Assembly: GCF_001614315.2 (NCBI RefSeq)
Contig: NZ_LVEG02000001.1
Span: 186,001 to 250,000, forward strand
DNA: 64,000 bases
DNA from: Halofilum ochraceum
Lineage (GTDB): Bacteria > Pseudomonadota > Gammaproteobacteria > XJ16 > Halofilaceae
Reading direction: 5' to 3'
Below the pieces are notes generated by a model. That model did no database searches, had not been told where the DNA came from, and was given only the letters and a program-made list of their open reading frames with translations. The position numbers and the translations under genes were made by a program. Shown one piece after another: positions 1-64,000 of this stretch; positions within the stretch are counted from its first letter, which is position 1; every line of letters begins with the position of its first letter.

Positions 1-1377
1 GGTGCCGGCGTTGCGGCGGAATTTGGCGAGCAGGGCGGGGATGCCCTCGTCGCGGCGGCGCGGGTGGCCGATGGGGTATTCCACCTCGATGCGGTCGGTG
101 GACGAGCCGTCTTTGAAGAACAGCTGCACCGCGTTGGCGATGGAGCGCTTGTCCGGATCCAGGTAGTCGCGCGTGTAGCGCTCGTCCTCGCTGATCTCCA
201 TGCGCTCACGCAGGCGATCGATCTCCGGATGGTCGGCGTGGAAGTCGTCCGCGTAGTGCTCGGCGCGCAGGTCGCCCAGCAGCAGGGCGACGGCGGTCAT
301 GTACTGCAGGCAGTGGTCGCGGTCGGCCGGGTTCGCGAGGTTGCCGGTCTTGGAGATGATGCGGATCGCCGATTCGTGCGTGGTGATGGCGATGCGATCG
401 ATGTCGTCGATGCGGTCGCGGATCTGCGGATGCAGCGTGACCGCCGCCTCACACGCGGTCTGGGCGTGGAACTCGGCCGGGAACGACAGCTTGAACAGGA
501 TGTTCTCCATGACGTAGCTGCCGTATTCGCGCGGCCGGCGGAAGCGGCGCTCGCCTTCCGGTTTGATCGCCTGATCGCGGTTGGTCTTGCTGAACAGGAC
601 ATCATAGAAACCCCACTGCGGCGCCGACAGCGCCCCGGGGATGCCGGGCTCGCCTCTGAGGGCGATATCGGCCAGGCGCACGCCGCGCGCGGTGGCGTCG
701 CCCGCCGCCCAGGACTTGCGCGGGCCGGCGTTGGGCGCGTGGCGGTAGGTGCGCAGGGCCTGGCCGTCCACCCAGGCGTGCGAGATCGCGGACAGCAGCT
801 GCTCCCGCGTCGCACCCTGCATGTGCGCGACGACGGCCGTGGTCGCGACCTTCACCAGCACGACGTGATCCAGACCCACGCGGTTGAAGCTGTTCTCCAG
901 CGCCAGCACGCCCTGGATCTCGTGCGCCTTGATCATGGCCTCGAGCACCGTGCGCATGGTCGGCGGCGCGACGCCTTTGGCGACACTGCGGCGGGAGAGG
1001 AAGTCCGCCACCGCGAGGATGCCGCCGAGGTTGTCCGAGGGGTGCCCCCACTCCGCGGCCAGCCAGGTGTCGTTGTAATCCAGCCAGCGGATGATGCAGC
1101 CGATGTCCCAGGCCGCTTTCTCCGGATCCAGCTCGAACTCGGTGCCAGGCACGCGCGCGCCGTGCTTGATCTCCATCCCCGAAAACCGCGGCCCCAGATG
1201 CCGCGTGCACTCCGGATACCCCAGCGCGAGCAGGCCGCAGCCGAGGGTGTCGAGCAGGCAGTGCCGGGCCGTGTCGAAGGCGAGGTCCGAGTCGATGCGG
1301 GTATTGCGGACATAATCCGCGATCGCCTGGATCTCGTCGTCGTAATCGGGGCGGATATTCGTTTCGGTTGTGCTCAT
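1..1377 (-). CDS. prpD: 2-methylcitrate dehydratase PrpD (3' end outside window)
   Basis: MmgE/PrpD-family dehydratase that converts 2-methylcitrate to 2-methyl-cis-aconitate in the methylcitrate cycle of propionyl-CoA oxidation. It starts [20 protein letters not shown] and stays open for 459 codons to the window edge. PrpD proteins are about 480 residues, so roughly 25 C-terminal residues are missing. Family landmarks are [16 protein letters not shown] near residue 40, the stretch [20 protein letters not shown] near residue 95 and [12 protein letters not shown] near residue 160. It is the last visible gene of gntR-prpB-prpC-prpD, separated from prpC by a 375-bp repeat element. Its Shine-Dalgarno is weak (GGAAA), which fits translation from a long upstream message. 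The function call is firm. Antisense frames here are also long and open, but they are GC-driven shadows. Confidence 0.95.
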
Positions 1378-1417
1378 TGGGATTTTCCGGGGTCAGGGGG
1401 TGGAAGCAAAAATCGGG

Positions 1418-1742
1418 AACCACGAATGAACACGAATGGACACGAATGCTGCCGCAGGGCTTATATGGATTCGGGGAGCTTCGCTGTTACGCCGTCGTGT
1501 GTGATACGGAAACTGCATAACCAAAAGATGAACTAAAAATGGACAAAAAATAGTTGATGACTGGATCCGGTCACCGTGTTGAATTCATCGCATTGCTATT
1601 TTTTGTTTATCTTTTGTCCATTTTTCGGTTATGCCGTTTTCGGGTGATCACGCAAGAGCCCTCAGAAGCGTTACAGCAAAGCTCCCGAACGATCGACAAG
1701 CCAAGCGGCAGCATTCGTGTCCATTCGTGTTCATTCGTGGTT
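1418..1742. repeat. Nested inverted-repeat element between prpC and prpD
   Basis: This fills the 375-bp gap 1378-1752, which holds no gene. The outer arms are 1418-1448 and 1712-1742. Each is three tandem near-10-mers of the type ACACGAATGR, facing each other. Inside lie a second, AT-rich pair of arms, 1519-1553 and 1596-1630, built on the same plan (AACCAAAAGATGAACTAAAA and its inverse). A related element with CACGAATG outer arms is at 58847-59132. The interior has no convincing ORF. The base composition, with runs of A and T, is unlike the flanking genes. Confidence 0.85.
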
Positions 1743-1752
1743 CTAAAAAAGA

Positions 1753-2877
1753 TTAACGCTCATCGATCGCCGGCACAGGGCGCAGTTCCTCGCCGGTGTA
1801 TTCGGCCGAGGGGCGGATGATGCGGTTGTCGGCGCGTTGTTCGAAGACGTGGGCGGCCCAGCCGGTGTGGCGGCTCATGACGAAGATGGGCGTGAACAGC
1901 TTCGTCGGGATGCCCATGAAGCGGTACGCCGAGGCGTGGAAGAAGTCGGCGTTGCAGAAGAGTTTCTTCTCGCGCCACATGACTTCTTCGCAGCGCTCCG
2001 AAACCGGGTATAGCGTTTCGTCGCCGACCGTCTCCGCGAGGCGCTTCGACCAGCCCTTGATAATGGCGTTGCGCGGGTCGGACTCGCGGTAGACCGCGTG
2101 GCCGAAGCCCATGATCTTCTCTTTGCGTTCGAGCTTGCCGAGGATCTCTTTCTCGGCCTCGTCCGGCGACTTCCACTGCTCGATCATCTCCATGGCGTGC
2201 TCGTTGGCGCCGCCGTGCAGCGGGCCGCGCAGGGAGCCGATGGCGCCGGTGATGCAGCTGTGCATGTCCGACAGGGTCGAGGCGCAGACGCGGGCGGTGA
2301 AGGTCGAGGCGTTGAACTCGTGCTCGGCGTAGAGGATCAGCGAGACGTGCATCGCCTGCTCGTGCACCGGGTCCGGCTGCTCGCCATGGAGCATGCGCAG
2401 GAAGTGCCCGCCGATCGAATCGGCATCGACGTCGGTGTCGATGCGCACGCCGTCGTGGCTGTAGCGGTACCAGTAGCAGACGATCGCCGGCAGCAGCGCC
2501 AGGATGCGGTCGGCGACCTCGTCCTGCTCGCTGAAGTCCTGTTCGGTCTCGAGGGTGCCCAGCATCGATACGCCGGTGCGCATCACGTCCATCGGGTGCG
2601 CGCTCACCGGGATGCGTTCGAGCGCCTCGGCCAACGGTGCCGGGAGTTCGCGGCGTGCGCGCAGGCGCTTCTTGTAGCCGTCGAGTTCCTGGCGGTTCGG
2701 CAGATGGCCCTTCAGCAGCAGGTGCGCGACCTCTTCGAAGTGGCAGTGCTCGGCCAGATCCTTGATGTCGTAGCCGCGATAGGTGAGGCCCGAGCCCTCG
2801 ATGCCGACCGTGGACAGCGCGGTCTGTCCTGCGACCTGGCCGCGCAGGCCGGCGCTCGCGTTGGCTTGCTTGCTCAT
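1753..2877 (-). CDS. prpC: 2-methylcitrate synthase PrpC
   Basis: Citrate-synthase-family enzyme (374 aa) condensing propionyl-CoA with oxaloacetate to 2-methylcitrate. Visible landmarks are [20 protein letters not shown] at the N-terminus, the active-site histidine regions GPLHGGANE and GFGHAVYR, and the C-terminal RPSAEYTG block typical of PrpC. The length fits short bacterial methylcitrate synthases (about 370-390 aa) better than the longer TCA-cycle GltA type. The ATG at 2877 overlaps the prpB stop in an ATGA tetranucleotide (2874-2877), so translation is probably coupled. A larger open frame running upstream is a chance extension through prpB and should not be used. Some side activity with acetyl-CoA is usual in the family. 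Confidence 0.95.
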
Positions 2878-3800
2878 TGGTCCTTGCCTCCTGTAGCGCC
2901 GCCGCCCTTGTTGTCGCGACCCTGGCCGCGGGCGAACAGCTCGTCGAGTTTGTGTTCGTAGGCGTGGTAGTCGAGGTAGTCGTACAGTTCCTCGCGCGTC
3001 TGCATCAGGTCGACGACCTCGTTCTGGCTGTCGTTTTCCAGCAGGCTCCAGTACACCGCTTCGGCGGCGCGGTTCATCGCGCGGAACGCGGACAGCGGGT
3101 AGAGCACCATGTCGACGCCCCAGTCCGCCAGGTCGCTGCGCTCGTGCAGTGGCGTGCGGCCGAACTCGGTCATGTTGGCGAGCAGCGGGACGTCGCCGAG
3201 CGCCTTGCGGAACGCGCGGTAGTCGTCTTCCTCGGCGACCGCCTCGGCGAAGATGCCGTCGGCGCCGGCCTCGGCGTAGGCGCAGGCGCGGTCGATGGCC
3301 GCGTTGCGGCCTTCGCGGGCGAACGCGTCGGTGCGGGCCATGATGAAGAACTCGGGATCGCTGCGGGCATCGACCGCCGCCTTGATGCGGTCGACCATCT
3401 CGCCGGTGTTCACGCAGGCCTTGTTGGGGCGGTGGCCGCAGCGCTTCTGCGCCACCTGGTCCTCGATGTGCACGGCGGCGGCCTCGGCGCGGATCATGCC
3501 GCGGATGGTGCGGGCGATGCCGAGGGCGTCGCCCCAGCCGGTGTCGATGTCGACCAGCAGCGGCAGCGACGAGGCGTCGGTGATGCGGCGGACGTCTTCC
3601 AGCACATCGTTGCGGTCGGTCAGCCCGAGATCCGGCAGGCCAAAGGAGGCGTTGGCGACGCCGCCGCCGGAGAGGTAGATCGCGCGGTGGCCCAGGCGTT
3701 CGGCCATGACGGCGCAATAGGCGTTGATCGTGCCGACGATCGGCAACGGTTCGTGGGCCGCGAGCTCGCTGCGGAAGCGCCCACCCGGTGATGTACTCAT
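2874..3800 (-). CDS. prpB: 2-methylisocitrate lyase PrpB
   Basis: Isocitrate-lyase/PEP-mutase superfamily enzyme (308 aa) that cleaves 2-methylisocitrate to pyruvate and succinate, the last step of the methylcitrate cycle. The catalytic loop KRCGH is at residues 119-123 with Cys121 as the general acid/base. The metal-binding DIDTGWG lies at 84-90 (Asp85, Asp87), and [16 protein letters not shown] at 44-59 is the PrpB signature. The start overlaps the stop of the upstream gntR gene by four bases (3797-3800, ATGA), and its own stop overlaps prpC the same way, so gntR-prpB-prpC form a tightly coupled unit. The C-terminal tail is glycine-rich and unremarkable. Confidence 0.95.
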
Positions 3801-4480
3801 GAGGTCTCCTCGGCCAGCGATTCGGTCGCGGCCATGCGTTGCTCGATGTTCTTCAACGATGCACGGATGTGGCGGCGCATCAGCATCTCGGCCATCTCGG
3901 GGTCACGGTCGGCGATGGCCTCGACGATCTGCTGGTGTTCATTCCAGGCCGGACGCGCTCGCGGGCCGACCATGCCGAACTGGCGCCGGTACAGCCGCAG
4001 CTTGTCGTAGAGCTGGCCATCCAGCTGGTGTTCCAGCATGGCGTTGCCGCTGCCGGCGGCCAGGCGCGAGTGGAAATCGAGGTCGTGCTCGCCCTGGATG
4101 TAGGCCGTGCCTTCGCGCAGATCCGCGTTGTTCTCGTGGTCCGACAGCAACGCCCGGATGCCCTCGATGGCCCGATCGCTCATCGTCTGCGCCGCGAGGC
4201 GGCAGACCATGCCCTCGAGGCACTCGCGCAGTTCGTACAGGGCGCGCAGTTCCTCGCGCGACGGGATGCAGACCCGGGCGCCGGCATTGTGCCGCCGCAC
4301 CGCCAGGCCGCGAGTGACCAGCCCGGCGATCGCCTCGCGCACGGTGCTGCGGGCGACGCCGTGGCGGCGGGCGAGTTCGAGCTCGGGCAGATGGGCGCCC
4401 GCTGGCAGCCCGCCGTCGATGATGGATTCGCGCAGGGTGGCGAGAAGGGTGGTCGCGGTCGTGGGGGTGCTCAGATCCAT
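3797..4480 (-). CDS. GntR/FCD-type regulator of the methylcitrate operon
   Basis: A 227-aa regulator with an N-terminal winged helix (residues about 10-75; [20 protein letters not shown] is the recognition region) and a C-terminal FCD ligand domain ([38 protein letters not shown]). FCD domains usually bind small organic acids through a metal held by conserved Asp/His residues; methylcitrate is the plausible effector here. It is the first gene of the prp operon, so the operon is probably autoregulated. A TTGACA-like -35 (complement of 4534-4539) precedes it. The operator-like ATTGTCGGACAGT at 4489-4501 lies just upstream of its start codon. GntR/FCD regulators next to prpBCD are common, in contrast to the sigma-54 PrpR of enteric bacteria. 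Confidence 0.9.
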
Positions 4481-4488
4481 GGGGCTCG

Positions 4489-4501
4489 ATTGTCGGACAG
4501 T
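4489..4501. promoter_or_regulatory. Operator candidate, prp site 1
   Basis: ATTGTCGGACAGT, an imperfect palindrome 9 bp upstream of the gntR start. It matches three other ATTGTCCGnCAAT-like sites at 4552, 12224 and 12287. Its distance to 4552 is exactly 63 bp, the same as between the two sites before prpE. I infer that it binds the FCD regulator encoded next to it. Confidence 0.6.
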
Positions 4502-4551
4502 AGATCGCGGAAGCTCTTACAAATGGGTCCATGTGTCAAGCGGAAGGCCGG

Positions 4552-4564
4552 ATTGTCCGGCAAT
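4552..4564. promoter_or_regulatory. Operator candidate, prp site 2
   Basis: ATTGTCCGGCAAT, the best palindrome of the four copies. It ends one base before the -35 element of the rightward hydrolase promoter. The site and the promoter behind it closely match those at 12287-12329 upstream of prpE. Confidence 0.65.
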
Positions 4565-4565
4565 C

Positions 4566-4593
4566 TTGCGCCGAGCGCCCTGGGCGGTTATCA
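4566..4593 (+). promoter_or_regulatory. Promoter of the MBL-fold hydrolase gene
   Basis: TTGCGC at 4566-4571, a 16-bp spacer and TTATCA at 4588-4593. The same -35, spacer length and a closely matching -10 (TTATAT) occur before prpE. The match between two otherwise unrelated intergenic regions is the main support. Confidence 0.5.
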
Positions 4594-4623
4594 ATGGTGG
4601 CTTGGTCGCCACCGGAGCCGGGA

Positions 4624-5595
4624 ATGACGCCGCCCAACGCAGATGAACGCCTCGATACGATCGCCGAGGGGATCTATCGGTTCGACACCCACTATGTCCG
4701 GCCGCGGCATACCAGCTGCACGATCGTCGTCGATTCCGGCCGCGCGGCGATTTTCGATACCGGCGTCCCCGGTAACGTCGACGCGCTCGTGGCGGCGGTC
4801 GAATCCCTCGGCATCGCGGCCGATGCGGTCGACTGGGTGGTGGTCAGTCACGCCCACCTCGATCACATGGCCGGCGTGGGCCCACTGATGCAGCGCCTGC
4901 CGAGTGCGCGCGTGGCGGCGCACCCGTCCGCGGCGCCCCATGTAATCGACCCCGCGAAGCTGGAGAAGGGCTCGCGCTCCGTTTTCGGCGACGAGTTCGT
5001 CGACCGGTACTACGCCGGCGTCGAACCCGTGGCGGCCGAGCGCGTGGTCGAGACCGGCGATGGCGACACGCTGACGCTCGGCACCCGCGAGCTTGAGCTG
5101 ATCTACGCGCCCGGCCACGCCTGGCACCAGCAGGCGCTGTGGGACGCGCGCACGGCGACCGTGCTCGCGGGCGATGCGTTCGGCGTCTCCTATCCGGAAC
5201 TGGTCGGGCCGGACGGGCCGTTCGTGATCCTGCCCACGGCGCCGCCGCAACTGGCGCCGGATGCGATGCATGAGACCCTGGACCGCATCGTCGGCCTCGA
5301 ACCGGCGCGCGTGCAGCCGGCCCACTTCGCGACGATCGAGAACGCGGCGACGGTGGCCGGCGAACTCCACCGCATCATGGATGAGTGGCTCGATATCGCC
5401 CTGCAGGCGTCCTCGGTCGAAGACCTCCTCGAACGCCTCTACGCCGCCTGCTCGGCGGATCTCGAACGTCGCGGGCGCGGCGACGAGGCCGCGACGATGC
5501 GGGATCGGTATCGCATCGACATCGAAGTGAATGCCCAGGGTCTCTGGCATTGGCGCCGCCGCCGCGAGGAACGCGCCGCCGAAAAGGGAAAGTAG
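4624..5595 (+). CDS. Metallo-beta-lactamase-fold hydrolase of the prp regulon
   Basis: A 323-aa MBL-fold protein. The metal-binding HAHLDH is at residues 76-81, with a second metal region FDTGVPGN at 44-51 and GHAWHQ and GDAFGVSY further on. The long C-terminal helical extension (about residues 230-323) resembles that of MBL-fold hydrolases acting on thioesters or lactones, but the substrate cannot be read from sequence. The start at 4624 has GGAG six bases upstream; an earlier ATG at 4594 would abut the predicted -10 and is rejected. It is divergent from gntR-prpBCD and shares the paired operator with prpE. A role in propionyl- or methylcitryl-CoA housekeeping is an inference only. Confidence 0.85.
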   Translation: MTPPNADERLDTIAEGIYRFDTHYVRPRHTSCTIVVDSGRAAIFDTGVPGNVDALVAAVESLGIAADAVDWVVVSHAHLDHMAGVGPLMQRLPSARVAAHPSAAPHVIDPAKLEKGSRSVFGDEFVDRYYAGVEPVAAERVVETGDGDTLTLGTRELELIYAPGHAWHQQALWDARTATVLAGDAFGVSYPELVGPDGPFVILPTAPPQLAPDAMHETLDRIVGLEPARVQPAHFATIENAATVAGELHRIMDEWLDIALQASSVEDLLERLYAACSADLERRGRGDEAATMRDRYRIDIEVNAQGLWHWRRRREERAAEKGK

Positions 5596-6149
5596 GCCGG
5601 CTTTTGTCGACGGGCGACTGCCGGCTCCCCTCTGTACAGTGCCGCCACCTCGACCGCCGGCTGGCTCCCTCCGGTCGCAAGCCGGCCTACGTACTGCACG
5701 GCGCCGGTGACCTGTCCCCGGCCGTAGGCCGGGTTTTGCCGACAGGCAACAGCCGGCATGCCCCCTGTGCAGTTGCGCCACCTCGGCTGTGCGGTGCAGC
5801 CGATGCGCGCGTTCGCCTTCGGCGAAAACGCGCCTACTCGCTTTCCTCCGTGCCCGATCCCCGTAGGCAGGCCTTGCCGGAGTGAAACGGAGGGGATGCC
5901 GGCATTGCCCGGCACCGGACGCCCCGCTAGCCGAAGCCGTGTCCATCGAGCCGGGCAAGGCCGGCCTACGTGGTGGCATCCCGCAACGGCCGGGGGCGTA
6001 GGCGCGTCTTCGGATGGCGCGGCCGAGCGCCATCCGAATGCGCGCAGCGCGCCCCAGGCACCCGATTCCATCCGCAACCGAAAACGCATGCGCCCGCCCC
6101 CTGGACTTCCCCGGTTTGCATGCACGCCCAGGCTCCGGTAAAAAGGATA
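5596..6149. repeat. Cluster of REP-like palindromes (families A and B)
   Basis: A 615-bp gap (5596-6210) with no credible gene. Family-B units (GTAGGCCGGCTTTTGTCGAC type) occur at 5594-5627, 5674-5691, 5724-5762 and about 5899-5970, in both orientations. A family-A hairpin (GCGCGTTCGCCTTCGGCGAA type) is at 5805-5836, and its partner arm GTAGGCGCGTCTTCGG is at about 5997-6050. These are the same sequences that surround the RAYT transposase at 16.1 kb. Confidence 0.8.
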
Positions 6150-6159
6150 CTGTATACAG
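6150..6159. promoter_or_regulatory. GntR operator candidate before the hcm operon
   Basis: CTGTATACAG, a perfect 10-bp palindrome 51 bp before the gntR start at 6211. TGTATACA cores are typical of FCD-subfamily GntR operators. Its position fits repression of its own operon. Confidence 0.5.
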
Positions 6160-6210
6160 AATGCAGAGCGGGTCCATTACGGATCCGCGGCAGGGAGAGC
6201 GACGGAGACA

Positions 6211-6900
6211 ATGGACGCGATCGGACACCAGAAAGCGCTGCCGGACCTGGTCCATGAACGGATCGTCGAGGGCATCTGCAACGGCTCGCTGGCGCCGGGT
6301 GAACGGCTGACGCAGGACGGGCTGGCTCGGCAGCTCGATGTCTCGCGACTGCCGGTCGGGCAGGCACTCAAGCGGCTGGAGGCGGAAGGCTTCGTGCAGC
6401 CGGCCGGGCGACGCGGAGTCCAGGTGGCGCCGCTGGAAGAGCGCTTCGTGCGCGAGCTCTACGAGTTCCGCGCCGGGATCGATCAGGTCAGCGCCGGGCT
6501 GGCCGCGCGCCGAGCCGGCCCGGATCTGCGCTCGCGCGGCGACGCCATCCTCGAGCGCGGCCGCCGCGCCTCCCGGGATGACGACATTCCGGAGCTCATC
6601 GCCGCCGACATGGCCTTCCATCAGCTCATCTACGAGGCCGCTGGCAACGCCATGATCCTCGAGACGATGGCCTCGCACTGGAATCACACCCGGCGCGTGA
6701 TGCAGACGATCCTCAGCGACGACCGCCATCAGGAGCAGGTGTGGCATGACCACGCCGCGATCCTGGACGCGGTCTGCGCGGGTGACGCCGCTGCGGCCGA
6801 GCGCGCGGCACGGGCGCACGCCGAGCGTGCGTCGGACTGGTTCGAGAACGAGATGGCCCGCGCCGATTCGGAGGCGCGGGTCGGGACTGCACAGGGGTAA
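6211..6900 (+). CDS. GntR/FCD regulator, first gene of the hcm operon
   Basis: A 229-aa GntR regulator: winged helix at about 10-75 (LTQDGLARQLDVSRLPVGQA) and an FCD domain at about 80-215 (DMAFHQLIYEAAGNAMILET, WHDHAAILDAV). It starts at an ATG with GACGGAGACA upstream and ends 6 bp before hcmB, so it is cotranscribed with the mutase genes. The palindrome CTGTATACAG at 6150-6159 is the likely autoregulatory site. It is a distinct paralogue from the prp regulator at 3797. The effector is unknown; a branched hydroxy-acid or its CoA ester would fit the operon. Confidence 0.88.
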   Translation: MDAIGHQKALPDLVHERIVEGICNGSLAPGERLTQDGLARQLDVSRLPVGQALKRLEAEGFVQPAGRRGVQVAPLEERFVRELYEFRAGIDQVSAGLAARRAGPDLRSRGDAILERGRRASRDDDIPELIAADMAFHQLIYEAAGNAMILETMASHWNHTRRVMQTILSDDRHQEQVWHDHAAILDAVCAGDAAAAERAARAHAERASDWFENEMARADSEARVGTAQG

Positions 6901-6906
6901 TCACCG

Positions 6907-7347
6907 ATGGCGGATAACGCAGCGAAATCAGCGCAGGGCGCCGGCGAGAACATCCGGGTCCTGCTGGCGAAGGTGGGGCTGGACGGGCACGACCGTGGCG
7001 TGAAAGTCGTCGCGCGCGCCCTGCGCGACGCCGGCATGGATGTCGTCTATTCGGGCCTGCACCGCACGCCCGAGGAGGTCGTCGCCGCCGCTGTACAGGA
7101 GGACGTCGACGTGCTCGGCGTATCGATTCTGTCGGGCGCGCACATGACGGTGTTCCCGCGCGTAATGAAGGCGCTCAAGGAAAACGAGGCCGAGGACATC
7201 ATCGTCGCCGGCGGCGGCGTGATCCCCGACGAGGATGTCAAGAAGCTCACGGAAATGGGCGTGCAGAAGATCATGCTGCAGGACACGCCGCCCGACGAGA
7301 TCGTCAACGCGTTCCGCCAGCTCGTCGCCGAGCGCGGGCCGCGGTAA
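6907..7347 (+). CDS. hcmB: B12-binding small subunit of 2-hydroxyisobutyryl-CoA mutase
   Basis: A stand-alone cobalamin-binding domain of 146 aa. The DxHxxG motif is DGHDRG at residues 26-31 with His28 as lower axial ligand; SIL is at 73-75 and AGGG at 101-104. Two-subunit acyl-CoA mutases of the isobutyryl-CoA and 2-hydroxyisobutyryl-CoA types keep this domain separate, whereas methylmalonyl-CoA mutases usually carry it fused to the large chain. The large subunit here (hcmA, 10055) lacks its own B12 domain, so the two proteins must work together. The specific assignment to HCM rests on the active-site residues of HcmA. A 319-bp repeat-bearing gap separates it from the next gene. Confidence 0.88.
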   Translation: MADNAAKSAQGAGENIRVLLAKVGLDGHDRGVKVVARALRDAGMDVVYSGLHRTPEEVVAAAVQEDVDVLGVSILSGAHMTVFPRVMKALKENEAEDIIVAGGGVIPDEDVKKLTEMGVQKIMLQDTPPDEIVNAFRQLVAERGPR

Positions 7348-7370
7348 CCCGGTGAGGCCCTGGAATTGTC

Positions 7371-7608
7371 TCTCGCCAAGACGCCAAGCGCGCCAAGGGA
7401 CTGCAGAGAACCTGTAGGAGCGAGCTTGCTCGCGATTGTGCCCGCACGGCGCGTCGTCTTCAGCGAGGTTTGGTCGAAAGCTCAGAGGCTGCCGACCGTC
7501 AACGCCACGCTCGGAACGCTCTACAAGGACTATCGCGAGCAAGCTCGCTCCTACAAGGGCTTTGGTTATTTTTATTCCTTCCTTGGCGCGCTTGGCGCCT
7601 TGGCGAGA
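7371..7608. repeat. Two-layer nested inverted repeat inside the hcm operon
   Basis: Fills most of the 319-bp gap between hcmB and the ligase. The outer arms are 7371-7398 (TCTCGCCAAGACGCCAAGCG start) and 7581-7608. The inner arms are REP family C at 7413-7436 and 7532-7555 (core GTAGGAGCGAGCTTGCTCGC and its inverse). The whole could fold into a long hairpin in mRNA and could uncouple expression of the genes on either side. No gene is seen in it. Confidence 0.85.
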
Positions 7609-7666
7609 AAACGAATTTCGACTGCGTAAAACAACACCCGTGGGCCATGCCCGACGTGGAGTGTGA

Positions 7667-9091
7667 ATGATGGAAGAGTGGCAGTTTCCACCGGATTACG
7701 ACGAAGGGTATTTCCCCGATCCGTCCAGCCGCTACTGGTTCTCCGAGCGCGAGACCATGGATCCGGCCGCGCGCGACGCGAAGATCCTCGGGCGCGTCCA
7801 GGAGGTCATGAACTACGCCTGGCAGTACTCGGCGTTCTACCGGCGCAAGTGGGAAGAGGCCGGCGTCCATCCCGATCACATCAAATCGCTCGAAGACTTC
7901 GAGGATCGCGTCCCGGTCATCACCAAGCAGGACCTGCGCGATTCGCAGGCGGGCGCGCCGCCTTTCGGTGATTACCTGTGCATCCCCGAGGACGAGATCC
8001 ATCACATCCATGGCACCTCGGGCACGACCGGCCGGCCGACCGTGTTCGGCATCGGTCGCCGCGACTGGAAGACGATCGCCAACAACCAGGCCCGCGTGAT
8101 GTGGGGCATGGGCATCCGCCCGGGCGATATGGTGTTCATCGCCTCGGTGTTCAGCCTCTACATGGGCTCCTGGGGCACGCTCGCCGGCGCCGAGCGTCTC
8201 GGCTGCAAGTGCTTCCCGTTCGGTGCCGGTGCGCCCGGCATGACGCAACGGGCGGTGACCTGGCTGAAGATGATGCAGCCGGCTGCTTTTTACGCGACGC
8301 CCTCGTATGCACTGCGCCTGGCGGAGGTCGCCGAGGAAGAGGGCGTCGATCCGCGCGAGTTCGGCCTGAAGGTGATGTTCTTCTCGGGCGAGCCGGGGGC
8401 GTCGATCCCCGGGATCCGCGATCGCATCGCCGAACTGTTCGGTGCCCGCGTCGTGGACTCCGGCACGATGGCCGAGATCACGCCCTGGATGAACGGCGCC
8501 GGCAGCGCCGAGACCGGGGGCATGATGCTGTGGCAGGACATGGTCTACGGCGAGGTCTGCGATCCACACACCAACCGCCGCGTACCATGGGGCGAGCAGG
8601 GCACGCCGGTGTACACCAATCTCGAACGCACCTCGCAGCCGATGATCCGCCTGCAGTCGGGTGATCTGACCCACTGGGTCATGGAAGAGAACCCCTGCGG
8701 GCGCACCTATCCGCGCCTGCCGCGGGGGATCTACGGCCGCATCGACGATATGTTCCAGATCCGCGGCGAGAACGTGTATCCGAGCGAGATCCACGCGACG
8801 CTCAACGAGATGGAAGGCTACGGCGGCGAGCACCGCATCGTAATCACCCGCGAGGGCAGCATGGACGAGCTGCTGATCCGCCTGGAGCCGTCCAAGGAAC
8901 TCGAGGCGCGCGGTGCCGATGCCGTGAAAGAATTCCGCGACAAGGCGAAGCACGATCTCGAACGCATGCTCGGTTTCCGCGTCGGCATCGAGATGGTCGC
9001 TGCGGATACCTTCCCGCGCACCGACTTCAAGGCGAAGCGCGTGATCGAGGATCGCGATCTCTACAGCAGTCTGCGCCAGGAGGCGGAGTGA
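7667..9091 (+). CDS. hcl: 2-hydroxyisobutyrate-type CoA ligase (PaaK-like)
   Basis: An AMP-forming acyl-CoA ligase of the phenylacetate-CoA ligase branch, 474 aa. The P-loop TSGTTGRPT is at residues 117-125, the hinge region YGRIDD at 356-361 followed by RGENVYPSEI, and a candidate catalytic lysine in RTDFKAKR near 455. The size matches the 2-hydroxyisobutyrate-CoA ligase reported beside hcm genes in fuel-ether degraders (about 477 aa, from memory). It would activate the free acid to the CoA ester for the mutase. The start at 7667 has GGAG upstream; the next codon is also ATG. The stop overlaps the meaB start. The substrate is inferred from context and could be another small branched acid. 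Confidence 0.8.
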   Translation: MMEEWQFPPDYDEGYFPDPSSRYWFSERETMDPAARDAKILGRVQEVMNYAWQYSAFYRRKWEEAGVHPDHIKSLEDFEDRVPVITKQDLRDSQAGAPPFGDYLCIPEDEIHHIHGTSGTTGRPTVFGIGRRDWKTIANNQARVMWGMGIRPGDMVFIASVFSLYMGSWGTLAGAERLGCKCFPFGAGAPGMTQRAVTWLKMMQPAAFYATPSYALRLAEVAEEEGVDPREFGLKVMFFSGEPGASIPGIRDRIAELFGARVVDSGTMAEITPWMNGAGSAETGGMMLWQDMVYGEVCDPHTNRRVPWGEQGTPVYTNLERTSQPMIRLQSGDLTHWVMEENPCGRTYPRLPRGIYGRIDDMFQIRGENVYPSEIHATLNEMEGYGGEHRIVITREGSMDELLIRLEPSKELEARGADAVKEFRDKAKHDLERMLGFRVGIEMVAADTFPRTDFKAKRVIEDRDLYSSLRQEAE

Positions 9092-10083
9092 CGGAGCGCG
9101 TCCCATCAGACGAACTCGCGCGGCGTGTGCGCGAGGGCAGCCTGCGCGCGGCCGCAAGGCTGATTACCCGTGTGGAGGGCGGTGAGGACGAGTGCCGTCC
9201 GGCCCTCGCCGAACTCTATCGCCATACCGGCCATGCGCATGTCGTCGGCATCACCGGGGTGCCCGGCTGTGGCAAATCGACATTGGTATCGCAGCTTGCG
9301 CGTACGCTGCGCGCGGATGGCCGCCGCGTCGGCATCGTCGCGATCGACCCTTCCAGCCCGTTCTCCGGTGGCGCGATTCTCGGTGACCGCATCCGCATGT
9401 CGGACCTCGTGGAAGATCCGGGCGTGTTCATCCGCAGCATGGCGACGCGGGGTTCGCTGGGCGGGCTGGCGAAGGCGAGTCTCGACGCCGTGGATATTCT
9501 GGATGCCGCGGGTTTCGACACGATCCTGATCGAGACGGTCGGCGTCGGGCAGGACGAGGTCGACATCGTTCAGGCCGCACACACCACCGTGGTCGTTTCG
9601 GCGCCGGGGCTCGGCGACGACATCCAGGCGATCAAGGCGGGCGTGCTGGAGATCGCGGATATCCACGTCGTCTCCAAGGCCGATCGCGCGGACGCGAACC
9701 GCACCGTCACCGAACTCAAGACCATGCTCACCATGAGCATGCCCAGCGGCCCGGATCAGTGGTACACGCCCGTGGTTGCCACCAGTGCCGAACAGAAGAC
9801 CGGCTTCGACGAGCTGCGTGACGCCATCGACCGCCACCGAACGCATCTGATCGACTCCGGTGAACTGGAGACCAAGCGCAGCGAGATCGCCGCCAACCGA
9901 ATGCTCAAGATCGCCGAGGGCATCGTGCGCGAGGACTTCCGCCGTCAGCGCGAAGCCGATCTCGCCGATGTCCTGGGCCGCGTCAGCCGACGCGAAACCG
10001 ACCCGCATGCCGGCGCCGTGGAGCTGCTGGCCGCCGTTCATACGAGGATCCGCCATGAATCGACAGCAGACCCTGTTCAGTAA
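9088..10083 (+). CDS. meaB: MeaB/ArgK-family GTPase, mutase chaperone
   Basis: G3E-family P-loop GTPase of 331 aa that protects and reloads B12-dependent acyl-CoA mutases. Walker A is GVPGCGKST at 57-65, the switch region ETVGVGQDEVD at 149-159 and the base-recognition SKAD at 196-199. The start is GTG at 9088 in a GTGA overlap with the ligase stop, preceded by a full AGGAGG (9078-9083). The 3' end overlaps hcmA by 29 bp. This coupling places it within one translational unit with the ligase and the large mutase subunit. In hcm clusters the equivalent gene is called meaH; the distinction from MeaB is by context only. Confidence 0.93.
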   Translation: MTERVPSDELARRVREGSLRAAARLITRVEGGEDECRPALAELYRHTGHAHVVGITGVPGCGKSTLVSQLARTLRADGRRVGIVAIDPSSPFSGGAILGDRIRMSDLVEDPGVFIRSMATRGSLGGLAKASLDAVDILDAAGFDTILIETVGVGQDEVDIVQAAHTTVVVSAPGLGDDIQAIKAGVLEIADIHVVSKADRADANRTVTELKTMLTMSMPSGPDQWYTPVVATSAEQKTGFDELRDAIDRHRTHLIDSGELETKRSEIAANRMLKIAEGIVREDFRRQREADLADVLGRVSRRETDPHAGAVELLAAVHTRIRHESTADPVQ

Positions 10084-11755
10084 AGACGAACTCGACCGCA
10101 TCGACGCGGAGTACAGCGACTGGGAAGGCAACGAAGTCGCCCGTTTCCTGGAGCGCGCGCCCGAGCGCCGCGAAACGTTCCGCACCGGCGCCGGCCTCGA
10201 CGTCAAACGCACCTACACGCCGGTCGATACCTCGGAGACGCCTTGGGACGACATCGGCCTGCCGGGCCGTTACCCGTTCACGCGTGGGCCGTACCCGACC
10301 ATGCACCGCGGGCGCCACTGGACGATGCGCCAGATCGCCGGCTTCGGCATGGCGGCCGATACCAATCGGCGTTTCCATTACCTGATGGCGCAGGGCCAGA
10401 CCGGCCTGTCGGTCGACTTCGATATGCCGACGCTGATGGGCTATGACTCGGACCACCCGATGAGCGAAGGTGAGGTCGGCCGCGAGGGTGTGGCGATCGA
10501 TACGCTCGCCGACATGGAGGCGCTGTTCGATCAGATCGATCTCGAAAAGATTTCCGTGTCGATGACGATCAATCCTTCCGCCTGGATCCTGTTCGCGATG
10601 TACATCGCCGTGGCCGAGAAAAACGGCTTCGATCAGACCAAGCTCTCGGGCACGATCCAGAACGACATCCTCAAGGAGTACATGGCGCAGAAGGAATGGA
10701 TCTATCCGGTGCGCCCGTCGCTGCGCATCGTGCGCGACTGCATCACCTACGGCGCTCAGCACCTGCCGCGCTACAACCCGCTCAACATCTCCGGTTATCA
10801 CATCTCCGAGGCCGGTGCCGTGGCGACCCAGGAGGTCGCCTACACCATGGCGAGCACGATCCAGTACGTGCAGGAGGCCGTCGATGCCGGTGTCGATGTC
10901 GACGACTTCGCTCCCAGGCTGTCGTTCTTCTTCGTCAGCCAGGCGGACTTTTTCGAGGAGATCGCCAAGTTCCGCGCCGCGCGGCGCGTGTACGCGAAGA
11001 TCATGGGCGAGCGCTTCGGCGCGAAGAAGCCGGAGTCCTGCCGCCTGCGCTTCCACGCGCAGACCGCGGCGGCGACACTGACCAAGCCGCAGCCGAAGGT
11101 GAACATCGTACGCACCGCCTTCCAGGCGATGTCGGCCGTGCTGGGCGGTGCGCAGTCGCTGCACACCAACGGCCTCGACGAGGCGTATTCGATCCCGACC
11201 GAAGAGGCGATGAAGATCGCGCTGCGCACACAGCAGGTCATCGCCCACGAGACGGGCGCCTCGGATGTCGTCGACGGCATCGGCGGCTCCTGGTACGTCG
11301 AGAACCTCACCACGCGCATCGAGGAAGAGGTGTGGCGCATTCTGGATGAGGTCGAGGAGATGGGCGGCACCATCCAGTGCATCGACGACGGCTACTTCCA
11401 GCGCGGCATCGCGGACTCGGCCTACGACTACGCCATCCGCAAGGCCAGCGGCGACCGCCCGGTCATCGGGGTCAACTGCTACGTAGAGGAAGACGGCGAC
11501 CCCGAGGTCGAGGTCCATCCGCACGACCCCGAGACCGAGCGCAACCAGATCGCGCACCTGCAGCGCGTGCGCGATGAACGCGATGAGAGCGAGGTCCAGC
11601 AGCTGCTGGAAGAACTGCGCAACGTCGCCGAAGACGAGTCACAGAACCTGATGCCGGTCACCATCAAACTGGTCAAGGCCGGCGCCTCGATGGGCGACAT
11701 CGTCGAAAACCTGCGTGAGCTGTGGGGCACGTACCGCGAGACGCCGGTGATCTGA
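10055..11755 (+). CDS. hcmA: 2-hydroxyisobutyryl-CoA mutase large subunit
   Basis: A TIM-barrel acyl-CoA mutase subunit of 566 aa lacking a B12 domain. Aligned by its invariant blocks (GTIQNDILKE with Gln202, SGYH with His249), its substrate-binding residues are Ile94 (RQIAGF), Asp121 (LSVDFD) and Gln212 (YMAQKE). Methylmalonyl-CoA mutase has Tyr89, Ala and Arg207 there; isobutyryl-CoA mutase has Phe and Gln. Ile/Asp/Gln, with identical spacings (27 and 118 residues), is the set described for Aquincola HcmA (Ile90, Asp117, Gln208). The reaction would interconvert 2-hydroxyisobutyryl-CoA and 3-hydroxybutyryl-CoA. The ATG at 10055 with GAGG upstream is chosen; the open frame extends further up inside meaB by chance. 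Confidence 0.9.
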   Translation: MNRQQTLFSKDELDRIDAEYSDWEGNEVARFLERAPERRETFRTGAGLDVKRTYTPVDTSETPWDDIGLPGRYPFTRGPYPTMHRGRHWTMRQIAGFGMAADTNRRFHYLMAQGQTGLSVDFDMPTLMGYDSDHPMSEGEVGREGVAIDTLADMEALFDQIDLEKISVSMTINPSAWILFAMYIAVAEKNGFDQTKLSGTIQNDILKEYMAQKEWIYPVRPSLRIVRDCITYGAQHLPRYNPLNISGYHISEAGAVATQEVAYTMASTIQYVQEAVDAGVDVDDFAPRLSFFFVSQADFFEEIAKFRAARRVYAKIMGERFGAKKPESCRLRFHAQTAAATLTKPQPKVNIVRTAFQAMSAVLGGAQSLHTNGLDEAYSIPTEEAMKIALRTQQVIAHETGASDVVDGIGGSWYVENLTTRIEEEVWRILDEVEEMGGTIQCIDDGYFQRGIADSAYDYAIRKASGDRPVIGVNCYVEEDGDPEVEVHPHDPETERNQIAHLQRVRDERDESEVQQLLEELRNVAEDESQNLMPVTIKLVKAGASMGDIVENLRELWGTYRETPVI

Positions 11756-11786
11756 CCGGTCGGCCCCCGTCCGCCAAAAAAACCGG

Positions 11787-12200
11787 TTCTCGCCAAGACG
11801 CCAAGTTCGCCAGGGAGCGCAGAGAAAACGAAGGACTTTTGTAGGAGCGAGCTTGCTCGCGAACCGGCCTCTGGAAGTCGCAAGCGTCCGCTCGATAGGA
11901 CCAATAGAACGTAGGCCGGCCCTCGGCGAAGCCGAATGCCGGCGTTGCCCGGCGCGATTGACGCCAGGCAATGGATACCGTTGTCCCCGCGCCGGTCAAG
12001 GCCGGCTTACGTCCCTGTGTCCCTGTGACGATTCGATCGCTGCGCAGCGGATGCGCGCGTTCGCCTTCGGCGAAAACGCGCCTACGTTCTGAGGCTCCAG
12101 CGCGCCCTTCCTCGGGAAACCGGTTCTCGCCGAGACGCCAAGCGCGCCAGGAAAACATTCTTAACGTGCCTTTCTTGGCGCGCTTGGCGTCTTGGCGAGA
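11787..12200. repeat. Composite repeat region after hcmA
   Basis: Occupies most of the 646-bp gap 11756-12401. In order: a CTCGCCAAGACGCCAAG arm at 11787, REP-C at 11840-11862, family-B arms at about 11913-12011, a family-A hairpin at 12053-12086, then a compact inverted pair 12124-12150 / 12174-12200 of the CGCCAAG arms. The rest of the gap (12201-12401) holds the prpE promoter and operators. No gene is seen. Confidence 0.8.
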
Positions 12201-12223
12201 GACCGAATTTTCATCCTTTCCGT

Positions 12224-12236
12224 ATTGTCCGACACA
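12224..12236. promoter_or_regulatory. Operator candidate, prpE site 1
   Basis: ATTGTCCGACACA. The first half matches the other three copies exactly; the second half is degenerate. It lies 63 bp before site 2, the same spacing as at 4489/4552. Confidence 0.55.
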
Positions 12237-12286
12237 AGAATCGGACCAGGCCTGAATAACCCAATAAATTGCACAAAAGCAATCGG

Positions 12287-12299
12287 ATTGTCCGCCAAT
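12287..12299. promoter_or_regulatory. Operator candidate, prpE site 2
   Basis: ATTGTCCGCCAAT, immediately before the -35 of prpE. It differs by one base from the site at 4552-4564. Confidence 0.65.
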
Positions 12300-12301
12300 C
12301 C

Positions 12302-12329
12302 TTGCGCGCACTTTCCGTGGCGGTTATAT
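12302..12329 (+). promoter_or_regulatory. prpE promoter
   Basis: TTGCGC at 12302-12307, 16-bp spacer, TTATAT at 12324-12329. It has the same geometry as the hydrolase promoter at 4566-4593. The prpE start follows 72 bp downstream with GGGAGGG as ribosome site. Confidence 0.55.
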
Positions 12330-12401
12330 GTGGGCGATCCAACGTGAGGTCGCTGCGGGGCCAGGCGGAAGCGGGCATCGGGCGGCCGGGAGGGAAACGG
12401 C

Positions 12402-14306
12402 ATGACGGCCTACGACCCGATCCACGAACGCTCGCTGCGCGATCCCGAAGGCTTCTGGGCCGAGGTCGCCGAAGATCTGCACTGGGACCGGCGCTGGGAT
12501 CGCGTCCTCGACGACTCCGACGCCCCGTTCTACCGCTGGTTCACCGGCGGACGCCTCAACACCTGCTACAACGCCATCGACCGTCACGTCGAAAACGGCC
12601 ATGGCGCGCAGACGGCGCTGATCCACGACAGCGCGGTCACCGGCACCTGCAGCCGCTGGGATTACGCCGGCCTGCAGGATGAGGTCGCGCGCCTCGCCGG
12701 ATTGCTGCGCGCGCAGGGCGTGGACACCGGTGACCGCGTCGTCATCTACATGCCGATGATCCCGCAGGCCGTATTCGGCATGCTCGCCTGCGCGCGGATC
12801 GGCGCCATCCACTCGGTCGTCTTCGGTGGTTTTGCCGCGTCCGAACTCGCCTCGCGTATCGATGACGCGGAACCGAAGCTGGTGCTGAGTGCCTCCTGCG
12901 GGGTCGAACCCGGTGGTGTAGTCGATTACCACGGCCTGCTCGACAAAGCCCTGTCGCTGGCGCGCCACGAAGTCCCGGGGTGCCTGATCTGGCAGCGCGA
13001 GCAGCAGCCGGTGGAGCTGGTCAGCGGCCGCGACGTCGACTGGGCCGAGGCGCTGGAGACGGCCACGCCGGCGGAGTGCGTGCCGGTCGAGGCCACCGAT
13101 CCGCTATATATCCTCTACACCTCCGGCACGACCGGCCACCCGAAGGGCATCGTTCGTGACAACGGCGGTCACGCCGTCGCGCTGCAGTGGTCGATGCGCA
13201 ATATCTACGGCATGGCGCCGGGCGACGTGTACTGGACGGCGTCCGATATCGGCTGGGTCGTCGGGCACTCCTATATCGTCTACGGCCCTCTGCTGAACCG
13301 GAACACGACGGTGATGTTCGAAGGTAAACCGGTCGGTACGCCCGACGCGGGCGCCTTCTGGCGCGTGGTGCAGGACCATGGCGCCAAGGCGCTGTTCACC
13401 GCGCCCACGGCGATCCGCGCCATCCGTTCGGCGGATCCGGACGGCAGGTACGTTGAGCAGTACGATATCAGTTCGCTCGAGTCCTTCTTCCTCGCCGGTG
13501 AACGTTCCGATCCGGCCACGATCCACTGGGCCGAACGGAACCTCGGCGTCCCCGTGGTCGATCACTGGTGGCAGACGGAGACCGGGTGGGCCATCGCAGC
13601 CAATCCGCTCGGCATCGAGTGCCTCCCGGTCGAGGCCGGTTCGGCGGGCAAGCCCATGCCCGGGTACGACGTTCGGGTGCTCGATGAACGCGGTGAGGAA
13701 AAGCCGCGCGGCGAGCTCGGCAATATCGCCATCCGCCTGCCGATGCCGCCGGGTACCCTGCTTACGCTCTGGAACAACCGCGAAGGGCATCGTGAGCACT
13801 ACCTGTCCCGTTATCCGGGGTATTACCTCACCGGGGACTCCGGCGTGATCGACGCTGACGGTTATATCCACGTCATGAGCCGGATCGACGATGTCATCAA
13901 CGTCGCGGGACATCGGCTCTCCACCGGCCGCATGGAAGAGGTCCTCTGCGATCACCACGCCGTAGCCGAGGCGGCCGTGTTCGGCGTCAATGACGAGACC
14001 AAAGGACAACTCCCGCTCGCCTTGGTCGTGCCCGCTGCCGGGAAGGGCCCCGACGGCGAAACGCTCGTTGCCGAACTCACCGCTCACGTGCGCAACGAGG
14101 TCGGTCCGGTCGCCGCTTTCCGGCTGTGTACGCTGGTCAAACGCCTGCCCAAGACCCGTTCCGGCAAGGTCCTGCGCGGCACCATGCGCAAGATCGCCAA
14201 CGGCGAAGAGTGGAAGGCCCCCGCGACCATCGACGATCCGAAGATCCTCGATGAGATCGGCGAGGCGTTGTCCAATCTCGGGTTCCCGCGTACGGGCGGC
14301 AATTGA
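12402..14306 (+). CDS. prpE: Propionyl-CoA synthetase PrpE
   Basis: An acetyl/propionyl-CoA synthetase of the ANL superfamily, 634 aa, activating propionate with ATP and CoA to feed the methylcitrate cycle. Landmarks are the N-terminal ACAS_N block (DPEGFWAEVAEDLHW), the P-loop YTSGTTGHPKG near 240, DHWWQTETGW, YLTGDSG, the hinge GHRLSTGRMEE, and RSGKVLRGTMR whose lysine is the regulatory acetylation site of this family. The ATG at 12402 has GGGAGGG upstream. It stands alone between repeat blocks, but its promoter carries the same paired operator as the prp locus 8 kb away, which argues for co-regulation despite the separation by the hcm operon. Confidence 0.95.
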   Translation: MTAYDPIHERSLRDPEGFWAEVAEDLHWDRRWDRVLDDSDAPFYRWFTGGRLNTCYNAIDRHVENGHGAQTALIHDSAVTGTCSRWDYAGLQDEVARLAGLLRAQGVDTGDRVVIYMPMIPQAVFGMLACARIGAIHSVVFGGFAASELASRIDDAEPKLVLSASCGVEPGGVVDYHGLLDKALSLARHEVPGCLIWQREQQPVELVSGRDVDWAEALETATPAECVPVEATDPLYILYTSGTTGHPKGIVRDNGGHAVALQWSMRNIYGMAPGDVYWTASDIGWVVGHSYIVYGPLLNRNTTVMFEGKPVGTPDAGAFWRVVQDHGAKALFTAPTAIRAIRSADPDGRYVEQYDISSLESFFLAGERSDPATIHWAERNLGVPVVDHWWQTETGWAIAANPLGIECLPVEAGSAGKPMPGYDVRVLDERGEEKPRGELGNIAIRLPMPPGTLLTLWNNREGHREHYLSRYPGYYLTGDSGVIDADGYIHVMSRIDDVINVAGHRLSTGRMEEVLCDHHAVAEAAVFGVNDETKGQLPLALVVPAAGKGPDGETLVAELTAHVRNEVGPVAAFRLCTLVKRLPKTRSGKVLRGTMRKIANGEEWKAPATIDDPKILDEIGEALSNLGFPRTGGN

Positions 14307-14336
14307 TCGCGTGCCATTTTCAGCAGGCTAAAAGCG

Positions 14337-14583
14337 GTTCGCGCAGAGACGCCAAGGCCGTAAAGGGCGCGGAGAGATCCCGTAGGCGCGTTTTCGCCGA
14401 AGGCGAACGCGCGCGCAATTCGTGCACCGCAATCGAACCGTGGACGCACTTCAATAACCCGACGTAGGCCGGCCTACATTGTTTCAATCGATCGGCGACC
14501 GGGGTTTCGGGAGACCGGTTCGCGAGCAAGCTCGCTCCTGCTTCCTTTGCGTCCCTTGGCGGGCCTGGCGTCTTGGCGAGAAC
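14337..14583. repeat. Imperfect nested repeat element between prpE and the ROK kinase
   Basis: Fills most of the 361-bp gap 14307-14667. A left arm of the AGACGCCAAGG type at 14337-14368 faces a right arm TTGGCGTCTTGGCGAGAACC ending at 14583. Inside are a family-A hairpin at 14381-14414, a short family-B unit near 14463 and one inverted REP-C copy at 14518-14541. The arms are less perfect than at 7371 and 23237. No gene is seen. Confidence 0.7.
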
Positions 14584-14667
14584 CGATTTTCGCCCGGATG
14601 CATGCATCACGCCGACGACTGGGCGACCCACACACATCACCGGTATGCTTAACGCAGGAGGTATCCC

Positions 14668-15558
14668 ATGCGTATCGGAATCGATCTGGGTGGTACCAAA
14701 ATCTCGGGCCTGGCCTTGGGCGATGCGGGTGAAATCCTCGCCCGAAAACGCATACCCACGCCCAAAGGCGATTACGACGGCACCCTCGACGCGATCGCCT
14801 TGCTGGTGGCGGACCTGGAACAGGAAACCGGCCAAACCGGTTCGGTCGGGATCGGCACGCCCGGTGCGATCTCACCGGCGACCGGCCTGTTCAAGAATGC
14901 CAGCGCGGTGTTCCTCAACGGCCGCCCCGGCAAGGTCGATCTGGAAGCTCGTCTGGGTCGCCCGGTTCGTATCGCCAACGATGCCAACTGCTTCGCGTTG
15001 TCCGAGGCCGTTGACGGTGCCGGTGCCGGCTATAACGTGGTGTTCGGCGTGATTCTCGGGACCGGCTGTGGCGGCGGAGTCGTCTTCAATGGCCAGGTGC
15101 ACGTCGGGCCGAACGCGATCGGCGGCGAATGGGGCCACAACCCGTTGCCGTGGCAGACGCCGGATGAATATCCCGGGCCCGAATGCTACTGCGGCCGCCG
15201 CGGCTGTATCGAGCGCTGGGTGTCCGGTACCGGTCTGCAGCAGGACTACGCCAACGTCTGCGGCGAAGAACTCACCGGCGAGGAGATCGCCGCCCGCGCC
15301 GAGGCCGGCGATACCGAGGCGCAGGCGATCATGGATCGCTACGAAGACCGCCTCGCCCGTGGCCTCGCGACCGTCATCAACATGCTCGATCCGGACATCG
15401 TTGTCCTCGGAGGGGGTGTGTCCGCCGTCGCGCGTCTCTACGAAAGCGTACCGGTCCTCTGGCAGCGCTACGTCTACTCGGATCGCTGCGACACGGTTCT
15501 GCGGCAAAACGTCCATGGTGGTGACAGTGGGGTGCGTGGAGCGGCGTGGTTGTGGTGA
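14668..15558 (+). CDS. ROK-family sugar kinase
   Basis: A 296-aa ROK kinase. The phosphate-binding GIDLGGTKISG is at the N-terminus, the catalytic-loop aspartate in ANDANCFALSE, and the zinc-binding signature GGEWGHN followed by CYCGRRGCIE in the middle. These residues are typical of the fructokinase (Mak) / N-acetylglucosamine kinase (NagK) branch; the exact sugar cannot be read. The start has GCAGGAGG just upstream. The gene stands between repeat clusters with no linked sugar-transport genes. It is followed directly by the 138-bp tandem REP array. Confidence 0.88.
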   Translation: MRIGIDLGGTKISGLALGDAGEILARKRIPTPKGDYDGTLDAIALLVADLEQETGQTGSVGIGTPGAISPATGLFKNASAVFLNGRPGKVDLEARLGRPVRIANDANCFALSEAVDGAGAGYNVVFGVILGTGCGGGVVFNGQVHVGPNAIGGEWGHNPLPWQTPDEYPGPECYCGRRGCIERWVSGTGLQQDYANVCGEELTGEEIAARAEAGDTEAQAIMDRYEDRLARGLATVINMLDPDIVVLGGGVSAVARLYESVPVLWQRYVYSDRCDTVLRQNVHGGDSGVRGAAWLW

Positions 15559-15560
15559 GC

Positions 15561-16026
15561 CTAGGCGCGTTTTCGCCGAAGGCGAACGCGCGCGGTTTGG
15601 GTACGCGGCACGATCATATGCTACGGGCATGCTGCGCGCATTCGGCCGGTGCAGTGGCCCGACCGAAGACGCGCCTACGGTGACGCGATGATCCGGACGT
15701 CGGCGCGTTTTCGCCGAAGGCGAACGCGCGCGGTTTGGGTACGCGGCACGATCATATGCTACGGGCACGCTGCGCGCATTCGGCCGGTGCGGTGGCCCGA
15801 CCGAAGACGCGCCTACGGTGACGCGATGATCCGGACGTCGGCGCGTTTTCGCCGAAGGCGAACGCGCGCGGTTTGGGTACGGGGCATGATCATATGCTAC
15901 GGGCACGCTGCGCGCATTCGGCCGGTGCGGTGGCCCGGCCGAAGACGCGCCTACGGTGACGCGATGATCCGGCCGTAGGCGCGTTTTCGTCGAAGACGAA
16001 CGCGCGCGATTTCGGTACGAGGCACG
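15561..16026. repeat. Tandem array of a 138-bp REP doublet (three units plus a partial)
   Basis: The hairpin core GCGCGTTTTCGCCGAAGGCG starts at 15565, 15703 and 15841, and a diverged copy starts at 15979, exactly 138 bp apart each time. Each unit has a family-A REP, a 40-bp spacer, and an inverted partner arm (GCGCATTCGGCCGG ... GAAGACGCGCCTACG), the layout of a REPIN. The units are almost identical. The array ends about 70 bp before the RAYT gene. Confidence 0.92.
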
Positions 16027-16095
16027 AAGGGATGCGTTGGGCTCGCCGCTGATATAACGACTTCATGGACACGACCACATAAGGGGAGGGACCCC

Positions 16096-16602
16096 ATGGC
16101 GAACTACCGTCGACACTACGCCCCCGGAGGGACCTATTTCTTCACGCTCGTGACCGCGCACCGCATCCCTTGGCTCGCGGATGAGGCGGGCCGGCGCGTA
16201 CTTGGTGATGCGCTTCGGGACGTTCGCGAATTGCGCCCGTTTCAAACTGACGCGATTGTCGTATTGCCCGATCACATCCATTGCATCTGGACGCTCCCCG
16301 AAGATGACTCCGATTTTCCCGGACGATGGAAGTCGATCAAGCAACGCTGTACGCGCCAACTCCGCGCAATGGGAAGATGCAAACGAACTGCCGCGTGGCA
16401 ACGGCATTACTGGGAGCATCTGGTTCGGGATTACGATGACTTTCGCAATCATCTCGATTACATCCATCACAACCCGGTAAAACACGGGTTGTGTGCCATG
16501 CCATCTGAATGGCCGGCGAGTTCATTCAATCGATATGTTGAAGCCGGGATTTATTCGTCTGATTGGGGAGGGCCCTCCGTCGAGCTGGTTGTGCCAGAGT
16601 GA
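16096..16602 (+). CDS. REP-associated tyrosine transposase (RAYT)
   Basis: A 168-aa single-domain Y1 transposase related to IS200/IS605 TnpA. The metal-binding HUH motif is HIH at residues 60-62 (VVLPDHIHCIW). The nucleophile is probably Tyr122 in YIHHNPVKHG, and the RAYT-typical WQRHYWEH is at 101-108. RAYTs are domesticated single-copy enzymes thought to move or maintain the REP palindromes around them. Here family-A REPs lie on both sides (15561-16026 and 16629-16835), as expected for a RAYT with its cognate repeats. A strong ribosome site (GGGGAGGG) precedes the ATG. The gene looks intact. No terminal repeats of a classical insertion sequence are seen. Confidence 0.93.
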   Translation: MANYRRHYAPGGTYFFTLVTAHRIPWLADEAGRRVLGDALRDVRELRPFQTDAIVVLPDHIHCIWTLPEDDSDFPGRWKSIKQRCTRQLRAMGRCKRTAAWQRHYWEHLVRDYDDFRNHLDYIHHNPVKHGLCAMPSEWPASSFNRYVEAGIYSSDWGGPSVELVVPE

Positions 16603-16628
16603 TAAGTCACACACATCGGATGCGCGGA

Positions 16629-16835
16629 CCGAAGACGCGCCTGCGGGGATGTGATGCCACGGACGTAGGCGCGTTTTCGCCGACGGCTAACGCACGCGGT
16701 TTGGGTGCGGGGCATGATCGGATGCTTCGGGCGCGCTGCGCGCATTCGGCCGGTGCGGTGGCCCGGCCGAAGACGCCCCTACGGGGGCGATGATCCGGAC
16801 GTAGGCGCGTTTTCGCCGAAGGCGAACGCGCGCAT
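16629..16835. repeat. REP family A copies downstream of the RAYT
   Basis: A partner arm GAAGACGCGCCTGCGG at about 16630, a diverged hairpin at 16663-16699 (GCCGACGGCTAACGCACGCG), a partner arm at 16735-16787 and a full hairpin at 16800-16833. They are more diverged than the tandem array upstream. The gap 16603-16866 contains nothing else. Confidence 0.85.
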
Positions 16836-16866
16836 TGCCGAAGAGCCCCCGAACGCGTCTTCAAGC

Positions 16867-19212
16867 CTACCGCACATCCACCACCCGGCTGGCCCGCCGG
16901 AATTCCACCTTCCAGCCGGGCCAGGCCGGTAGTTCCCAGCTCTTGGGGTCGCTCTTGCGGCGGCCGCCGATGTGTTCGGCGGTGACGGTGCGGCGGCGGA
17001 CGTCGTAATGGATGCGCAGTTCGAGGTCCGAAAGGGACACGTAGCGCGGGTACTGCCGATCGAAGCGTTCGCGCTCCCATTCGGGGATGCCGTCGAAACG
17101 CAGGTCGTCGGGTTCGACCAGCTCGATGTCGGCGGCCTGGTCGACGCCCAGGTCGTGCAGGCGTTCGATCAGCCAGGATTCGGCATCGGGTGTTTCCCCC
17201 TCGGCGTGCCCTAGACGCACGTACAGATCCCATGCGGCGAGGTCGTCGAGTAGGCGCTCACCAGCCGGTTTGAGCAGACGCCTTTCAAGGACCAGCCGGG
17301 CGATCGCCGCCCTGGCCTCGTTGCCTTCCGGTTCGATTTCCTCGCTGGCGATGGCCCGTCCGGCGAAATACCAGCGCCGTTCGGTGTGCACCGTCCCCGC
17401 GCCGGGTTTCGGTTCCTCTATGGCCGAGGTCGCGAGTCCGGCGCTCACGAGGTCCTCCAGGGTGATGGGTGCCAGGCAGGTTCCGATCGTGAGCGTCTCG
17501 CGTGTGCCGCGACCGGGCACGGCGTGGTCGTCGAAAACGAGCGCCGCCTCGTCCTCGTCCCCCAGCAGGCTGTCGTCCGCCGGCTGCAGTTCACGCTCGC
17601 CGTTGGCGAGGACATGACGCCGCTTGCCGCGTCGCACGTGCGCCAGCTCCGGCACCGCGGCCATCGCCGCGCGCAGGGCGCTGGCCGGGTCGATATCGAT
17701 CGCATCCGGTCGCGCCGGGAGATCGGCGAGCGCCCGCACACGGTCGCTGAGCCGCCGCGCCTCGTCACGGGCGCCGCGATTGACGCGCACGCCGGGCAGT
17801 TCCTGTCCGCGCAGGAGTGCGACGAGGAACGTCGCATCGCAGCGCCGGCCCAGCGCCCGCAACAGGACCTCGCGTTCGGCGGGATCCGAAGGCGCCGTTG
17901 CGATGCGCTGACGGGTCGATAACGCCGCCACCAGATCGGCCATGAATCCGCCGGTGGCCGGAGCCGGCATGGCGGTGACGAGATGGGCCAGCAGCGGGTC
18001 CAGCGGCAGGGCGAACAGGGCATGGCCGCGCGCGGTGGCCTGGCCGGCGCCATCGATGGCGCCGATCTCGCTCAACAGGTTCTCGGCTCGGGCCAGTGAC
18101 TGCTCCGGCAGATCGTCGGGAAACGACAGCATCCGCGCGGGTTGGCCGCAACAGGCGGCGGCCAGCACGGTATCGGTCAGGTCCTCGCGCTCGATCTCGG
18201 GCGGGCTCGCGGTCGCCAGCGGCGCCTGGGCGCCCCAGAGCCGCAGGCAGAGACCGGGCGCGGTGCGCCCGGCGCGGCCGGCGCGCTGGTCCGCGGCCGA
18301 GCGTGCGATCGCCTCGAGTGCCAGTACGGTACGGCCGTTGCGACGACGCGTCCGGCGTTCCAGGCCGCTGTCGATCACCGCCGTGACGCCGGGCACCGTG
18401 AGCGAGGTCTCGGCGACGTTGGTCGCGAGGATCACACGGCGGCCATCGCCGGGGGCGAGGGCGCGGCGCTGGTCGGAATCGGGTGCACCGGCATGCAGGC
18501 AGATGACGTCGGCGTCGATGTTGCCGAGCCGGTTCGCGGCGGCCCGGATCTCGCCACGGCCCGGCAGGAAGACCAGCAGATCGCCCGCGGTTTCGCCGAG
18601 CGTCTGGTGGACCGCCTCGGCGATCCGGCGATCCAGACCTTTGGCGGTCGGCATGTCGCGCGGTTCGCGGCCGAGGTGGCGCGTCTCCACCGGATGGCTT
18701 CGCCCTTCCGCGTCCAGGCGGCGGGCGCCCAGCTGTTCGGCGAGGCGGTCGCCGTCGAAGGTGGCCGAGGTGAGCACGAGCCGGTGGCGCTCGGCATCGC
18801 GCAGCAGGGCCAGCAGCAGATCGGTGTCCGCACGCCGTTCGTGGAATTCGTCGAGGATTACGGTCGAAAAGCCGGCCAGGCCATCGTCGGCGAACCAGCG
18901 CAGGGCGATACCTGGCGTAACGAACAGGACGCGGGTATCCGCCCCATAGGCGCTGTCGAACCGGATGGCGTAACCGACCTCGGGGCCGGTCTCGCCCCCG
19001 TTCAGCGATGCCACATAACGCGCGAGACTGGTCGCCGCGATGCGGCGTGGCTCGATGACGAGGACCGGCCCTTGCTCCGCGGCCCATAGCGGCAGGCGCG
19101 TGGACTTGCCGGAGCCCGTTGCCGCCGACACCACGGTGTGGCCGGCGGCGAGGGCCTCCCGGAAATCCGCACGCAGCGATTCGATCGGCAACGGGGTCGC
19201 CGGTTCGGTCAT
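16867..19212 (-). CDS. hrpB: ATP-dependent helicase HrpB
   Basis: A DExH-type RNA helicase of 781 aa. Motif I is ATGSGKST at residues 31-38 and motif II is DEFH at 121-124, the variant known in HrpB. LTSATFDG is motif III, and QRAGRAGRTAPG is motif VI. An HA2/OB region and the HrpB-specific C-terminal domain follow. Its cellular role is poorly defined in the family. I choose ATG at 19212 because AAGGA lies 9 bp upstream; an in-frame GTG at 19230 has no better site. No operon partner. The C-terminus ends 32 bp from the REP block. Confidence 0.93.
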   Translation of the reverse strand: MTEPATPLPIESLRADFREALAAGHTVVSAATGSGKSTRLPLWAAEQGPVLVIEPRRIAATSLARYVASLNGGETGPEVGYAIRFDSAYGADTRVLFVTPGIALRWFADDGLAGFSTVILDEFHERRADTDLLLALLRDAERHRLVLTSATFDGDRLAEQLGARRLDAEGRSHPVETRHLGREPRDMPTAKGLDRRIAEAVHQTLGETAGDLLVFLPGRGEIRAAANRLGNIDADVICLHAGAPDSDQRRALAPGDGRRVILATNVAETSLTVPGVTAVIDSGLERRTRRRNGRTVLALEAIARSAADQRAGRAGRTAPGLCLRLWGAQAPLATASPPEIEREDLTDTVLAAACCGQPARMLSFPDDLPEQSLARAENLLSEIGAIDGAGQATARGHALFALPLDPLLAHLVTAMPAPATGGFMADLVAALSTRQRIATAPSDPAEREVLLRALGRRCDATFLVALLRGQELPGVRVNRGARDEARRLSDRVRALADLPARPDAIDIDPASALRAAMAAVPELAHVRRGKRRHVLANGERELQPADDSLLGDEDEAALVFDDHAVPGRGTRETLTIGTCLAPITLEDLVSAGLATSAIEEPKPGAGTVHTERRWYFAGRAIASEEIEPEGNEARAAIARLVLERRLLKPAGERLLDDLAAWDLYVRLGHAEGETPDAESWLIERLHDLGVDQAADIELVEPDDLRFDGIPEWERERFDRQYPRYVSLSDLELRIHYDVRRRTVTAEHIGGRRKSDPKSWELPAWPGWKVEFRRASRVVDVR

Positions 19213-19365
19213 TGCGGGTCCTTGCACCACCGACGGGTGGTCCGGGTCCGAAGATGAACAAGCGGGTTCATAAAACGAAAGGCGGAACGATGTCAGGCCG
19301 AGGCGCGGAGCGCGCCAGAGTCAATGTAGACCAGGAGATTGCACCGGCCGGTTCGGTTACGGGGG

Positions 19366-19559
19366 CGTAGGCCGGCTTTTGCCGAAGGCAACAGCCGGCA
19401 TGCCTCGTGAACGGAATCGCAATCCCGGAACGGGAGATGAACCGGGGAAATCCATCAACCGTGATCCGCACCCGTGCACGATCGCGAGCAAGCTCGCTCC
19501 TACAGGTGACTTTCCACCACCTGTGGCAGATTTCCTGTAGGAGCGAGCTTGCTCGCGAT
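19366..19559. repeat. REP-B unit and a REP-C doublet between hrpB and tal
   Basis: In the 422-bp gap 19213-19634: a family-B palindrome at 19366-19401 (TAGGCCGGCTTTTGCCGAAG), then two REP-C units in opposite orientation at 19481-19504 and 19536-19559 with a 31-bp spacer. The 79-bp pair is the simplest, solitary form of the REP-C inverted pair that sits inside the nested elements at 7.4 and 23.3 kb. No gene is seen in the rest of the gap. Confidence 0.85.
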
Positions 19560-19634
19560 GATTGGTCCCCCGATGACGTCACACTCGATGAGCTCACGGA
19601 GAACCACAGAATCATCCCGAGCCAGAGCGCCGCT

Positions 19635-20744
19635 TCAGATCTCCGCGGCGTAACGTGCCGTTACGTCGCGCAGCTTCTCCTGCAGTGCGGCGACCAGCGC
19701 GTCGTGCGAATCGATGAACTTCTGCACGCCGTCCGCTTCCAGATCCGCCGCCACCTGGCCCATGTCGATGCCGTGCTTCTGCAGAGCGTCGAGCGTGGTG
19801 CGCGCGCCTTCGAGGTCGTTATCGATAGTCACGGCGGCGGAACCGTTCGCCAGGACGGCATCCAGCGTCTTCGGCGGTACCGTGTTCACCGTGTCGGGGC
19901 CGATCAGCGAGTCGACATAGAGCGTGTCGGACAGGTTCGGGTCCTTGGTGCTCGTGCTGGCCCAGAGTGGACGCTGGACATTGGCGCCCCGCTGCTCCTG
20001 GGCACGGAAATCGGGCGTGCGGCGCATCCGTTCGAAAGACTGATACGCCATTTTGGCGTTGGAGATCGCGGCGTGATGCATGTGCGCCGTGGCACTGGCG
20101 CCGATCTCCGCGAGTTTCGGGTCGACGACGCCGTCGACACGCGAGACGAAGAAAGAGGCCACCGAGTTGATACCGCGCGGGTTATCGCGCTGACCGAGGC
20201 CACGGGTGAAGGCCGCGAAGACCTGCTCGTAGCGCTCGACCGCGAACAGCAGCGTCACGTTGATGTTCAGGCCTTCGGCCGTGAGGTTCTCGATCGCCTC
20301 GAGCCCGGCCTCGGTCGCCGGTACCTTGATCATGACGTTGTCGCGGTGGACCGAACGCCACAGGTGGCGGGCCTGTTCGACCGTGCTCTTCGTGTCGTGC
20401 GCCAGGTGGGGCGAGACCTCGATGCTGACGAAACCGTCCTTGCCCTCGGTGGACTGGTACACCGGGCTCAGCTGGTCGCAGGCCATCTGGATATCCTGGA
20501 TGGCCAGCCACTCGTACAGCACTTCCGCGTCGACCTCCGGATCGGCCTGGATGAGGTCGAGGATCGCCTCGTCGTAGGCGCTGGAGCCCGTGATCGCCTG
20601 GTGGAAGATCGTCGGGTTGCTGGTCACGCCGCGCAGCCCCGACTCGACCAGGCGTTCAAGGCCGCCACCAGTCAGCAGGTTGCGGTCCACGTAGTCGAGC
20701 CACAGCGATTGCCCGCAGTCGAGCAGATGTTGGATCGAGGCCAT
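19635..20744 (-). CDS. tal: Transaldolase
   Basis: A 369-aa transaldolase of the longer bacterial type (as in actinobacteria and cyanobacteria). It transfers a dihydroxyacetone unit in the non-oxidative pentose phosphate pathway. The Schiff-base lysine is in NVMIKVPATEAG near residue 137. Further family blocks are LRGVTSNPTIFHQAI, ININVTLLFAVERYEQV and ASTSTKDPNL. The ATG at 20744 has GGAGA about 10 bp upstream; the open frame extends 32 codons further but without a ribosome site. It stands alone between repeat regions. Confidence 0.93.
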   Translation of the reverse strand: MASIQHLLDCGQSLWLDYVDRNLLTGGGLERLVESGLRGVTSNPTIFHQAITGSSAYDEAILDLIQADPEVDAEVLYEWLAIQDIQMACDQLSPVYQSTEGKDGFVSIEVSPHLAHDTKSTVEQARHLWRSVHRDNVMIKVPATEAGLEAIENLTAEGLNINVTLLFAVERYEQVFAAFTRGLGQRDNPRGINSVASFFVSRVDGVVDPKLAEIGASATAHMHHAAISNAKMAYQSFERMRRTPDFRAQEQRGANVQRPLWASTSTKDPNLSDTLYVDSLIGPDTVNTVPPKTLDAVLANGSAAVTIDNDLEGARTTLDALQKHGIDMGQVAADLEADGVQKFIDSHDALVAALQEKLRDVTARYAAEI

Positions 20745-20855
20745 TGAACGGTTTCTCCGTCTCTTTTCGGGGGATAGTCCCCGAATCCTAGCAGACAGCG
20801 GCGGGAAAACTCTTGTCGGCCTGGTGAGGCCGACCTCCATTGCTCCCGCCGGGGG

Positions 20856-21093
20856 CGTAGGCGCGTTTTCGCCGAAGGCGAACGCGCGCGGTTTACGTTG
20901 TGGCCGGGATCAGGCGCTTCTGGCGTGCTGCGCGCATTCGGCCGGTGCGGTGGCCCGGCCGAAGACGCGCCTACGGTGTGGGGAGCGTTCAGGCGCTTTT
21001 CGCTGAAAGCCACGCAGGCCGGCCTTGCGCGGCACGTTGGATGCGCTGTCCGCCGGCATTTCCTCCGCTTCGCTGCGGAAAAGCCGGCCTACG
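20856..21093. repeat. REP family A doublet and family B units
   Basis: In the 435-bp gap 20745-21179: a 120-bp family-A doublet at 20856-20975 (hairpin 20856-20891, partner arm 20927-20975), equivalent to one unit of the tandem array at 15.6 kb, followed by family-B arms at about 21013-21093. The gap holds no gene that I can support. Confidence 0.8.
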
Positions 21094-21179
21094 TGGCGCA
21101 GTGCGCGGTGTGGCGCGTCTCCGGCGGGGCGCGAGGGATTACCGCTCGGCGTAAGCCGTGCCGCTATGGGTAGCCACGC

Positions 21180-23099
<1,920 letters not shown>

Positions 23100-23202
23100 G
23101 ATCGGGTTCCGGGGTGTTGCGGGAAGCCGTGCAGGATACCGGAAATCGCCCCTTTGACGGAATTTGGGGGTTTGCCTCGGTCAGAGCGAAGTACGGATGG
23201 TT

Positions 23203-23531
23203 CTCGCAGAGGCGCGGGGGTAACGTCAAAAAGCGCCTCTCGCCAAGGCGCCAAGCACGCCACGAAGGGCACTAAAAACGGCGACGACGCTGTAGGAGCG
23301 AGCTTGCTCGCGATCCTGCGTGCAGAGCGGCTTCGCGGCACCAGGTATGCGTGGCCGACCGCTGACTTTCAGGCACGCCCAGATGAAAGCCGATGCGCCA
23401 TCCGGGCACAATCGCGAGCAAGCTCGCTCCTACAACGTCATTGCTTTTTTAATGCCCTTCTTTGCGCCCTTGGCGTCTTGGCGAGAGATCGCTTTTGGTT
23501 TTTCCTCAGCGTCCTCCGCGCCTCTGCGAGA
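23203..23531. repeat. Three-layer nested inverted repeat
   Basis: Inside the 460-bp gap 23100-23559 three different inverted pairs lie inside one another. The outer pair is TCTCGCAGAGGCGCGG at 23203-23218 and its inverse ending 23531. The middle pair is CTCTCGCCAAGGCGCCAAG at 23237 and its inverse ending 23487. The inner pair is REP-C at 23291-23314 and 23411-23434. No gene is present. The order of layers (CGCCAAG arms outside REP-C) is the same as at 7371-7608. Confidence 0.88.
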
Positions 23532-23559
23532 TCCGCCTTTTACCGCGTATACGGGTCCT

Positions 23560-24705
23560 TCATGCCCTGATCCGTGGACGCAGCCACATCGGCCCGCAGC
23601 GCAGCAGGAACAGTAGGAACGCGGTCGACCAGAGCACGCCGGCGACGTGCCATGCGTGTGGGCCGACGACAGGGCCAAGCAGGCGGATGACGATGGCGCC
23701 CTGGATGGCGACGAAGGCGATGGTCATCACCACACCGGCCTGCAGCGGGCGCCCCGTATGACCGAAGGTGGCGCGGGTCATCACGGCCAGGGTCATCGTG
23801 CCGATCGCGCCGGTCAGGATCCCATGCAGCGCCCAGGTATCGGACCAGCCCGCGGAGAGCATCCCGAATCCGAGCATGAGGTAGCCCACGGCCAGCCAGC
23901 CGTAGCCGATATGCAGGATGAACAGCAGCGGGTCGCGCCAGGTGCTCAGGCCGCGCCAGCCGTAGAGCCGGATACCGTGCAGTACGCCGGCCGCCAGCGC
24001 GAGCCAGGCGACGAGCCCCGGTGCGCCGAGCTCGGCCAGGGCCGTGGCCACGCTGGCACCGATGGCGAGACCGTCACGTAGATCCGTCGCGCGCGGTTCC
24101 ACGGACGCGTCGCGCTTGCGGAGGTGGTTCCGCGTGAACGCCGGGATGATACGACCACCGATCACGGCGATCAGTGTTGCGATCAGGAGGGTCGTGAACG
24201 TAAGTGCCCGCGATGGCAGGGCCGGGGCGTTGATGACCGGGCCGAGATGCCAGACCGCGTTCGCCAGGCCGAGGGTGATGATCACACCGATCGGCAGCCA
24301 TTGCCGCGCCTTGCCGCCCGACCAGAGCGGCCGGCTGGCGACCAGCGCGGCCGCCGGCAGGAAGGCGATATCGGCGGCGATGGCCCAGGCTGCGGGATCA
24401 CCCGACCACAGACCGATTCGCGCCGTGATCCACAGCAGGAACAGCACCGCCAGCGGCAGGCCGTTCGCGGGCTGGGTGCCGGTCCAGTTGGGAACGGCGG
24501 TCAGGACGAACCCGGCAACGGCGGCCGCTACGTAACCGAACAGCATTTCGTGTCCGTGCCAGGTGAACGGGTTGCCGGCCGGCGCGTCGCCGCCGTGCAG
24601 GATCAGCACCGTGCGCAGCATGATCGCGAGCGTCGCGATCGCGGCGAGCGGGAAAAACAGGCGGAAGCCTGCCGTGAACGGGAGTGGCCAGCGGGGTGTC
24701 GGCAT
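23560..24705 (-). CDS. nnrS: NnrS family heme/copper membrane protein
   Basis: A 381-aa polytopic membrane protein with about 12 hydrophobic segments. NnrS proteins bind heme and copper and protect cells under nitrosative stress during denitrification. Family blocks are FRLFFPLAAI, NPFTWHGHEMLFGYVAAAVA with the conserved histidines, GGRIIPAFTRNHLR, and MTRATFGHTGRPL. The ATG at 24705 is chosen because the hydrophobic N-terminus begins there; the open frame upstream runs into repeats. A TTGAT-N4-GTCAA box lies 64 bp upstream, so control by FNR or a DNR-type NO sensor is likely. Confidence 0.92.
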   Translation of the reverse strand: MPTPRWPLPFTAGFRLFFPLAAIATLAIMLRTVLILHGGDAPAGNPFTWHGHEMLFGYVAAAVAGFVLTAVPNWTGTQPANGLPLAVLFLLWITARIGLWSGDPAAWAIAADIAFLPAAALVASRPLWSGGKARQWLPIGVIITLGLANAVWHLGPVINAPALPSRALTFTTLLIATLIAVIGGRIIPAFTRNHLRKRDASVEPRATDLRDGLAIGASVATALAELGAPGLVAWLALAAGVLHGIRLYGWRGLSTWRDPLLFILHIGYGWLAVGYLMLGFGMLSAGWSDTWALHGILTGAIGTMTLAVMTRATFGHTGRPLQAGVVMTIAFVAIQGAIVIRLLGPVVGPHAWHVAGVLWSTAFLLFLLRCGPMWLRPRIRA

Positions 24706-24768
24706 CGGAATCGCGCGCCCGGGTGCATGGGAATGGGGGCATGATGGCGATCCGGGATGGGCGCGACA

Positions 24769-24782
24769 TTGATCGCGGTCAA
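24769..24782. promoter_or_regulatory. FNR/DNR box before nnrS
   Basis: TTGATCGCGGTCAA, nine of ten consensus arm positions (TTGAT-N4-ATCAA). The same arms occur before the hemerythrin gene at 63119. Confidence 0.7.
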
Positions 24783-24863
24783 GCGATGCGCCGTGCGAGG
24801 CCCGTGTTGTTGTCAGCGGGCAGTGGTCGTCACGCCGGAGGGGACGCACTGCCGTAGCACCGG

Positions 24864-24953
24864 CTTAGTCGCCGGCTGTTGCCTTCGGCAAAAGCCGGCC
24901 TACGCCCTGGAAGCATCTGGATCCGGTGCCCACCACGTAGGCCGGACCGCGAT
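24864..24953. repeat. REP family B units
   Basis: In the 323-bp gap 24706-25028: a palindrome CGGCTGTTGCCTTCGGCAAA-type unit at about 24864-24905 and a single arm GTAGGCCGGAC near 24938. Apart from the FNR box the gap shows nothing else. Confidence 0.65.
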
Positions 24954-25028
24954 CAGCGGAAGCCAGCACCGCAGGTTGGGTTGAGCGCCAGCGATACCCA
25001 ACGTTCACCGGCGATTCGACGAAAACGT

Positions 25029-25361
25029 CTACTTCTGGCTATCCGCCGCCCCGTTCAGATCCCCGATCCAGGTGAATGCGGCGGCCGCGCGCGGGAAGCC
25101 GAGCGTCGGGATCGCCAGCAGCGCTATCTGTTCCAGCGCGGCCGGCTCGATGCCCTCTTCGCGGGCGCGGCGCACGTGCGAATGGACGCCGCCTTCCGAA
25201 TCCGCGCCGATCGCCAGCGCCAGCTTCACCAGCCGCCGTTCACGGTCGGTGAGGGGGCCGGCCGCGGCCGTCGCCTTGCCGAGCGCGCTGTAGGCGGACC
25301 ATACGTCGGGGTGTTTTTCGGCGATGTCACCGGCGGTGGAGGGGAGGTCGGATTGCGTCAT
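25029..25361 (-). CDS. Carboxymuconolactone decarboxylase (AhpD-like) family protein
   Basis: A 110-aa all-helical protein of the CMD/AhpD fold. The core LVKLALAIGADSEGGVHSHV (about residues 45-64) matches the active-site helix of the family, but the CxxC of AhpD is absent, leaving only the downstream histidines. CMD proteins without the CxxC are common and of unknown function; the name should not be read as an enzyme assignment. The start at ATG 25361 is where family similarity begins. It lies downstream of moeA on the same strand across a 210-bp gap. Confidence 0.75.
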   Translation of the reverse strand: MTQSDLPSTAGDIAEKHPDVWSAYSALGKATAAAGPLTDRERRLVKLALAIGADSEGGVHSHVRRAREEGIEPAALEQIALLAIPTLGFPRAAAAFTWIGDLNGAADSQK

Positions 25362-25571
25362 GGCGGATGCTCCGTCGGTTTCGAGTGTTCTGCGCTGCGT
25401 CGCCGCACTCGCCGCAGTCGCCGGATTCGGCCGGTCAGCGCGGCGTCGCCCATCGCGCGCAGGATGGGACGCATCTCGCCCCACTGCCAACGCGGCCGCG
25501 CAACGCTGCCGGCGCGTCGATCCGTTTGCGTTCTCCGCGCTTGCTTCCGCTGCCGAAATGGATCCGTCCGT

Positions 25572-26816
25572 TCAGTCGAGCAATGTCGCCATCGGCCAGT
25601 ACGCCAGCGGTTCGCCGGGGGCGACCGTGGAATCGGGTGGAATGCACGCCAGGCCGTCGGCCGCCGCCGTCGGTGTCAGGATCCCCGAACCCTGGCCGCC
25701 ACAAGGCACCGCGCGGCCGTCTTCCAGGCGCACACGGATATAGTCGGCCCGCCCGCGCGTGCGGGTCTGCTCGAATCCCGCGGGCACCCAAAGGGCTTCG
25801 GGCATGGTCGCGCTGCGCCCCTGCAGACGCCGTAGCAACGGCGCCCCGAAAAGCAGGAATGTCACGAACAGCGAGACCGGATTGCCGGGCAGCACCAGTA
25901 GCGGCGTGCCTGCGACCCGGCCGAACGCCAGTGGCTTGCCCGGTTTGACGGCGATGCCGAAGAAGGCGAGTTCGCCGATCGCCTCCGCCGCGGAGCGCAC
26001 ATGGTCGCAGTCGCCCACGGAGGCGCCCCCGCTGGTGACGATGAGGTCCGCGTTCTCCGCGGCGCGGGCCAGCGTCTCGCGTGTGGCGTCCGCGTCGTCC
26101 GGGACGGTGTGGATCGCCTCGATGTCGGCGCCGAGCTGGGCGCCGAGCGCCGCCAGCATATGGCCGTTGGACTCGTGGATCTGGCCGGCACCGAGTGTTT
26201 TCCCTGGCGGTACCAGTTCATCGCCGGTGATCATCAACGCGATCCGCACACGCGGGTACACATGAACCGTGGCCGCGCCCGCGGAGGCCGCCAGCGCGAT
26301 GTGCTGTGGCCGCAGGTGCGTGCCCGCCGCGAGGACCGGGTCTTCGCGCGAGAAGTCTTCCGCTGCCGGGCGGATGTTTGCGCCGGCCTCCGGTATTTTC
26401 TCCACGAACAGGCGATCCTGGTCGATACGGCAGTGCTCCTGCATGACGACGGTATCGGCCCCTTCGGGCACCGGTGCCCCGGTGAAGATCCGTGCCGCGG
26501 TGCCGGCCGCGAGTGGCCCCGGTGCCGTGCCGGCCGCGACGCGCTGACTGATCGGCAGGCCGTCGTCGTCGATATCCGGCAGCCGCAGCGCGTAGCCATC
26601 CATCGCGCTGTTGGGCCAGCGCGGCATCGACAGCCCTGCAATCACGTCGCGGGCGAGAACCCGGCCCGCCGCCTGGTCGAGAGCGATCGGCTCGGCGGCC
26701 GCAGGGCTGGGCGCCGCGATCGCGGAAAGAATGGTTGCCCGTGCTTCTTCGACACCCAGCAGCCGCTTGCCGGTCGCTGCGGAGGGGCGGGTGGTGGTCG
26801 GATCGGCCGTTGTCAT
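25572..26816 (-). CDS. moeA: Molybdopterin molybdenumtransferase MoeA
   Basis: A 414-aa MoeA, inserting molybdate into adenylylated molybdopterin to complete the cofactor needed by NarG. Visible blocks are SAMDGYALR, GADTVVMQEH, TGDELVPPG, IHESNGHML, TSGGASVGDCDHV and PGNPVSLFVTF, in the usual order of domains I-IV. It is divergent from hemN across a 198-bp region with two FNR-type boxes, one a perfect match. This links Mo-cofactor maturation to anaerobic growth, in keeping with the nitrate reductase cluster in this window. Confidence 0.95.
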   Translation of the reverse strand: MTTADPTTTRPSAATGKRLLGVEEARATILSAIAAPSPAAAEPIALDQAAGRVLARDVIAGLSMPRWPNSAMDGYALRLPDIDDDGLPISQRVAAGTAPGPLAAGTAARIFTGAPVPEGADTVVMQEHCRIDQDRLFVEKIPEAGANIRPAAEDFSREDPVLAAGTHLRPQHIALAASAGAATVHVYPRVRIALMITGDELVPPGKTLGAGQIHESNGHMLAALGAQLGADIEAIHTVPDDADATRETLARAAENADLIVTSGGASVGDCDHVRSAAEAIGELAFFGIAVKPGKPLAFGRVAGTPLLVLPGNPVSLFVTFLLFGAPLLRRLQGRSATMPEALWVPAGFEQTRTRGRADYIRVRLEDGRAVPCGGQGSGILTPTAAADGLACIPPDSTVAPGEPLAYWPMATLLD

Positions 26817-26887
26817 TGCGTGTACCTCTTCCGGGGACCCCCCTGATCGTTATGCGGCAAGCCTACCGCTGCATGCCTTCGCCGGAT

Positions 26888-26901
26888 TTGATGTCGATCA
26901 A
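26888..26901. promoter_or_regulatory. FNR box, perfect consensus (moeA/hemN)
   Basis: TTGATGTCGATCAA, a full match to TTGAT-N4-ATCAA, 71 bp upstream of the moeA start and about 114 bp upstream of the hemN start. It could serve either gene. Confidence 0.8.
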
Positions 26902-26936
26902 TACCACGTAAAACGGCGTGCGTCGTGCTTCACGCC

Positions 26937-26950
26937 TTGACCCTCGTCAA
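26937..26950. promoter_or_regulatory. FNR-like box before hemN
   Basis: TTGACCCTCGTCAA, a symmetric variant with one change per arm, 65 bp upstream of the hemN start. Together with 26888 it forms a pair 49 bp apart. Confidence 0.5.
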
Positions 26951-27014
26951 TGTCCGGGTGGCTTTCCGGCGCGATACTCCGCAGCCGTTGCTTACCGGCT
27001 GCCGGAATCCGGAC

Positions 27015-28394
27015 ATGACATCCACCGTGGAATTCGATATCGAACTGGTCCAGCGCTACGACGTCGCGGGCCCGCGTTACACGTCCTATCCGACGGCACC
27101 GTGGTTCCGTGACGATTTCGGCCCGGAGGACTATCGCGCCCGTGCGGCGGAGACGGATCCGGAGCGGCCGCTGTCGCTGTATTTTCATATCCCGTTCTGC
27201 GCGACGCTGTGCTTCTACTGCGCCTGCAACAAGATCGTGACGAAGAACCGGGCGCACGCCACACCGTACCTTGAGCGGCTGGGCCGCGAGATCGAACTGC
27301 AGTCGGCACTGTTTCCGGGACGCCCGTCGGTGGATCAACTGCACTGGGGCGGCGGTACGCCGACGTTCCTGGATGACGGTCAGATCGAATGGCTGGTGGA
27401 ACGGATCCGCGCCGCCTGGCCGATGCGCGACGACGATGCCGGCGATTACTCGATCGAGCTCGATCCGCGTGCCGTTGGAACGGATACGATCCATCTCCTG
27501 CGGCGGCTCGGGTTCAACCGCGCCAGCCTTGGCGTGCAGGACCTCAACGAGGATGTGCAGAGAGCGGTCAACCGGATCCAGCCGGAGTCGGTCACGCGGG
27601 CAACCCTGGAGACCTGCCGCGAGGCCGGTTTCCGTTCCCTGAATATCGATCTGATCTACGGCCTCCCGCTGCAGACACTCGATACCTTCACCCGCACGAT
27701 CGAGCGGGTCATCGAACTCGGGCCGGACCGGATCGCGATCTACAACTACGCGCACCTGCCGCACCATTTTCCGCCGCAACGGCGGATCCGCGCGGAGGAT
27801 CTGCCATCAGCGGCGGAGCGCCTCGCGATCCTGCGGCGCGGGATCGAGCGCCTTACGGCCGCCGGCTATGTCTATATCGGCATGGATCATTTCGCGCGCG
27901 CGGACGACGAACTGGCGGTGGCCCAGAGTGCCGGCACGCTGACGCGCAATTTCCAGGGCTACAGCACGCATGGCGACTGCGACATCGTCGCCCATGGCAC
28001 GAGCGCGATCAGCATGTTCGGTGACTGCTACACGCAGCACTTCCGCGATCGCACGCTCTGGTCGGCCGCGCTGGACGGCGACGAAATCCCGGTCAATCGT
28101 GGATTGCAGCTGTCGCCGGATGATCGGCTGCGTCGGGATCTGATCACCCGTCTGATGTGCGATTTCGAACTCAATCTACCGGTATTCGAACAGCGCCACG
28201 GGATCGACTTTGCGCAAAAGTTCGCGCCCGAGTGCGCCGCGCTGGAACCGTTGATCGCCGACGGGCTCGTCGAATGGGAAGGCAGGCGCCTGCGGGTCAC
28301 ACCCGCGGGCCGCCTGCTCGTGCGCAACGTGGCCATGGTGTTCGACCGCTACCTGGAGCACGACCGGAACACCCGCTGGTCACGGGCGATCTGA
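27015..28394 (+). CDS. hemN: Oxygen-independent coproporphyrinogen III oxidase HemN
   Basis: A 459-aa radical-SAM enzyme for oxygen-independent heme synthesis. The SAM cluster motif CxxxCxxC is Cys62, Cys66, Cys69 in FCATLCFYCAC, followed by the HemN-typical fourth cysteine at 71. The N-terminal RYDVAGPRYTSYPTA and the later YIGMDHFARADDELA identify true HemN rather than HemW. The start MTSTVEFD is chosen over an upstream in-frame Met because family similarity begins there. FNR-type boxes upstream fit the known anaerobic control of hemN in pseudomonads. Heme supply is needed for NarI and other cytochromes. Confidence 0.95.
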   Translation: MTSTVEFDIELVQRYDVAGPRYTSYPTAPWFRDDFGPEDYRARAAETDPERPLSLYFHIPFCATLCFYCACNKIVTKNRAHATPYLERLGREIELQSALFPGRPSVDQLHWGGGTPTFLDDGQIEWLVERIRAAWPMRDDDAGDYSIELDPRAVGTDTIHLLRRLGFNRASLGVQDLNEDVQRAVNRIQPESVTRATLETCREAGFRSLNIDLIYGLPLQTLDTFTRTIERVIELGPDRIAIYNYAHLPHHFPPQRRIRAEDLPSAAERLAILRRGIERLTAAGYVYIGMDHFARADDELAVAQSAGTLTRNFQGYSTHGDCDIVAHGTSAISMFGDCYTQHFRDRTLWSAALDGDEIPVNRGLQLSPDDRLRRDLITRLMCDFELNLPVFEQRHGIDFAQKFAPECAALEPLIADGLVEWEGRRLRVTPAGRLLVRNVAMVFDRYLEHDRNTRWSRAI

Positions 28395-28433
28395 AGTCAT
28401 TTTCTGCAACACCCGATCGAGGGAGGAACGGCA

Positions 28434-28934
28434 ATGAACGTAAGCGACGCGGAAGCGGGAACGGTCATGGATCTGGGCGATCGCCTGGAGGCCCGTCTCG
28501 AACGGATCATCGACCATGACCGGCGCGAAGTATGGCGGATGTTGACCGATCCGGCAGCCCTGGTGAACTGGCTGGCACCCGCCGAGATCGATGCGCGCAA
28601 GGGCGGCCGGATCCATATCGATTTTCCGGAGAGTGGCGCGATCATCGACAGCCGTATCGTCGAATTCGATCCGCCGGGCCTGCTGGCGTATTCATGGAGC
28701 AGTGGCGGCGAACCCGAGCGCCCGCTGCGCTGGCAGCTCGAATCACTGGGAACCGAGACACGCCTCGCGCTGACGCTGCGTCTGCCACCCGATGAAGACA
28801 TCGCCAAGGCCGCAGCGGGGTGGGATGCGCATCTGGAGATGCTGCTCGCGGCCCTCGAGGGGGTCCCGATCCATTTCCCGGTGGATCACTTCCTCGAGGC
28901 GCGCCGTTTTTACGGGGAACAGCTGCAGCGCTGA
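28434..28934 (+). CDS. SRPBCC/AHSA1-domain protein
   Basis: A 166-aa START-like (AHSA1) protein. The typical pattern is present: a basic N-terminal strand, REVWRMLTDPAALVNWL, GGRIHIDFPESG, and a C-terminal helix (GWDAHLEMLLAAL). Such domains bind hydrophobic small molecules; no catalytic residue can be named. It lies 39 bp after hemN and its stop codon overlaps the ribosome site of the P450 gene 10 bp downstream. The P450 is therefore its likely functional partner, perhaps for ligand delivery, but this is inference. Confidence 0.82.
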   Translation: MNVSDAEAGTVMDLGDRLEARLERIIDHDRREVWRMLTDPAALVNWLAPAEIDARKGGRIHIDFPESGAIIDSRIVEFDPPGLLAYSWSSGGEPERPLRWQLESLGTETRLALTLRLPPDEDIAKAAAGWDAHLEMLLAALEGVPIHFPVDHFLEARRFYGEQLQR

Positions 28935-28944
28935 AGGAGGGGGC

Positions 28945-30135
28945 ATGGTCGCCAGCACGGACGATCGGGAGACCAAGATGGAGCCGGCAATGGCAGAGAA
29001 CCAGCCGGATGCCGTAAGCGTGCGTCGTGATGAGCGCGTGAAATTCGATGAACTGCGCGAGCGGTGTCCGGTCGTACCCCGTGGATCGCTCGGCTGGTCC
29101 GTCTACCGGTATCGGGATGTCCGACGGATAGTGGAAGACCATGAGACGTTCAGTAACGCCGTCTCGCGTCATCTCTCGGTACCGAACGGTATGGACCCGC
29201 CGGAGCATACCGGGTTCCGGCGCGCGATCGAGCCGTATTTCGCGGCCGAGCGCGTGTCGCGATTCGAACCACAGTGCCGTCGCCTTGCGGGCAACCTGAG
29301 CGACGCCCTGAAAGACGATTCGACGGTGGAATTCATGGATGCGTACGCCGGCGCTTTCGCGGCGGCCGTGCAATGCGCGTTTCTCGGCTGGCCCCGATCA
29401 CTGGAGGGCACGCTGCGCGCGTGGACGGCGCGCAATCAGGCCGCGACCCGTGAAGGCGACCGGGATCGGCTCGCCGAACTGGCACGTGAGTTCGAGGCGC
29501 AGGTCGAGTCCCTGCTGGCGGAACGGCGCGAGCAGCGCGTAAGCCCGGTTGCCGATGTCACGGCAGGCCTCTTGCACGAGCGGGTCGAAGGTCGGCCGCT
29601 GCGGATCGAGGAAATCGTCAGCATCCTGCGCAACTGGACCGTCGGTGAGGTCGGCACGATCGCCGCGGCGGTCGGGATCCTGGCGGGGTATCTGGCGAAC
29701 CATCCGGATCTTCAGCGGCAGTTGCGGGCGGAACCCGAGTGTTTGCCGTACGCGATCGACGAGATCCTGCGCCTTGATGGTCCGTTGGTGGCGAACCGAC
29801 GCCGGACAACCTGTCCGGTCACGCTGGGCGGTCACCGGATCGCGGCGGAACAGCATCTGTCGATCGTCTGGATCGCCGCCAACCGCGATCCCGAGGTCTT
29901 CGCGGATCCCGACGAATTCCGCTGGGATCGTGATCCCGCGGACAACCTGCTCTACGGGGCAGGCATTCACGTCTGTCCGGGGGCGTCGCTTGCCCGAATG
30001 GAACTGCGTGTGGCCATGGAAGAACTTCTGCGCGCGACGACCTGGATTGAACCGGCGGAAGGCGAGCAGGCGCGCCGCGCGATCTCCCCGGGTGCGGGTT
30101 TCGAACGGCTGCCGCTACGCGTGCACCGCGAATGA
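28945..30135 (+). CDS. Cytochrome P450 with unusual I-helix motif
   Basis: A soluble bacterial P450 of 396 aa. The heme-thiolate loop is LYGAGIHVCPG with Cys344 (Tyr where Phe is usual), the ExxR pair is Glu273/Arg276, and the C-helix region PPEHTGFRR is normal. The I-helix reads VGEVGT at 233-238. Where most P450s have (A/G)Gx(D/E)T, the acidic residue is not beside the threonine and a glycine takes its place. This alters the usual proton relay. AAGGAGGGGGC precedes the ATG. The substrate and redox partner are unknown; no ferredoxin or reductase gene adjoins it. Confidence 0.9.
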   Translation: MVASTDDRETKMEPAMAENQPDAVSVRRDERVKFDELRERCPVVPRGSLGWSVYRYRDVRRIVEDHETFSNAVSRHLSVPNGMDPPEHTGFRRAIEPYFAAERVSRFEPQCRRLAGNLSDALKDDSTVEFMDAYAGAFAAAVQCAFLGWPRSLEGTLRAWTARNQAATREGDRDRLAELAREFEAQVESLLAERREQRVSPVADVTAGLLHERVEGRPLRIEEIVSILRNWTVGEVGTIAAAVGILAGYLANHPDLQRQLRAEPECLPYAIDEILRLDGPLVANRRRTTCPVTLGGHRIAAEQHLSIVWIAANRDPEVFADPDEFRWDRDPADNLLYGAGIHVCPGASLARMELRVAMEELLRATTWIEPAEGEQARRAISPGAGFERLPLRVHRE

Positions 30136-30182
30136 CCCTCGAATCCTCGTTCGGGGCGCGGTCCGCCTGATGGGGGAAGGTA

Positions 30183-30656
30183 GTGCCACGCGACTGTGCC
30201 CCGAGCGCCACTGATCTGCGTCGAGCGTGGCCGCTGCTGGTGCCTGGCGTGGTCGGGGTGATTGCAGGTGGATTGATTGCGGCTGGCGTTGCCCCTGCGC
30301 CGACGTCCGCGACCGTGTGGCTGGCCGCGTACCTGGTGCTGGTCGTGGGCGTCGCGCAACTCGCGCTCGCGATCGGCCAGGCGCTGCTGGCCTCGTCGTC
30401 GGTGGGCATTGCGCGAGTCCGGTTCGAAAGCCTGTTGTTCAACCTCGGCAGCGCCGGGGTGATCGCGGGGACGATCGGGGGCGGTTTCGTGATGGTCGTG
30501 CTCGGCACCGTGTTGTTCGTCGGGGCGCTCGGGGTCTTTCTGCTTGCGGTCTACGGAACCGCGGGTGGTTTCGCCGTGCACGCGTACCAGGTACTGATCG
30601 CTTTCCTGTCGATCAGTGCGCTGGTCAGACTGGTACTGTCCGCATCGGGTGTCTGA
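30183..30656 (+). CDS. Small integral membrane protein, unknown
   Basis: A 157-aa protein with four predicted membrane segments (about residues 18-37, 43-65, 88-118 and 130-153), all rich in Gly, Ala and Val. It begins with GTG at 30183 preceded by GGGGAAGG. No recognisable motif. It follows the P450 by 47 bp on the same strand and may belong to the same transcript. I do not recognise the family. Confidence 0.6.
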   Translation: MPRDCAPSATDLRRAWPLLVPGVVGVIAGGLIAAGVAPAPTSATVWLAAYLVLVVGVAQLALAIGQALLASSSVGIARVRFESLLFNLGSAGVIAGTIGGGFVMVVLGTVLFVGALGVFLLAVYGTAGGFAVHAYQVLIAFLSISALVRLVLSASGV

Positions 30657-30707
30657 GCGCCGAGTGTGATTTCGTCAAAATTTCTGAGATTACGGAGAGG
30701 TCTCCCT

Positions 30708-31085
30708 ATGGGTACGAAAGTGGATCTGGATCGTTTGGCCACGACACTCGAGGACTATTCCTATGCGTATCTGATGACGACCGGTGAAAACGGCCGACCG
30801 CATGCCGTCGCTGTACGCACCGAGTTGATCGATACAAGACTGCATGTCGGTGGTTTTGGCTGGCGAAGCCGCGCGAATGCGCTTGAGCAGCCGATCGTGG
30901 CGCTGATCTATCCCCCGGCGGAAGTCGGCGGGTATTCGCTCATCGTCGACGGCAGCGCTACCGTGGACGGCGATGGTCTGAGCGTGAGCCCGACCGTCGC
31001 GGTGCTGCATCGTCCGCCGCACCCCGACGCGCCACCGCCGGACTCGGGGTGTGCTTCCGATTGTCAGCGCCTCGAATACGAGTAG
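30708..31085 (+). CDS. Pyridoxamine 5'-phosphate oxidase-fold protein
   Basis: A 125-aa split-barrel protein (PPOX-like). The pattern AYLMTTGENGRPHAVAVRTE, followed by the conserved region around GGFGWRSRANALEQPIVALI, is typical of small flavin- or F420-type split barrels, which also include heme-binding members. It ends in the family-like SDC motif (CASDCQRLEY). The ATG at 30708 has GGAGAGG upstream. No partner is evident. Cofactor and substrate are unknown. Confidence 0.75.
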   Translation: MGTKVDLDRLATTLEDYSYAYLMTTGENGRPHAVAVRTELIDTRLHVGGFGWRSRANALEQPIVALIYPPAEVGGYSLIVDGSATVDGDGLSVSPTVAVLHRPPHPDAPPPDSGCASDCQRLEYE

Positions 31086-31129
31086 GTAGCCGCAAGCGAT
31101 TCATGTATCGCCGGGCGGAGGAGGGGCAA

Positions 31130-31417
31130 TCATTGCGACTGCGGCAGTCGCCGTATTTCGAGATAGCACCACTCTTCACCGGCCCCGCCGAACCACCACT
31201 CGAATCGTTCACCCCAGGTCCGTTCGAGATATCGTACGAGTACGATCGGCCACTCCTCGAACGTCGCCTGCAGCGACTCTCCGGGCGACAGTACCGAGAG
31301 ACTCATCTCGAGCAACGGGACGCGTTCATGCGGTTCGAAGCGGCGTAGATCGATCGCCGACTGGTGGGAGTGGCTGGAGTCGCCGGCAGGCGTCGTCCGA
31401 TTTGGCCCATCCGTCAT
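31130..31417 (-). CDS. DUF2249 family protein
   Basis: A 95-aa protein with a TusA-like fold. The pattern IDLRRFEPHERVPLLEMSLS, GESLQATFEEWPIVL and FEWWFGGAGEEWCYLEIRRL matches DUF2249 (DLR-x-L-P-P..., P-x-x-L, W...I.R). DUF2249 genes are often found beside hemerythrin, NnrS or nitrite-reductase genes, and the location here near nsrR fits. The function is unknown. An in-frame TTG 9 bp upstream is an alternative start. It runs convergently with the PPOX-fold gene. Confidence 0.7.
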   Translation of the reverse strand: MTDGPNRTTPAGDSSHSHQSAIDLRRFEPHERVPLLEMSLSVLSPGESLQATFEEWPIVLVRYLERTWGERFEWWFGGAGEEWCYLEIRRLPQSQ

Positions 31418-31495
31418 ACCGGGCAACCCGCGGGAGTTCGGATCCGGGGGACACGGGGCGCCCCGCCATGTGGACGGGCACGCCCCGCTCGGGGT

Positions 31496-31921
31496 TCAGG
31501 TTTCAATGCTCGTGTCGAGGGTGATTTCCGCGTTGAAAAGCTTCGACACGGGGCAGCCCGCTTTGGCCTTGTTCGCCGCTTCTTCAACGGCCTCGCGGTC
31601 GGCCCCGGTTGTCTTGATCCGGGTATCGAGATGGACGCCGGTGATGGTGAAGCCGTCATCGCTGGGTTCGATGGTCACGGCCGCCTTCGTCTGCACTCGT
31701 TCGGGCGTGATCCCGGATTCACCGAGAATCAGGGACAGCGCCATCGAATAGCACCCTGCGTGCGCGCTACCGAGGAGTTCTTCCGGATTGGTACCGGTGC
31801 CGTTTTCGAAGCGTGTGCTGAAGGAATACTGTGCCTCCGACAGCACACCGCTCTCGGTCGAGACCGTGCCGTGGCCGTCTTTGATGCCGCCTTCCCATAT
31901 CGCTGATGCGTTACGTTTCAT
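31496..31921 (-). CDS. osmC: OsmC-family peroxiredoxin
   Basis: A 141-aa OsmC-type thiol peroxidase that reduces organic hydroperoxides. The two redox cysteines are Cys57 in HAGCYSMAL and Cys123 in AGCPVSKLF, and the [15 protein letters not shown] block is diagnostic of the OsmC (not Ohr) branch. The ATG at 31921 has GGAGG eight bases upstream. It is divergent from nsrR across 171 bp that contain an NsrR-like site, so it may be NO- or peroxide-responsive. Confidence 0.9.
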
Positions 31922-32022
31922 GGTTACCTCCACTCTCCGGGCGTGTTGCCATCGTTCGGCTTTGCATGGTTATCGCAGGGGAACTGTCGTCGACCGCGGG
32001 CTTCATTTGATCGTGCGGTCGA

Positions 32023-32045
32023 AAAATGTATTATAAATGTACTTT
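32023..32045. promoter_or_regulatory. NsrR-binding site candidate (nsrR/osmC)
   Basis: A 23-bp two-fold site. The left half AAAATGTATTA and right half AAATGTACTTT flank one base. The left half matches 10 of 11 positions of AANATGYATTT and the right half 9 of 11 of its inverse. It is 48 bp before the nsrR start, suggesting autoregulation. Confidence 0.6.
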
Positions 32046-32092
32046 ATAGCCCTGTATTCCCATGGTCAAGCAGAGATCCGGGCAATGAAATT

Positions 32093-32533
32093 ATGGAATT
32101 AACCCACCTCACGGATTACGCATTACGCGTGCTGATGTACGCCGGGGTGCACGATCAGCGGCGCGTGACGATGCGGGAAATCGCAACCGCTTATGACATC
32201 TCGCTGGAGCACCTGCGCAAGGTGGTGCACCAGCTCGCCGCGCTCGGTTATATCGAGACTTCGCGCGGGCGGGGGGGCGGCCTGTGGCTGGCGCAGACCC
32301 CGGAACGAATCGGCCTTGGGGCCGTCGTCAACGCCTTCGAGCGTTCGATGGCGATCGTCGACTGCGACCGACAGCCGTGTGTGCTGCGCGGGAATTGCGC
32401 CCTGAAGGGGGCGCTCAGGGATGCGCGCGATGCGTTCATGGACCGTCTCGACGCCTACACGTTGGCGGATCTGTTGGCCAACCCCAGGACCACCCGCGAG
32501 ATTCATCGAATCGAGCACCGGTCAGCCGGCTGA
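32093..32533 (+). CDS. nsrR: NO-sensing Rrf2 repressor NsrR
   Basis: A 146-aa Rrf2-family regulator. The winged helix is at 1-65 ([29 protein letters not shown]). The cluster ligands are Cys91, Cys96 and Cys102 in [13 protein letters not shown], the same positions as in E. coli NsrR. NsrR loses repression when its Fe-S cluster reacts with nitric oxide. Candidate targets by site are its own promoter and the rubredoxin operon at 33572. Its 3' end overlaps the convergent ferredoxin gene by 12 bp. Confidence 0.93.
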
Positions 32534-32863
32534 ATCGTCACCCCGATCGAGCAGTTCGAGTTTGTTCGGTACGTCCTTCCATTCATCGGCATCCGGGGGC
32601 GGATCCTTCTGCTCGGTAATGACGGGCCACTGCGGCGCGAGTTCCGCGTTAAGCCCCAGAAAATGCTGGAACTCTTCCGGCACTTCGTCTTCGGCGAAGA
32701 TCGCGTCGACCGGGCACTCGGGCTCGCACAGGGTGCAGTCGATGCACTCCTCGGGGGCGATGACGAGGAAGTTCGGGCCCTCGTGGAAGCAGTCCACGGG
32801 ACAGACCTCGACGCAGTCGGTGTATTTGCACTTGATGCAGTTCTCGGTAACAACGTAGGTCAT
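32522..32863 (-). CDS. fdxA: Seven-iron ferredoxin FdxA
   Basis: A 113-aa [3Fe-4S][4Fe-4S] ferredoxin of the Azotobacter FdI type. Cysteines are arranged as [20 protein letters not shown] and then [18 protein letters not shown]; the second position of the first motif is Lys rather than Cys, consistent with a 3Fe site. The acidic C-terminal extension (about residues 60-113) is normal for this class. It runs convergently into nsrR. A role in electron supply to redox enzymes under low oxygen is likely but not specified by context. Confidence 0.95.
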
Positions 32864-33041
32864 GGTCTTTATACCGGAGTGGTGGCGTGTACCGCTTCGC
32901 GGATCCGCGGATAAAAATGCATCAGTAAAGACATGTTCACTGCAGCCAGCGTACTGTCGGGCTCATCCGAACGCGCCGTGATCCGAACGGAAGGGTTCGT
33001 CGTTTGACCCGGAATGCGTCACTCATACCCGGGGCAGGTGT

Positions 33042-33356
33042 TTATCCGGCCTTGCGGACGACAAAGTGCTCGCCGTCGTCGTTTTTGCGGTGATCGATTT
33101 CGCGCCCACGCAGACGGCGATGCGACTCCGGATCGACCAGGACCGCGATGCGTGCGTAGTCGAGTTCGATGTCTTTACTGTCGCCGTGCTCTTCGAATGA
33201 GAAGGTGTATTCGGGGTTGTCCGCCGGCCCATCGGCCTCGATCCGCAGCTTGCAGTGGGTATCGCCGGATTCCTCCAGCAGTGAACGCAGTCGCTCGACC
33301 GCGTTCATGGTCAGCACCAGTTCCGGCCCTTCTTCGATCGATCCCATCTCGTCCAC
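33042..33356 (-). CDS. HesB/IscA-fold protein lacking cluster cysteines
   Basis: A 104-aa protein that resembles A-type Fe-S carriers: LTMNAVERLRSLLEESG at the start, CKLRIEADGPADNPEYTFSF in the middle, and VDPESHRRLRGREIDHR later. The C-terminal CxC of IscA/ErpA is missing, and only one cysteine (in HCKLRIEA) remains near the first carrier position. It is therefore unlikely to bind a cluster in the usual way. It begins 6 bp after the rubredoxin stop, so the two form an operon behind the NsrR-like site at 33572. Confidence 0.65.
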   Translation of the reverse strand: MDEMGSIEEGPELVLTMNAVERLRSLLEESGDTHCKLRIEADGPADNPEYTFSFEEHGDSKDIELDYARIAVLVDPESHRRLRGREIDHRKNDDGEHFVVRKAG

Positions 33357-33362
33357 CAGCGC

Positions 33363-33569
33363 TTAATCCCCGATCCGCAGTTGCTGGAACCAATCCTTGC
33401 CGGCTCCGCACTCGGGACAGACGAAATCCCGTGAGACATCTTCCCAGCGCGTAGCGGGCGCGATGTCCGCCTTCGGGATGCCGCGTTCCTCTCTATACAG
33501 CCAGCCGCAGATGGTGCACATGAACATGCGGTCCGGCCGTTCGTCCCGGTTTGGTATCGGTTCAGCCAT
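33363..33569 (-). CDS. Rubredoxin
   Basis: A 68-aa rubredoxin. The iron is held by CTICGW and CPECGAGKDWF, and the aromatic core (W19, Y21, W42, W60 region) is conserved. An N-terminal tail of about 15 residues precedes the first motif. It is the first gene of a two-gene operon with the HesB-like protein. The start codon lies directly beside a good NsrR-type site, so expression under nitrosative stress is likely; some rubredoxins donate electrons to NO reductases, but no flavorubredoxin is in this window. Confidence 0.93.
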   Translation of the reverse strand: MAEPIPNRDERPDRMFMCTICGWLYREERGIPKADIAPATRWEDVSRDFVCPECGAGKDWFQQLRIGD

Positions 33570-33571
33570 AT

Positions 33572-33594
33572 AAAAAGTATATCAAATACATGTT
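33572..33594. promoter_or_regulatory. NsrR-binding site candidate before rubredoxin
   Basis: A 23-bp two-fold site. The half AAATACATGTT fits the NsrR half consensus fully; the other half, AAAAAGTATAT, fits 9 of 11. It starts 3 bp upstream of the rubredoxin start codon, a position that would block transcription or initiation. Confidence 0.65.
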
Positions 33595-33670
33595 ATAGGG
33601 CAATTCCGGATAGGCTGTTATCGAGGTGAACGGATCGGGGAATGGAGTGGAGTGTCCGGTATCGGCGTAA

Positions 33671-34105
33671 TCATGAAGCGCCGGGATGGGCCGGACGGGT
33701 GGCCAGGAACACCGCTACGGTCAACATGACGAGGCTGGCCAGGAGCCGGACCGGATTGGAGTCGACCGTCATCATCATGATCAGCCAGCTCGCCACGATC
33801 AGCAGCAGGGCGAGGCATTTTACACGCGGGCGCAGCGCGCGATGGTCGCGCCAGTCGCGCAGCAACGGGCCGTAGCGCGGGTGTTGATAGAGCCATTCAT
33901 GCAGTTCGGGTGAACTGCGTGATGCCGCCCAGGCCGCGAGCAGCAGAAACGGTGTGGTCGGCACCAGCGGCAGGACCGCACCGATCCCGCCCAGGCCGAC
34001 GCAGGCAACGGCGAGACCCTGCCAGGCACGCCGGATCGGCGCGGGGGCTGACCCGGGGGGATCGCCCGCCTTGTGACGCTGCGTCTTGTAACGCTTCGCT
34101 GCCAT
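33671..34105 (-). CDS. DUF454 (YbaN-like) inner-membrane protein
   Basis: A 144-aa DUF454 protein. The segment GLGGIGAVLPLVPTTPFLLL is the family hallmark, followed by HEWLYQHPRYGPLLRDWR, then a membrane hairpin near the C-terminus. The family (E. coli YbaN) is of unknown function. A basic N-terminal tail of 25 residues precedes the first membrane segment. No operon partner. Confidence 0.85.
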   Translation of the reverse strand: MAAKRYKTQRHKAGDPPGSAPAPIRRAWQGLAVACVGLGGIGAVLPLVPTTPFLLLAAWAASRSSPELHEWLYQHPRYGPLLRDWRDHRALRPRVKCLALLLIVASWLIMMMTVDSNPVRLLASLVMLTVAVFLATRPAHPGAS

Positions 34106-34256
34106 GGATCACAAGTATGGTGCAGTGCGTCGGCGTGCGGAACCGGGTCGTCGTTGGCTATTCACGCAACAGCCAACCGACGGCAACGCGGACCGCGCCT
34201 GGACTGTCACGGGACGATCGCCGTGTGGCTACCGGTCCCCGGATTGAGCGCGCACT

Positions 34257-35030
34257 TCAGACGAAGCGCGCGTAGAGGTCCCCGGGGCGGCCGTCCGCGG
34301 CCGTCGCCGCGAGCCGCCCGGCAGCCGTGTGCGGGGGGAGCCATTCGTCCCAGGCGAAGCGGCCGGTCTCCCCGCGCACCGCGTTGACGCGGCAATCACC
34401 CAGCGCGGCGAGGCGGTCGAGGCAGGTGCGCGCGCGGTCGAGCGCCGCGGGTACGTATTCGACCGCGATCCAGGGGATCGGCTGGCTCAGTCCGGCGAGG
34501 ACCTCGGGCTCCATGCCCTCGACATCGATCTTGCAGAAACGCGGTCGGCCGTGGAGGGCGATCAGCGCGTCCAGCGTTGTCTGCTCCACCGTCTCCGTCG
34601 CGTCCCAGGCAACGCCGGCGAAGGTCGGGTCGTCGGCGACGTCGCCCAGCCAGTCGGCGGATCCGCTCGAGACCGTCGGATGGCGGCGCGAGACCGCGAG
34701 TTCGAGTTCGCCAGTGGACGCCCCGACCGCCGCCCGATGAAGGACGACATCCCGTGGCAGCGTGATCTCGAGCCAGCGGTGGAACAGCGCCTGGGGCTCG
34801 ACCGCGACCACCCGACCGCCGACCGCCCGCAGTGCACGCGTGCGGTTGCCGACATGGGCGCCGATGTCGAAGGCCAGATCGCCTGGACCGATAATCCCGC
34901 GGTAGAGACGGCGCAGCGTTCGGGCGCGCCAGGGCATCCCATGGTAAATGGCGAGCGAACGTGCCAGTCCCGCCGCTCCGCGTAACCGGGTGGCCGGTGT
35001 GGCCGCCGCCCCGCGCGGTGTCCGGTTCAT
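34257..35030 (-). CDS. FkbM-family methyltransferase
   Basis: A 257-aa SAM-dependent methyltransferase of the FkbM type. Motif I is LAFDIGAHVGNRT, motif II VVAVEPQ, and FCKIDVEGMEPEVLAGL is the FkbM signature. The ATG at 35030 has GGAG about 9 bp upstream; the open frame continues upstream by chance. These enzymes usually O-methylate sugars or polyketides. It is divergent from the membrane phosphatase/sulfatase-like gene at 35194, so a role in surface-glycan decoration is possible but unproven. Confidence 0.85.
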   Translation of the reverse strand: MNRTPRGAAATPATRLRGAAGLARSLAIYHGMPWRARTLRRLYRGIIGPGDLAFDIGAHVGNRTRALRAVGGRVVAVEPQALFHRWLEITLPRDVVLHRAAVGASTGELELAVSRRHPTVSSGSADWLGDVADDPTFAGVAWDATETVEQTTLDALIALHGRPRFCKIDVEGMEPEVLAGLSQPIPWIAVEYVPAALDRARTCLDRLAALGDCRVNAVRGETGRFAWDEWLPPHTAAGRLAATAADGRPGDLYARFV

Positions 35031-35193
35031 GCGCAGCCGCTCCACTGGTGCAGTGCGCTTGAGGATACGCTTGATCGCGGGTGTCCGATAACTTCGGTGG
35101 CCGGCGGCGTCTGGACCCGGGCGGTGTGCGACACCGGCGCTCGTTTTCATGCGAAGGTAACCCGCGATCACCCGCGCATCCGCCCGGCCTGCT

Positions 35194-36816
35194 GTGAGGA
35201 CGACCACCCCTTTGCGCAGAATACTCGTCACCTGTCTCGCCCTGAACGGGGTGTTCGCGGGCATCGCATGGCTCCATCGCGGGGGTGACGGCGCGGCCTG
35301 GGTGGCGCTGGATGCCGTAACCGTCGTCGGTGTGCTGGCCCTGACGCCGCGGCGTCGATGGGCGGTTATGTCGGCTGCCGCTGCCGGCGTCGCCGTCGCC
35401 TTCATGCTGCTGCTCGCACTGGGTGATCGCCTTACGCGCCTGAGCCTTGCGCGACCGCTGGATCCCTGGCTCGACTGGCGCCTGCTGCGTCCGCTGTTCG
35501 ATCTGGGCGTGGGTCAGTCCGGCGTCTCGGTATCCGCGCTCGCGGGGCTCGGGGTGGTGGCGACCGTGCTCCTCCTTGCGGTGGCGGCCGCCTTCGCACT
35601 GGCGCGCCTGCCGGGTACCGCCCGTAACCGCGGTACGCGGGCTGCTACGGGTATCATGCTGTTCGCGACGGCCATCGGTACGCTGGCGCAGCCGCAGGTC
35701 GCGCCCCGCATCGACACGCCGGCGTGGCATCTGGCGACGGAACAGGCGCAGCGTGCGTGGCGCACCCATGGCGATGTCGTCGGGTTCGCCGACCATCTCG
35801 CGCAGTCCCGCGAGGGTGCTGCGCCGCGGGCGCTTCCGGGCCTTGCCGGTATCGATGTCATCGTGGGGTTCATCGAGTCCTACGGCGAGAACGCGCTGAC
35901 CGATCCGCAGTACGCGAAGATCGTGCACCCCGTCCTCGACCGGGCCGCGGGGGCGATCGAGTCCGGCGGGTTACATGCCGCCTCCGGGTGGGTTCGGGCG
36001 CCGACCCGTGGCGGGCAGTCGTGGCTCAGTCACGCGACCTTCCTGAGCGGGCAGTGGCTCGATAACCAATCCCGTTACGACCGGTTGCTGGCGAGCGGCC
36101 GTTCTACCCTGATCGACGATCTGGAGGCCACCGGCCACGCGAGTATCGCCGTGATGCCGGCTATCACGCGTCCCTGGGCCGCGGGGGATGTCCTCGGTTA
36201 TGACCGCGTGCTGAACGCCACCAATATCGACTACGCCGGACCGCGGCTGAACTGGGTGACCATGCCCGACCAGTTCACCTGGCAGGTCGTGGATCGCGCC
36301 CGCCGGGCCGCGGATCGGCCCGTATTCATCGAGACCGCGCTGATCAGCAGTCATGCCCCCTGGGTCCCGGTCCTGCCGGTGCTCGAGTGGGAACGCATCG
36401 GTGACGGCAGCGTGTTCAAACGCTGGGCCGACGCCGGTAATGGTCTTTCGACGCTGTGGCGCGATCCGGCCCACCTGCGCCGGGATTTTGCGGGTTCAAT
36501 GGCGTATGCGGTGCAGGTCGCGGGCGAGTACGGAGCGCGGCGTGTGGACGACGAGACCCTGCTCGTCCTCCTCGGCGACCATCAGCCCGCGCCGCTGATC
36601 ACCGGGACCGGCGCCTCGGATCGGGTGCCGGTGCATGTGATCAGCGGTGATCCCGCGCTCGTGCAGGCCTTCGTCGAACGGGGTTTCACGCGGGGTATGC
36701 GCCCGCCGATGACGGGGCCGGTCCCGCGCATGGCGGTATTGCGTTCATGGCTGCGCGACGCCTTCGGGCGTGATCGCGGCGGTGCGTCTCCAGCGGCCAC
36801 GCGCCAGGACGGGTGA
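35194..36816 (+). CDS. Membrane sulfatase/phosphoglycerol-transferase-like protein
   Basis: A 540-aa protein with an N-terminal membrane domain (about five segments, residues 8-165) and a C-terminal alkaline-phosphatase-superfamily domain. The domain begins DVIVGFIESYGENAL, has TRGGQSWLSHATFLSG, and ends with the metal-site LLGDHQPAP. This architecture is shared by LTA-synthase-like and phosphoethanolamine-transferase-like enzymes that modify surface glycans, but the usual catalytic Thr cannot be pinned down. It starts with GTG. It is divergent from fkbM. Confidence 0.75.
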   Translation: MRTTTPLRRILVTCLALNGVFAGIAWLHRGGDGAAWVALDAVTVVGVLALTPRRRWAVMSAAAAGVAVAFMLLLALGDRLTRLSLARPLDPWLDWRLLRPLFDLGVGQSGVSVSALAGLGVVATVLLLAVAAAFALARLPGTARNRGTRAATGIMLFATAIGTLAQPQVAPRIDTPAWHLATEQAQRAWRTHGDVVGFADHLAQSREGAAPRALPGLAGIDVIVGFIESYGENALTDPQYAKIVHPVLDRAAGAIESGGLHAASGWVRAPTRGGQSWLSHATFLSGQWLDNQSRYDRLLASGRSTLIDDLEATGHASIAVMPAITRPWAAGDVLGYDRVLNATNIDYAGPRLNWVTMPDQFTWQVVDRARRAADRPVFIETALISSHAPWVPVLPVLEWERIGDGSVFKRWADAGNGLSTLWRDPAHLRRDFAGSMAYAVQVAGEYGARRVDDETLLVLLGDHQPAPLITGTGASDRVPVHVISGDPALVQAFVERGFTRGMRPPMTGPVPRMAVLRSWLRDAFGRDRGGASPAATRQDG

Positions 36817-36825
36817 GGCAGGTGC

Positions 36826-39800
36826 CTACCCCGCGGCTCCCGCCGGTGCCTGTTCGTTCGTCCCGGGCCCCACATCCGCCAGGATGCCGTAGAGCGCCGG
36901 CACGAGGAACAGAACCATCAATGTCGCCGCGAGCAGGCCGAAGACCACGCTGATGACCAACGGCTTGAGCACCTGGGCCTGAAGGCTTCCCTCGGCGAGC
37001 AACGGCAATAGCCCCAGGATCGTGGTCAGTGAAGTGAGCACGACGGCCCGGAAGCGATCGCGACTCGCCAGGCGCGCGGCATCGGCCATGGGCTGTCCCT
37101 CCGCCACCCGTCGCTTGATGAAGTGCACGAGGAGGATCGAGTCGTTGACGACGATGCCGGCCAGCGAGGCCGCGCCGAGCAGGCTCGGCATCGACAACGG
37201 GTAACCCAGCAGGAAATGCCCCAGCACGGCCCCGACGAGCGCGAACGGGATCACCGTCATGACGATGAATGGCTCACGATAGCTGCGGAACTGGAACGCC
37301 AGCACGACGAATATCCCGATCAGGCCGAACGTGAAGGCCGAGCGTACCGAGCCACCGGTCGTGGCGGCTTCGTTCGACTGCCCGCGCGGTTCGATATCGA
37401 CGCGCGGATATCGTGAACGCAGCTCGGGCAGGGTGGTCTGCTGGAGTCGTTCGATGATCCGCATGGCGTTGCCCTCGCGCGTGTCGAGGTCACCCGTCAC
37501 GGTGGCCGTTCGCCGGCCGTCGATGCGCTGGATCCGGGCCCAGCCGCGCCCGGTTTCGATCGAGGCCACCGCGCCCAGCGGTACCTGTCCACCATCGGGC
37601 AGCGTAATCGTGAACGCGTCGAGATCCCCCAGGCTGTCGCGATCGGCGTCGGCCTGGCGTACCGTGATCTCGTAGCTCTCCGTGCCGACCTGGACCTCGG
37701 TCGCCGTTTCGCCGAGGAACGCGGCCCGCACCTGTCCCGCGACTTCCGCCGTGTCGAGGCCTAGGCCGCGCGCCCCTTCGGCGAGCCGAATCCGGCGCTC
37801 GGGTGTGCCCGGTCGCAGGTCGTCCATCACGTCGCGGGTGCCGTGAAAGGAACGCAACGCCTCCTGCAGCTCGAGTGAAGCCGATTTGAGACGCTCCGGA
37901 TCTTCGCCCTGGAGGCGGAACTCGAACGGCAGGCCCTGGGGCCCGAGACCGGGTTCCCGCAGGATGAGGGCGATCGCCCCCGGGATCGTACCGATGCGTT
38001 CGCGCCAGTCGGCGTACAGTTCGTCCAGTTCCGTGGTCCGCATCTCGGCATCCAGCAGATCGACCACGACGGTCGCCACATGTGCACCGGTTTCGTGGGC
38101 ACTGGCGTTCTGGCCAAAGCGCACCTGCACGTCACGGACCAGCGCGCGCTCGCCCGGCTGTCGGGGTGTGTGTTCATCGTTCACGCGCTCGAGCGCGGCG
38201 ACGATGCGATCGACGGCTTCGCCGGTGCGGGCCAGCGGCGTCCCCTGTGGCATGAGCAATCGCGCTTCGACGACGTCGCCGTCGATATCCGGGAACGCCT
38301 GGAAGCCGACATGGCCGCCGGCGAGGAGGCCACCGGTGCCGACGAGCACGAACAGCATCACCCCCGCGAATGGATAGCGCCACGCGACGGCGCGGTCCGC
38401 CAGCCGACCAATCAGCCGTTCTCGCACGTTTTCAAAAGCGGCTTCGAAGCGGGCACGCCAGCGCCCGGGCCGGGCGGAGGCCTTTTCCACCGAATGGAGC
38501 AGGTGGTGAGGCAGGATCAGGAAGGCCTCGACCAGGCTGACGGCCAGGGTGATCAGCAGTACGACCGGCATCACCTCGAGGACCGTGCCGATGTCGCCCG
38601 AGAGGAACGACAGGGGCACGAAAATGCAGGCCGTGGTGATGAAGGATGCGATCACGCCAGGTGCGACGATCCGTGTCCCCTCGACGACGGCTTCCAGTGC
38701 CCGCGCGCCATCGCGCCGGCGCGCCGCGATGTTCTCCGAGATGACGATGGCGTCGTCCATGATCAGCCCGATCGCCATCAACAGGCCGACCATGGTGATC
38801 ATGTTCAGCGAGTAGCCGGTCGCTGCCAGAAAGAATATCGAACCCAGGAACGAGACCGGCAGCCCCAGTGCGACCCAGAACGAGAAACGCACGCCGAAGA
38901 ACAGCCACATCGCCAGGAACACCAGCAACAGGCCCTGCAGACCATTGCTGACCAGCATCTCGAGCCGGTCGCGGGCGATCGACGACAGATCGCGGGTGAG
39001 CCTGATCTCCACACCCGGCGGTGCGCGTTCGCGCTCGGTCTCGATAAATGCCCGCAGTGCGTCGACGACTCGCAGGCTGTCGTCGGCGATGGACTTGTGT
39101 ACGTCGAGCACGGCCGCACGCCGGCCGTTGAACGTCGTTTTCTGCTCGGCCTTTTCAAAGCGGTCGGTAATGGTGGCGATCTCGCCGAGGCGGATCTCGC
39201 CACCCTCTTGGTCACCGATAATGACCATTTCTTCCAGCTCGGCCGGTGAGCGGCGCTCGTCGCTGAACCGCAGCCGGATGTCGCGCGTCGGCGTCTCGAT
39301 GGTGCCGCCCGGCAGATCGGTGCTCTGGCGACCGACGATGCGGGCGACCTGGTCGATCGAAAGGTCGTGCTGGCGCAGCACGGATTTCGGGATCTCGATG
39401 CGGAACTCATGGTCCGAGAACCCGCCGATATCAATGGTCGCGACCCCGGGGACGCGCAGGAGCCGGTCCTTCACTTCCTCGGCCCAGGCCTTGAGATCGG
39501 CCGGCGTCATGTCGCCGGTAAGCGCGATCGAGGCGACGAAATCGGTGCGATGCAGTTCGCGCACGACCGGGGCTTCGGCGCGATCGGGGAATTCTTCGAT
39601 CGCCTCGATCTCGGTACGGACCTCATCAAGGAAACGCCCGGGATCGCCGCCCTCGCGCATTTCCGCGGTAGCGGTTGCGCGATCATCCAGTGCTTCGCAG
39701 CGGATCTCGGCGAGGTCGGTAACGCCTTCGACCGCATCCTCGATGCGCGCGCAGACAGCCTCTTCGACGTCGGCGGCAGCCGCGCCCGGGTAGGGCACCT

Positions 39801-39936
39801 CGATACGGATCTCGGTGGGCGCGAAGCGCGGGAAGGTTTCGCGCTTCAGCCCCGGTGTCGCCAGTATGCCGGCGGTCACGATCAGGACGAGCAGCAGGTT
39901 GGCGGCCGTCGGATGGCCCGCGAAATAGCGGATCAT
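36826..39936 (-). CDS. RND efflux pump inner-membrane subunit
   Basis: A 1036-aa HAE1/HME-like RND transporter with 12 predicted membrane segments and two large periplasmic loops. TM4 contains GLIMDDAIVISENI with the paired acidic residues of proton relay; the N-terminus MIRYFAGHPTAANLLLVLIV is typical of the branch distant from AcrB. No metal-export signature is seen, so the substrate is unknown. The start overlaps the stop of the upstream membrane-fusion gene by four bases. An outer-membrane channel is not encoded nearby, so a shared TolC-type protein is presumably used. Confidence 0.92.
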   Translation of the reverse strand: MIRYFAGHPTAANLLLVLIVTAGILATPGLKRETFPRFAPTEIRIEVPYPGAAAADVEEAVCARIEDAVEGVTDLAEIRCEALDDRATATAEMREGGDPGRFLDEVRTEIEAIEEFPDRAEAPVVRELHRTDFVASIALTGDMTPADLKAWAEEVKDRLLRVPGVATIDIGGFSDHEFRIEIPKSVLRQHDLSIDQVARIVGRQSTDLPGGTIETPTRDIRLRFSDERRSPAELEEMVIIGDQEGGEIRLGEIATITDRFEKAEQKTTFNGRRAAVLDVHKSIADDSLRVVDALRAFIETERERAPPGVEIRLTRDLSSIARDRLEMLVSNGLQGLLLVFLAMWLFFGVRFSFWVALGLPVSFLGSIFFLAATGYSLNMITMVGLLMAIGLIMDDAIVISENIAARRRDGARALEAVVEGTRIVAPGVIASFITTACIFVPLSFLSGDIGTVLEVMPVVLLITLAVSLVEAFLILPHHLLHSVEKASARPGRWRARFEAAFENVRERLIGRLADRAVAWRYPFAGVMLFVLVGTGGLLAGGHVGFQAFPDIDGDVVEARLLMPQGTPLARTGEAVDRIVAALERVNDEHTPRQPGERALVRDVQVRFGQNASAHETGAHVATVVVDLLDAEMRTTELDELYADWRERIGTIPGAIALILREPGLGPQGLPFEFRLQGEDPERLKSASLELQEALRSFHGTRDVMDDLRPGTPERRIRLAEGARGLGLDTAEVAGQVRAAFLGETATEVQVGTESYEITVRQADADRDSLGDLDAFTITLPDGGQVPLGAVASIETGRGWARIQRIDGRRTATVTGDLDTREGNAMRIIERLQQTTLPELRSRYPRVDIEPRGQSNEAATTGGSVRSAFTFGLIGIFVVLAFQFRSYREPFIVMTVIPFALVGAVLGHFLLGYPLSMPSLLGAASLAGIVVNDSILLVHFIKRRVAEGQPMADAARLASRDRFRAVVLTSLTTILGLLPLLAEGSLQAQVLKPLVISVVFGLLAATLMVLFLVPALYGILADVGPGTNEQAPAGAAG

Positions 39937-41324
39937 GGGCAGTCCCGCACCCCGCGTGCGCTGTCGATCAGCCTGGCGCGTGCGTCCGGGGCATCCTCTG
40001 GCGCGAGTTTCATTCCGGCAATCGCGGGAACCGGGTCACTCAGTACCACGCGTTCCCCGGGCTCGATCCCGCCGGCGATGACCACGAAATCGCTGCCGCG
40101 GAAGCGCAGCGTGGGCTCGCGGATTGCTAGACGGTCGTCGGCGTCGACGACATAGACCCGCTCACCGTGCAGTGCCGTGCGTGGTAGGACGACCGCAGGC
40201 TCCCGCGGTGGCGCGCAGAGCCCGACTTCCACGTACATGCCCTTGACCAACGGGGGTTTTTCCGGTGGCCGGGCATCGGCGTACGGGCGCTCGACGACCA
40301 CGACGACGCCGACCGTGCGCGTACGCGGATCGATCGCGTCGCTGATGCGATCGACCCGCGCCTGCCAGCGCGCCATCGCCTCGTCTCCGCCGGTCGTCCG
40401 CAGGCGCACCTCCGCCGACAGTCCCATCCGATTCAGTAATCGGTCGAGCCCGGCGGGGTCGCGACGATCGCGGTGCAGGTCGGATGTCAGGATCGCGCGG
40501 AAACGACTCAACGGGACCTCGGCCTCGACCTCGGTAGCGCCGACGCCGTCGGCCCGCAGGAGGGTCTCGCCGGTGCGGACGTATTGCCCGGTTTCGGTCT
40601 CCGCTTCGCTCACGCGCAGATCGAACGGCGCATCGATCGTAGTCCGCGGCAGGTCCCGTCGCGCCTGTTCCAGACGTGCGCCCGCGCTTTGGCGTTCGGC
40701 TTCGATCCGTCGCCTTTCGGCGGGGATCTGGGCCAGCGTGTTCTCCAGATCCTGCACCGCCTGACGCTGCTGCAGGTATTCGCGCTGCTGGCGGTCCACG
40801 TCGGCCTGCGAGACCGATTCCTGATCCAGCAGACGCTGCTGGCGTTCCAGTTCGCGCGCGGCCACTTCCAGTCGCCGTCGCTCGATCGCGAGCGACTGCT
40901 CGACGTTGTCGCGCCGGGTATCGAGTTCTTCCAGCTGGGCGCGACGGACGGCGAGCGCGGCCTCGGCTTCGGCGACCGCCAGCTCGTAGTCCCTGCGGTC
41001 GATCCGGAACAGCGTAGTACCCGCGGTGAGGATGGCGCCGGTCTCGACCTGCTCGTTGCGTTCGACGATGCGTCCCGATACCTCCCCCACGGCCCGCCAG
41101 GTCCGGGCCGGCCGGGCCTCACCGAAGCCGGTTGCCCTTGGCCGCCATGCGCTCGCCGGGGCCTCGATCACGCTCACGTTGCGCACGTCCTCGGTGGCCG
41201 GGCTGCGTTGTGGCTCGGGGCGCTGGGCAACCAATACGGCCAGCACCAGCACGCCGGCCAGGAGGGGGAGAAGGACCGCGAGACCCCGGCGGATCCGGCG
41301 TGAGGTTTTCGGTGCCATGGCCAT
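39933..41324 (-). CDS. RND efflux membrane-fusion subunit
   Basis: A 463-aa HlyD/AcrA-like periplasmic adaptor. It has one N-terminal anchor (about residues 12-33), a lipoyl-like region (AVGEVSGRIVERNEQVETG), a long coiled coil (about 135-235; rich in E, R, Q and L) and beta-barrel domains ending before the C-terminus. It forms a pump with the RND gene that overlaps its stop. The divergent tetR gene at 41548 is its likely regulator. Confidence 0.9.
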   Translation of the reverse strand: MAMAPKTSRRIRRGLAVLLPLLAGVLVLAVLVAQRPEPQRSPATEDVRNVSVIEAPASAWRPRATGFGEARPARTWRAVGEVSGRIVERNEQVETGAILTAGTTLFRIDRRDYELAVAEAEAALAVRRAQLEELDTRRDNVEQSLAIERRRLEVAARELERQQRLLDQESVSQADVDRQQREYLQQRQAVQDLENTLAQIPAERRRIEAERQSAGARLEQARRDLPRTTIDAPFDLRVSEAETETGQYVRTGETLLRADGVGATEVEAEVPLSRFRAILTSDLHRDRRDPAGLDRLLNRMGLSAEVRLRTTGGDEAMARWQARVDRISDAIDPRTRTVGVVVVVERPYADARPPEKPPLVKGMYVEVGLCAPPREPAVVLPRTALHGERVYVVDADDRLAIREPTLRFRGSDFVVIAGGIEPGERVVLSDPVPAIAGMKLAPEDAPDARARLIDSARGVRDCP

Positions 41325-41379
41325 GAGTCGGATGTCCCATCGGCGCGGCCGGATTCCGCGCTTTGATCAAAACAGGTGT

Positions 41380-41393
41380 TTAGCAATTACTAA
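41380..41393. promoter_or_regulatory. Possible TetR operator
   Basis: TTAGCAATTACTAA, short inverted arms TTAG/CTAA in the AT-rich part of the tetR/efflux intergenic region. It is weak on symmetry alone and is given because of position. Confidence 0.3.
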
Positions 41394-41547
41394 CTTTACC
41401 AATACCGTTTCTTCCGGAGCAAGCGATTGGGTCCGGGATATATGCTTGTAAATGAGGATTAAAATGGTTCTATAGGGGTTGGACTCGGGGCGGTCGAGTC
41501 GATAGAGTGGAACGTAGTGGTCACTAACATCAGGAGCAGGCAGGATC

Positions 41548-42171
41548 GTGAAAAAGCCCGGGGATAACCGACGCGGGGAGATCATCGACACCATGCTCGC
41601 CATGGCGGCGGAGGAGGGCGCCGACCGTGTCACCACGCGTGGTCTTGCCCGCCGGCGTGGTGTCACCGAGCCGGCGCTCTACCGGCATTTCCCCGGCGGC
41701 AAGGCGGAGATGTGGCGAGCGCTGGCCGCGACCGTGGGCGAGCGCATGCAGGCAGGGTGGCGCGCCGCCCTGGCGCGGCGTGACCGCACGGCTCCCGAGC
41801 GCCTGCGCGGGCTGATCCGCGCGCAGCTGCATACCATCGCGACCATCCCGGCGCTGCCCGCGATCCTCTTCTCGCGCACGCTGCATCGCGATAACGCCGC
41901 GCTGCGGGCCGGCCTGAACGAGGTCGCGGGCCGATTTCATGCCCATATCGAACAGATCCTGATCGACGGGCAACGCACCGGCGAGCTGCGAAGTGACCTT
42001 GAGCCGGAGGACGCCGCGTGGCTGCTGATCTCCGTCGTTCAGGGAACCGCGATCCGCTGGTCGCTGGCTGAGCGCTCTTTCGATCTGGAAGAGCGCGGTG
42101 GTGGAGTACTGGAGGTCGCTTTGACCGGGCTTCTGCCGATGCCGTCACCCGAGGCGGAGACCCGTGAATGA
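41548..42171 (+). CDS. TetR-family regulator of the RND pump
   Basis: A 207-aa TetR regulator. The helix-turn-helix is at about 10-55 (IIDTMLAMAAEEGADRVTTR, ARRRGVTEPALYRHFPGGKA). The C-terminal ligand domain is all helical, as usual. It starts with GTG preceded by CAGGAGCAGG. It is divergent from the RND operon with a 223-bp spacer and most likely represses it; the inducer is unknown. Confidence 0.88.
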   Translation: MKKPGDNRRGEIIDTMLAMAAEEGADRVTTRGLARRRGVTEPALYRHFPGGKAEMWRALAATVGERMQAGWRAALARRDRTAPERLRGLIRAQLHTIATIPALPAILFSRTLHRDNAALRAGLNEVAGRFHAHIEQILIDGQRTGELRSDLEPEDAAWLLISVVQGTAIRWSLAERSFDLEERGGGVLEVALTGLLPMPSPEAETRE

Positions 42172-42211
42172 TCGAAGAAAGGGGCCGATCGGTCCCGGGG
42201 AGGATAACGCC

Positions 42212-42688
42212 ATGCGCGTAATCAGGAACATGACACTCATCGCTGTAGTGACATTCGGGGTTCTCGGCTCGCTGCACGCGGGCGACCCTGCCGAGCCCGC
42301 GGAGCCCGTCGGGCCGAAGTTGCCGGATCGCGTCCGCGGACTGCTGTTACAGGAAATGAATGCCATCCAGCAGGCCAGCGAAGAGATCCTCGACGCCCTC
42401 GTGCGCGGCCGGGACGCGGTCGTGGCCGAGAAGGCCCAGGCGATTCACGACAGTTTCATCCTCAAGCAGGAAATGACGAAGGCCGACCGAAAAGCCCTGA
42501 TGGAGGCCGTGCCCAAAGATTTCGTCCAGCGTGATCGTGCCTTTCACGAACTGACCGGGGAGCTCGCGGCCGCCGGGCGTGACGGCGACGGGGCGCGCCA
42601 GCGGGAGCTGTTCGGTGACATGATCGATGCCTGCACCGGCTGCCATGCGCGCTATGCGCATGACCGCTTCCCAGGGCTGGGGCAATAA
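42212..42688 (+). CDS. Cytochrome c'-like periplasmic protein
   Basis: A 158-aa exported protein. A signal peptide runs to about residue 23 (MRVIRNMTLIAVVTFGVLG, cleavage after HA). The single heme site CTGCH is at 141-145 near the C-terminus, as in cytochromes c' and c-556, which bind NO or act as small electron carriers. The four-helix region is acidic and rich in E. Class-typical aromatic landmarks are few, so cytochrome c' proper is not certain. GGAGG precedes the ATG at 42212. Confidence 0.8.
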   Translation: MRVIRNMTLIAVVTFGVLGSLHAGDPAEPAEPVGPKLPDRVRGLLLQEMNAIQQASEEILDALVRGRDAVVAEKAQAIHDSFILKQEMTKADRKALMEAVPKDFVQRDRAFHELTGELAAAGRDGDGARQRELFGDMIDACTGCHARYAHDRFPGLGQ

Positions 42689-42709
42689 GCCGGGCGCGGC
42701 CGGCGCATG

Positions 42710-43882
42710 TCAGGCCAGCGCGCGCTCGAGGTCGGCGATCAGATCGGCGCCGTCTTCCAGTCCGATCGACAGGCGCAGCATGCCGTCGGTAATCCCCCGG
42801 CGCGCACGCTCCGCCTCGGACAGATCGTGATGCGTAGTCGTGCGCGGCTGGGTGACCAGACTCTCTGCACCGCCCAGGCTCGGGGCCAGTTGAAACAGCT
42901 GCAGCCGGTCGGCAACGCGGGCCGCGGCGGCGCCATCTCCATCGACCTCGATGGTCACGATCCCGCCGAAGCCGTTCATCTGGCGGGTGGCAAGGTCGTG
43001 GCCGGGGAAGTCGGGGAGCCCGGGATACAGGGAACGCGCGATCGCCGGATGCCGCGCCATGGCTTCCGCGACTGCCTGTGCGTTCTCATTGTGCTGTCGT
43101 ACCCGTACAACGAGCGTGCGCAGACTGCGCGACAGCAGCGCGGCGGTTTCGGGCGCAATTGTTGAACCGAGATTCTTGCGCCAGCCCTGGACCGGTTCCA
43201 GCAATGCTTCCGGACCGATAAGCGCGCCGGCGGTCAGGTCGCTGTGCCCGCCCAGGAATTTCGTGGCGCTGTGCATGACGAGATCCGCGCCCAGTGCGAG
43301 CGGCTGCTGATTGACCGGGGACGCGAAGGTGTTGTCGACGGCGAGAAGTGCCCCGTGGGCATGGGCGCGCTCGGCGATGGTGGCGATGTCGAACAGTTCC
43401 AGTGCCGGGTTGGTCGGTGTCTCGACAAAGACGAGTTTCGCGCCGTCGTTCAGGGCCTCATCCAGCCGCTCGAGTTCATGGCCGAGCAGCAGCCATGACG
43501 GGATGCCAAGCTGCGGCAACTGCTCACCAGCCAGCTCCAGCGTGCCGCCGTAGGCATCACCGATGCACACCACGCCGTCGCGACCATGGGCAAAAAACAG
43601 CGCTGCGATCGCCCCCATACCTGAAGTGAAGGCGCGTGCCGCCTCGCCGCCTTCAAGACTGGCGAGCGTGCGTTCGAGCGCGAATATGGTCGGATTGAGT
43701 CCGTAGCGCGTGTACAGCCCGCCGGATCGACGGCCCTCAACCACTTCCAGCAGATCGGCGGTCGAGGTGAACGCGAAAGTGGTCGTATTGTAGATCGGCG
43801 CGTGAGGACTGCCGTGCGGGTCCTGACTGCCGTGGGCATGAATGGCGCGGGTGGCCATCGCGCCATCGCGGGATTCAGCCAT
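42710..43882 (-). CDS. Cys/Met metabolism PLP enzyme (cystathionine gamma-synthase type)
   Basis: A 390-aa fold-type I PLP enzyme. The PLP lysine is in HSATKFLGGHSDL, and the family blocks YGLNPTIFALERTLASLEGG, FVETPTNPALELFD and VDNTFASPVNQQPL are present. It belongs with cystathionine gamma-synthase, cystathionine lyases, methionine gamma-lyase and O-acylhomoserine sulfhydrylases; sequence inspection alone does not separate these. It stands alone, divergent from the alkA-like gene. Confidence 0.88.
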   Translation of the reverse strand: MAESRDGAMATRAIHAHGSQDPHGSPHAPIYNTTTFAFTSTADLLEVVEGRRSGGLYTRYGLNPTIFALERTLASLEGGEAARAFTSGMGAIAALFFAHGRDGVVCIGDAYGGTLELAGEQLPQLGIPSWLLLGHELERLDEALNDGAKLVFVETPTNPALELFDIATIAERAHAHGALLAVDNTFASPVNQQPLALGADLVMHSATKFLGGHSDLTAGALIGPEALLEPVQGWRKNLGSTIAPETAALLSRSLRTLVVRVRQHNENAQAVAEAMARHPAIARSLYPGLPDFPGHDLATRQMNGFGGIVTIEVDGDGAAAARVADRLQLFQLAPSLGGAESLVTQPRTTTHHDLSEAERARRGITDGMLRLSIGLEDGADLIADLERALA

Positions 43883-44041
43883 TTGTACCTCCGTTTCCAG
43901 GGGGTGTTTTGAAGACGGGTACGGTCAGGCATTTTCTCCCAGGGTGGCGGATGGGTACACGTCCGGTTCCGTTGCTGTGTAACGAGAACCGGGAATTCGA
44001 TGACAATGGTCTAATGCGGTCGCACGGAAAGAGCATGCGGT

Positions 44042-44971
44042 GTGACATATCGCCACGCGCAGAAAACCGACTCGGTCGAGATACACCCGCAACCGCCATT
44101 CCGACTCGATCTGGTGGCCGCTGCGCTGCGCCGCCAGCCCCACAACGTCGTCGATCGCTGGGACGGCGAGTGCTATCGGCGGGTTATGTCCCTTCCCGCG
44201 GGGCCGGTCGAGGCCGCGGTAACACAGACCGGTGGCACCGACGCGCCCGTGCTGGAAGTGGACGTATGCGGGGCTGAAGCGGACGCGCTGAAAGTCCAGG
44301 ACGAGGCCGCGCGTCAGCTACGCCGCCTGCTCGGCGTGGATGTATCGCTGACCGAGTTCCACGCGCGAGCGGCGGCTGATCCGGACCTGGGGCCGCTCGC
44401 GCTGCGCTTTCGCGGCATGCGCCCGCCGCGCTTCCCAGATCTGTTCGAGGCGCTGGCCAACGCCATCGCCTGCCAGCAGGTCAGCCTCCACGTCGGCATC
44501 ATGACGCTCAATCGCCTCGCCGAAACCTTTGGCAAGGCCGGCCCCGGGGGCAGCGCCTTCCCGCGCCCGGATGAACTGCGCGAGCACGCGACCGATTCCG
44601 GTTTGCGCCGGCTCGGGTTCAGTTTCGCGAAAGCACGCACGCTGTTGCGTGTGGCCGATGCCTGTACCTTGGGCGAGTTGAGCGAGGCGGCGCTGGCACC
44701 GCTTCCCGATGCAGAGGCGATTCGCCACCTCACGGCGTTGCGTGGGGTCGGGCGCTGGTCCGCGGAGTACGCACTGCTGCGCGGGCTCGGCCGGTCACAC
44801 ATCTTCCCGGGGGATGACGTCGGCGCCCAGCGCCACCTCGCCGCATGGCTGGATCTTGCGGGCCGGCCCGACTACGACGATGTCCAGGCCATTATGCGGC
44901 GTTGGTCCGGTTACGCCGGTCTCGTCTACCTGCACCTGCTGCTCTATCGGCTCCAGACAGACACGCTGTAG
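44042..44971 (+). CDS. AlkA-like DNA glycosylase (HhH-GPD)
   Basis: A 309-aa HhH-GPD glycosylase removing alkylated bases. The helix-hairpin-helix is LTALRGVGRWSAEYALLRGL and the catalytic aspartate lies in FPGDDVGAQRHL. An N-terminal AlkA-type beta domain (about residues 15-90) is present. No Ada-type cysteine region is fused. It begins with GTG at 44042. It runs convergently into the methyltransferase gene. Confidence 0.88.
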   Translation: MTYRHAQKTDSVEIHPQPPFRLDLVAAALRRQPHNVVDRWDGECYRRVMSLPAGPVEAAVTQTGGTDAPVLEVDVCGAEADALKVQDEAARQLRRLLGVDVSLTEFHARAAADPDLGPLALRFRGMRPPRFPDLFEALANAIACQQVSLHVGIMTLNRLAETFGKAGPGGSAFPRPDELREHATDSGLRRLGFSFAKARTLLRVADACTLGELSEAALAPLPDAEAIRHLTALRGVGRWSAEYALLRGLGRSHIFPGDDVGAQRHLAAWLDLAGRPDYDDVQAIMRRWSGYAGLVYLHLLLYRLQTDTL

Positions 44972-44978
44972 AAGGCGA

Positions 44979-45551
44979 TCAATCGACCGGGCGCTGGGCC
45001 ACGAGCCGGGCGAGATCGCGCAGCCCACGATCGGTAGCGCCGGCGCGGTTTTCGTCGCGGTAGACCCGTACCCGAAGCGCGGGGAACAGTGCGAGCAGTT
45101 CGTTGTCGGCGAGCCGGTATTGGTCGTTCTGCGGCCCATGGCGGGTCAGTCCGGCACGCGTAAAGGTCTCGTAGAACAGCAGGCCCCCTGGGCGCAGCGC
45201 GGCGGCAAGCGCGGGGCAGAGGGCCCGGTCGAGGAAGCGGCTGACGACGATGACGTCGAAGGTGGATGCCGCGGGCGGGTGCTCGACCACGTCACGCACC
45301 TCGGCGGTCAGGGCGAGTCCTTCCACGCGCGCTTGCGCGGCGAGCCGGTCGATGGCCGTGGCGGCGCTGTCCCAGGCCCGGGTGATCAGACCGTGGCGTG
45401 CGAGATGGAGGGCGTTGCCGCCGAGTCCACAGGCGAGATCGAGGGCGTCGCCGCTTGCCGGCAGCAAGTGGTCGAAATCGGTGAGCACCGCGGCCGGCCG
45501 CGGCTGCGTGGCCGAGCGCTCACGGTATCGCGCTTCCCAGTCCGTCGCCAT
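44979..45551 (-). CDS. Class I SAM methyltransferase, TehB-like
   Basis: A 190-aa small methyltransferase. Motif I is ALDLACGLGGNALHLAR, followed by AAQARVEGLALTAEVRDVVE and FDVIVVSRFLDRAL. The short form with GLLFYETFT resembles TehB/tellurite-resistance-like and small thiol or metalloid methyltransferases, but the substrate is unknown. The ATG at 45551 gives the start MATDWEARYRE typical of this group. Confidence 0.8.
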   Translation of the reverse strand: MATDWEARYRERSATQPRPAAVLTDFDHLLPASGDALDLACGLGGNALHLARHGLITRAWDSAATAIDRLAAQARVEGLALTAEVRDVVEHPPAASTFDVIVVSRFLDRALCPALAAALRPGGLLFYETFTRAGLTRHGPQNDQYRLADNELLALFPALRVRVYRDENRAGATDRGLRDLARLVAQRPVD

Positions 45552-45656
45552 GATCGGCATTCCTGTGTCCGGGGCTACGCCTCGCGCTGGCGGGGCTGAA
45601 CGGGTACTTCGAATGCATTATGAAAGGGTGGCCATAGACCGACAACGGATTCAGTC

Positions 45657-45670
45657 TTGATGGCCATCAC
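45657..45670. promoter_or_regulatory. FNR-like box before the ubiU remnant
   Basis: TTGATGGCCATCAC, one base from consensus, 85 bp upstream of the ubiU start codon at 45756. UbiU expression is FNR-dependent in E. coli. Confidence 0.55.
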
Positions 45671-45755
45671 GGCCTCATGACGAGTTCCGGCTTACGCCGC
45701 GACTCCCGGATTGAAAAGGGCGTGTGGGGCGGCGACCGGGCACGAAATGGTCCCC

Positions 45756-45880
45756 ATGGAACTCGTCTGTCCCCCTGGGCAGTCCGCCCGCGCTGAAGGC
45801 GGCGGTCGAGGATGGAGCCGATTTCGTGTATGGCGGTTATCGCGACGGTACCCGGGCAGCGCGTTTGGCCGGCGTGCTGA
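45756..45880 (+). pseudogene. ubiU: ubiU (U32 peptidase-like) 5' remnant
   Basis: The frame opens MELVCP, then after a run of five C (45771-45775) the homology continues one frame over as GSPPALKAAVEDGADFVYGG and YRDGTRAARLAGV. This is the N-terminus of UbiU (YhbU), which with UbiV hydroxylates ubiquinone precursors without oxygen. After about residue 42 the similarity stops. The remnant is therefore frameshifted and truncated; no UbiV follows. A sequencing error could explain the shift but not the truncation. Confidence 0.7.
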
Positions 45881-45963
45881 TTGACCGGCATTGGTCGGCT
45901 GATCATCCGGCGCTGTACGAGGGTCGGTTCCGCGTCGAGGGCGCACTCGATCACGCCATCTGT

Positions 45964-46316
45964 TCAACCGCGGCCTCTACCACTGAGCGTATCCGGATCG
46001 CAGCGGCGGGCCGCGGCCAGGAGCACGGCGGAGCTGTCCGCGTGGATGGTGGTATCGGCTGGCGCCGTCGCCTTTACAATAAGGTCTCCGGTGGCATTCG
46101 CGGTGAACGGCCAGCGGACTTCGAGGTCGGTGATGGAAACCATGGGCACGCGACCGATGAGAAACTGGAATTCGCCCTCTATGAGATCTGTCGCGTGATT
46201 GTGCGGTTCAGAATAGTCAGCAACACGCTCTGGCCAAAGGGCTGCAGGCGCCGCCGGTGGATGGGTGAAGCGGCGGTGCGCAGTGCGGAGCGGACGGACG
46301 AGTGAATCACATGCAT
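45964..46316 (-). pseudogene. ubiT: ubiT (SCP2-like) broken gene
   Basis: From ATG 46316, with GGAGG at 46325-46329, the first frame reads RRRLQPFGQSVLLTILNRTI and stops after 42 codons. The adjacent frame continues EGEFQFLIGRVPMVSITDLE, then VRWPFTANATGDLIVKATAP, and HADSSAVLLAAARRCDPDTL. This is recognisably UbiT (YhbT), the SCP2-type partner of UbiU/UbiV in anaerobic ubiquinone synthesis. The expected QRRLxIEGD end is absent, and the gene stops at 45964. At least one frameshift and a 3' loss are needed. It faces the ubiU remnant, consistent with one deletion across a convergent pair. Confidence 0.7.
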
Positions 46317-46364
46317 GGTCATATCCTCCGGCCATGCAGTCTATCGGGGCCATGCCGCGCTGCA

Positions 46365-46378
46365 TTGATGGCCATCAA
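46365..46378. promoter_or_regulatory. FNR box, perfect consensus (ubiT remnant / oxidoreductase)
   Basis: TTGATGGCCATCAA, a full match. It lies 48 bp upstream of the ubiT remnant start and 39 bp upstream of the TTG start of the amino-acid oxidase-like gene, so its present target is uncertain. Confidence 0.75.
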
Positions 46379-46417
46379 TGTCCTGAGTGGGATCGAACCG
46401 AGTACGGGGAGACGGCC

Positions 46418-47689
46418 TTGCACATCGTCGTGATCGGCGGCGGCCTCATGGGAACGGCTACGGCCTGGTTCCTGCTCGAGGCCGGCCATGAGGTGACACT
46501 GCTGGACCGCAACCCCGAACTGGCGGCCGAGGGCAGTTACGCCAACGGCGGCATCCTGCATGCCGGCCACGCTGCCCCGTGGAATTCGCCCGCGGTCGCC
46601 GGGCAGTTGCTGCGCTGGGTCGGGCGCGAGGCGTCGCCGCTTCTGCTTCGGCCCGGGCGGCTACCGTGGATGACAAGGTGGGGACTCGGCTTCCTGCGCC
46701 ACTGCAGGGCCCGTGACCATGAATACGTGAAGGCCCTGAACACGCGCCTGGCGCTGTACGGGCGTGACCGGATGGCGGAACTGCGTGCCGCCACCGGCAT
46801 CGAGTATGACGGTGACCAGCGCGGCAGTATGAAGATCTTCCGCGATCGGGCGGCGCTTGATGCGGCACAGTCGGCAGCCGAAGCCCTCGAACCGCTGGGG
46901 ATTCGGTCGCGCACCCTCGATGCCGACGGCGTGCTGGAACAGGAGCCGGCGCTCGCGGACACGCGTGCGTCGCTGGCCGGCGGCATCCATTTCCCGGATG
47001 ACGAATCCGGGGATGCCTGCCGGTTCGTGCGCGAACTGGGCCGCGTACTGGTCGAGCGGGGTGCGAGCGTGCGCACAGGTGAGTCCGTCTCGCGGATCGA
47101 GGGGGATCGCTCGGGGGTCCGGTCCGTGGTGACGGATCGCGACATCATCCAGGGCGATCGCTACGTTCTCGCCGCCGGTGTCGATGCGCCCGCGCTCGTG
47201 CGGCCGCTCGGCCTGCGCCTGCCGATCGAACCCGCCAAGGGATACTCCGTAACCTTGCCCGTCGATGACGGGGCCGATGTGCCCCGCGTGCCGCTGATCG
47301 ACGAGGCGCACCGGGTGGTGATCACGCGCCTCGGAGATCGGTTGCGGATCGCCGGGACCGTGGAGTTCACCGGCTTCGATCGGACGATCCGGCTATCCCG
47401 GGTCGAGGTCGTGCAGCGTCAGGGGCTTTCGAACCTGCCCTCGCTGGCATCGCGGCTCGATCCGGACAAGGTGGAGCCGTGGGCCTGTCTGCGGGCGGTC
47501 AGCATCGACGGGGCGCCTGTTCTCGGTGCCAGTCCGATCCCCAACCTGTTCCTGAATACCGCACCCGGCCATCTCGGATGGACATTCGCCGCCGGGGCGG
47601 GACAAGTCGTGGCTGATCAGGTCGGTGGGCGGGTCACCGGATTCGATCGGGCCGGGGAACTTTCCCCCCGGCGTTTCGGGCTCATCTGA
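46418..47689 (+). CDS. DadA-like FAD-dependent oxidoreductase
   Basis: A 423-aa FAD oxidoreductase of the D-amino-acid dehydrogenase (DadA) group. The FAD Rossmann motif is VIGGGLMGTATAW, with the conserved GSYANGGILHAGHAAPWNSP after it and the C-terminal TAPGHLGWTFAAGAG. The substrate is not fixed; glycine or D-amino acid oxidation are both seen in the family. The start is probably TTG at 46418, which has GGGGAG 8 bp upstream; an in-frame ATG at 46351 would add 22 residues that do not resemble the family and would lie inside the FNR box region. Confidence 0.85.
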   Translation: MHIVVIGGGLMGTATAWFLLEAGHEVTLLDRNPELAAEGSYANGGILHAGHAAPWNSPAVAGQLLRWVGREASPLLLRPGRLPWMTRWGLGFLRHCRARDHEYVKALNTRLALYGRDRMAELRAATGIEYDGDQRGSMKIFRDRAALDAAQSAAEALEPLGIRSRTLDADGVLEQEPALADTRASLAGGIHFPDDESGDACRFVRELGRVLVERGASVRTGESVSRIEGDRSGVRSVVTDRDIIQGDRYVLAAGVDAPALVRPLGLRLPIEPAKGYSVTLPVDDGADVPRVPLIDEAHRVVITRLGDRLRIAGTVEFTGFDRTIRLSRVEVVQRQGLSNLPSLASRLDPDKVEPWACLRAVSIDGAPVLGASPIPNLFLNTAPGHLGWTFAAGAGQVVADQVGGRVTGFDRAGELSPRRFGLI

Positions 47690-47712
47690 GTCTATCGCCG
47701 GGGACCTGCCGG

Positions 47713-48063
47713 TCAGGCCGGGGCGGCGCCGAGCAGATCCAGACCGAGGAACGCGCCGACGAGCACGACATTGAGTGCCCAGGCAACGGTCAGCACGCGC
47801 GCGAGCACCTGCCACTGTTCATTGCGCGCGTTCGCCGCGCAGCGCCATACGGAGACCAGGATCCAGATCGTGTAGACGGTCATGATCGCCGCCATCACGA
47901 AGTAGAGCGCCCACGACAGTCCCCAGGCGCGGAAGATCGTCAGGAAAATGGCGGCCAGCAGCCAACTGCCGACCACGCCCCAGAGCCAGAAGACCTTCCA
48001 TAACGGGCCGCGGCCCTGCCAGTAGCAGCCGATCGTCCCGCCGATTCCCGCAGTTCCGGTCAT
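47713..48063 (-). CDS. Small membrane protein, unknown
   Basis: A 116-aa protein with three predicted membrane segments (about residues 21-41, 47-72 and 85-112) and conserved-looking aromatic content (WQGRGPLWKVFWLWG). I do not recognise the family. It lies 205 bp from the narK1 start and is divergent from it, so both share the intergenic region with two FNR boxes. It may therefore also be FNR-controlled, but nothing in the protein indicates a role. Confidence 0.65.
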   Translation of the reverse strand: MTGTAGIGGTIGCYWQGRGPLWKVFWLWGVVGSWLLAAIFLTIFRAWGLSWALYFVMAAIMTVYTIWILVSVWRCAANARNEQWQVLARVLTVAWALNVVLVGAFLGLDLLGAAPA

Positions 48064-48142
48064 GCCGGCGCCTCCCGCATTCGGACACGATTCCACTATA
48101 GCCGCCGTTTCGCCGCCGGGTCATCCGCGCGCTCACTGCGAC

Positions 48143-48156
48143 TTGATCCAGATCAA
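48143..48156. promoter_or_regulatory. FNR box 1 before narK1, perfect consensus
   Basis: TTGATCCAGATCAA, a full match. Its distance to box 2 is 39 bp. It also faces the small membrane protein gene on the other strand. Confidence 0.85.
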
Positions 48157-48181
48157 GAGCCGCGCAGAGAACGATCCGAAG

Positions 48182-48195
48182 TTGATTCTGATCAA
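48182..48195. promoter_or_regulatory. FNR box 2 before narK1, perfect consensus
   Basis: TTGATTCTGATCAA, a full match, 73 bp before the GTG start of narK1. A start site about 42 bp downstream would place it as a class II activator site. Confidence 0.85.
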
Positions 48196-48268
48196 GAAAA
48201 GGCGTCGGTCCCCTGTGGCCCAATAGCGCCACTGCAATCGCGCCAGACAACAACGAGGGAGAGCGGCC

Positions 48269-49606
48269 GTGCTCGACGAACAGCAATACAACCCGCCGAA
48301 GGCGCACAAGGCGCTGGCGATGTCCACGCTGGCGTTCACGACGTGTTTCGCGGTGTGGACGATCTTTTCGGTCATCGGCGTCAAGATCAAGCAGGATCTG
48401 GGACTCAACGAGACCCAGTTCGGCATTCTGGTGGCGACGCCGGTATTGACCGGCTCCATCAGCCGGATCTTTCTCGGCATCTGGACCGAGAAGTACGGCG
48501 GGCGCCTCGTGTTCACGGTACTGATGCTCGCGACCGCAATCGCGGTGTACCTGCTGTCCTCGGTCGAGACCTATGGGATGTTCCTGGTGGCCGCCCTCGG
48601 GGTCGGGCTTGCTGGCGGTTCATTCATTGTCGGTATTGCCTATACCTCCGAGTGGTACGACAAAAAACACCAGGGCACCGCGCTCGGCATTTTCGGGGCC
48701 GGCAATGCCGGTGCCGCCGTAACCAATTTCGGTGCGCCTTTCCTCGTCGTCGCCATCGGCTGGGAGACGACCGCCCAGGTCTATGCGGCGGTGCTCGCCG
48801 CCATCGCCGTCATCTTCTGGGTGTTCACGGAAGCCGATCCGCGCATGCAGAAGCGCAAGGCCGAGGGCGGCCAGCCGACGCCGCTGAAGGAGCAGCTCGA
48901 GCCGCTCAAAAAGCTGCAGGTGTGGCGCTTCTCGCTGTACTACTTCTTCGTCTTTGGTGCTTTTGTCGCACTCGCTTCATGGCTGCCGCGTTACTACACG
49001 GGCGCGTACGACGTGGGTCTCGAAACCGCCGGTATGCTGGCGGCCGCGTATTCGCTGCCGGCATCGGTGTTCCGGGCGCTCGGCGGCTGGTTGTCCGACA
49101 AGATCGGTGCGCGTGCGGTCATGTACTGGACGTTCGGGGTGTCGCTGATCGCGCTGTTCATCCTGTCCTATCCCGAGACCCGCTATGTGGTCTCCGGCAT
49201 TGACGGCCCCATCGAGTTCGCCTTCGGCGTGCCGATCTGGCTGTTCGCGATCCTCACCGTCGGGCTCGGTTTCATGATGTCGCTGGGCAAGGCGGCCGTG
49301 TACAAGCACATCCCCGTCTATTACCCGGATCACGTCGGTTCGGTCGGCGGCCTGGTCGGCATGATTGGCGGTCTGGGCGGCTTCTTCCTGCCGATCGCCT
49401 TCGGTGCACTCAACGATCTCACGGGCGTGTGGACGAGCTGCTTCATGCTTCTGTTCCTGGTCGTCGCCGTCTCGATGACCTGGATGCATTTCGCGATCCT
49501 GCGCATGGAGCGTCGCCGGTATCCGGAACTGGCCGAGGACGAGAAGTTCCGTTACCTCCCCGAAATCCAGCCCGACTACAAGCAGGAGGGGCGCGGGGCG
49601 CATTGA
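48269..49606 (+). CDS. narK: Nitrate/nitrite transporter NarK1
   Basis: A 445-aa major facilitator of the nitrate-nitrite porter family with 12 predicted membrane segments. The nitrate signature regions are AGGSFIVGIAYTSEW and GAGNAGAAVTNFG. NarK1-type proteins are nitrate/proton symporters, as opposed to the NarK2-type nitrate/nitrite antiporters; which type this is cannot be settled by eye. It starts with GTG preceded by GAGGGAGAG. narK2 follows 24 bp downstream and the two are fused in some denitrifiers such as Paracoccus. Confidence 0.92.
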   Translation: MLDEQQYNPPKAHKALAMSTLAFTTCFAVWTIFSVIGVKIKQDLGLNETQFGILVATPVLTGSISRIFLGIWTEKYGGRLVFTVLMLATAIAVYLLSSVETYGMFLVAALGVGLAGGSFIVGIAYTSEWYDKKHQGTALGIFGAGNAGAAVTNFGAPFLVVAIGWETTAQVYAAVLAAIAVIFWVFTEADPRMQKRKAEGGQPTPLKEQLEPLKKLQVWRFSLYYFFVFGAFVALASWLPRYYTGAYDVGLETAGMLAAAYSLPASVFRALGGWLSDKIGARAVMYWTFGVSLIALFILSYPETRYVVSGIDGPIEFAFGVPIWLFAILTVGLGFMMSLGKAAVYKHIPVYYPDHVGSVGGLVGMIGGLGGFFLPIAFGALNDLTGVWTSCFMLLFLVVAVSMTWMHFAILRMERRRYPELAEDEKFRYLPEIQPDYKQEGRGAH

Positions 49607-49630
49607 GCGCCCCCGCAAGAGGAGAGAATC

Positions 49631-51046
49631 ATGGCTTCGAAACCGACGAATCAGGGCAGTCTGTTTACGGATATGGGCAAGGTGCTCGATGACTGGCGGC
49701 CGGAGGACTCCGACTTCTGGCAGTCGAAAGGGTACCCGGTGGCCCAGCGGAATCTGTGGATATCGATCCCGTGTCTCCTGCTGGCCTTCTCGGTGTGGAT
49801 GGTCTGGAGTGCCGTTGCGACCCGTCTCAACGAGGTCGGGTTTACCCTGACCAACAATGAACTGTTCTGGCTGACGGCCCTCCCGGGTCTGTCCGGGGCC
49901 ACGCTGCGGATCTTCTACAGCTTCATGGTGCCTATCCTCGGTGGGCGCCGCTGGACGGTCATCTCGACGGCTTCGCTCGCGATACCAGCCATCTGGATGG
50001 GCCTCGCAGTCCAGGATCCCGGTACCACGTTCTGGGAGTTCGCGATCATCGCCCTGCTGTGCGGCTTCGGCGGCGGCAACTTCGCCTCCTCGATGGCGAA
50101 CATCAGCTTCTTCTTCCCCGCGAAGCAGCAGGGCACCGCACTCGGACTGAACGCGGGTCTGGGCAATCTCGGTGTGTCGGTGATGCAGCTGGTGGTGCCG
50201 TTCGTGATCGCCACGGGTGCGCTGAGTTTCATGTTCGGCAGCGCCCAGAGCCTCGAGGGCGGTGGTCAGCTGTGGCTGCAGAACGCCGGCTTTGTCTGGG
50301 TGCCGTTCATTGCCCTGTTCACGGTGCTGGCCTGGGTCGGTATGAACGACATCGCGTCGGCGCGTAGTTCCTTCTCGGATCAGGCCGTCATCTTCCGGCG
50401 CAAGCACCAGTGGATCATGAGCTGGCTGTATATCGCCACGTTCGGGAGCTTTATCGGCTACTCGGCCGGTTTCCCGATGCTGATCAAAACCCAGTTCCCG
50501 GAGGTCAACCCGCTCCAGTACGCCTTCCTCGGTCCGCTGGTCGGGGCGCTGATCCGCCCGGTCGGCGGCTGGTTCGCGGACCGCTGGGGCGGTGCGCGGG
50601 TGACGTTCTGGAACTTCGTGGTGATGATCGCCGCCGCCCTCGGGGTCGTGTACTTCCTGCCGGTGCTCGGCACGGAGGGCAACTTCTGGGGCTTCTTCCT
50701 GATGTTCATGGTGCTGTTCATCACCACCGGTATCGGCAACGGCTCAACCTTCCGCATGATCCCGGTGATCTTCCGCACGCAGCACGAACGCTGGAGCGAG
50801 GGCGCCGATGAGGAGACGCGTGCGGCCGCGCTGAAGTCGGCACGCCGAGAATCGGCGGCGACGCTCGGCTTCAGTTCGGCGCTGGCCGCTTACGGGGCGT
50901 TCTTCATCCCCAAGGCGTACGGGACCTCGATCGCGCTCACGGGCGGTCCCACGGCCGCGCTGTATGCATTCTGCGCGTACTACCTGACCTGTGTTGCGGT
51001 GACGTGGTGGTTCTACCACCGGCGCAACGCGGAGATCCGTTGTTGA
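49631..51046 (+). CDS. narK2: Nitrate/nitrite transporter NarK2
   Basis: A second NNP-family transporter of 471 aa, 12 predicted membrane segments, with the signature GFGGGNFASSMANISFFFP and the second signature GLNAGLGNLGVSVMQL. Pairs of NarK1 and NarK2 before narGHJI are usual in denitrifiers, one thought to bring in nitrate with protons and the other to exchange nitrate for nitrite. An acidic N-terminal tail of about 45 residues precedes the first membrane segment. A terminator hairpin follows at 51062. Confidence 0.92.
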   Translation: MASKPTNQGSLFTDMGKVLDDWRPEDSDFWQSKGYPVAQRNLWISIPCLLLAFSVWMVWSAVATRLNEVGFTLTNNELFWLTALPGLSGATLRIFYSFMVPILGGRRWTVISTASLAIPAIWMGLAVQDPGTTFWEFAIIALLCGFGGGNFASSMANISFFFPAKQQGTALGLNAGLGNLGVSVMQLVVPFVIATGALSFMFGSAQSLEGGGQLWLQNAGFVWVPFIALFTVLAWVGMNDIASARSSFSDQAVIFRRKHQWIMSWLYIATFGSFIGYSAGFPMLIKTQFPEVNPLQYAFLGPLVGALIRPVGGWFADRWGGARVTFWNFVVMIAAALGVVYFLPVLGTEGNFWGFFLMFMVLFITTGIGNGSTFRMIPVIFRTQHERWSEGADEETRAAALKSARRESAATLGFSSALAAYGAFFIPKAYGTSIALTGGPTAALYAFCAYYLTCVAVTWWFYHRRNAEIRC

Positions 51047-51061
51047 GCAGGGCTTTTCATC

Positions 51062-51088
51062 AACCCGGGAGGCGATGTCTCCCGGGTT
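51062..51088 (+). terminator. Intrinsic terminator after narK2
   Basis: A 10-bp perfect stem AACCCGGGAG / CTCCCGGGTT with a 7-base loop, then a short T-run. The right arm runs into the FNR-like box at 51088, so narG appears to have its own promoter after partial termination. Confidence 0.75.
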
Positions 51089-51101
51089 TGATCAGGGTCA
51101 A
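51088..51101. promoter_or_regulatory. FNR box before narG
   Basis: TTGATCAGGGTCAA, nine of ten arm positions, 81 bp before the narG start. Confidence 0.65.
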
Positions 51102-51182
51102 AGCGAAGCCCGCGTGGCGGGGGTATTTTCGATCGCAACGTCTGGTCCGCGACCGGCCGGCACCAGGAATCCGGAGTCCGCA

Positions 51183-54100
51183 ATGAGTCACTTTCTCGAT
51201 CGTCTGATGTTCTTCAAACGGGTGCAGGGCGAATTCGCCGACGGCCACGGCCGTACCACCCACGAGGACCGTACCTGGGAGAAGGCCTATCGCCAGCGCT
51301 GGCAGCACGACAAGGTCGTGCGCTCCACGCATGGCGTGAACTGCACCGGCGCCTGCTCCTGGAAGATCTACGTCAAGGACGGTCTGGTCACCTGGGAGAC
51401 CCAGCAGACCGACTACCCGCGCACGCGCCCGGATCTGCCGAACCACGAACCGCGCGGCTGCCCGCGCGGTGCCAGTTACTCCTGGTACATCTACAGCGCC
51501 GCGCGCCTGAAATACCCGATGGTGCGCGGGCGGCTGCTGAAGCTGTGGCGCGCCGCGCGCGAGCAGTACAGCGATCCGGTCGAGGCCTGGGCATCGATCG
51601 TCGACGACGCCGATGCGCGTCGCAGTTACCAGCGTCGGCGCGGTCTTGGCGGGATGGTTCGTTCAAGCTGGGACGAGATCCAGGAACTCGTCGCCGCGGC
51701 CAACGTGCACACGGTTCGCCGCCACGGCCCGGACCGGGTGATCGGGTTTTCCCCCATTCCGGCGATGTCGATGGTCTCCTACTCCGCCGGCTCACGCTAT
51801 CTGTCACTGATCGGCGGCGTCTGCCTGTCGTTCTACGACTGGTACTGCGACCTGCCGCCGAGCTCCCCCATGACCTGGGGTGAGCAGACCGACGTGCCCG
51901 AATCGGCCGACTGGTACAACAGCAAGTTCATCATGATGTGGGGTTCGAACGTGCCGCAGACGCGCACGCCAGACGCCCACTTCATGACCGAGGCGCGCTA
52001 CAACGGCACTAAGATCGTCGTCTGCTCACCGGACTACGCCGAGGCGACCAAGTTCGCGGACCTGTGGCTGTCGCCGAAGCAGGGCACTGATGCCGCGCTC
52101 GGAATGGCCATCGGCCACGTCATCCTCAAGGAATTCCACATCGACCGGCAGGAGGCGTACTTCCAGGACTACTGCCGGCGCTACACGGACATGCCGATGC
52201 TGGTCGCGCTGGAAGAGCGCGACGGCCGCAACGTGCCTGGGCGCTTCCTGCGCGCCAGCGATCTGACCGATGCCGCCGGTGAGCAGGCGAATGCCGAGTG
52301 GAAGACGCTGACGATCGATACGGATTCGGACAGTCCGGTGGTCCCCCAGGGATCGATCGGCTTCCGCTGGGACGAGAGCGGGCGCTGGAACCTCGAGGAA
52401 CGCGAGGGCGTGAACGGCGGGGAAATCAAACCGCGGCTGACGCTGCTCGATCACGGCGACGAGGTCGTACCGGTCGCTTTCCCGTACTTCGGCGGGGTGG
52501 AGCACGAGTTCTTCACCCACAACGAACAGACCGACGTGCTCGAGCGTCGCGTGCCGGTTCGGCGCATGACCCTGGCCGACGGCAGCAGCGTGCGCGTCGC
52601 GACCGTCTTCGATCTGATGGCGGCCCACTACGGGGTCGATCGTGGCCTCGGCGATGACGGCGTCGCGCAGAGTTATGAAGACGACGTGCCGTACACGCCG
52701 AAATGGCAGGAGTCGATCACCAGCGTGCCGGCCGATCACGTGATCAAGGTGGCACGGGAGTTCGCCGACAACGCCGCGAAAACGCAGGGCCGCTCGATGG
52801 TCATCCTGGGTGCCGGACTGAACCACTGGTACCACATGGACATGAACTACCGCGCCATCATCAACATGCTGGTGATGTGCGGGTGCATCGGCCAGAGCGG
52901 CGGCGGCTGGGCGCACTACGTCGGCCAGGAGAAGCTGCGGCCGCAGCTGGGCTGGCTGCCGGTGGCATTCGCCCTCGACTGGGTGCGGCCGCCGCGGCAG
53001 ATGAACGGCACCTCGTTCTGGTACGCCCACAGCGATCAGTGGCGTTACGAGAAACTGGAAGTCGAAGAGATCCTGTCGCCGCTCGCCGATCCGAGTGAAT
53101 GGTCGGGCAGCCTGATCGATTACAACGTCCGTGCCGAGCGCATGGGCTGGCTGCCGTCCGCGCCGCAGCTCAACCGCAACCCGCTCGATGTGGTACGCGA
53201 GGCGCGCGCGGCCGGTCGCGATCCGAAGGAATACGTGGTCGAGCAGCTGCAGTCCGGTGCGCTCGAGTTCGCGAACCAGGACCCGGATGCCGAGGAGAAC
53301 TGGCCGCGCAATCTGTTCGTGTGGCGCTCCAACCTGTTCGGTTCCTCCGGCAAGGGGCACGAATACCTGCTCAAGCACCTGCTCGGCACGAACGATGGCG
53401 TCCAGGGCAAGGAACTGGGTCCGCAGGGCCAGCAGAAGCCCGAGGAGGTCGCATGGCACGACCAGGCACCCGAGGGCAAGCTCGACCTGCTGGTGACGCT
53501 CGACTTCCGCATGTCGACGAGCTGCATGTACTCGGACGTGGTCCTGCCGACCGCCACCTGGTACGAAAAGGATGACCTGAACACCTCGGACATGCACCCG
53601 TTCATTCATCCGCTGTCCGAGGCGGTCAATCCGGCCTGGGAGGCGCGCAGCGACTGGGACATCTTCAAGGGGATCGCCAAGGCCTTCTCGAAGGTGGCCG
53701 CGCCCCATCTGGGTGTCGAGGAGGACCTGGTCACCCTGCCGCTGATGCACGACACGCCGGCGGAAATGGGGCAGGCGCTAGGCGTTTCCGACTGGACGAA
53801 GGGTGAGTGCGACCCGGTCCCGGGCCGCACCATGCCCAATCTGATCACCGTCGAGCGCGACTATCCGAGCACGTACCACCGCTTCACCTCGGTCGGACCG
53901 CTGCTGGAAAAACTCGGCAACGGCGGCAAGGGGATCAGCTGGAATACGGAGCGCGAGGTCGAACATCTCGGCGAGCTGCACGGGCGCCACTGGCTGGAGG
54001 AGGCCAGTTTCCGGCGGCCGCGCATGGAAACGGCGATCCAGGCGGCGGACACGATCATGTCGCTGGCGCCGGAGACCAACGGTGAAGTGGCGGTCAAGGC

Positions 54101-54935
54101 CTGGTCGGCGCTGGAGAAATTCACCGGGCGCGAGCACAGGCATCTCGCCGTGTCGAAAGAACACGAGAAGATCACCTTCCGGGACATCCAGTCCCAGCCG
54201 CGCAAGATCATCTCCTCGCCCACCTGGTCGGGCATCGAATCCGAGGAGGTCTGCTACAACGCCGGGTGGACCAACGTCCATGAACTGATTCCCTGGCGGA
54301 CCCTGACCGGGCGTCAGCAGTTCTACCAGGACCATACCTGGATGCGCGGTTTCGGCGAGGGCTTCGTGGCCTATCGCCCGCCGGTAAATACCAAGACCTG
54401 GCGCGATATCCACGGCCAGCACTCCAACGGCAATCCGGAGATCGTGCTGAACTGGATTACGCCGCACCAGAAGTGGGGCATCCACAGCACGTACACGGAC
54501 AACCTGTTGATGCTGACGCTGTCGCGGGGCGGGCCGATCATCTGGATTTCTGAAACCGATGCGGCGAAAGTCGGAATCGAGGACAACGACTGGATCGAGA
54601 CCTTCAACGCCAACGGGGCCGTCGTTGCGCGGGCCGTCGTCTCACAGCGTGTCCGTGAGGGCATGGCGATGATGTACCACGCGCAGGAGCGCATCGTGAA
54701 TACACCCGGGTCGGAGATCACCGGGGCCCGCGGCGGTATCCACAACTCGGTGACACGTGCGGTGGTGAAGCCGACGCACATGATCGGGGGGTACGCCCAG
54801 CAGAGCTACGGCTTCAACTACTACGGCACGGTCGGTTCGAACCGTGACGAATTCGTCGTCGTGCGCAAGATGGACAAGGTCGATTGGCTCGAGGGCGATG
54901 ACGAAAGCATCCTCACGCAGGAGTACACGCGATGA
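51183..54935 (+). CDS. narG: Respiratory nitrate reductase alpha subunit NarG
   Basis: A 1250-aa membrane-bound, cytoplasm-facing molybdoenzyme reducing nitrate to nitrite. The FS0 cluster ligands are His50, Cys54, Cys58 and Cys93, and the Mo ligand is Asp223 in FYDWYCDLPPSSP, the same positions as in E. coli NarG. No twin-arginine signal is present, so it stays in the cytoplasm as in the classic type. It starts at 51183 with GGAG; an upstream open frame is chance. narH overlaps by four bases. Confidence 0.97.
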   Translation: MSHFLDRLMFFKRVQGEFADGHGRTTHEDRTWEKAYRQRWQHDKVVRSTHGVNCTGACSWKIYVKDGLVTWETQQTDYPRTRPDLPNHEPRGCPRGASYSWYIYSAARLKYPMVRGRLLKLWRAAREQYSDPVEAWASIVDDADARRSYQRRRGLGGMVRSSWDEIQELVAAANVHTVRRHGPDRVIGFSPIPAMSMVSYSAGSRYLSLIGGVCLSFYDWYCDLPPSSPMTWGEQTDVPESADWYNSKFIMMWGSNVPQTRTPDAHFMTEARYNGTKIVVCSPDYAEATKFADLWLSPKQGTDAALGMAIGHVILKEFHIDRQEAYFQDYCRRYTDMPMLVALEERDGRNVPGRFLRASDLTDAAGEQANAEWKTLTIDTDSDSPVVPQGSIGFRWDESGRWNLEEREGVNGGEIKPRLTLLDHGDEVVPVAFPYFGGVEHEFFTHNEQTDVLERRVPVRRMTLADGSSVRVATVFDLMAAHYGVDRGLGDDGVAQSYEDDVPYTPKWQESITSVPADHVIKVAREFADNAAKTQGRSMVILGAGLNHWYHMDMNYRAIINMLVMCGCIGQSGGGWAHYVGQEKLRPQLGWLPVAFALDWVRPPRQMNGTSFWYAHSDQWRYEKLEVEEILSPLADPSEWSGSLIDYNVRAERMGWLPSAPQLNRNPLDVVREARAAGRDPKEYVVEQLQSGALEFANQDPDAEENWPRNLFVWRSNLFGSSGKGHEYLLKHLLGTNDGVQGKELGPQGQQKPEEVAWHDQAPEGKLDLLVTLDFRMSTSCMYSDVVLPTATWYEKDDLNTSDMHPFIHPLSEAVNPAWEARSDWDIFKGIAKAFSKVAAPHLGVEEDLVTLPLMHDTPAEMGQALGVSDWTKGECDPVPGRTMPNLITVERDYPSTYHRFTSVGPLLEKLGNGGKGISWNTEREVEHLGELHGRHWLEEASFRRPRMETAIQAADTIMSLAPETNGEVAVKAWSALEKFTGREHRHLAVSKEHEKITFRDIQSQPRKIISSPTWSGIESEEVCYNAGWTNVHELIPWRTLTGRQQFYQDHTWMRGFGEGFVAYRPPVNTKTWRDIHGQHSNGNPEIVLNWITPHQKWGIHSTYTDNLLMLTLSRGGPIIWISETDAAKVGIEDNDWIETFNANGAVVARAVVSQRVREGMAMMYHAQERIVNTPGSEITGARGGIHNSVTRAVVKPTHMIGGYAQQSYGFNYYGTVGSNRDEFVVVRKMDKVDWLEGDDESILTQEYTR

Positions 54936-56479
54936 AGATCCGCGCACAGATCGGCAAGGTCCTCAATCTGGACAAATGCATCGGCTGCCATACCTGCTCG
55001 GTGACCTGCAAAAACGTCTGGACCTCGCGCGAGGGCATGGAATACGCGTGGTTCAACAACGTCGAGACAAAGCCGGGCATCGGCTATCCGAAGGACTGGG
55101 AGAACCAGGACCGCTGGAAAGGCGGCTGGGTACGTTCGGGGAAGGACGACATCGTGCCGAAGCAGGGCGGCAAATGGCGCCTGCTCGCCAAGATCTTCGC
55201 CAACCCGCATCTGCCGGAGATCGACGACTACTACGAGCCGTTCAACTTCGACTACCAGCGGCTGCAGAACGCGCCCGACTCAAAGGCGCAGCCGACGGCC
55301 AAGCCGTACTCGGCCATTACCGGCAAGCCGATGGAAAAGATCGAGTGGGGCCCGAACTGGGAAGAGATCCTCGGCGGCGAGTTCTCCAAGCGCTCGCAGG
55401 ACTACAACTTCGAGGGCATCCAGAAGGAGATGTACGGCCAGTTCGAGAACACTTTCATGATGTACCTGCCGCGGCTGTGTGAGCACTGCCTCAATCCGAC
55501 CTGCGTGGCGAGCTGCCCGTCCGGCGCGATCTATAAGCGCGAGGAGGATGGCATCGTCCTGATCGACCAGGACAAGTGCCGCGGCTGGCGCATGTGCATC
55601 TCGGGCTGCCCGTACAAGAAGATCTACTACAACTGGCAGTCCGGCAAGTCGGAGAAGTGCACCTTCTGCTATCCGCGCATCGAGGCGGGTCAGCCGACAG
55701 TGTGTTCGGAGACGTGTGTGGGCCGTATCCGCTATCTCGGCGTGCTGCTGTATGACGCCGACCGGATCAAGGAAGCGGCCAGCGTCCCCAACGAAAAGGA
55801 TCTCTACGAGGCGCAGCTCGACATCTTCCTCGATCCGAACGATCCCGAGGTACAGCGCCAGGCGCGGGCCGACGGCGTGCCGGATTCCTGGATCGAGGCG
55901 GCTCAGCGCTCGCCGGTCTACAAGATGGCGATGGACTGGAAGGTCGCCTTCCCGCTGCACCCGGAATACCGGACGCTGCCGATGGTCTGGTATGTACCGC
56001 CGCTGTCGCCGATCCAGTCGGCCGCGGATACCGGGCAGGTCGGTCTCGACGGCCTGATCCCGAACGTCGAGTCGCTGCGCATTCCGGTGCGCTACCTCTC
56101 GAACATGTTGACCGCGGGCGATGATCGCCCGGTGATCGACGGTCTCAAGCGGATGCTCGCCATGCGGGTGTTCAAGCGTGGCCAGACCGTCGACGGCGTC
56201 GAGAACGAAGAGGTGCTCGAACAGGTCGGCCTGAATCGCCAGCAGCTCGAGGATATGTACCAGACCATGGCGATCGCCAACTACGAGGACCGGTTCGTGA
56301 TCCCGACCAATCATCGTGAGCTCTCGACGGAGGATGCCTACGGCGAACGCTCCGGCTGCGGGTTCAGTTTCGGCGATGGCTGTCACACGCATGGCACGAC
56401 CACGCGCGTGAACCTGTTCGGTAGCAAGAGCCCGCGCCAGCGCGAGCACAAGCCGCCGACGATCGAGGAGAACAAATGA
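54932..56479 (+). CDS. narH: Nitrate reductase beta subunit NarH
   Basis: A 515-aa iron-sulfur subunit carrying electrons from NarI to NarG. Cluster motifs in order are CIGCHTCSVTC, CEHCLNPTCVASCPSG, CRGWRMCISGCP and CTFCYPRIEAG/CSETC. The tryptophan in CRGWRMC marks the [3Fe-4S] site, as in E. coli. The start overlaps narG and the stop overlaps narJ, both by ATGA, so the subunits are translationally coupled. Confidence 0.97.
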   Translation: MKIRAQIGKVLNLDKCIGCHTCSVTCKNVWTSREGMEYAWFNNVETKPGIGYPKDWENQDRWKGGWVRSGKDDIVPKQGGKWRLLAKIFANPHLPEIDDYYEPFNFDYQRLQNAPDSKAQPTAKPYSAITGKPMEKIEWGPNWEEILGGEFSKRSQDYNFEGIQKEMYGQFENTFMMYLPRLCEHCLNPTCVASCPSGAIYKREEDGIVLIDQDKCRGWRMCISGCPYKKIYYNWQSGKSEKCTFCYPRIEAGQPTVCSETCVGRIRYLGVLLYDADRIKEAASVPNEKDLYEAQLDIFLDPNDPEVQRQARADGVPDSWIEAAQRSPVYKMAMDWKVAFPLHPEYRTLPMVWYVPPLSPIQSAADTGQVGLDGLIPNVESLRIPVRYLSNMLTAGDDRPVIDGLKRMLAMRVFKRGQTVDGVENEEVLEQVGLNRQQLEDMYQTMAIANYEDRFVIPTNHRELSTEDAYGERSGCGFSFGDGCHTHGTTTRVNLFGSKSPRQREHKPPTIEENK

Positions 56480-57198
56480 TGGCGGCCGACCGGCAATCGA
56501 GTTTCGGGCCGTGCCTGCAGGCGCTTTCGGTCCTGCTGCATTACCCGCAGCAGGACACCGTCGACAATGCCGACGCCATCGCCGACGTGCTGGCGGCGAG
56601 GCCCGAGTTCCCGGCGGACGACCGAGCCGAGCTGGAGCGGTTCATCCACCGTCTGCGAAGGGCCGAGCTGCTGCACCAGCAGGCCGGTTACGTCGAGACC
56701 TTCGATCGAAGCAAGAAGGTCTCGCTGTATCTCTTCGAGCACGTCCATGGCGAGTCGCGCGATCGCGGTCCGGCCATGGTTGAACTGCGCATGGCCTATC
56801 GGGAGCAGGGGCTGGATATCGCGGCGAATGAACTGCCGGATTATCTGCCGATGTTCCTGGAGTTCTGCGCCCAGCTCCCGGATGCCGACGCCTGCGCATG
56901 GCTGGAGGACGTCAGCCACATCCTGCAGGAGATCCATGTCCGCCTGTACCAGCGCGACAGCCGTTATGCGCTGCCGTTCCGGCTGCTGCTGCGGCTGGTC
57001 GATGTGGAGCCCTGGCCGGCGGAGCTGGTCGAGGAAACGAAGGAGGAGAAACGCGACGATACCAGGGAAGCGATCGACAGCGTCTGGTGCGAAGCGCCGG
57101 TTACGTTCGAGGCCGGCTCCGCGCTCGGCGGTGGCTGCAGCGGTGGGTCGGGTACGCAGTCCGGTAACGCCGCGGGCTATGGCGCCGGTCGGGCATAG
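56476..57198 (+). CDS. narJ: Nitrate reductase assembly chaperone NarJ
   Basis: A 240-aa NarJ/TorD-family chaperone that holds NarG for cofactor insertion and membrane docking. Family blocks are LHYPQQDTV, ETFDRSKKVSLYLFEHVHGE and SRDRGPAMVELRMAYREQG. The C-terminus is a Gly/Ser-rich tail (GGGCSGGSGTQSGN). The stop codon is immediately followed by a 165-bp palindromic element, an unusual break in the operon before narI. Confidence 0.95.
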   Translation: MMAADRQSSFGPCLQALSVLLHYPQQDTVDNADAIADVLAARPEFPADDRAELERFIHRLRRAELLHQQAGYVETFDRSKKVSLYLFEHVHGESRDRGPAMVELRMAYREQGLDIAANELPDYLPMFLEFCAQLPDADACAWLEDVSHILQEIHVRLYQRDSRYALPFRLLLRLVDVEPWPAELVEETKEEKRDDTREAIDSVWCEAPVTFEAGSALGGGCSGGSGTQSGNAAGYGAGRA

Positions 57199-57361
57199 GA
57201 GGCTGTCCGAGCAACCCGGAGCCTACTGCGCGCGCGCCACAGCGGACGCTTTTCCCGATCGCTCAACTCACATGGACACGACCATGCTCGTTTCACGATC
57301 GAAAAAATCGCCTCGCTGTGGCACGCGCTCGCGACGGCTCAGGTTACTCGGACAGCCTCCT
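57197..57361. repeat. Palindromic element between narJ and narI
   Basis: A 165-bp imperfect palindrome. The outer arms are 57197-57222 (AGGAGGCTGTCCGAG start) and 57336-57361 (ending TCGGACAGCCTCCT). An inner pair is at about 57228-57261 and 57296-57333 (GCCACAGCG / CGCTGTGGC), and the centre holds CATGG-N6-CCATG. It begins at the narJ stop codon and fills most of the 177-bp gap. No gene is inside. A family relation to the other nested elements is not apparent in arm sequence. Confidence 0.85.
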
Positions 57362-57375
57362 GGATTCGGAGAACG

Positions 57376-58062
57376 ATGATGGAAACCCTGCACGTATTTG
57401 CTTTTGAATACTATGTCTACGTGGCCGGCACGGTGTTCCTGCTGGGCAGCCTCGTCCGGTTCGACATGAGCCAGTACACCTGGAAGACGAATTCCAGCCA
57501 GCTGCTGGACAACTCGATGAAATTCCAGGTGGGCAGCGTGCTGTTCCACGCCGGCGTCCTGTTCCTGCTGTTCGGTCACCTGATCGGTCTGTTGATGCCG
57601 CACTGGATGTACCCGTACGTCGGCCTGACGCCCGGTTCGAAACAGATCCTCGCGATCGTCTCCGGCGGTATCGCGGGGCTTGCGGCGCTGGTGGGCGGTG
57701 CCATCCTGCTGCACCGGCGGATCTTCCATCCCCGCGTGCGGGCGCATTCGACGCGTAACGATATCTTCATTCTCGTGCTGCTCTACATCCAGCTGATCCT
57801 CGGCATGCTGACGATCCCGATCTCCATGGGGCATCTGGATGGCGGCACGATGATCAAGCTGTCCGACTGGGCGCAGCATGTGCTGACGTTCCGCGGCGGT
57901 TCGGAGTACATCACGGACGTGCACTGGATCTTCAAGCTGCATCTGTTCCTGGGCGTAACGACGTTCCTGGTTTTCCCGTTCACGCGCCTGGTCCATATCT
58001 GGAGCCTGCCGGCGACCTATATCGCCCGCCAGTACCAGATCGTGCGGCAGCGGTCGTCATGA
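57376..58062 (+). CDS. narI: Nitrate reductase gamma subunit NarI
   Basis: A 228-aa membrane diheme cytochrome b that takes electrons from quinol to NarH. Five membrane segments are predicted, and conserved histidines lie in VLFHAGVLFLLFGHLIGL and in the C-terminal WIFKLHLFLGV. The N-terminus MMETLHVFAFEYYVYVAGTV is typical. ATG at 57376 is followed by a second ATG. The stop overlaps the ppiC start by four bases. It is separated from narJ by the palindromic element. Confidence 0.96.
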   Translation: MMETLHVFAFEYYVYVAGTVFLLGSLVRFDMSQYTWKTNSSQLLDNSMKFQVGSVLFHAGVLFLLFGHLIGLLMPHWMYPYVGLTPGSKQILAIVSGGIAGLAALVGGAILLHRRIFHPRVRAHSTRNDIFILVLLYIQLILGMLTIPISMGHLDGGTMIKLSDWAQHVLTFRGGSEYITDVHWIFKLHLFLGVTTFLVFPFTRLVHIWSLPATYIARQYQIVRQRSS

Positions 58063-58838
58063 CGGGGGGTGCCGCGATGTCCCTGGTCACCGTCAATCGG
58101 GTCGTGATTCCGGATGAGGATATCCACTACGAATCCGCGCGGGTCGAGGAACGCGGCGTGGATGAGCGCCGCGGTGCCGCGGCGCGCCAGCTCGTGGTGC
58201 GTGAACTGTTGCGGCAGCGTGCGGACGAGATCGGTCTCGATACCGAAAACGATACGGATGCCGCGGTCGACGCGCTCCTCGACCGCGAGGTCCCGAAGCC
58301 CGAGGTCGACGATGCGGCCTGCCGCCGCTATTACGAAGCGAACCCGGAGCGCTTCTGCACACCGGTTACCGTGGAGGTCCGGCATATCCTGCTCGCCGCC
58401 CCGCCCGACGATGTCGGTGCGCGCGCCAGGGCGGAAGAACGGGCGGATGAGTTGATCAAAGAGGCCACCAACGGCGATGAATCGATCGGCGCGCTCGCCG
58501 CGAAGCACTCCGATTGCCCCTCCGCGACCGATGGCGGCCACCTCGGCGCGGTCGGGCGCGGGCAGACCGTCCCCGAGTTCGAGGATGTCGTCCTGCGCCT
58601 GGAGCCGGGGCTCGCCCGTCGCCCCGTGGAAAGCCGCTATGGCTTCCATGTCGTCGAGGTGATCGCGCGCGAAGGCGGCGAACCGTTATCGTACGACCAG
58701 GTCAGCCACCTGATCGCCGACTACATCCGCGAACGCTCGTGGCGCCGCGCCGTCAGCCAGTACATCGGCCAACTCGCGGCCGACGCCGAGATCGAGGGCG
58801 TCGATCTGGAAGTGCCCGATTCGCCGCTCGTGCAATAG
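58059..58838 (+). CDS. Nitrate-reductase-associated parvulin PPIase
   Basis: A 259-aa protein with a parvulin (PpiC/NifM-like) domain at about residues 103-205 (EVRHILLAAPP, IGALAAKHSDCPSATDGGHL, ESRYGFHVVEV) and an N-terminal helical region. No signal peptide is seen, so it acts in the cytoplasm. It overlaps the narI stop by ATGA, as often seen for a NifM-like peptidyl-prolyl isomerase attached to narGHJI clusters of denitrifiers. It is presumed to assist folding of the nitrate reductase. Confidence 0.9.
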   Translation: MTGGAAMSLVTVNRVVIPDEDIHYESARVEERGVDERRGAAARQLVVRELLRQRADEIGLDTENDTDAAVDALLDREVPKPEVDDAACRRYYEANPERFCTPVTVEVRHILLAAPPDDVGARARAEERADELIKEATNGDESIGALAAKHSDCPSATDGGHLGAVGRGQTVPEFEDVVLRLEPGLARRPVESRYGFHVVEVIAREGGEPLSYDQVSHLIADYIRERSWRRAVSQYIGQLAADAEIEGVDLEVPDSPLVQ

Positions 58839-58846
58839 CTTTCTGG

Positions 58847-59132
58847 AACCACGAATGAACACGAATGCACACGAATGGAGTTGGGGCAAGTTGGTCTCTC
58901 TGGAGCTTCGCTGATACCGCGGGAGAGTGGCGACCTGGTTTTTGAACCACAGATGAACACAGATGGACACAGATAAAGGCGCTACGGCTGATTGCCCCGG
59001 GTTTTATCTGTGTTCATCTGTGTCTATCTGTGGTTCATTCCGAGCGATCAGGTGCGTTAGCGTCGCAACGAAGCTCCACTGACATCCGTGCTCCCCAGTC
59101 CCATTCGTGTTCATTCGTGTTCATTCGTGGTT
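58847..59132. repeat. Nested inverted repeat of CACGAATG and CACAGATG triplets
   Basis: Fills the 323-bp gap 58839-59161. The outer arms are 58847-58878 and 59102-59132, three tandem near-10-mers of ACACGAATGR. The inner arms are 58945-58979 and about 59002-59036, three near-10-mers of ACACAGATGR followed by AAAGG. The outer and inner arms differ by the two central bases of each repeat (GA against AG). The outer arms match the element at 1418-1742. No gene is seen. Confidence 0.88.
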
Positions 59133-59161
59133 CTCAAAAACTCCACCCCCTCGAGGCTTCA

Positions 59162-59569
59162 ATGACCGAGATTGTCGATTTTGATTCTTTCCTGGAGATC
59201 GCCCAGGCCAGTGACGAGCCCCAGCGGCTGCTGTTCATTTTCCTGAAGGTGGCGCTCCCCGAGGACGCGACCGAGGAGGAGCGGCAGCGTTACGAGCAGG
59301 GTAATGGCGGTGGCCTCATGCCGGTGATGTATGTCGACAAGGCGCCCGGCGAGCTCACCGACTTCTCGGGGCTGGTCGAGGAATCGCGGGCCATGGGCGA
59401 GGACTGGCAGATGGTGCTGGCAGCGGCGCTGGTCGGGGAAGGCGGGCCGCCGTCGGATTCGGCGGTCGAGGACGCGTTCTCCGGACTCATCAAGACGGTC
59501 CACGCCGGTGGCGATCTGTCGTCGATGCTCGCGTTCGACCGGGAAGGCGACCCCGTCATCTTCAATTGA
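59162..59569 (+). CDS. Conserved hypothetical protein
   Basis: A 135-aa acidic cytoplasmic protein. The pattern FDSFLEIAQASDEPQRLLFI, PVMYVDKAPGELTDFSGLVE and the C-terminal AFDREGDPVIFN recalls a family often carried in databases under misleading names such as ribonucleotide reductase subunit; I do not see a known catalytic motif. It lies after the repeat element, in the same orientation as the nar cluster. The start ATG is at 59162. Function unknown. Confidence 0.7.
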   Translation: MTEIVDFDSFLEIAQASDEPQRLLFIFLKVALPEDATEEERQRYEQGNGGGLMPVMYVDKAPGELTDFSGLVEESRAMGEDWQMVLAAALVGEGGPPSDSAVEDAFSGLIKTVHAGGDLSSMLAFDREGDPVIFN

Positions 59570-59857
59570 TGTTGCCAACGGGGTAGCAGGTGATGCGAGT
59601 CATCTGTCGCGAACGCTCGTGCCATCCGCCGTGACCCCAGGCCGGCGCACGCCGGCCGAGCCGCCCCAGGCCGGGCGTTCAGCCCCGCCATGACGCCAAT
59701 CCGGCAGTTCGAGCCCACGCGGATCAAGACGCAGGGGACCGAGCAATGGTAACGTATCGTCGCTGCGTGGCCCCTTGCCGGGCCGCGTCGGCAGTCGATT
59801 CACGATGTATTGATGGAGCCGGGTATGGCGGGGACGGGCGCGCAGGACGGAGATTCC

Positions 59858-60385
59858 GTGAACGAGCGATTCAATCGGTCGAGTTTCTCCCACCAGGATC
59901 TGGTGGATTGCGGCTATGGTCGCCTGTTCGCGCCGGAGAATGCGCGGCTGCCGGTCGACAATATGCTGATGTTCGACCGGATCGATCATATCGATTCCAC
60001 CGGCGGCGCCTATGGCAAGGGCCGGGTCGAAGCCACCCTCGCGATCGACCCGGACATGTGGTTCTTCCATTGCCACTTCCCCGGTGATCCGGTGATGCCG
60101 GGTTGCCTCGGCCTGGACGCGCTCTGGCAACTGGTCGGATTCTATCTCGGCTGGACCGGCGCGCCGGGCAAAGGGCGCGCGCTGGGGGCCGGCGAGGTCA
60201 AATTCACGGGTCAGGTTCTGCCCTCCCATCAGGAGGTGCGCTACTTCCTCGATATCAAGCGGCTGGTGCGGCGGGGGCTCACCATGGGGATCGCCGATGG
60301 CACGGTGACCGTCGACGGGGACACGATCTATCGTGCCCGCGACCTCAAGGTGGCGCTGTTCGTCGATCCCGCGGCCGCACTCTGA
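59858..60385 (+). CDS. fabA: 3-hydroxydecanoyl-ACP dehydratase/isomerase FabA
   Basis: A 175-aa FabA making the cis double bond of unsaturated fatty acids. The active-site His and Asp lie in [19 protein letters not shown], followed by [20 protein letters not shown] and [12 protein letters not shown], both closely matched in E. coli FabA. GTG at 59858 is chosen as start, with GGACGGAG upstream; two upstream in-frame ATG codons would add residues not found in the family. fabB follows 10 bp downstream, the usual pairing in gammaproteobacteria and pseudomonads. Confidence 0.95.
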
Positions 60386-60395
60386 GGCGATTACG

Positions 60396-61637
60396 ATGAG
60401 CGATGGGGACAATAACGGTATGCGTCGGGTCGTAGTGACGGGGGCGGGGATCGTTTCCTGCCTGGGGAATGATCGAGCAACCGTCACCGAAGCGCTGAGG
60501 AACGGCCGCTCGGGCATCCGCTTCAACGAGGAATATGCCTCGATGGGGCTGCGCAGCCAGGTGGCGGCCCGGCCCGAGATCGATCTCGACGCGCGGGTGC
60601 CGCGCAAACCGAGGCGGTTCATGGCGGATGCTGCGGCTTATGCCTATGTGGCGATGACGGATGCCGCGCAGGAGGCCGGCCTGGATCCCGATAATATCTC
60701 CGATCCGCGCATCGGCCTGATCGCCGGCTCCGGCGGCGGCTCCACCGCGACGATCGTGGATGCGGCGGATACGCTGCGCGAGCGCGGCGTGAAACGCATC
60801 GGGGCGTTCGCCGTGCCGAAGTCGATGAGCAGCACCATCTCCGCCTGCCTGGCGACGCCGTTCGGGATCCGCGGTGTGAACTACTCGATCTCCTCGGCCT
60901 GCGCGACCAGTGCCCACTGCATCGGCGCGGCCGCGGATCAGATCCTCGCGGGGCGCCAGGATATCGTCTTCGCCGGCGGGGCGGAGGAAGAACACTGGTC
61001 GCTGTCGATGCTGTTCGATGCGATGGGCGCGCTGTCGTCGAAATACAACGAAACGCCGGAACGCGCGTCGCGCCCCTACGATACCGATCGCGACGGGTTC
61101 GTGATTGCCGGTGGCGCCGGCATGCTCGTGGTCGAGGAACTCGAGCACGCGCGCAAGCGCGGTGCCCCGATCCTGGCGGAACTCGTCGGCTTCGGGTCCA
61201 CCTCGGACGGTCACGACATGGTGGCGCCGAGCGGCGAGGGCGCCGTGCGCTGCATGCAGCAGGCCATCGAAGGCGTCGATACCCCGATCGATTACATCAA
61301 TGCCCACGGCACCAGCACGCGTGCCGGTGACGTAACGGAACTCAACGCCATCCACGAGGTCTTCGGCGACGCCATGCCGCCCGTGGCCTCGACCAAGTCG
61401 ATGACCGGGCATTCGCTTGGCGGCGCCGGCGTGCAGGAGGCGATCTACTCCCTGTACATGATGGACGGTGGTTTCATCGCACCGTCGATCAATATTGAGA
61501 ACATCGATCCGGAAGCCGCGGAACGACCCATCGTGACCGCGCTGCGCGAACCCGCGCGCCTCGATACGATCCTGTCGAACAGTTTCGGCTTTGGCGGCAC
61601 CAATGCGTCGCTGACCTTCCGGAGATGGGCCTCATGA
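60396..61637 (+). CDS. fabB: 3-oxoacyl-ACP synthase I FabB
   Basis: A 413-aa beta-ketoacyl-ACP synthase for elongation of unsaturated acyl chains. The Cys-His-His triad is in [20 protein letters not shown] and [14 protein letters not shown]. The FabB pattern ([19 protein letters not shown]) rather than FabF is seen. The start follows fabA by 10 bp. The 3' end overlaps plsC by ATGA, so fabA-fabB-plsC form one operon linking acyl-chain and phospholipid synthesis. Confidence 0.95.
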
Positions 61638-62458
61638 AGAGACAGAGGGCGCGTCTCGCGACGTTCCGCTCGGTCCTTTTTCACACGGGGTTCGGCCTCG
61701 TGACTCCGGTCTTTGCCCTGCTCGTGCTCCTGTTCTGGCCGCTGCCCTATGGCGTCCGCGAGAGCACGGCGCGCGTCTGGTGTCGCTGCGTGCTCGTCTG
61801 GCTCCGCCTGACCTGCGGCGTGCGCCATCGCGTGCTCGGCAGGGAAAACCTGCCGGAAGGTCCGGCCGTGATCCTTTCCAATCATCAGTCGACCTGGGAG
61901 ACGATCGCGTTCCGCACGATCTTCCCGGCTCGCCTGTCCTGGATCATCAAGCGCTCCCTGTTCCGGATTCCGTTCTACGGGTGGTCGCTGAAGGCGCTCG
62001 AGGAGATCGGGATCGACCGCGATGCCGGCCGTGAGGCGCTGCGCCAGATCGAGCAGGAGGGCTCGCGGCATCTGGCCGCGGGTCGTTGGGTCGTGGTCTT
62101 CCCCGAGGGCACGCGGCTGGCTCCGGATGAATCCGGTCGTTACGGGCAGGGCGGCGCGCGGCTCGCGAACGCCGCCGGTGTCCCGGTCGTACCGGTGGCT
62201 CTGGACTCCGGTTGGTGCTGGCCCAACGACGACTGGCGCAAGTACTCGGGGACGATCACGATGGAAATCGGCCCGGTCATCGAGACCGACGGCCGGAGTA
62301 CGGCCGAAGTGAACCGGATGGCGCGGGACTGGATCGAGTCGGCCCGAGCCGCTATCGCACGCCCGCATGGCAGTGAGTCCGGGGCGGACGTGGCCGCGCT
62401 GAGCGGTAATACGGAGCCCTCATCGGCGCGTGAAAGCGGGCTGGGATCGAGCTCTTAG
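61634..62458 (+). CDS. plsC: 1-acyl-sn-glycerol-3-phosphate acyltransferase
   Basis: A 274-aa membrane acyltransferase making phosphatidic acid. The catalytic block NHQSTWE is the NHxxxxE/D variant of HX4D, and [13 protein letters not shown] is the substrate-binding motif. One N-terminal membrane segment (about residues 17-40) is present. I start it at 61634, where ATGA overlaps the fabB stop and GGAG has normal spacing; an ATG 9 bp upstream lies too close to the ribosome site. The C-terminal 40 residues are low in similarity and disordered-looking. Confidence 0.92.
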
Positions 62459-62565
62459 TGCCTGTGCGAAAAGCCCTCGCTGTGGCGCTTCCGCAGTAGG
62501 CGCAGGGGCTTGTACACGGGCTCTCTCAGGTCGATGTCGCGGGCCATTGTCTACCGGATGCCGAG

Positions 62566-63036
62566 TCATGGTGATCGCGGATCCGCGTGGTGCTGTACTG
62601 CGCTGGAAGTCCGAATGGAAGCGAGATCGGCGCCGATCGCAGTCAGTTCCCGCCTGGACAAGGTGCGCTCGAGCAGCGGAAACGCCTGCCGTTCCTCGAC
62701 GCGGACGTGGTGCTCCAGGACCTCCCCGAGCACGCCCAGACGCGTGCCGTCCAGTCGATCAGCGCGTGTGAGCGTGCGCCTGATCGCATCGTGCTCGCGT
62801 TCAAGTTCTGTCGCGAGTTCGGCCTGTCCGTGTTCATGGAGGTGCGGAAATAACAGCCGCTCCTCGGCGGCAAAATGGGCTGACATCTCCGACTGCCAGG
62901 CCTCGCGAAGCGCCTGCCAGCACGCGGTGATATCCGCTTCTGACGCCCCATCCGCAGCCTGACGCGCGCGGCGCGCCAACTGCAGCACGTGATTGTGATC
63001 CCTCGATAGCGGAATCAGCTCGGGAGTGCGTTTCAT
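62566..63036 (-). CDS. Hemerythrin HHE-domain protein
   Basis: A 156-aa hemerythrin-like protein. Iron ligand candidates are His in RDHNHVL, HFAAEERLLFPHL, EREHDAIRR and LEHHVRVEERQAFPLL. Such proteins bind oxygen or NO or repair iron centres in stress. The ATG at 63036 has GAGG upstream. A TTGAT-N4-GTCAA box 83 bp upstream (63119) suggests FNR/DNR control, in line with nnrS. It faces plsC convergently. Confidence 0.88.
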   Translation of the reverse strand: MKRTPELIPLSRDHNHVLQLARRARQAADGASEADITACWQALREAWQSEMSAHFAAEERLLFPHLHEHGQAELATELEREHDAIRRTLTRADRLDGTRLGVLGEVLEHHVRVEERQAFPLLERTLSRRELTAIGADLASIRTSSAVQHHADPRSP

Positions 63037-63118
63037 GGTCGACCTCGACTCGACCCGGATTTTCATCCGGATTTTGTTCGAATTCACTCCAGTGTGACCT
63101 TGCCGGCTTGGCGCGTCG

Positions 63119-63132
63119 TTGATCGCCGTCAA
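63119..63132. promoter_or_regulatory. FNR/DNR box before the hemerythrin gene
   Basis: TTGATCGCCGTCAA on the plus strand; nine of ten arm positions. It has the same arms as the box before nnrS. Confidence 0.65.
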
Positions 63133-63250
63133 GTTTCACCATCCCCACAGGCTATCTATCCACTGAACGCATTCTTCCTGGCTCCGCTGCTCATGCGGGT
63201 GCCAGTGGCCGGGATGATCCGTGTCGCCGCAGCGTAGCGTTCATTGGCGC

Positions 63251-63580
63251 TCAGTTGGTCTCCCTGGTCAGCACCTCGCACAGTAACGGCATGAGCCTGC
63301 AGACGCGCGGATCCGAGATCCGGTAATGAATCGTCTGGGCTTCGCGTCGGGTCTCCACAAGGCCCTGGTTGCGGAGTACCGCGAGGTGCTGGGACAGCGC
63401 CGATTGGGACAGCGGCACGCGATCGAGGAGCGCTGAGACGGACAGCTCGCCGGGCACCAGGCTGCAGAGCACCATCAGGCGGTTGCGGTTGGCCATCGCC
63501 CGCAGGAAGCGCTCGGCTTCCTCCGCGTTCTCGGCAATAAGGTTCCCGGTAGAGGCGACTGCGGTCACTGAGTCATCCAT
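63251..63580 (-). CDS. ArsR-family regulator, BigR/SqrR-like
   Basis: A 109-aa ArsR-fold repressor. The winged helix has DRVPLSQSALSQHLAVLRNQ as recognition helix and GLVETRREAQTIHYRI as wing. Three cysteines are present (Cys39, Cys94, Cys101). Cys39 in MVLCSL is at the place of the reactive cysteine of the sulfide sensors BigR and SqrR; Cys101 could be its partner, though the 62-residue spacing is shorter than usual. The neighbouring persulfide-dioxygenase-like gene supports a sulfide-responsive role. The operator is presumably in the divergent promoter. Confidence 0.8.
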   Translation of the reverse strand: MDDSVTAVASTGNLIAENAEEAERFLRAMANRNRLMVLCSLVPGELSVSALLDRVPLSQSALSQHLAVLRNQGLVETRREAQTIHYRISDPRVCRLMPLLCEVLTRETN

Positions 63581-63613
63581 CGATTCGAGTCCAATGCATT
63601 CAGGTTATCGGCT

Positions 63614-63640
63614 CTAATATATCATAAATTGCTAAATTAG
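63614..63640. promoter_or_regulatory. Candidate operator in the ArsR / dioxygenase intergenic region
   Basis: Inverted arms CTAAT and ATTAG 27 bp across in an AT-rich segment between divergent genes. BigR-type operators are AT-rich imperfect palindromes, but the match is not specific. Confidence 0.4.
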
Positions 63641-63699
63641 TATTGACTCAAAGAACGAGTCGATCTAGCCTTATAACCAATTTGACGGAGAGACGTTTG

Positions 63700-64000
63700 A
63701 TGCAACCACAAGTCCGCCACGTACTGCACGATGAGAGTTCGACCTACTCGTATGTCGTCTGGGATCCGGAGAGCCTGCATGGCGTGATCATCGATCCGGC
63801 GCTCGATTACGACGGGAAATCCGGGCGCACCGGGACGGACACGCCGGTACAGCTCCTGGACATCGTCGAGCGCGAGGGCCTGACGGTCGACTGGATCCTC
63901 GAAACGCACGCCCACGCCGATCATATTTCGGCCGCGCCGTTCCTGCGCGAACGCCTGGACCGGCCGCCGGTCGGAATCGGGGAGGGCATCCGGGTGGTGC
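63700..64000 (+). CDS. Persulfide dioxygenase-like MBL-fold protein (cut by window end)
   Basis: The first 100 codons of an MBL-fold protein of the ETHE1/Blh type, which oxidises glutathione persulfide in sulfide detoxification. The metal motif THAHADH is in ILETHAHADHISAAPFLR, and the opening SSTYSYVVWDPESLHGVIID with DPALDYD matches the Blh group. ACGGAGAG precedes the ATG. It is divergent from the ArsR regulator, the same arrangement as BigR and Blh in other proteobacteria. A rhodanese or membrane protein may follow beyond the window. Confidence 0.85.
   Translation, partial: MQPQVRHVLHDESSTYSYVVWDPESLHGVIIDPALDYDGKSGRTGTDTPVQLLDIVEREGLTVDWILETHAHADHISAAPFLRERLDRPPVGIGEGIRVV

Follow-up and report, generated by a model that had tools for sequence, protein, structure and literature searches.

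The window analysed here, a stretch of 64,000 nucleotides from Halofilum ochraceum, contains between positions 45657 and 46378 what is left of a ubiU-ubiV / ubiT cluster with converging genes, as revealed by alignments and profiles. This fossil lies under surviving FNR boxes and beside an intact narGHJI operon, in a genome in which no U32/UbiV gene and no marker of menaquinone synthesis was found. We consider it probable that the cluster was once activated by FNR, that the nitrate reductase was kept, and that ubiquinone, by which this enzyme would be fed, is now made only by the O2-dependent hydroxylases.

The ubiU relic comprises two pieces (Table 1). Behind the ATG at 45756 the reading frame breaks at codon ~6-8 and the similarity to UbiU resumes in the next frame; the resulting piece (45772-45858) aligns with all ten intact UbiU proteins from relatives with scores of 77-92, which none of 500 shuffles reached in any of the cases, and finds its relatives in tblastn with E-values down to 3e-11. 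An internal deletion of ~176 codons joins it to a second piece (45862-45960), which was missing from the first list of features in this region, and whose score against each of the ten intact proteins was again reached by none of 500 shuffles. The similarity of both pieces to 10/10 intact homologs in pairwise alignments ties the relic to UbiU (NF047963, quinone_UbiU). A full-length UbiU frame with the 4Fe-4S cysteines is absent, as residues ~35-210 and those from 247 to the end are missing, and the Cys of the relatives' (A/T)LCKGRF motif, which we take to be a ligand of the 4Fe-4S cluster, is replaced in the relic (ALYEGRF). In alignments with intact UbiU, the signal after position 45972 is at the noise level. 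A continuation of UbiU past this point, hinted at by some tblastn alignments, was considered and rejected: the stretch scores as noise and runs antisense to ubiT. Alignment detected no UbiV-like signal (family NF047965) in the middle piece of the relic.

The ubiT relic matches the NCBIfam profile NF047962 (SCP2_dom_UbiT) with 42.9 bits and an E-value of 5.4e-11 over positions 22-91 of 120, just below the cut-off of 46.9 that is set for the whole protein, of which only a truncated part is left here. It is therefore recognized by the profile of UbiT itself, beyond the generic match to the Pfam SCP2 domain (E-value 0.0025). Compared with eight intact UbiT proteins, its score was reached by none of 500 shuffles in five cases, and was at the noise level in the other three. 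There is no uninterrupted full-length ubiT frame, owing to a frameshift at ~46181-46197 and the loss of everything past residue ~122; beyond 45985, alignments of all three frames with the C-terminus of intact UbiT are at the noise level. The 45 codons of the presumed start frame (46316-46179) exhibit no significant alignment with the N-termini of UbiT, and the ATG at 46316 is put forward as the probable start on the basis of its ribosome-binding site, its spacing from the FNR box and its conservation in a congeneric genome. In class II FNR promoters, TTGATNNNNATCAA is followed by a -10 element ~30 nt downstream. A -10-like ATAGAC, read by eye and not picked up by a sigma-70 scan, is found ~30 nt downstream of the centre of the box at 46365, so that the ubiT-side box is predicted to fit the layout of an FNR-regulated promoter.

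Table 1. Features of the ubi relic and its surroundings in the window (columns: feature; positions; strand, sequence or starts; remarks)
SAM-dependent methyltransferase-like gene (named by eye)	44979..45560	-	left flank, conserved in G001
FNR-type box before ubiU relic	45657..45670	TTGATGGCCATCAC, 1 mismatch	centre ~92 nt upstream of ubiU ATG
ubiU relic, first codons, original frame	45756..45776	+	ATG at 45756; frameshift at codon ~6-8
ubiU relic, residues ~6-34, shifted frame	45772..45858	+	alignment and tblastn
ubiU relic, residues ~211-246	45862..45960	+	directly behind first piece, same frame
Deletion junction	45961..45984		ubiU from residue ~247, whole ubiV and ubiT from residue ~123 missing
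ubiT relic, SCP2 core, residues ~48/59-122	45985..46188	-	NF047962, Pfam SCP2, shuffles
Presumed ubiT start frame	46179..46316	-	ATG 46316, ribosome-binding site GGAGGA; 45 codons, then stop
Perfect FNR box	46365..46378	TTGATGGCCATCAA	centre ~55 nt upstream of presumed ubiT ATG
D-amino acid dehydrogenase-like gene (dadA-like)	46418..47689	+	TTG start; NF001933, 392.2 bits; right flank, conserved in G001
Two perfect FNR boxes before tandem narK	48143..48195	starts 48143, 48182	39 nt apart
narG, intact	51183..54935	+	TIGR01580, 2221 bits
narH, intact	54932..56479	+	TIGR01660, 976 bits
narJ, intact	56476..57198	+	TIGR00684, 131.9 bits
narI, intact	57376..58062	+	TIGR00351, 257.8 bits

The lesions thus comprise no fewer than two frameshifts and two deletions, of which one lies within ubiU and the other removed, as a single stretch, the whole of ubiV together with the ends of ubiU and of ubiT. 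An earlier note on this DNA, made from its letters, had described a frameshifted ubiU start and a frameshifted, truncated ubiT between an FNR-like box (45657) and a perfect one (46365), and alignment with intact orthologs bears out this observation of decayed genes under FNR-type boxes. Its statement that the 3' parts were lost holds for the ends of both genes and needs to be amended for ubiU, which suffered an internal deletion as well and retained the piece of residues ~211-246. The genes had also been said to lie head-to-head; in fact ubiU and ubiT converge, tail to tail.

Intact counterparts of such a cluster are found in relatives. Among eleven UbiU-bearing loci (L042-L052), UbiT was found within nine, and in four of these (L042, L044, L048, L051) ubiU-ubiV and ubiT are intact and convergent, with ~35-110 bp between the matches, while in L045 the convergent ubi genes are separated by 2.6 kb. 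L042 resembles the window in its regulatory sites: its UbiT match is preceded at 60 nt by a perfect FNR box, and its UbiU match at 65 nt by a box with a single mismatch. Altogether, FNR boxes with no or one mismatch were detected in 5 of 20 upstream regions of relatives, one of the five at 420 nt from the match, all these distances being approximate because the regions were taken from the ends of the matches. According to the available part of a published survey, FNR sites accompany 87% of ubiTUV triplets, and ubiT may be located upstream or downstream, on either strand (PMC11707229).

The family was represented by three draft genomes, all from one genus: that of the window (G000), G001 and G002 (35, 90 and 200 contigs, respectively). 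The window and G001 share the gene order methyltransferase - relic - dadA-like - narK - narK - narG - narI. Of ubiU, G001 has kept ~3 codons along with the region before them (blastn E-value 3e-24), and of ubiT likewise ~27 codons with their upstream region (2e-38), and the middles of both genes are gone. The relic was thus compared in G000 and G001; in G002, narG is located on a contig of just 4.6 kb, and the dadA-like gene occurs in a different context. Between the methyltransferase gene and the relic, G001 carries on the minus strand an ORF resembling 5-formyl-THF cyclo-ligase (recognized by eye; L035 2123-2788), which is absent from the window.

The two promoters have not fared equally. 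In the pairwise alignment, G001 retains each of the ten bases that define the box before ubiT, whereas its box before ubiU has an eroded left half-site. Over the block 46250-46378 the two genomes agree at 104 of 129 positions (81%), compared with 114/159 (72%) next to ubiU and 363/588 (62%) at the fourfold sites of three genes nearby (81/111, 144/234 and 138/243 singly), which gives binomial P-values of 0.016 and 3e-6 against 72% and 62%, respectively, for a block whose limits were picked after viewing the alignment and in which only two sequences were compared. One may therefore ask if the ubiT promoter survives for another role, either in the production of an FNR-driven short RNA or as a promoter captured by the downstream minus-strand genes, that is the methyltransferase gene and, in G001, the formyl-THF cyclo-ligase-like gene; no terminator-like site was found between the promoter and these genes. 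We regard this as unlikely. With the limits chosen post hoc and two sequences at hand, the difference between 72% and 81% is weak, no RNA family scores above its gathering threshold in the block (the one match, with an E-value of 0.53, is at chance level), and the block doubles as the upstream region of dadA. With its limits set post hoc and its second role before dadA, this block provides no more than a lead to a surviving switch, and its retention is the one mildly odd feature of the locus. A bolder version, according to which selection has maintained the ubiT leader with its FNR promoter in two species, where they would now produce an RNA under FNR control or drive the minus-strand neighbours while nitrate is respired with ubiquinone made only under oxygen, appears clearly unlikely to us.

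We return to the preferred reading, a lost pathway with a retained nitrate reductase, which raises the question of where the quinone comes from. The earlier note had left three options: another copy of the genes elsewhere, the use of menaquinone, or dependence on trace oxygen. The first two find no support in the genus. No match to the U32 family was detected in any of the three genomes, and none to UbiV in G000 or G001. A search for UbiT by its SCP2 domain, which covered the own genome, returned a single ORF, which gave no NCBIfam match at the threshold used; because it is flanked by UbiE-like and UbiB-like ORFs (recognized by eye), it is predicted to be UbiJ-like, in a cluster of the ubiE/ubiJ/ubiB type. 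Menaquinone was judged from two markers, MenD and the MqnA-type protein (PF02621). None of the three genomes has MenD above the cut-off (G000 and G001 contain matches of ~91-92 bits below it, which we judge to be acetolactate-synthase-like, and G002 none) and none has a PF02621 protein. O2-dependent hydroxylases of the Ubi-OHase family (TIGR01988) are represented by two proteins in G000, both intact, two in G001 and three matches in G002. With two intact Ubi-OHases, and with neither a second copy nor menaquinone markers found, both of these options are disfavoured and aerobically made ubiquinone remains.

The same combination occurs elsewhere in the class, for which 185 genomes were sampled. 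Across this sample narG and the O2-independent pathway do go together, though loosely: narG is present in 30 genomes, UbiV in 49 and both in 18 (odds ratio 6.0, Fisher P 2e-5). Ten of the 26 narG genomes of good quality (at least 90% complete, at most 5% contaminated) have no UbiV, and among these ten MenD exceeds the cut-off only in G064, and PF02621 in none. Genomes with narG and without UbiV and the menaquinone markers number 9/26, two of the nine being from this genus (11/30 in the full set, where G072 and G102 are incomplete and narG of G012 is split), so a nitrate reductase without UbiTUV is no rarity there. It is quite improbable, in our opinion, that members of the genus produce ubiquinone or some other quinone without O2 along a route invisible to these markers, such as unknown hydroxylases or unusual menaquinone genes. 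The presence of narG, intact in all three genomes of the genus, and the nine genomes mentioned above do call for an explanation, but no candidate gene for such a route was found, the window offers no pointer to one, and O2-dependent synthesis suffices for microaerobic life. Two further observations concern relatives in the class. A UbiV match in G100 (C243:2476-3300) contains two in-frame TGA codons and represents either a decaying ubiV or recoded TGA. G122, which has 6% contamination and two UbiV, encodes two MqnA/MqnD-type proteins (C45:45667-48308; PF02621, 252.6 and 164.1 bits), a case of contamination or an exception, given that in the accessible part of PMC11707229 no futalosine pathway is reported for Pseudomonadota.

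The nitrate respiration locus had been called intact, and indeed narG, narH, narJ and narI each retain their full length. The boxes around it appear to belong to a surviving regulon. The pair before narK recurs in G001 (C8:62206 and 62245) with the same spacing. Perfect FNR boxes number 9 in G000, 13 in G001 and 10 in G002, against 1, 0 and 0 for a backwards control pattern and 0.28 expected from base composition in the own genome, where they precede hemN (26888), the ubiT relic (46365), narK (48143, 48182), cydA (C4) and ccoN (C14), and are otherwise found near an Na+/H+ antiporter, near an HTH regulator and in one unassigned place. Matches to a consensus by themselves prove nothing, yet with such an excess over the control, and with boxes standing before hemN, narK, cydA, ccoN and the start of ubiT, it is hardly credible that they are chance palindromes. 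The box of hemN (26888-26901) lies just upstream of this gene for the O2-independent coproporphyrinogen III oxidase (26997-28391), and its 14 bases are found once in G001, at C8:50869. In G002, a perfect box with a GGCC core like that of the ubiT box (C139:417-430, L086) has an archease-like ORF on one side and a lipoprotein-like one on the other (both named by eye), and no ubi relic was detected beside it. The oxidases of the own genome comprise an aa3 type in addition to FNR-boxed cbb3 and bd types. Its two COX1-family proteins, an aa3-type CtaD-like protein and the cbb3-type CcoN, are both oxidases, and therefore no nitric oxide reductase of the COX1 family was found in it. From the surviving members we infer a regulon for low-oxygen rather than oxygen-free conditions.

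There is practically no chance that the genes are really intact and have been broken by sequencing or assembly errors, for although two frameshifts are of the kind that base-calling errors produce, the ~176 codons inside ubiU, the entire ubiV gene and the terminal parts of both ubiU and ubiT are absent rather than shifted, a U32 gene is nowhere to be found in the three genomes of the genus, the locus sits within a contig of 736 kb, and the loss cannot be attributed to such errors because the congeneric G001 shows the same locus even shorter.

On this basis the following history may be proposed. The ancestral locus would have been an FNR-activated, convergent ubiU-ubiV / ubiT cluster that provided the O2-independent pathway to ubiquinone in a lineage which keeps nitrate reductase. 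At least two deletions and two frameshifts would then have abolished the pathway, with G001 of the same genus losing still more of the locus, so that ubiquinone would now be made by the O2-dependent hydroxylases only. The surviving FNR regulon (the narK boxes, hemN, cydA and ccoN) would suit life at low oxygen, and the nitrate reductase may draw on ubiquinol formed at times when some O2 was present. The interpretation of the earlier note is supported overall, and an ordinary, well-preserved loss of a pathway is the best account of the locus. It is likely that nitrate respiration in these bacteria depends on ubiquinone made with O2, in which case only trace O2 or inherited ubiquinone would sustain it. 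Pseudomonas aeruginosa can no longer respire nitrate once ubiT or ubiU-ubiV is lost, according to work cited in the part of PMC6747719 available to us. A genus which keeps narG in all three genomes with this pathway dead and no menaquinone marker therefore poses the question of which quinone feeds its nitrate reductase, and it can be tested whether such bacteria confine nitrate respiration to places with residual oxygen. More generally, the presence of narG should not be read as the ability to live without oxygen.

Compared with the known ubiUV/ubiT cluster (UbiU NF047963, UbiV NF047965, UbiT NF047962), the locus shares the protein similarity of both relics, an FNR box ahead of each of the two genes and a convergent arrangement like that of the four tight loci of relatives, and differs in that its copy is broken by deletions and frameshifts and ubiV is absent. 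The tight convergent order itself is apparently not among the main adjacent ubiTUV architectures in the main text of PMC11707229. In P. aeruginosa, ubiUVT are controlled by Anr, a regulator of the FNR family, and Anr also drives a short RNA, SicX, in the same physiology, as far as the available text of PMC10247376 goes. The control by an FNR-type regulator is thus common to both systems; no relative of SicX was found here, and this RNA provides only an idea for the role of the surviving ubiT leader. The titles and abstract openings of the open-access literature that was searched name no decayed ubiTUV beside nar. Gene loss in the O2-independent pathway as such is already published: in the accessible part of PMC11707229, ubiTUV are reported to have been lost in Pseudomonadota that retain the O2-dependent pathway, as appears to be the case here. 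The loss in the window differs from these in that, in the absence of menaquinone markers, the fossils of the genes and their promoter are still in place beside an intact nar operon.

Follow-up and report, generated by a model that had tools for sequence, protein, structure and literature searches.

Triplet-coded inverted repeats co-inherited with GxxExxY genes across bacteria

What are the nested inverted repeats at 58846-59133, whose outer and inner arms follow one plan and differ by two bases in each unit, and which gene goes with them? The window, by which we mean the whole 64,000-nt stretch of DNA analysed, contains two arm-bearing elements, at 58846-59133 and 1417-1743. Their parts are listed below, the arms of the first element being read directly from the sequence.

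58846..58877, + strand: left outer arm, GA code, three CACGAAT heptamers at 10-bp spacing, with the end GAACCAC
58902..58913, + strand: GGAGCTTCGCTG, a motif that recurs between outer and inner arms of this genome's elements
58944..58977, + strand: left inner arm, AG code, three CACAGAT heptamers at 10-bp spacing
58978..59002, no strand: loop of the inner hairpin
59003..59036, – strand: right inner arm, AG code, inverted copy
59066..59077, – strand: inverted partner of GGAGCTTCGCTG, which is CAACGAAGCTCC on the + strand
59102..59133, – strand: right outer arm, GA code, inverted copy
1417..1448, + strand: second element, left outer arm, GA code
1519..1553, + strand: second element, left inner arm, AT-rich; the same address in the sister species (G001) has AG-code inner arms
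1596..1632, – strand: second element, right inner arm, AT-rich variant
1712..1743, – strand: second element, right outer arm, GA code

The first element consists of two nested inverted repeats in which each arm is built of three 10-bp units. The outer arms, at 58847-58877 (+) and 59102-59132 (–) when read without their terminal base, are AACCACGAATGAACACGAATGNACACGAATG, and the inner arms read AACCACAGATGAACACAGATGGACACAGAT at 58945-58975 (+) and a near-copy of AACCACAGATGAACACAGATGGACACAGAT at 59006-59035 (–). Direct reading bore out the nesting of GA-code outer and AG-code inner triplets described in an earlier note on this DNA, far above chance: the window holds 12 matches to CACNNATGNACACNNATG with at most two mismatches, compared to a mean of 0.98 in shuffled sequences, 0 of 100 of which reached 12. 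The second element, which the same note had placed at 1418-1742 with the same outer arms and an AT-rich inner variant, was likewise confirmed by reading. The note's 10-mer formula held for the triplet plan and the GA/AG pair but not in its details. The first unit of an arm starts AACCAC, is 11 nt long and is not a true copy of the other units; the tenth base can depart from R (it is C at 58868); and the right inner arm of the first element has a single ATAG departure. The elements end in GAACCAC...GTGGTTC, with the terminal G present in 40 of 41 left ends and 41 of 41 right ends. The folding energy of the element strand was –164.5 kcal/mol (z = –14), and in Rfam there was no match above gathering score, the only two matches, both to miRNA hairpins, being far below theirs.

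In the whole 3.64-Mb source genome (G000), a 20-nt arm pattern gave 102 + 108 matches (~210), and its reversed control gave 0. The elements are ~165-530 bp long and frequently nested, the arms of successive layers standing ~100 bp apart. All 34 scorable elements adjoin the 3' end of a gene (15 convergent, 19 tandem, 0 divergent); gene orientation was scored by codon-position GC, because in a genome this rich in GC antisense frames remain open. Only 2 of 56 relatives have the 10-bp code, namely G000 itself and G001, and it is absent from G002. The same arms are nevertheless present in at least a dozen phyla. An exact scan with one genome per species found at least 119 stretches with arms, and the matches listed fall in Planctomycetota, Verrucomicrobiota, Acidobacteriota, Cyanobacteria, Chloroflexota, Bacteroidota, Pseudomonadota, Latescibacterota and others; among viral contigs, 23 stretches match the arm pattern. 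No such element was found in E. coli genomes. The distribution of the arms across bacteria is patchy.

The earlier note had proposed looking for genes whose presence correlates with the arms, and GxxExxY proved to be such a gene. That GxxExxY genes reside in repeats of this kind was at first a presumption, which was then tested in this analysis. The window itself has no GxxExxY gene. The source genome has two PF13366 profile hits above the curated cut-off. One of these genes (L046) lies between GA arms identical to those of the window, and the other (L056) is inside another triplet-arm inverted repeat (CGCCAAG x3). PF13366 was encoded by 45 of 50 genomes fetched by their arms and by 24 of 150 genomes in a phylum sample (p = 1.5e-21, an indicative value, as the 50 arm-bearing genomes are mostly from other phyla and differ in taxonomy from the 150). 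Within the 150 genomes, at least two 10-spaced triplets were present in 11 of 24 with the gene and 2 of 126 without it (p = 1e-8), and within one family in 10 of 20 compared to 1 of 15 (p = 0.009). Seventy-nine GxxExxY genes were then taken by their own score with the arms disregarded; strict triplets stood on both flanks of 47 of them (shifted control windows, 0/284), doublets on both flanks of 60 (controls, 2/284), and a strong inverted repeat was found at 65 (controls, 2/284). The phylum and family sets among these (44 genes) are independent of the arms, and the 30 multi-phylum genes come from arm-holding genomes. Approximately ten loci fetched by arms alone, in many phyla, have GxxExxY between or beside the arms. 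The gaps between arms at GxxExxY loci are 356-415 bp, and GxxExxY is the only recognised protein in them. Five of the 50 arm-bearing genomes gave no PF13366 hit; triplet arms without such a hit occur in G090 (22 arms), G059, G161 and G172. Plasmids yielded five GxxExxY matches, and one query of 50,697 phage records yielded none. Gene and arms are one co-inherited unit across bacteria.

The element around the second GxxExxY gene of the source genome (L056 1358-1844; G000:C11:178857-179343) has CGCCAAG triplets at 8/9 spacing, is flanked by trpE-like and trpG-like genes, and is kept at the same place in G001 (L255). At six other loci (L079, L138, L131, L146, L185 and L112) the reading frame runs into an arm, where ATGAACAC or ATGGACAC can provide the N-terminus M-N/D-T-N/D of GxxExxY.

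GxxExxY (TIGR04256/PF13366) is a PD-(D/E)XK nuclease (PDDEXK_3) of ~120 residues, and 10 of 10 arm-associated proteins scanned match both profiles. D64, E74, K76, Q88 and Y92 are conserved in at least 58 of 61 GxxExxY proteins. The predicted structure (pLDDT 95.4) has its best solved-structure matches in Cas4 SSO0001 and lambda exonuclease, and the modelled fold together with the catalytic D, E and K agrees with the PD-(D/E)XK assignment; a PDB sequence search found no relative. The orthologous genes are under purifying selection (dN/dS ~0.09 and, with high dS, ~0.22).

Across 61 GxxExxY elements, the general arm unit is a CRCnRAn heptamer, three per arm, and the two variable bases of the earlier note are its positions 4 and 5. 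When tabulated, these bases were coherent within and between arms, rather than differing freely within one arm as the note had allowed they might. Agreement at position 4 was 0.75 within an arm, 0.76 between left and right arms and 0.41 between loci; the corresponding values were 0.91, 0.92 and 0.50 for position 5, and 0.96, 0.96 and 0.45 for the last base. The last base also goes with the spacing of the heptamers: T pairs with 10,10 (52 of 54 spacings were 10), A with 9,9 (28 of 28), C with 10, and G with 8,8, 8,9, 9,9 or 9,10. The spacing pair was identical in left and right arms in 47 of 48 cases, shuffles reaching at most 19. The supposition that a 10-bp period sets the variable pair on one face of the helix is rejected as a general rule, since other families space their units by 8, 9 or 9/10. 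Mapped on the nuclease tree, the last base needs 4 changes (shuffled, at least 17), the spacing 13 (at least 30) and the two-base code 20 (at least 27); the code therefore has slow and fast parts. Columns 25 and 29 of the protein alignment, just past the catalytic glutamate, hold K and N in the T-coded class and A and E in the A-coded class, and column 25 is mostly S in the G-coded class; these residues are a candidate specificity lead, confounded by ancestry. Recognition of the arms by the nuclease would be the simplest reason for this joint evolution, and linkage alone gives association too. The proposal that a repeat-reading protein may recognise the arms fits in that a correlating gene exists and its tree tracks the code; GxxExxY would be the putative reader.

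Most of the 40 arm regions of G001 coincide with an element address in G000. Among 36 shared addresses, 12 have GA arms outside in both species and 13 combine AG-type arms in G001 with GA arms in G000; the opposite combination is clear at none, and the rest are mixed. At several addresses, that of the second window element (1417-1743) among them, the two species have the GA outer layer in common, whereas one has AG inner arms and the other AT-rich ones. The orthologous GxxExxY element shows a block difference, with xG-type heptamers in one of the two species and GA heptamers in its sister, and the gene that it carries has diverged gradually. The arm code of GxxExxY itself is GA in G000, AG in G001 and CACGAAA (9,9) in G002, and the nuclease's own code is prominent genome-wide in these three species, with AG beside GA in G001; this match between resident gene and code is based on three genomes. 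The CACGAAA 9,9 code, predicted before the search, occurs 8 times in G002 and 0 times in G000 and G001. Element boundaries are exact in the shared-layer cases and in the window element 1417-1743, and less so in some AG/GA pairs, for which independent insertion at a preferred site may account. The block-wise code differences at shared addresses are compatible with more than one kind of in-place replacement, of which the template-driven process suggested in the earlier note may be one. Most elements of the genus are old and common to the species, so that recent movement was not observed. Target-site duplication was found at none of 41 elements. The empty-site check showed one address resembling a deletion scar in G001 (ATGA junction) and one empty in G002 with an unalignable junction; no clean empty site was found.

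We believe that the window elements are probably non-coding members of a selfish palindromic family, whose coding members have a single gene, GxxExxY, enclosed by the same arms. The code and the spacing are both coherent and track the nuclease phylogeny, and the addresses, which adjoin gene 3' ends, are retained between species that differ in code. As a mechanism, one nuclease subunit per arm would read the three heptamers, the nuclease would cut the element in cruciform, hairpin or duplex form, and repair that draws on another copy would spread elements or replace them, until the arms in a lineage correspond to the nuclease resident there. GxxExxY would serve non-coding copies, including those of the window, in trans. 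A wider version can be put forward only tentatively: that these are a pan-bacterial class of selfish palindromes with a modular triplet code, made up of heptamer letters and 8/9/10-bp spacing, which a minimal Cas4-like nuclease reads; through break repair the nuclease would rewrite elements where they stand, at fixed addresses, and whole genomes would switch code when its specificity changes.

Another enzyme, such as a RAYT/Y1 transposase or the host recombination machinery, could instead move the arms, GxxExxY being a passenger with perhaps a defence or toxin role. The arm arrays in the genomes without PF13366 are what this would predict, and a nuclease alone is no known transposase. However, GxxExxY is alone among recognised proteins in the gaps between arms, and its tree tracks both code and spacing, so that we regard a passenger role as unlikely. 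Still less probable is that the palindromes are hairpins useful to the host (terminators, mRNA-end stabilisers, nucleoid or replication sites) and kept by selection rather than selfish. Their position at gene 3' ends in all 34 scored cases, their very stable folding and the retention of addresses between species would suit such a function, but selection against damage would also leave elements beside 3' ends; interior pairs drift between orthologues (199/717 broken, with 37 compensatory changes vs 24 expected), nested layers and code differences occur at one address, and the 10-bp code is absent from nearly all relatives. RNA structure as a conserved feature was for its part weak, given the same drift. 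A decay origin of the codes, in which point mutation and random homogenisation turned a single ancestral repeat into GA and AG arms, is very improbable. In its favour, AG/GG mixtures within arms exist, mostly among xG codes, and the two-base code is the part with the most changes on the tree. Against it, an arm seldom mixes GA-type with xG-type units, the orthologous element differs as a block by species while its gene diverged gradually, and spacing and last base are clade-bound.

The selfish family favoured here shares features with several known systems. REPIN/RAYT systems comprise short palindromic extragenic elements in many copies, with repeat groups tied to particular copies of a DNA-processing enzyme that is itself associated with these repeats (Bertels and Rainey 2011, PMC3116915; PMC2817692). 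The family would work in a similar way with an unrelated enzyme. The present elements are likewise high-copy extragenic inverted palindromes beside gene 3' ends with a strong hairpin, but their enzyme is a PD-(D/E)XK nuclease and not, as RAYT, a Y1 HUH transposase, and their arms are tandem heptamer triplets in elements of ~165-530 bp that are often nested. They resemble MITEs with their autonomous insertion sequences in having terminal inverted repeats and non-coding copies with the ends of a coding member, and differ in the lack of target-site duplication and of a known transposase. Nucleases of the Cas4, lambda exonuclease and RecB type appear to share with GxxExxY its predicted fold and the D, E-x-K and Q-x3-Y residues; GxxExxY, however, is about half their size and is linked to coded palindromes instead of CRISPR or recombination genes. 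PD-(D/E)XK homing endonucleases offer a parallel in the small nuclease gene inside an element and in the conversion-like replacement proposed here, whereas these elements do not lie in an intron or intein and have coded inverted arms.

No description of the element family was found in the open-access literature, and no relevant open-access paper contains the arm sequences; judged on that literature, the novelty is provisional. The name GxxExxY occurs in two open-access papers, one of which mentions it solely as an annotation, in a passage that has nothing on repeats. A very widespread element family, with ends made of a short word in three copies that evolve with GxxExxY, has apparently gone undescribed. 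GxxExxY is often met as an "unknown" annotation and has next to no literature, and the coded arms give the family a testable candidate substrate; the link in turn explains a repeat present in at least a dozen phyla. Should the nuclease indeed read the arms, the natural code variants would make a ready specificity series for a DNA-reading nuclease of 120 residues. The genus studied documents how codes turn over at fixed addresses.

Several variations in element structure were also seen. In several elements (L012, L026 and the flanks of other loci) the arms are broken by a GC-rich hairpin-like block (CATTGCTCGGCGCGTCCATGCGCCTCGCC...), which looks as if another repeat had inserted into them. Tandem duplications of an element plus its flank, with the first copy truncated, occur at L013 (G000:C1:375853-376597) and L019 (631531-632012). 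Regular arrays are present in a Flavobacteriales MAG (L123, 2670-3203; eight arm copies every 72 bp) and, as repeated arm pairs, in an Acidobacteria MAG (L131, 3462-4736). At L054 and L275, the arms are crossed (xG+, GA+, xG–, GA–) and not nested, an order that is kept in both species.
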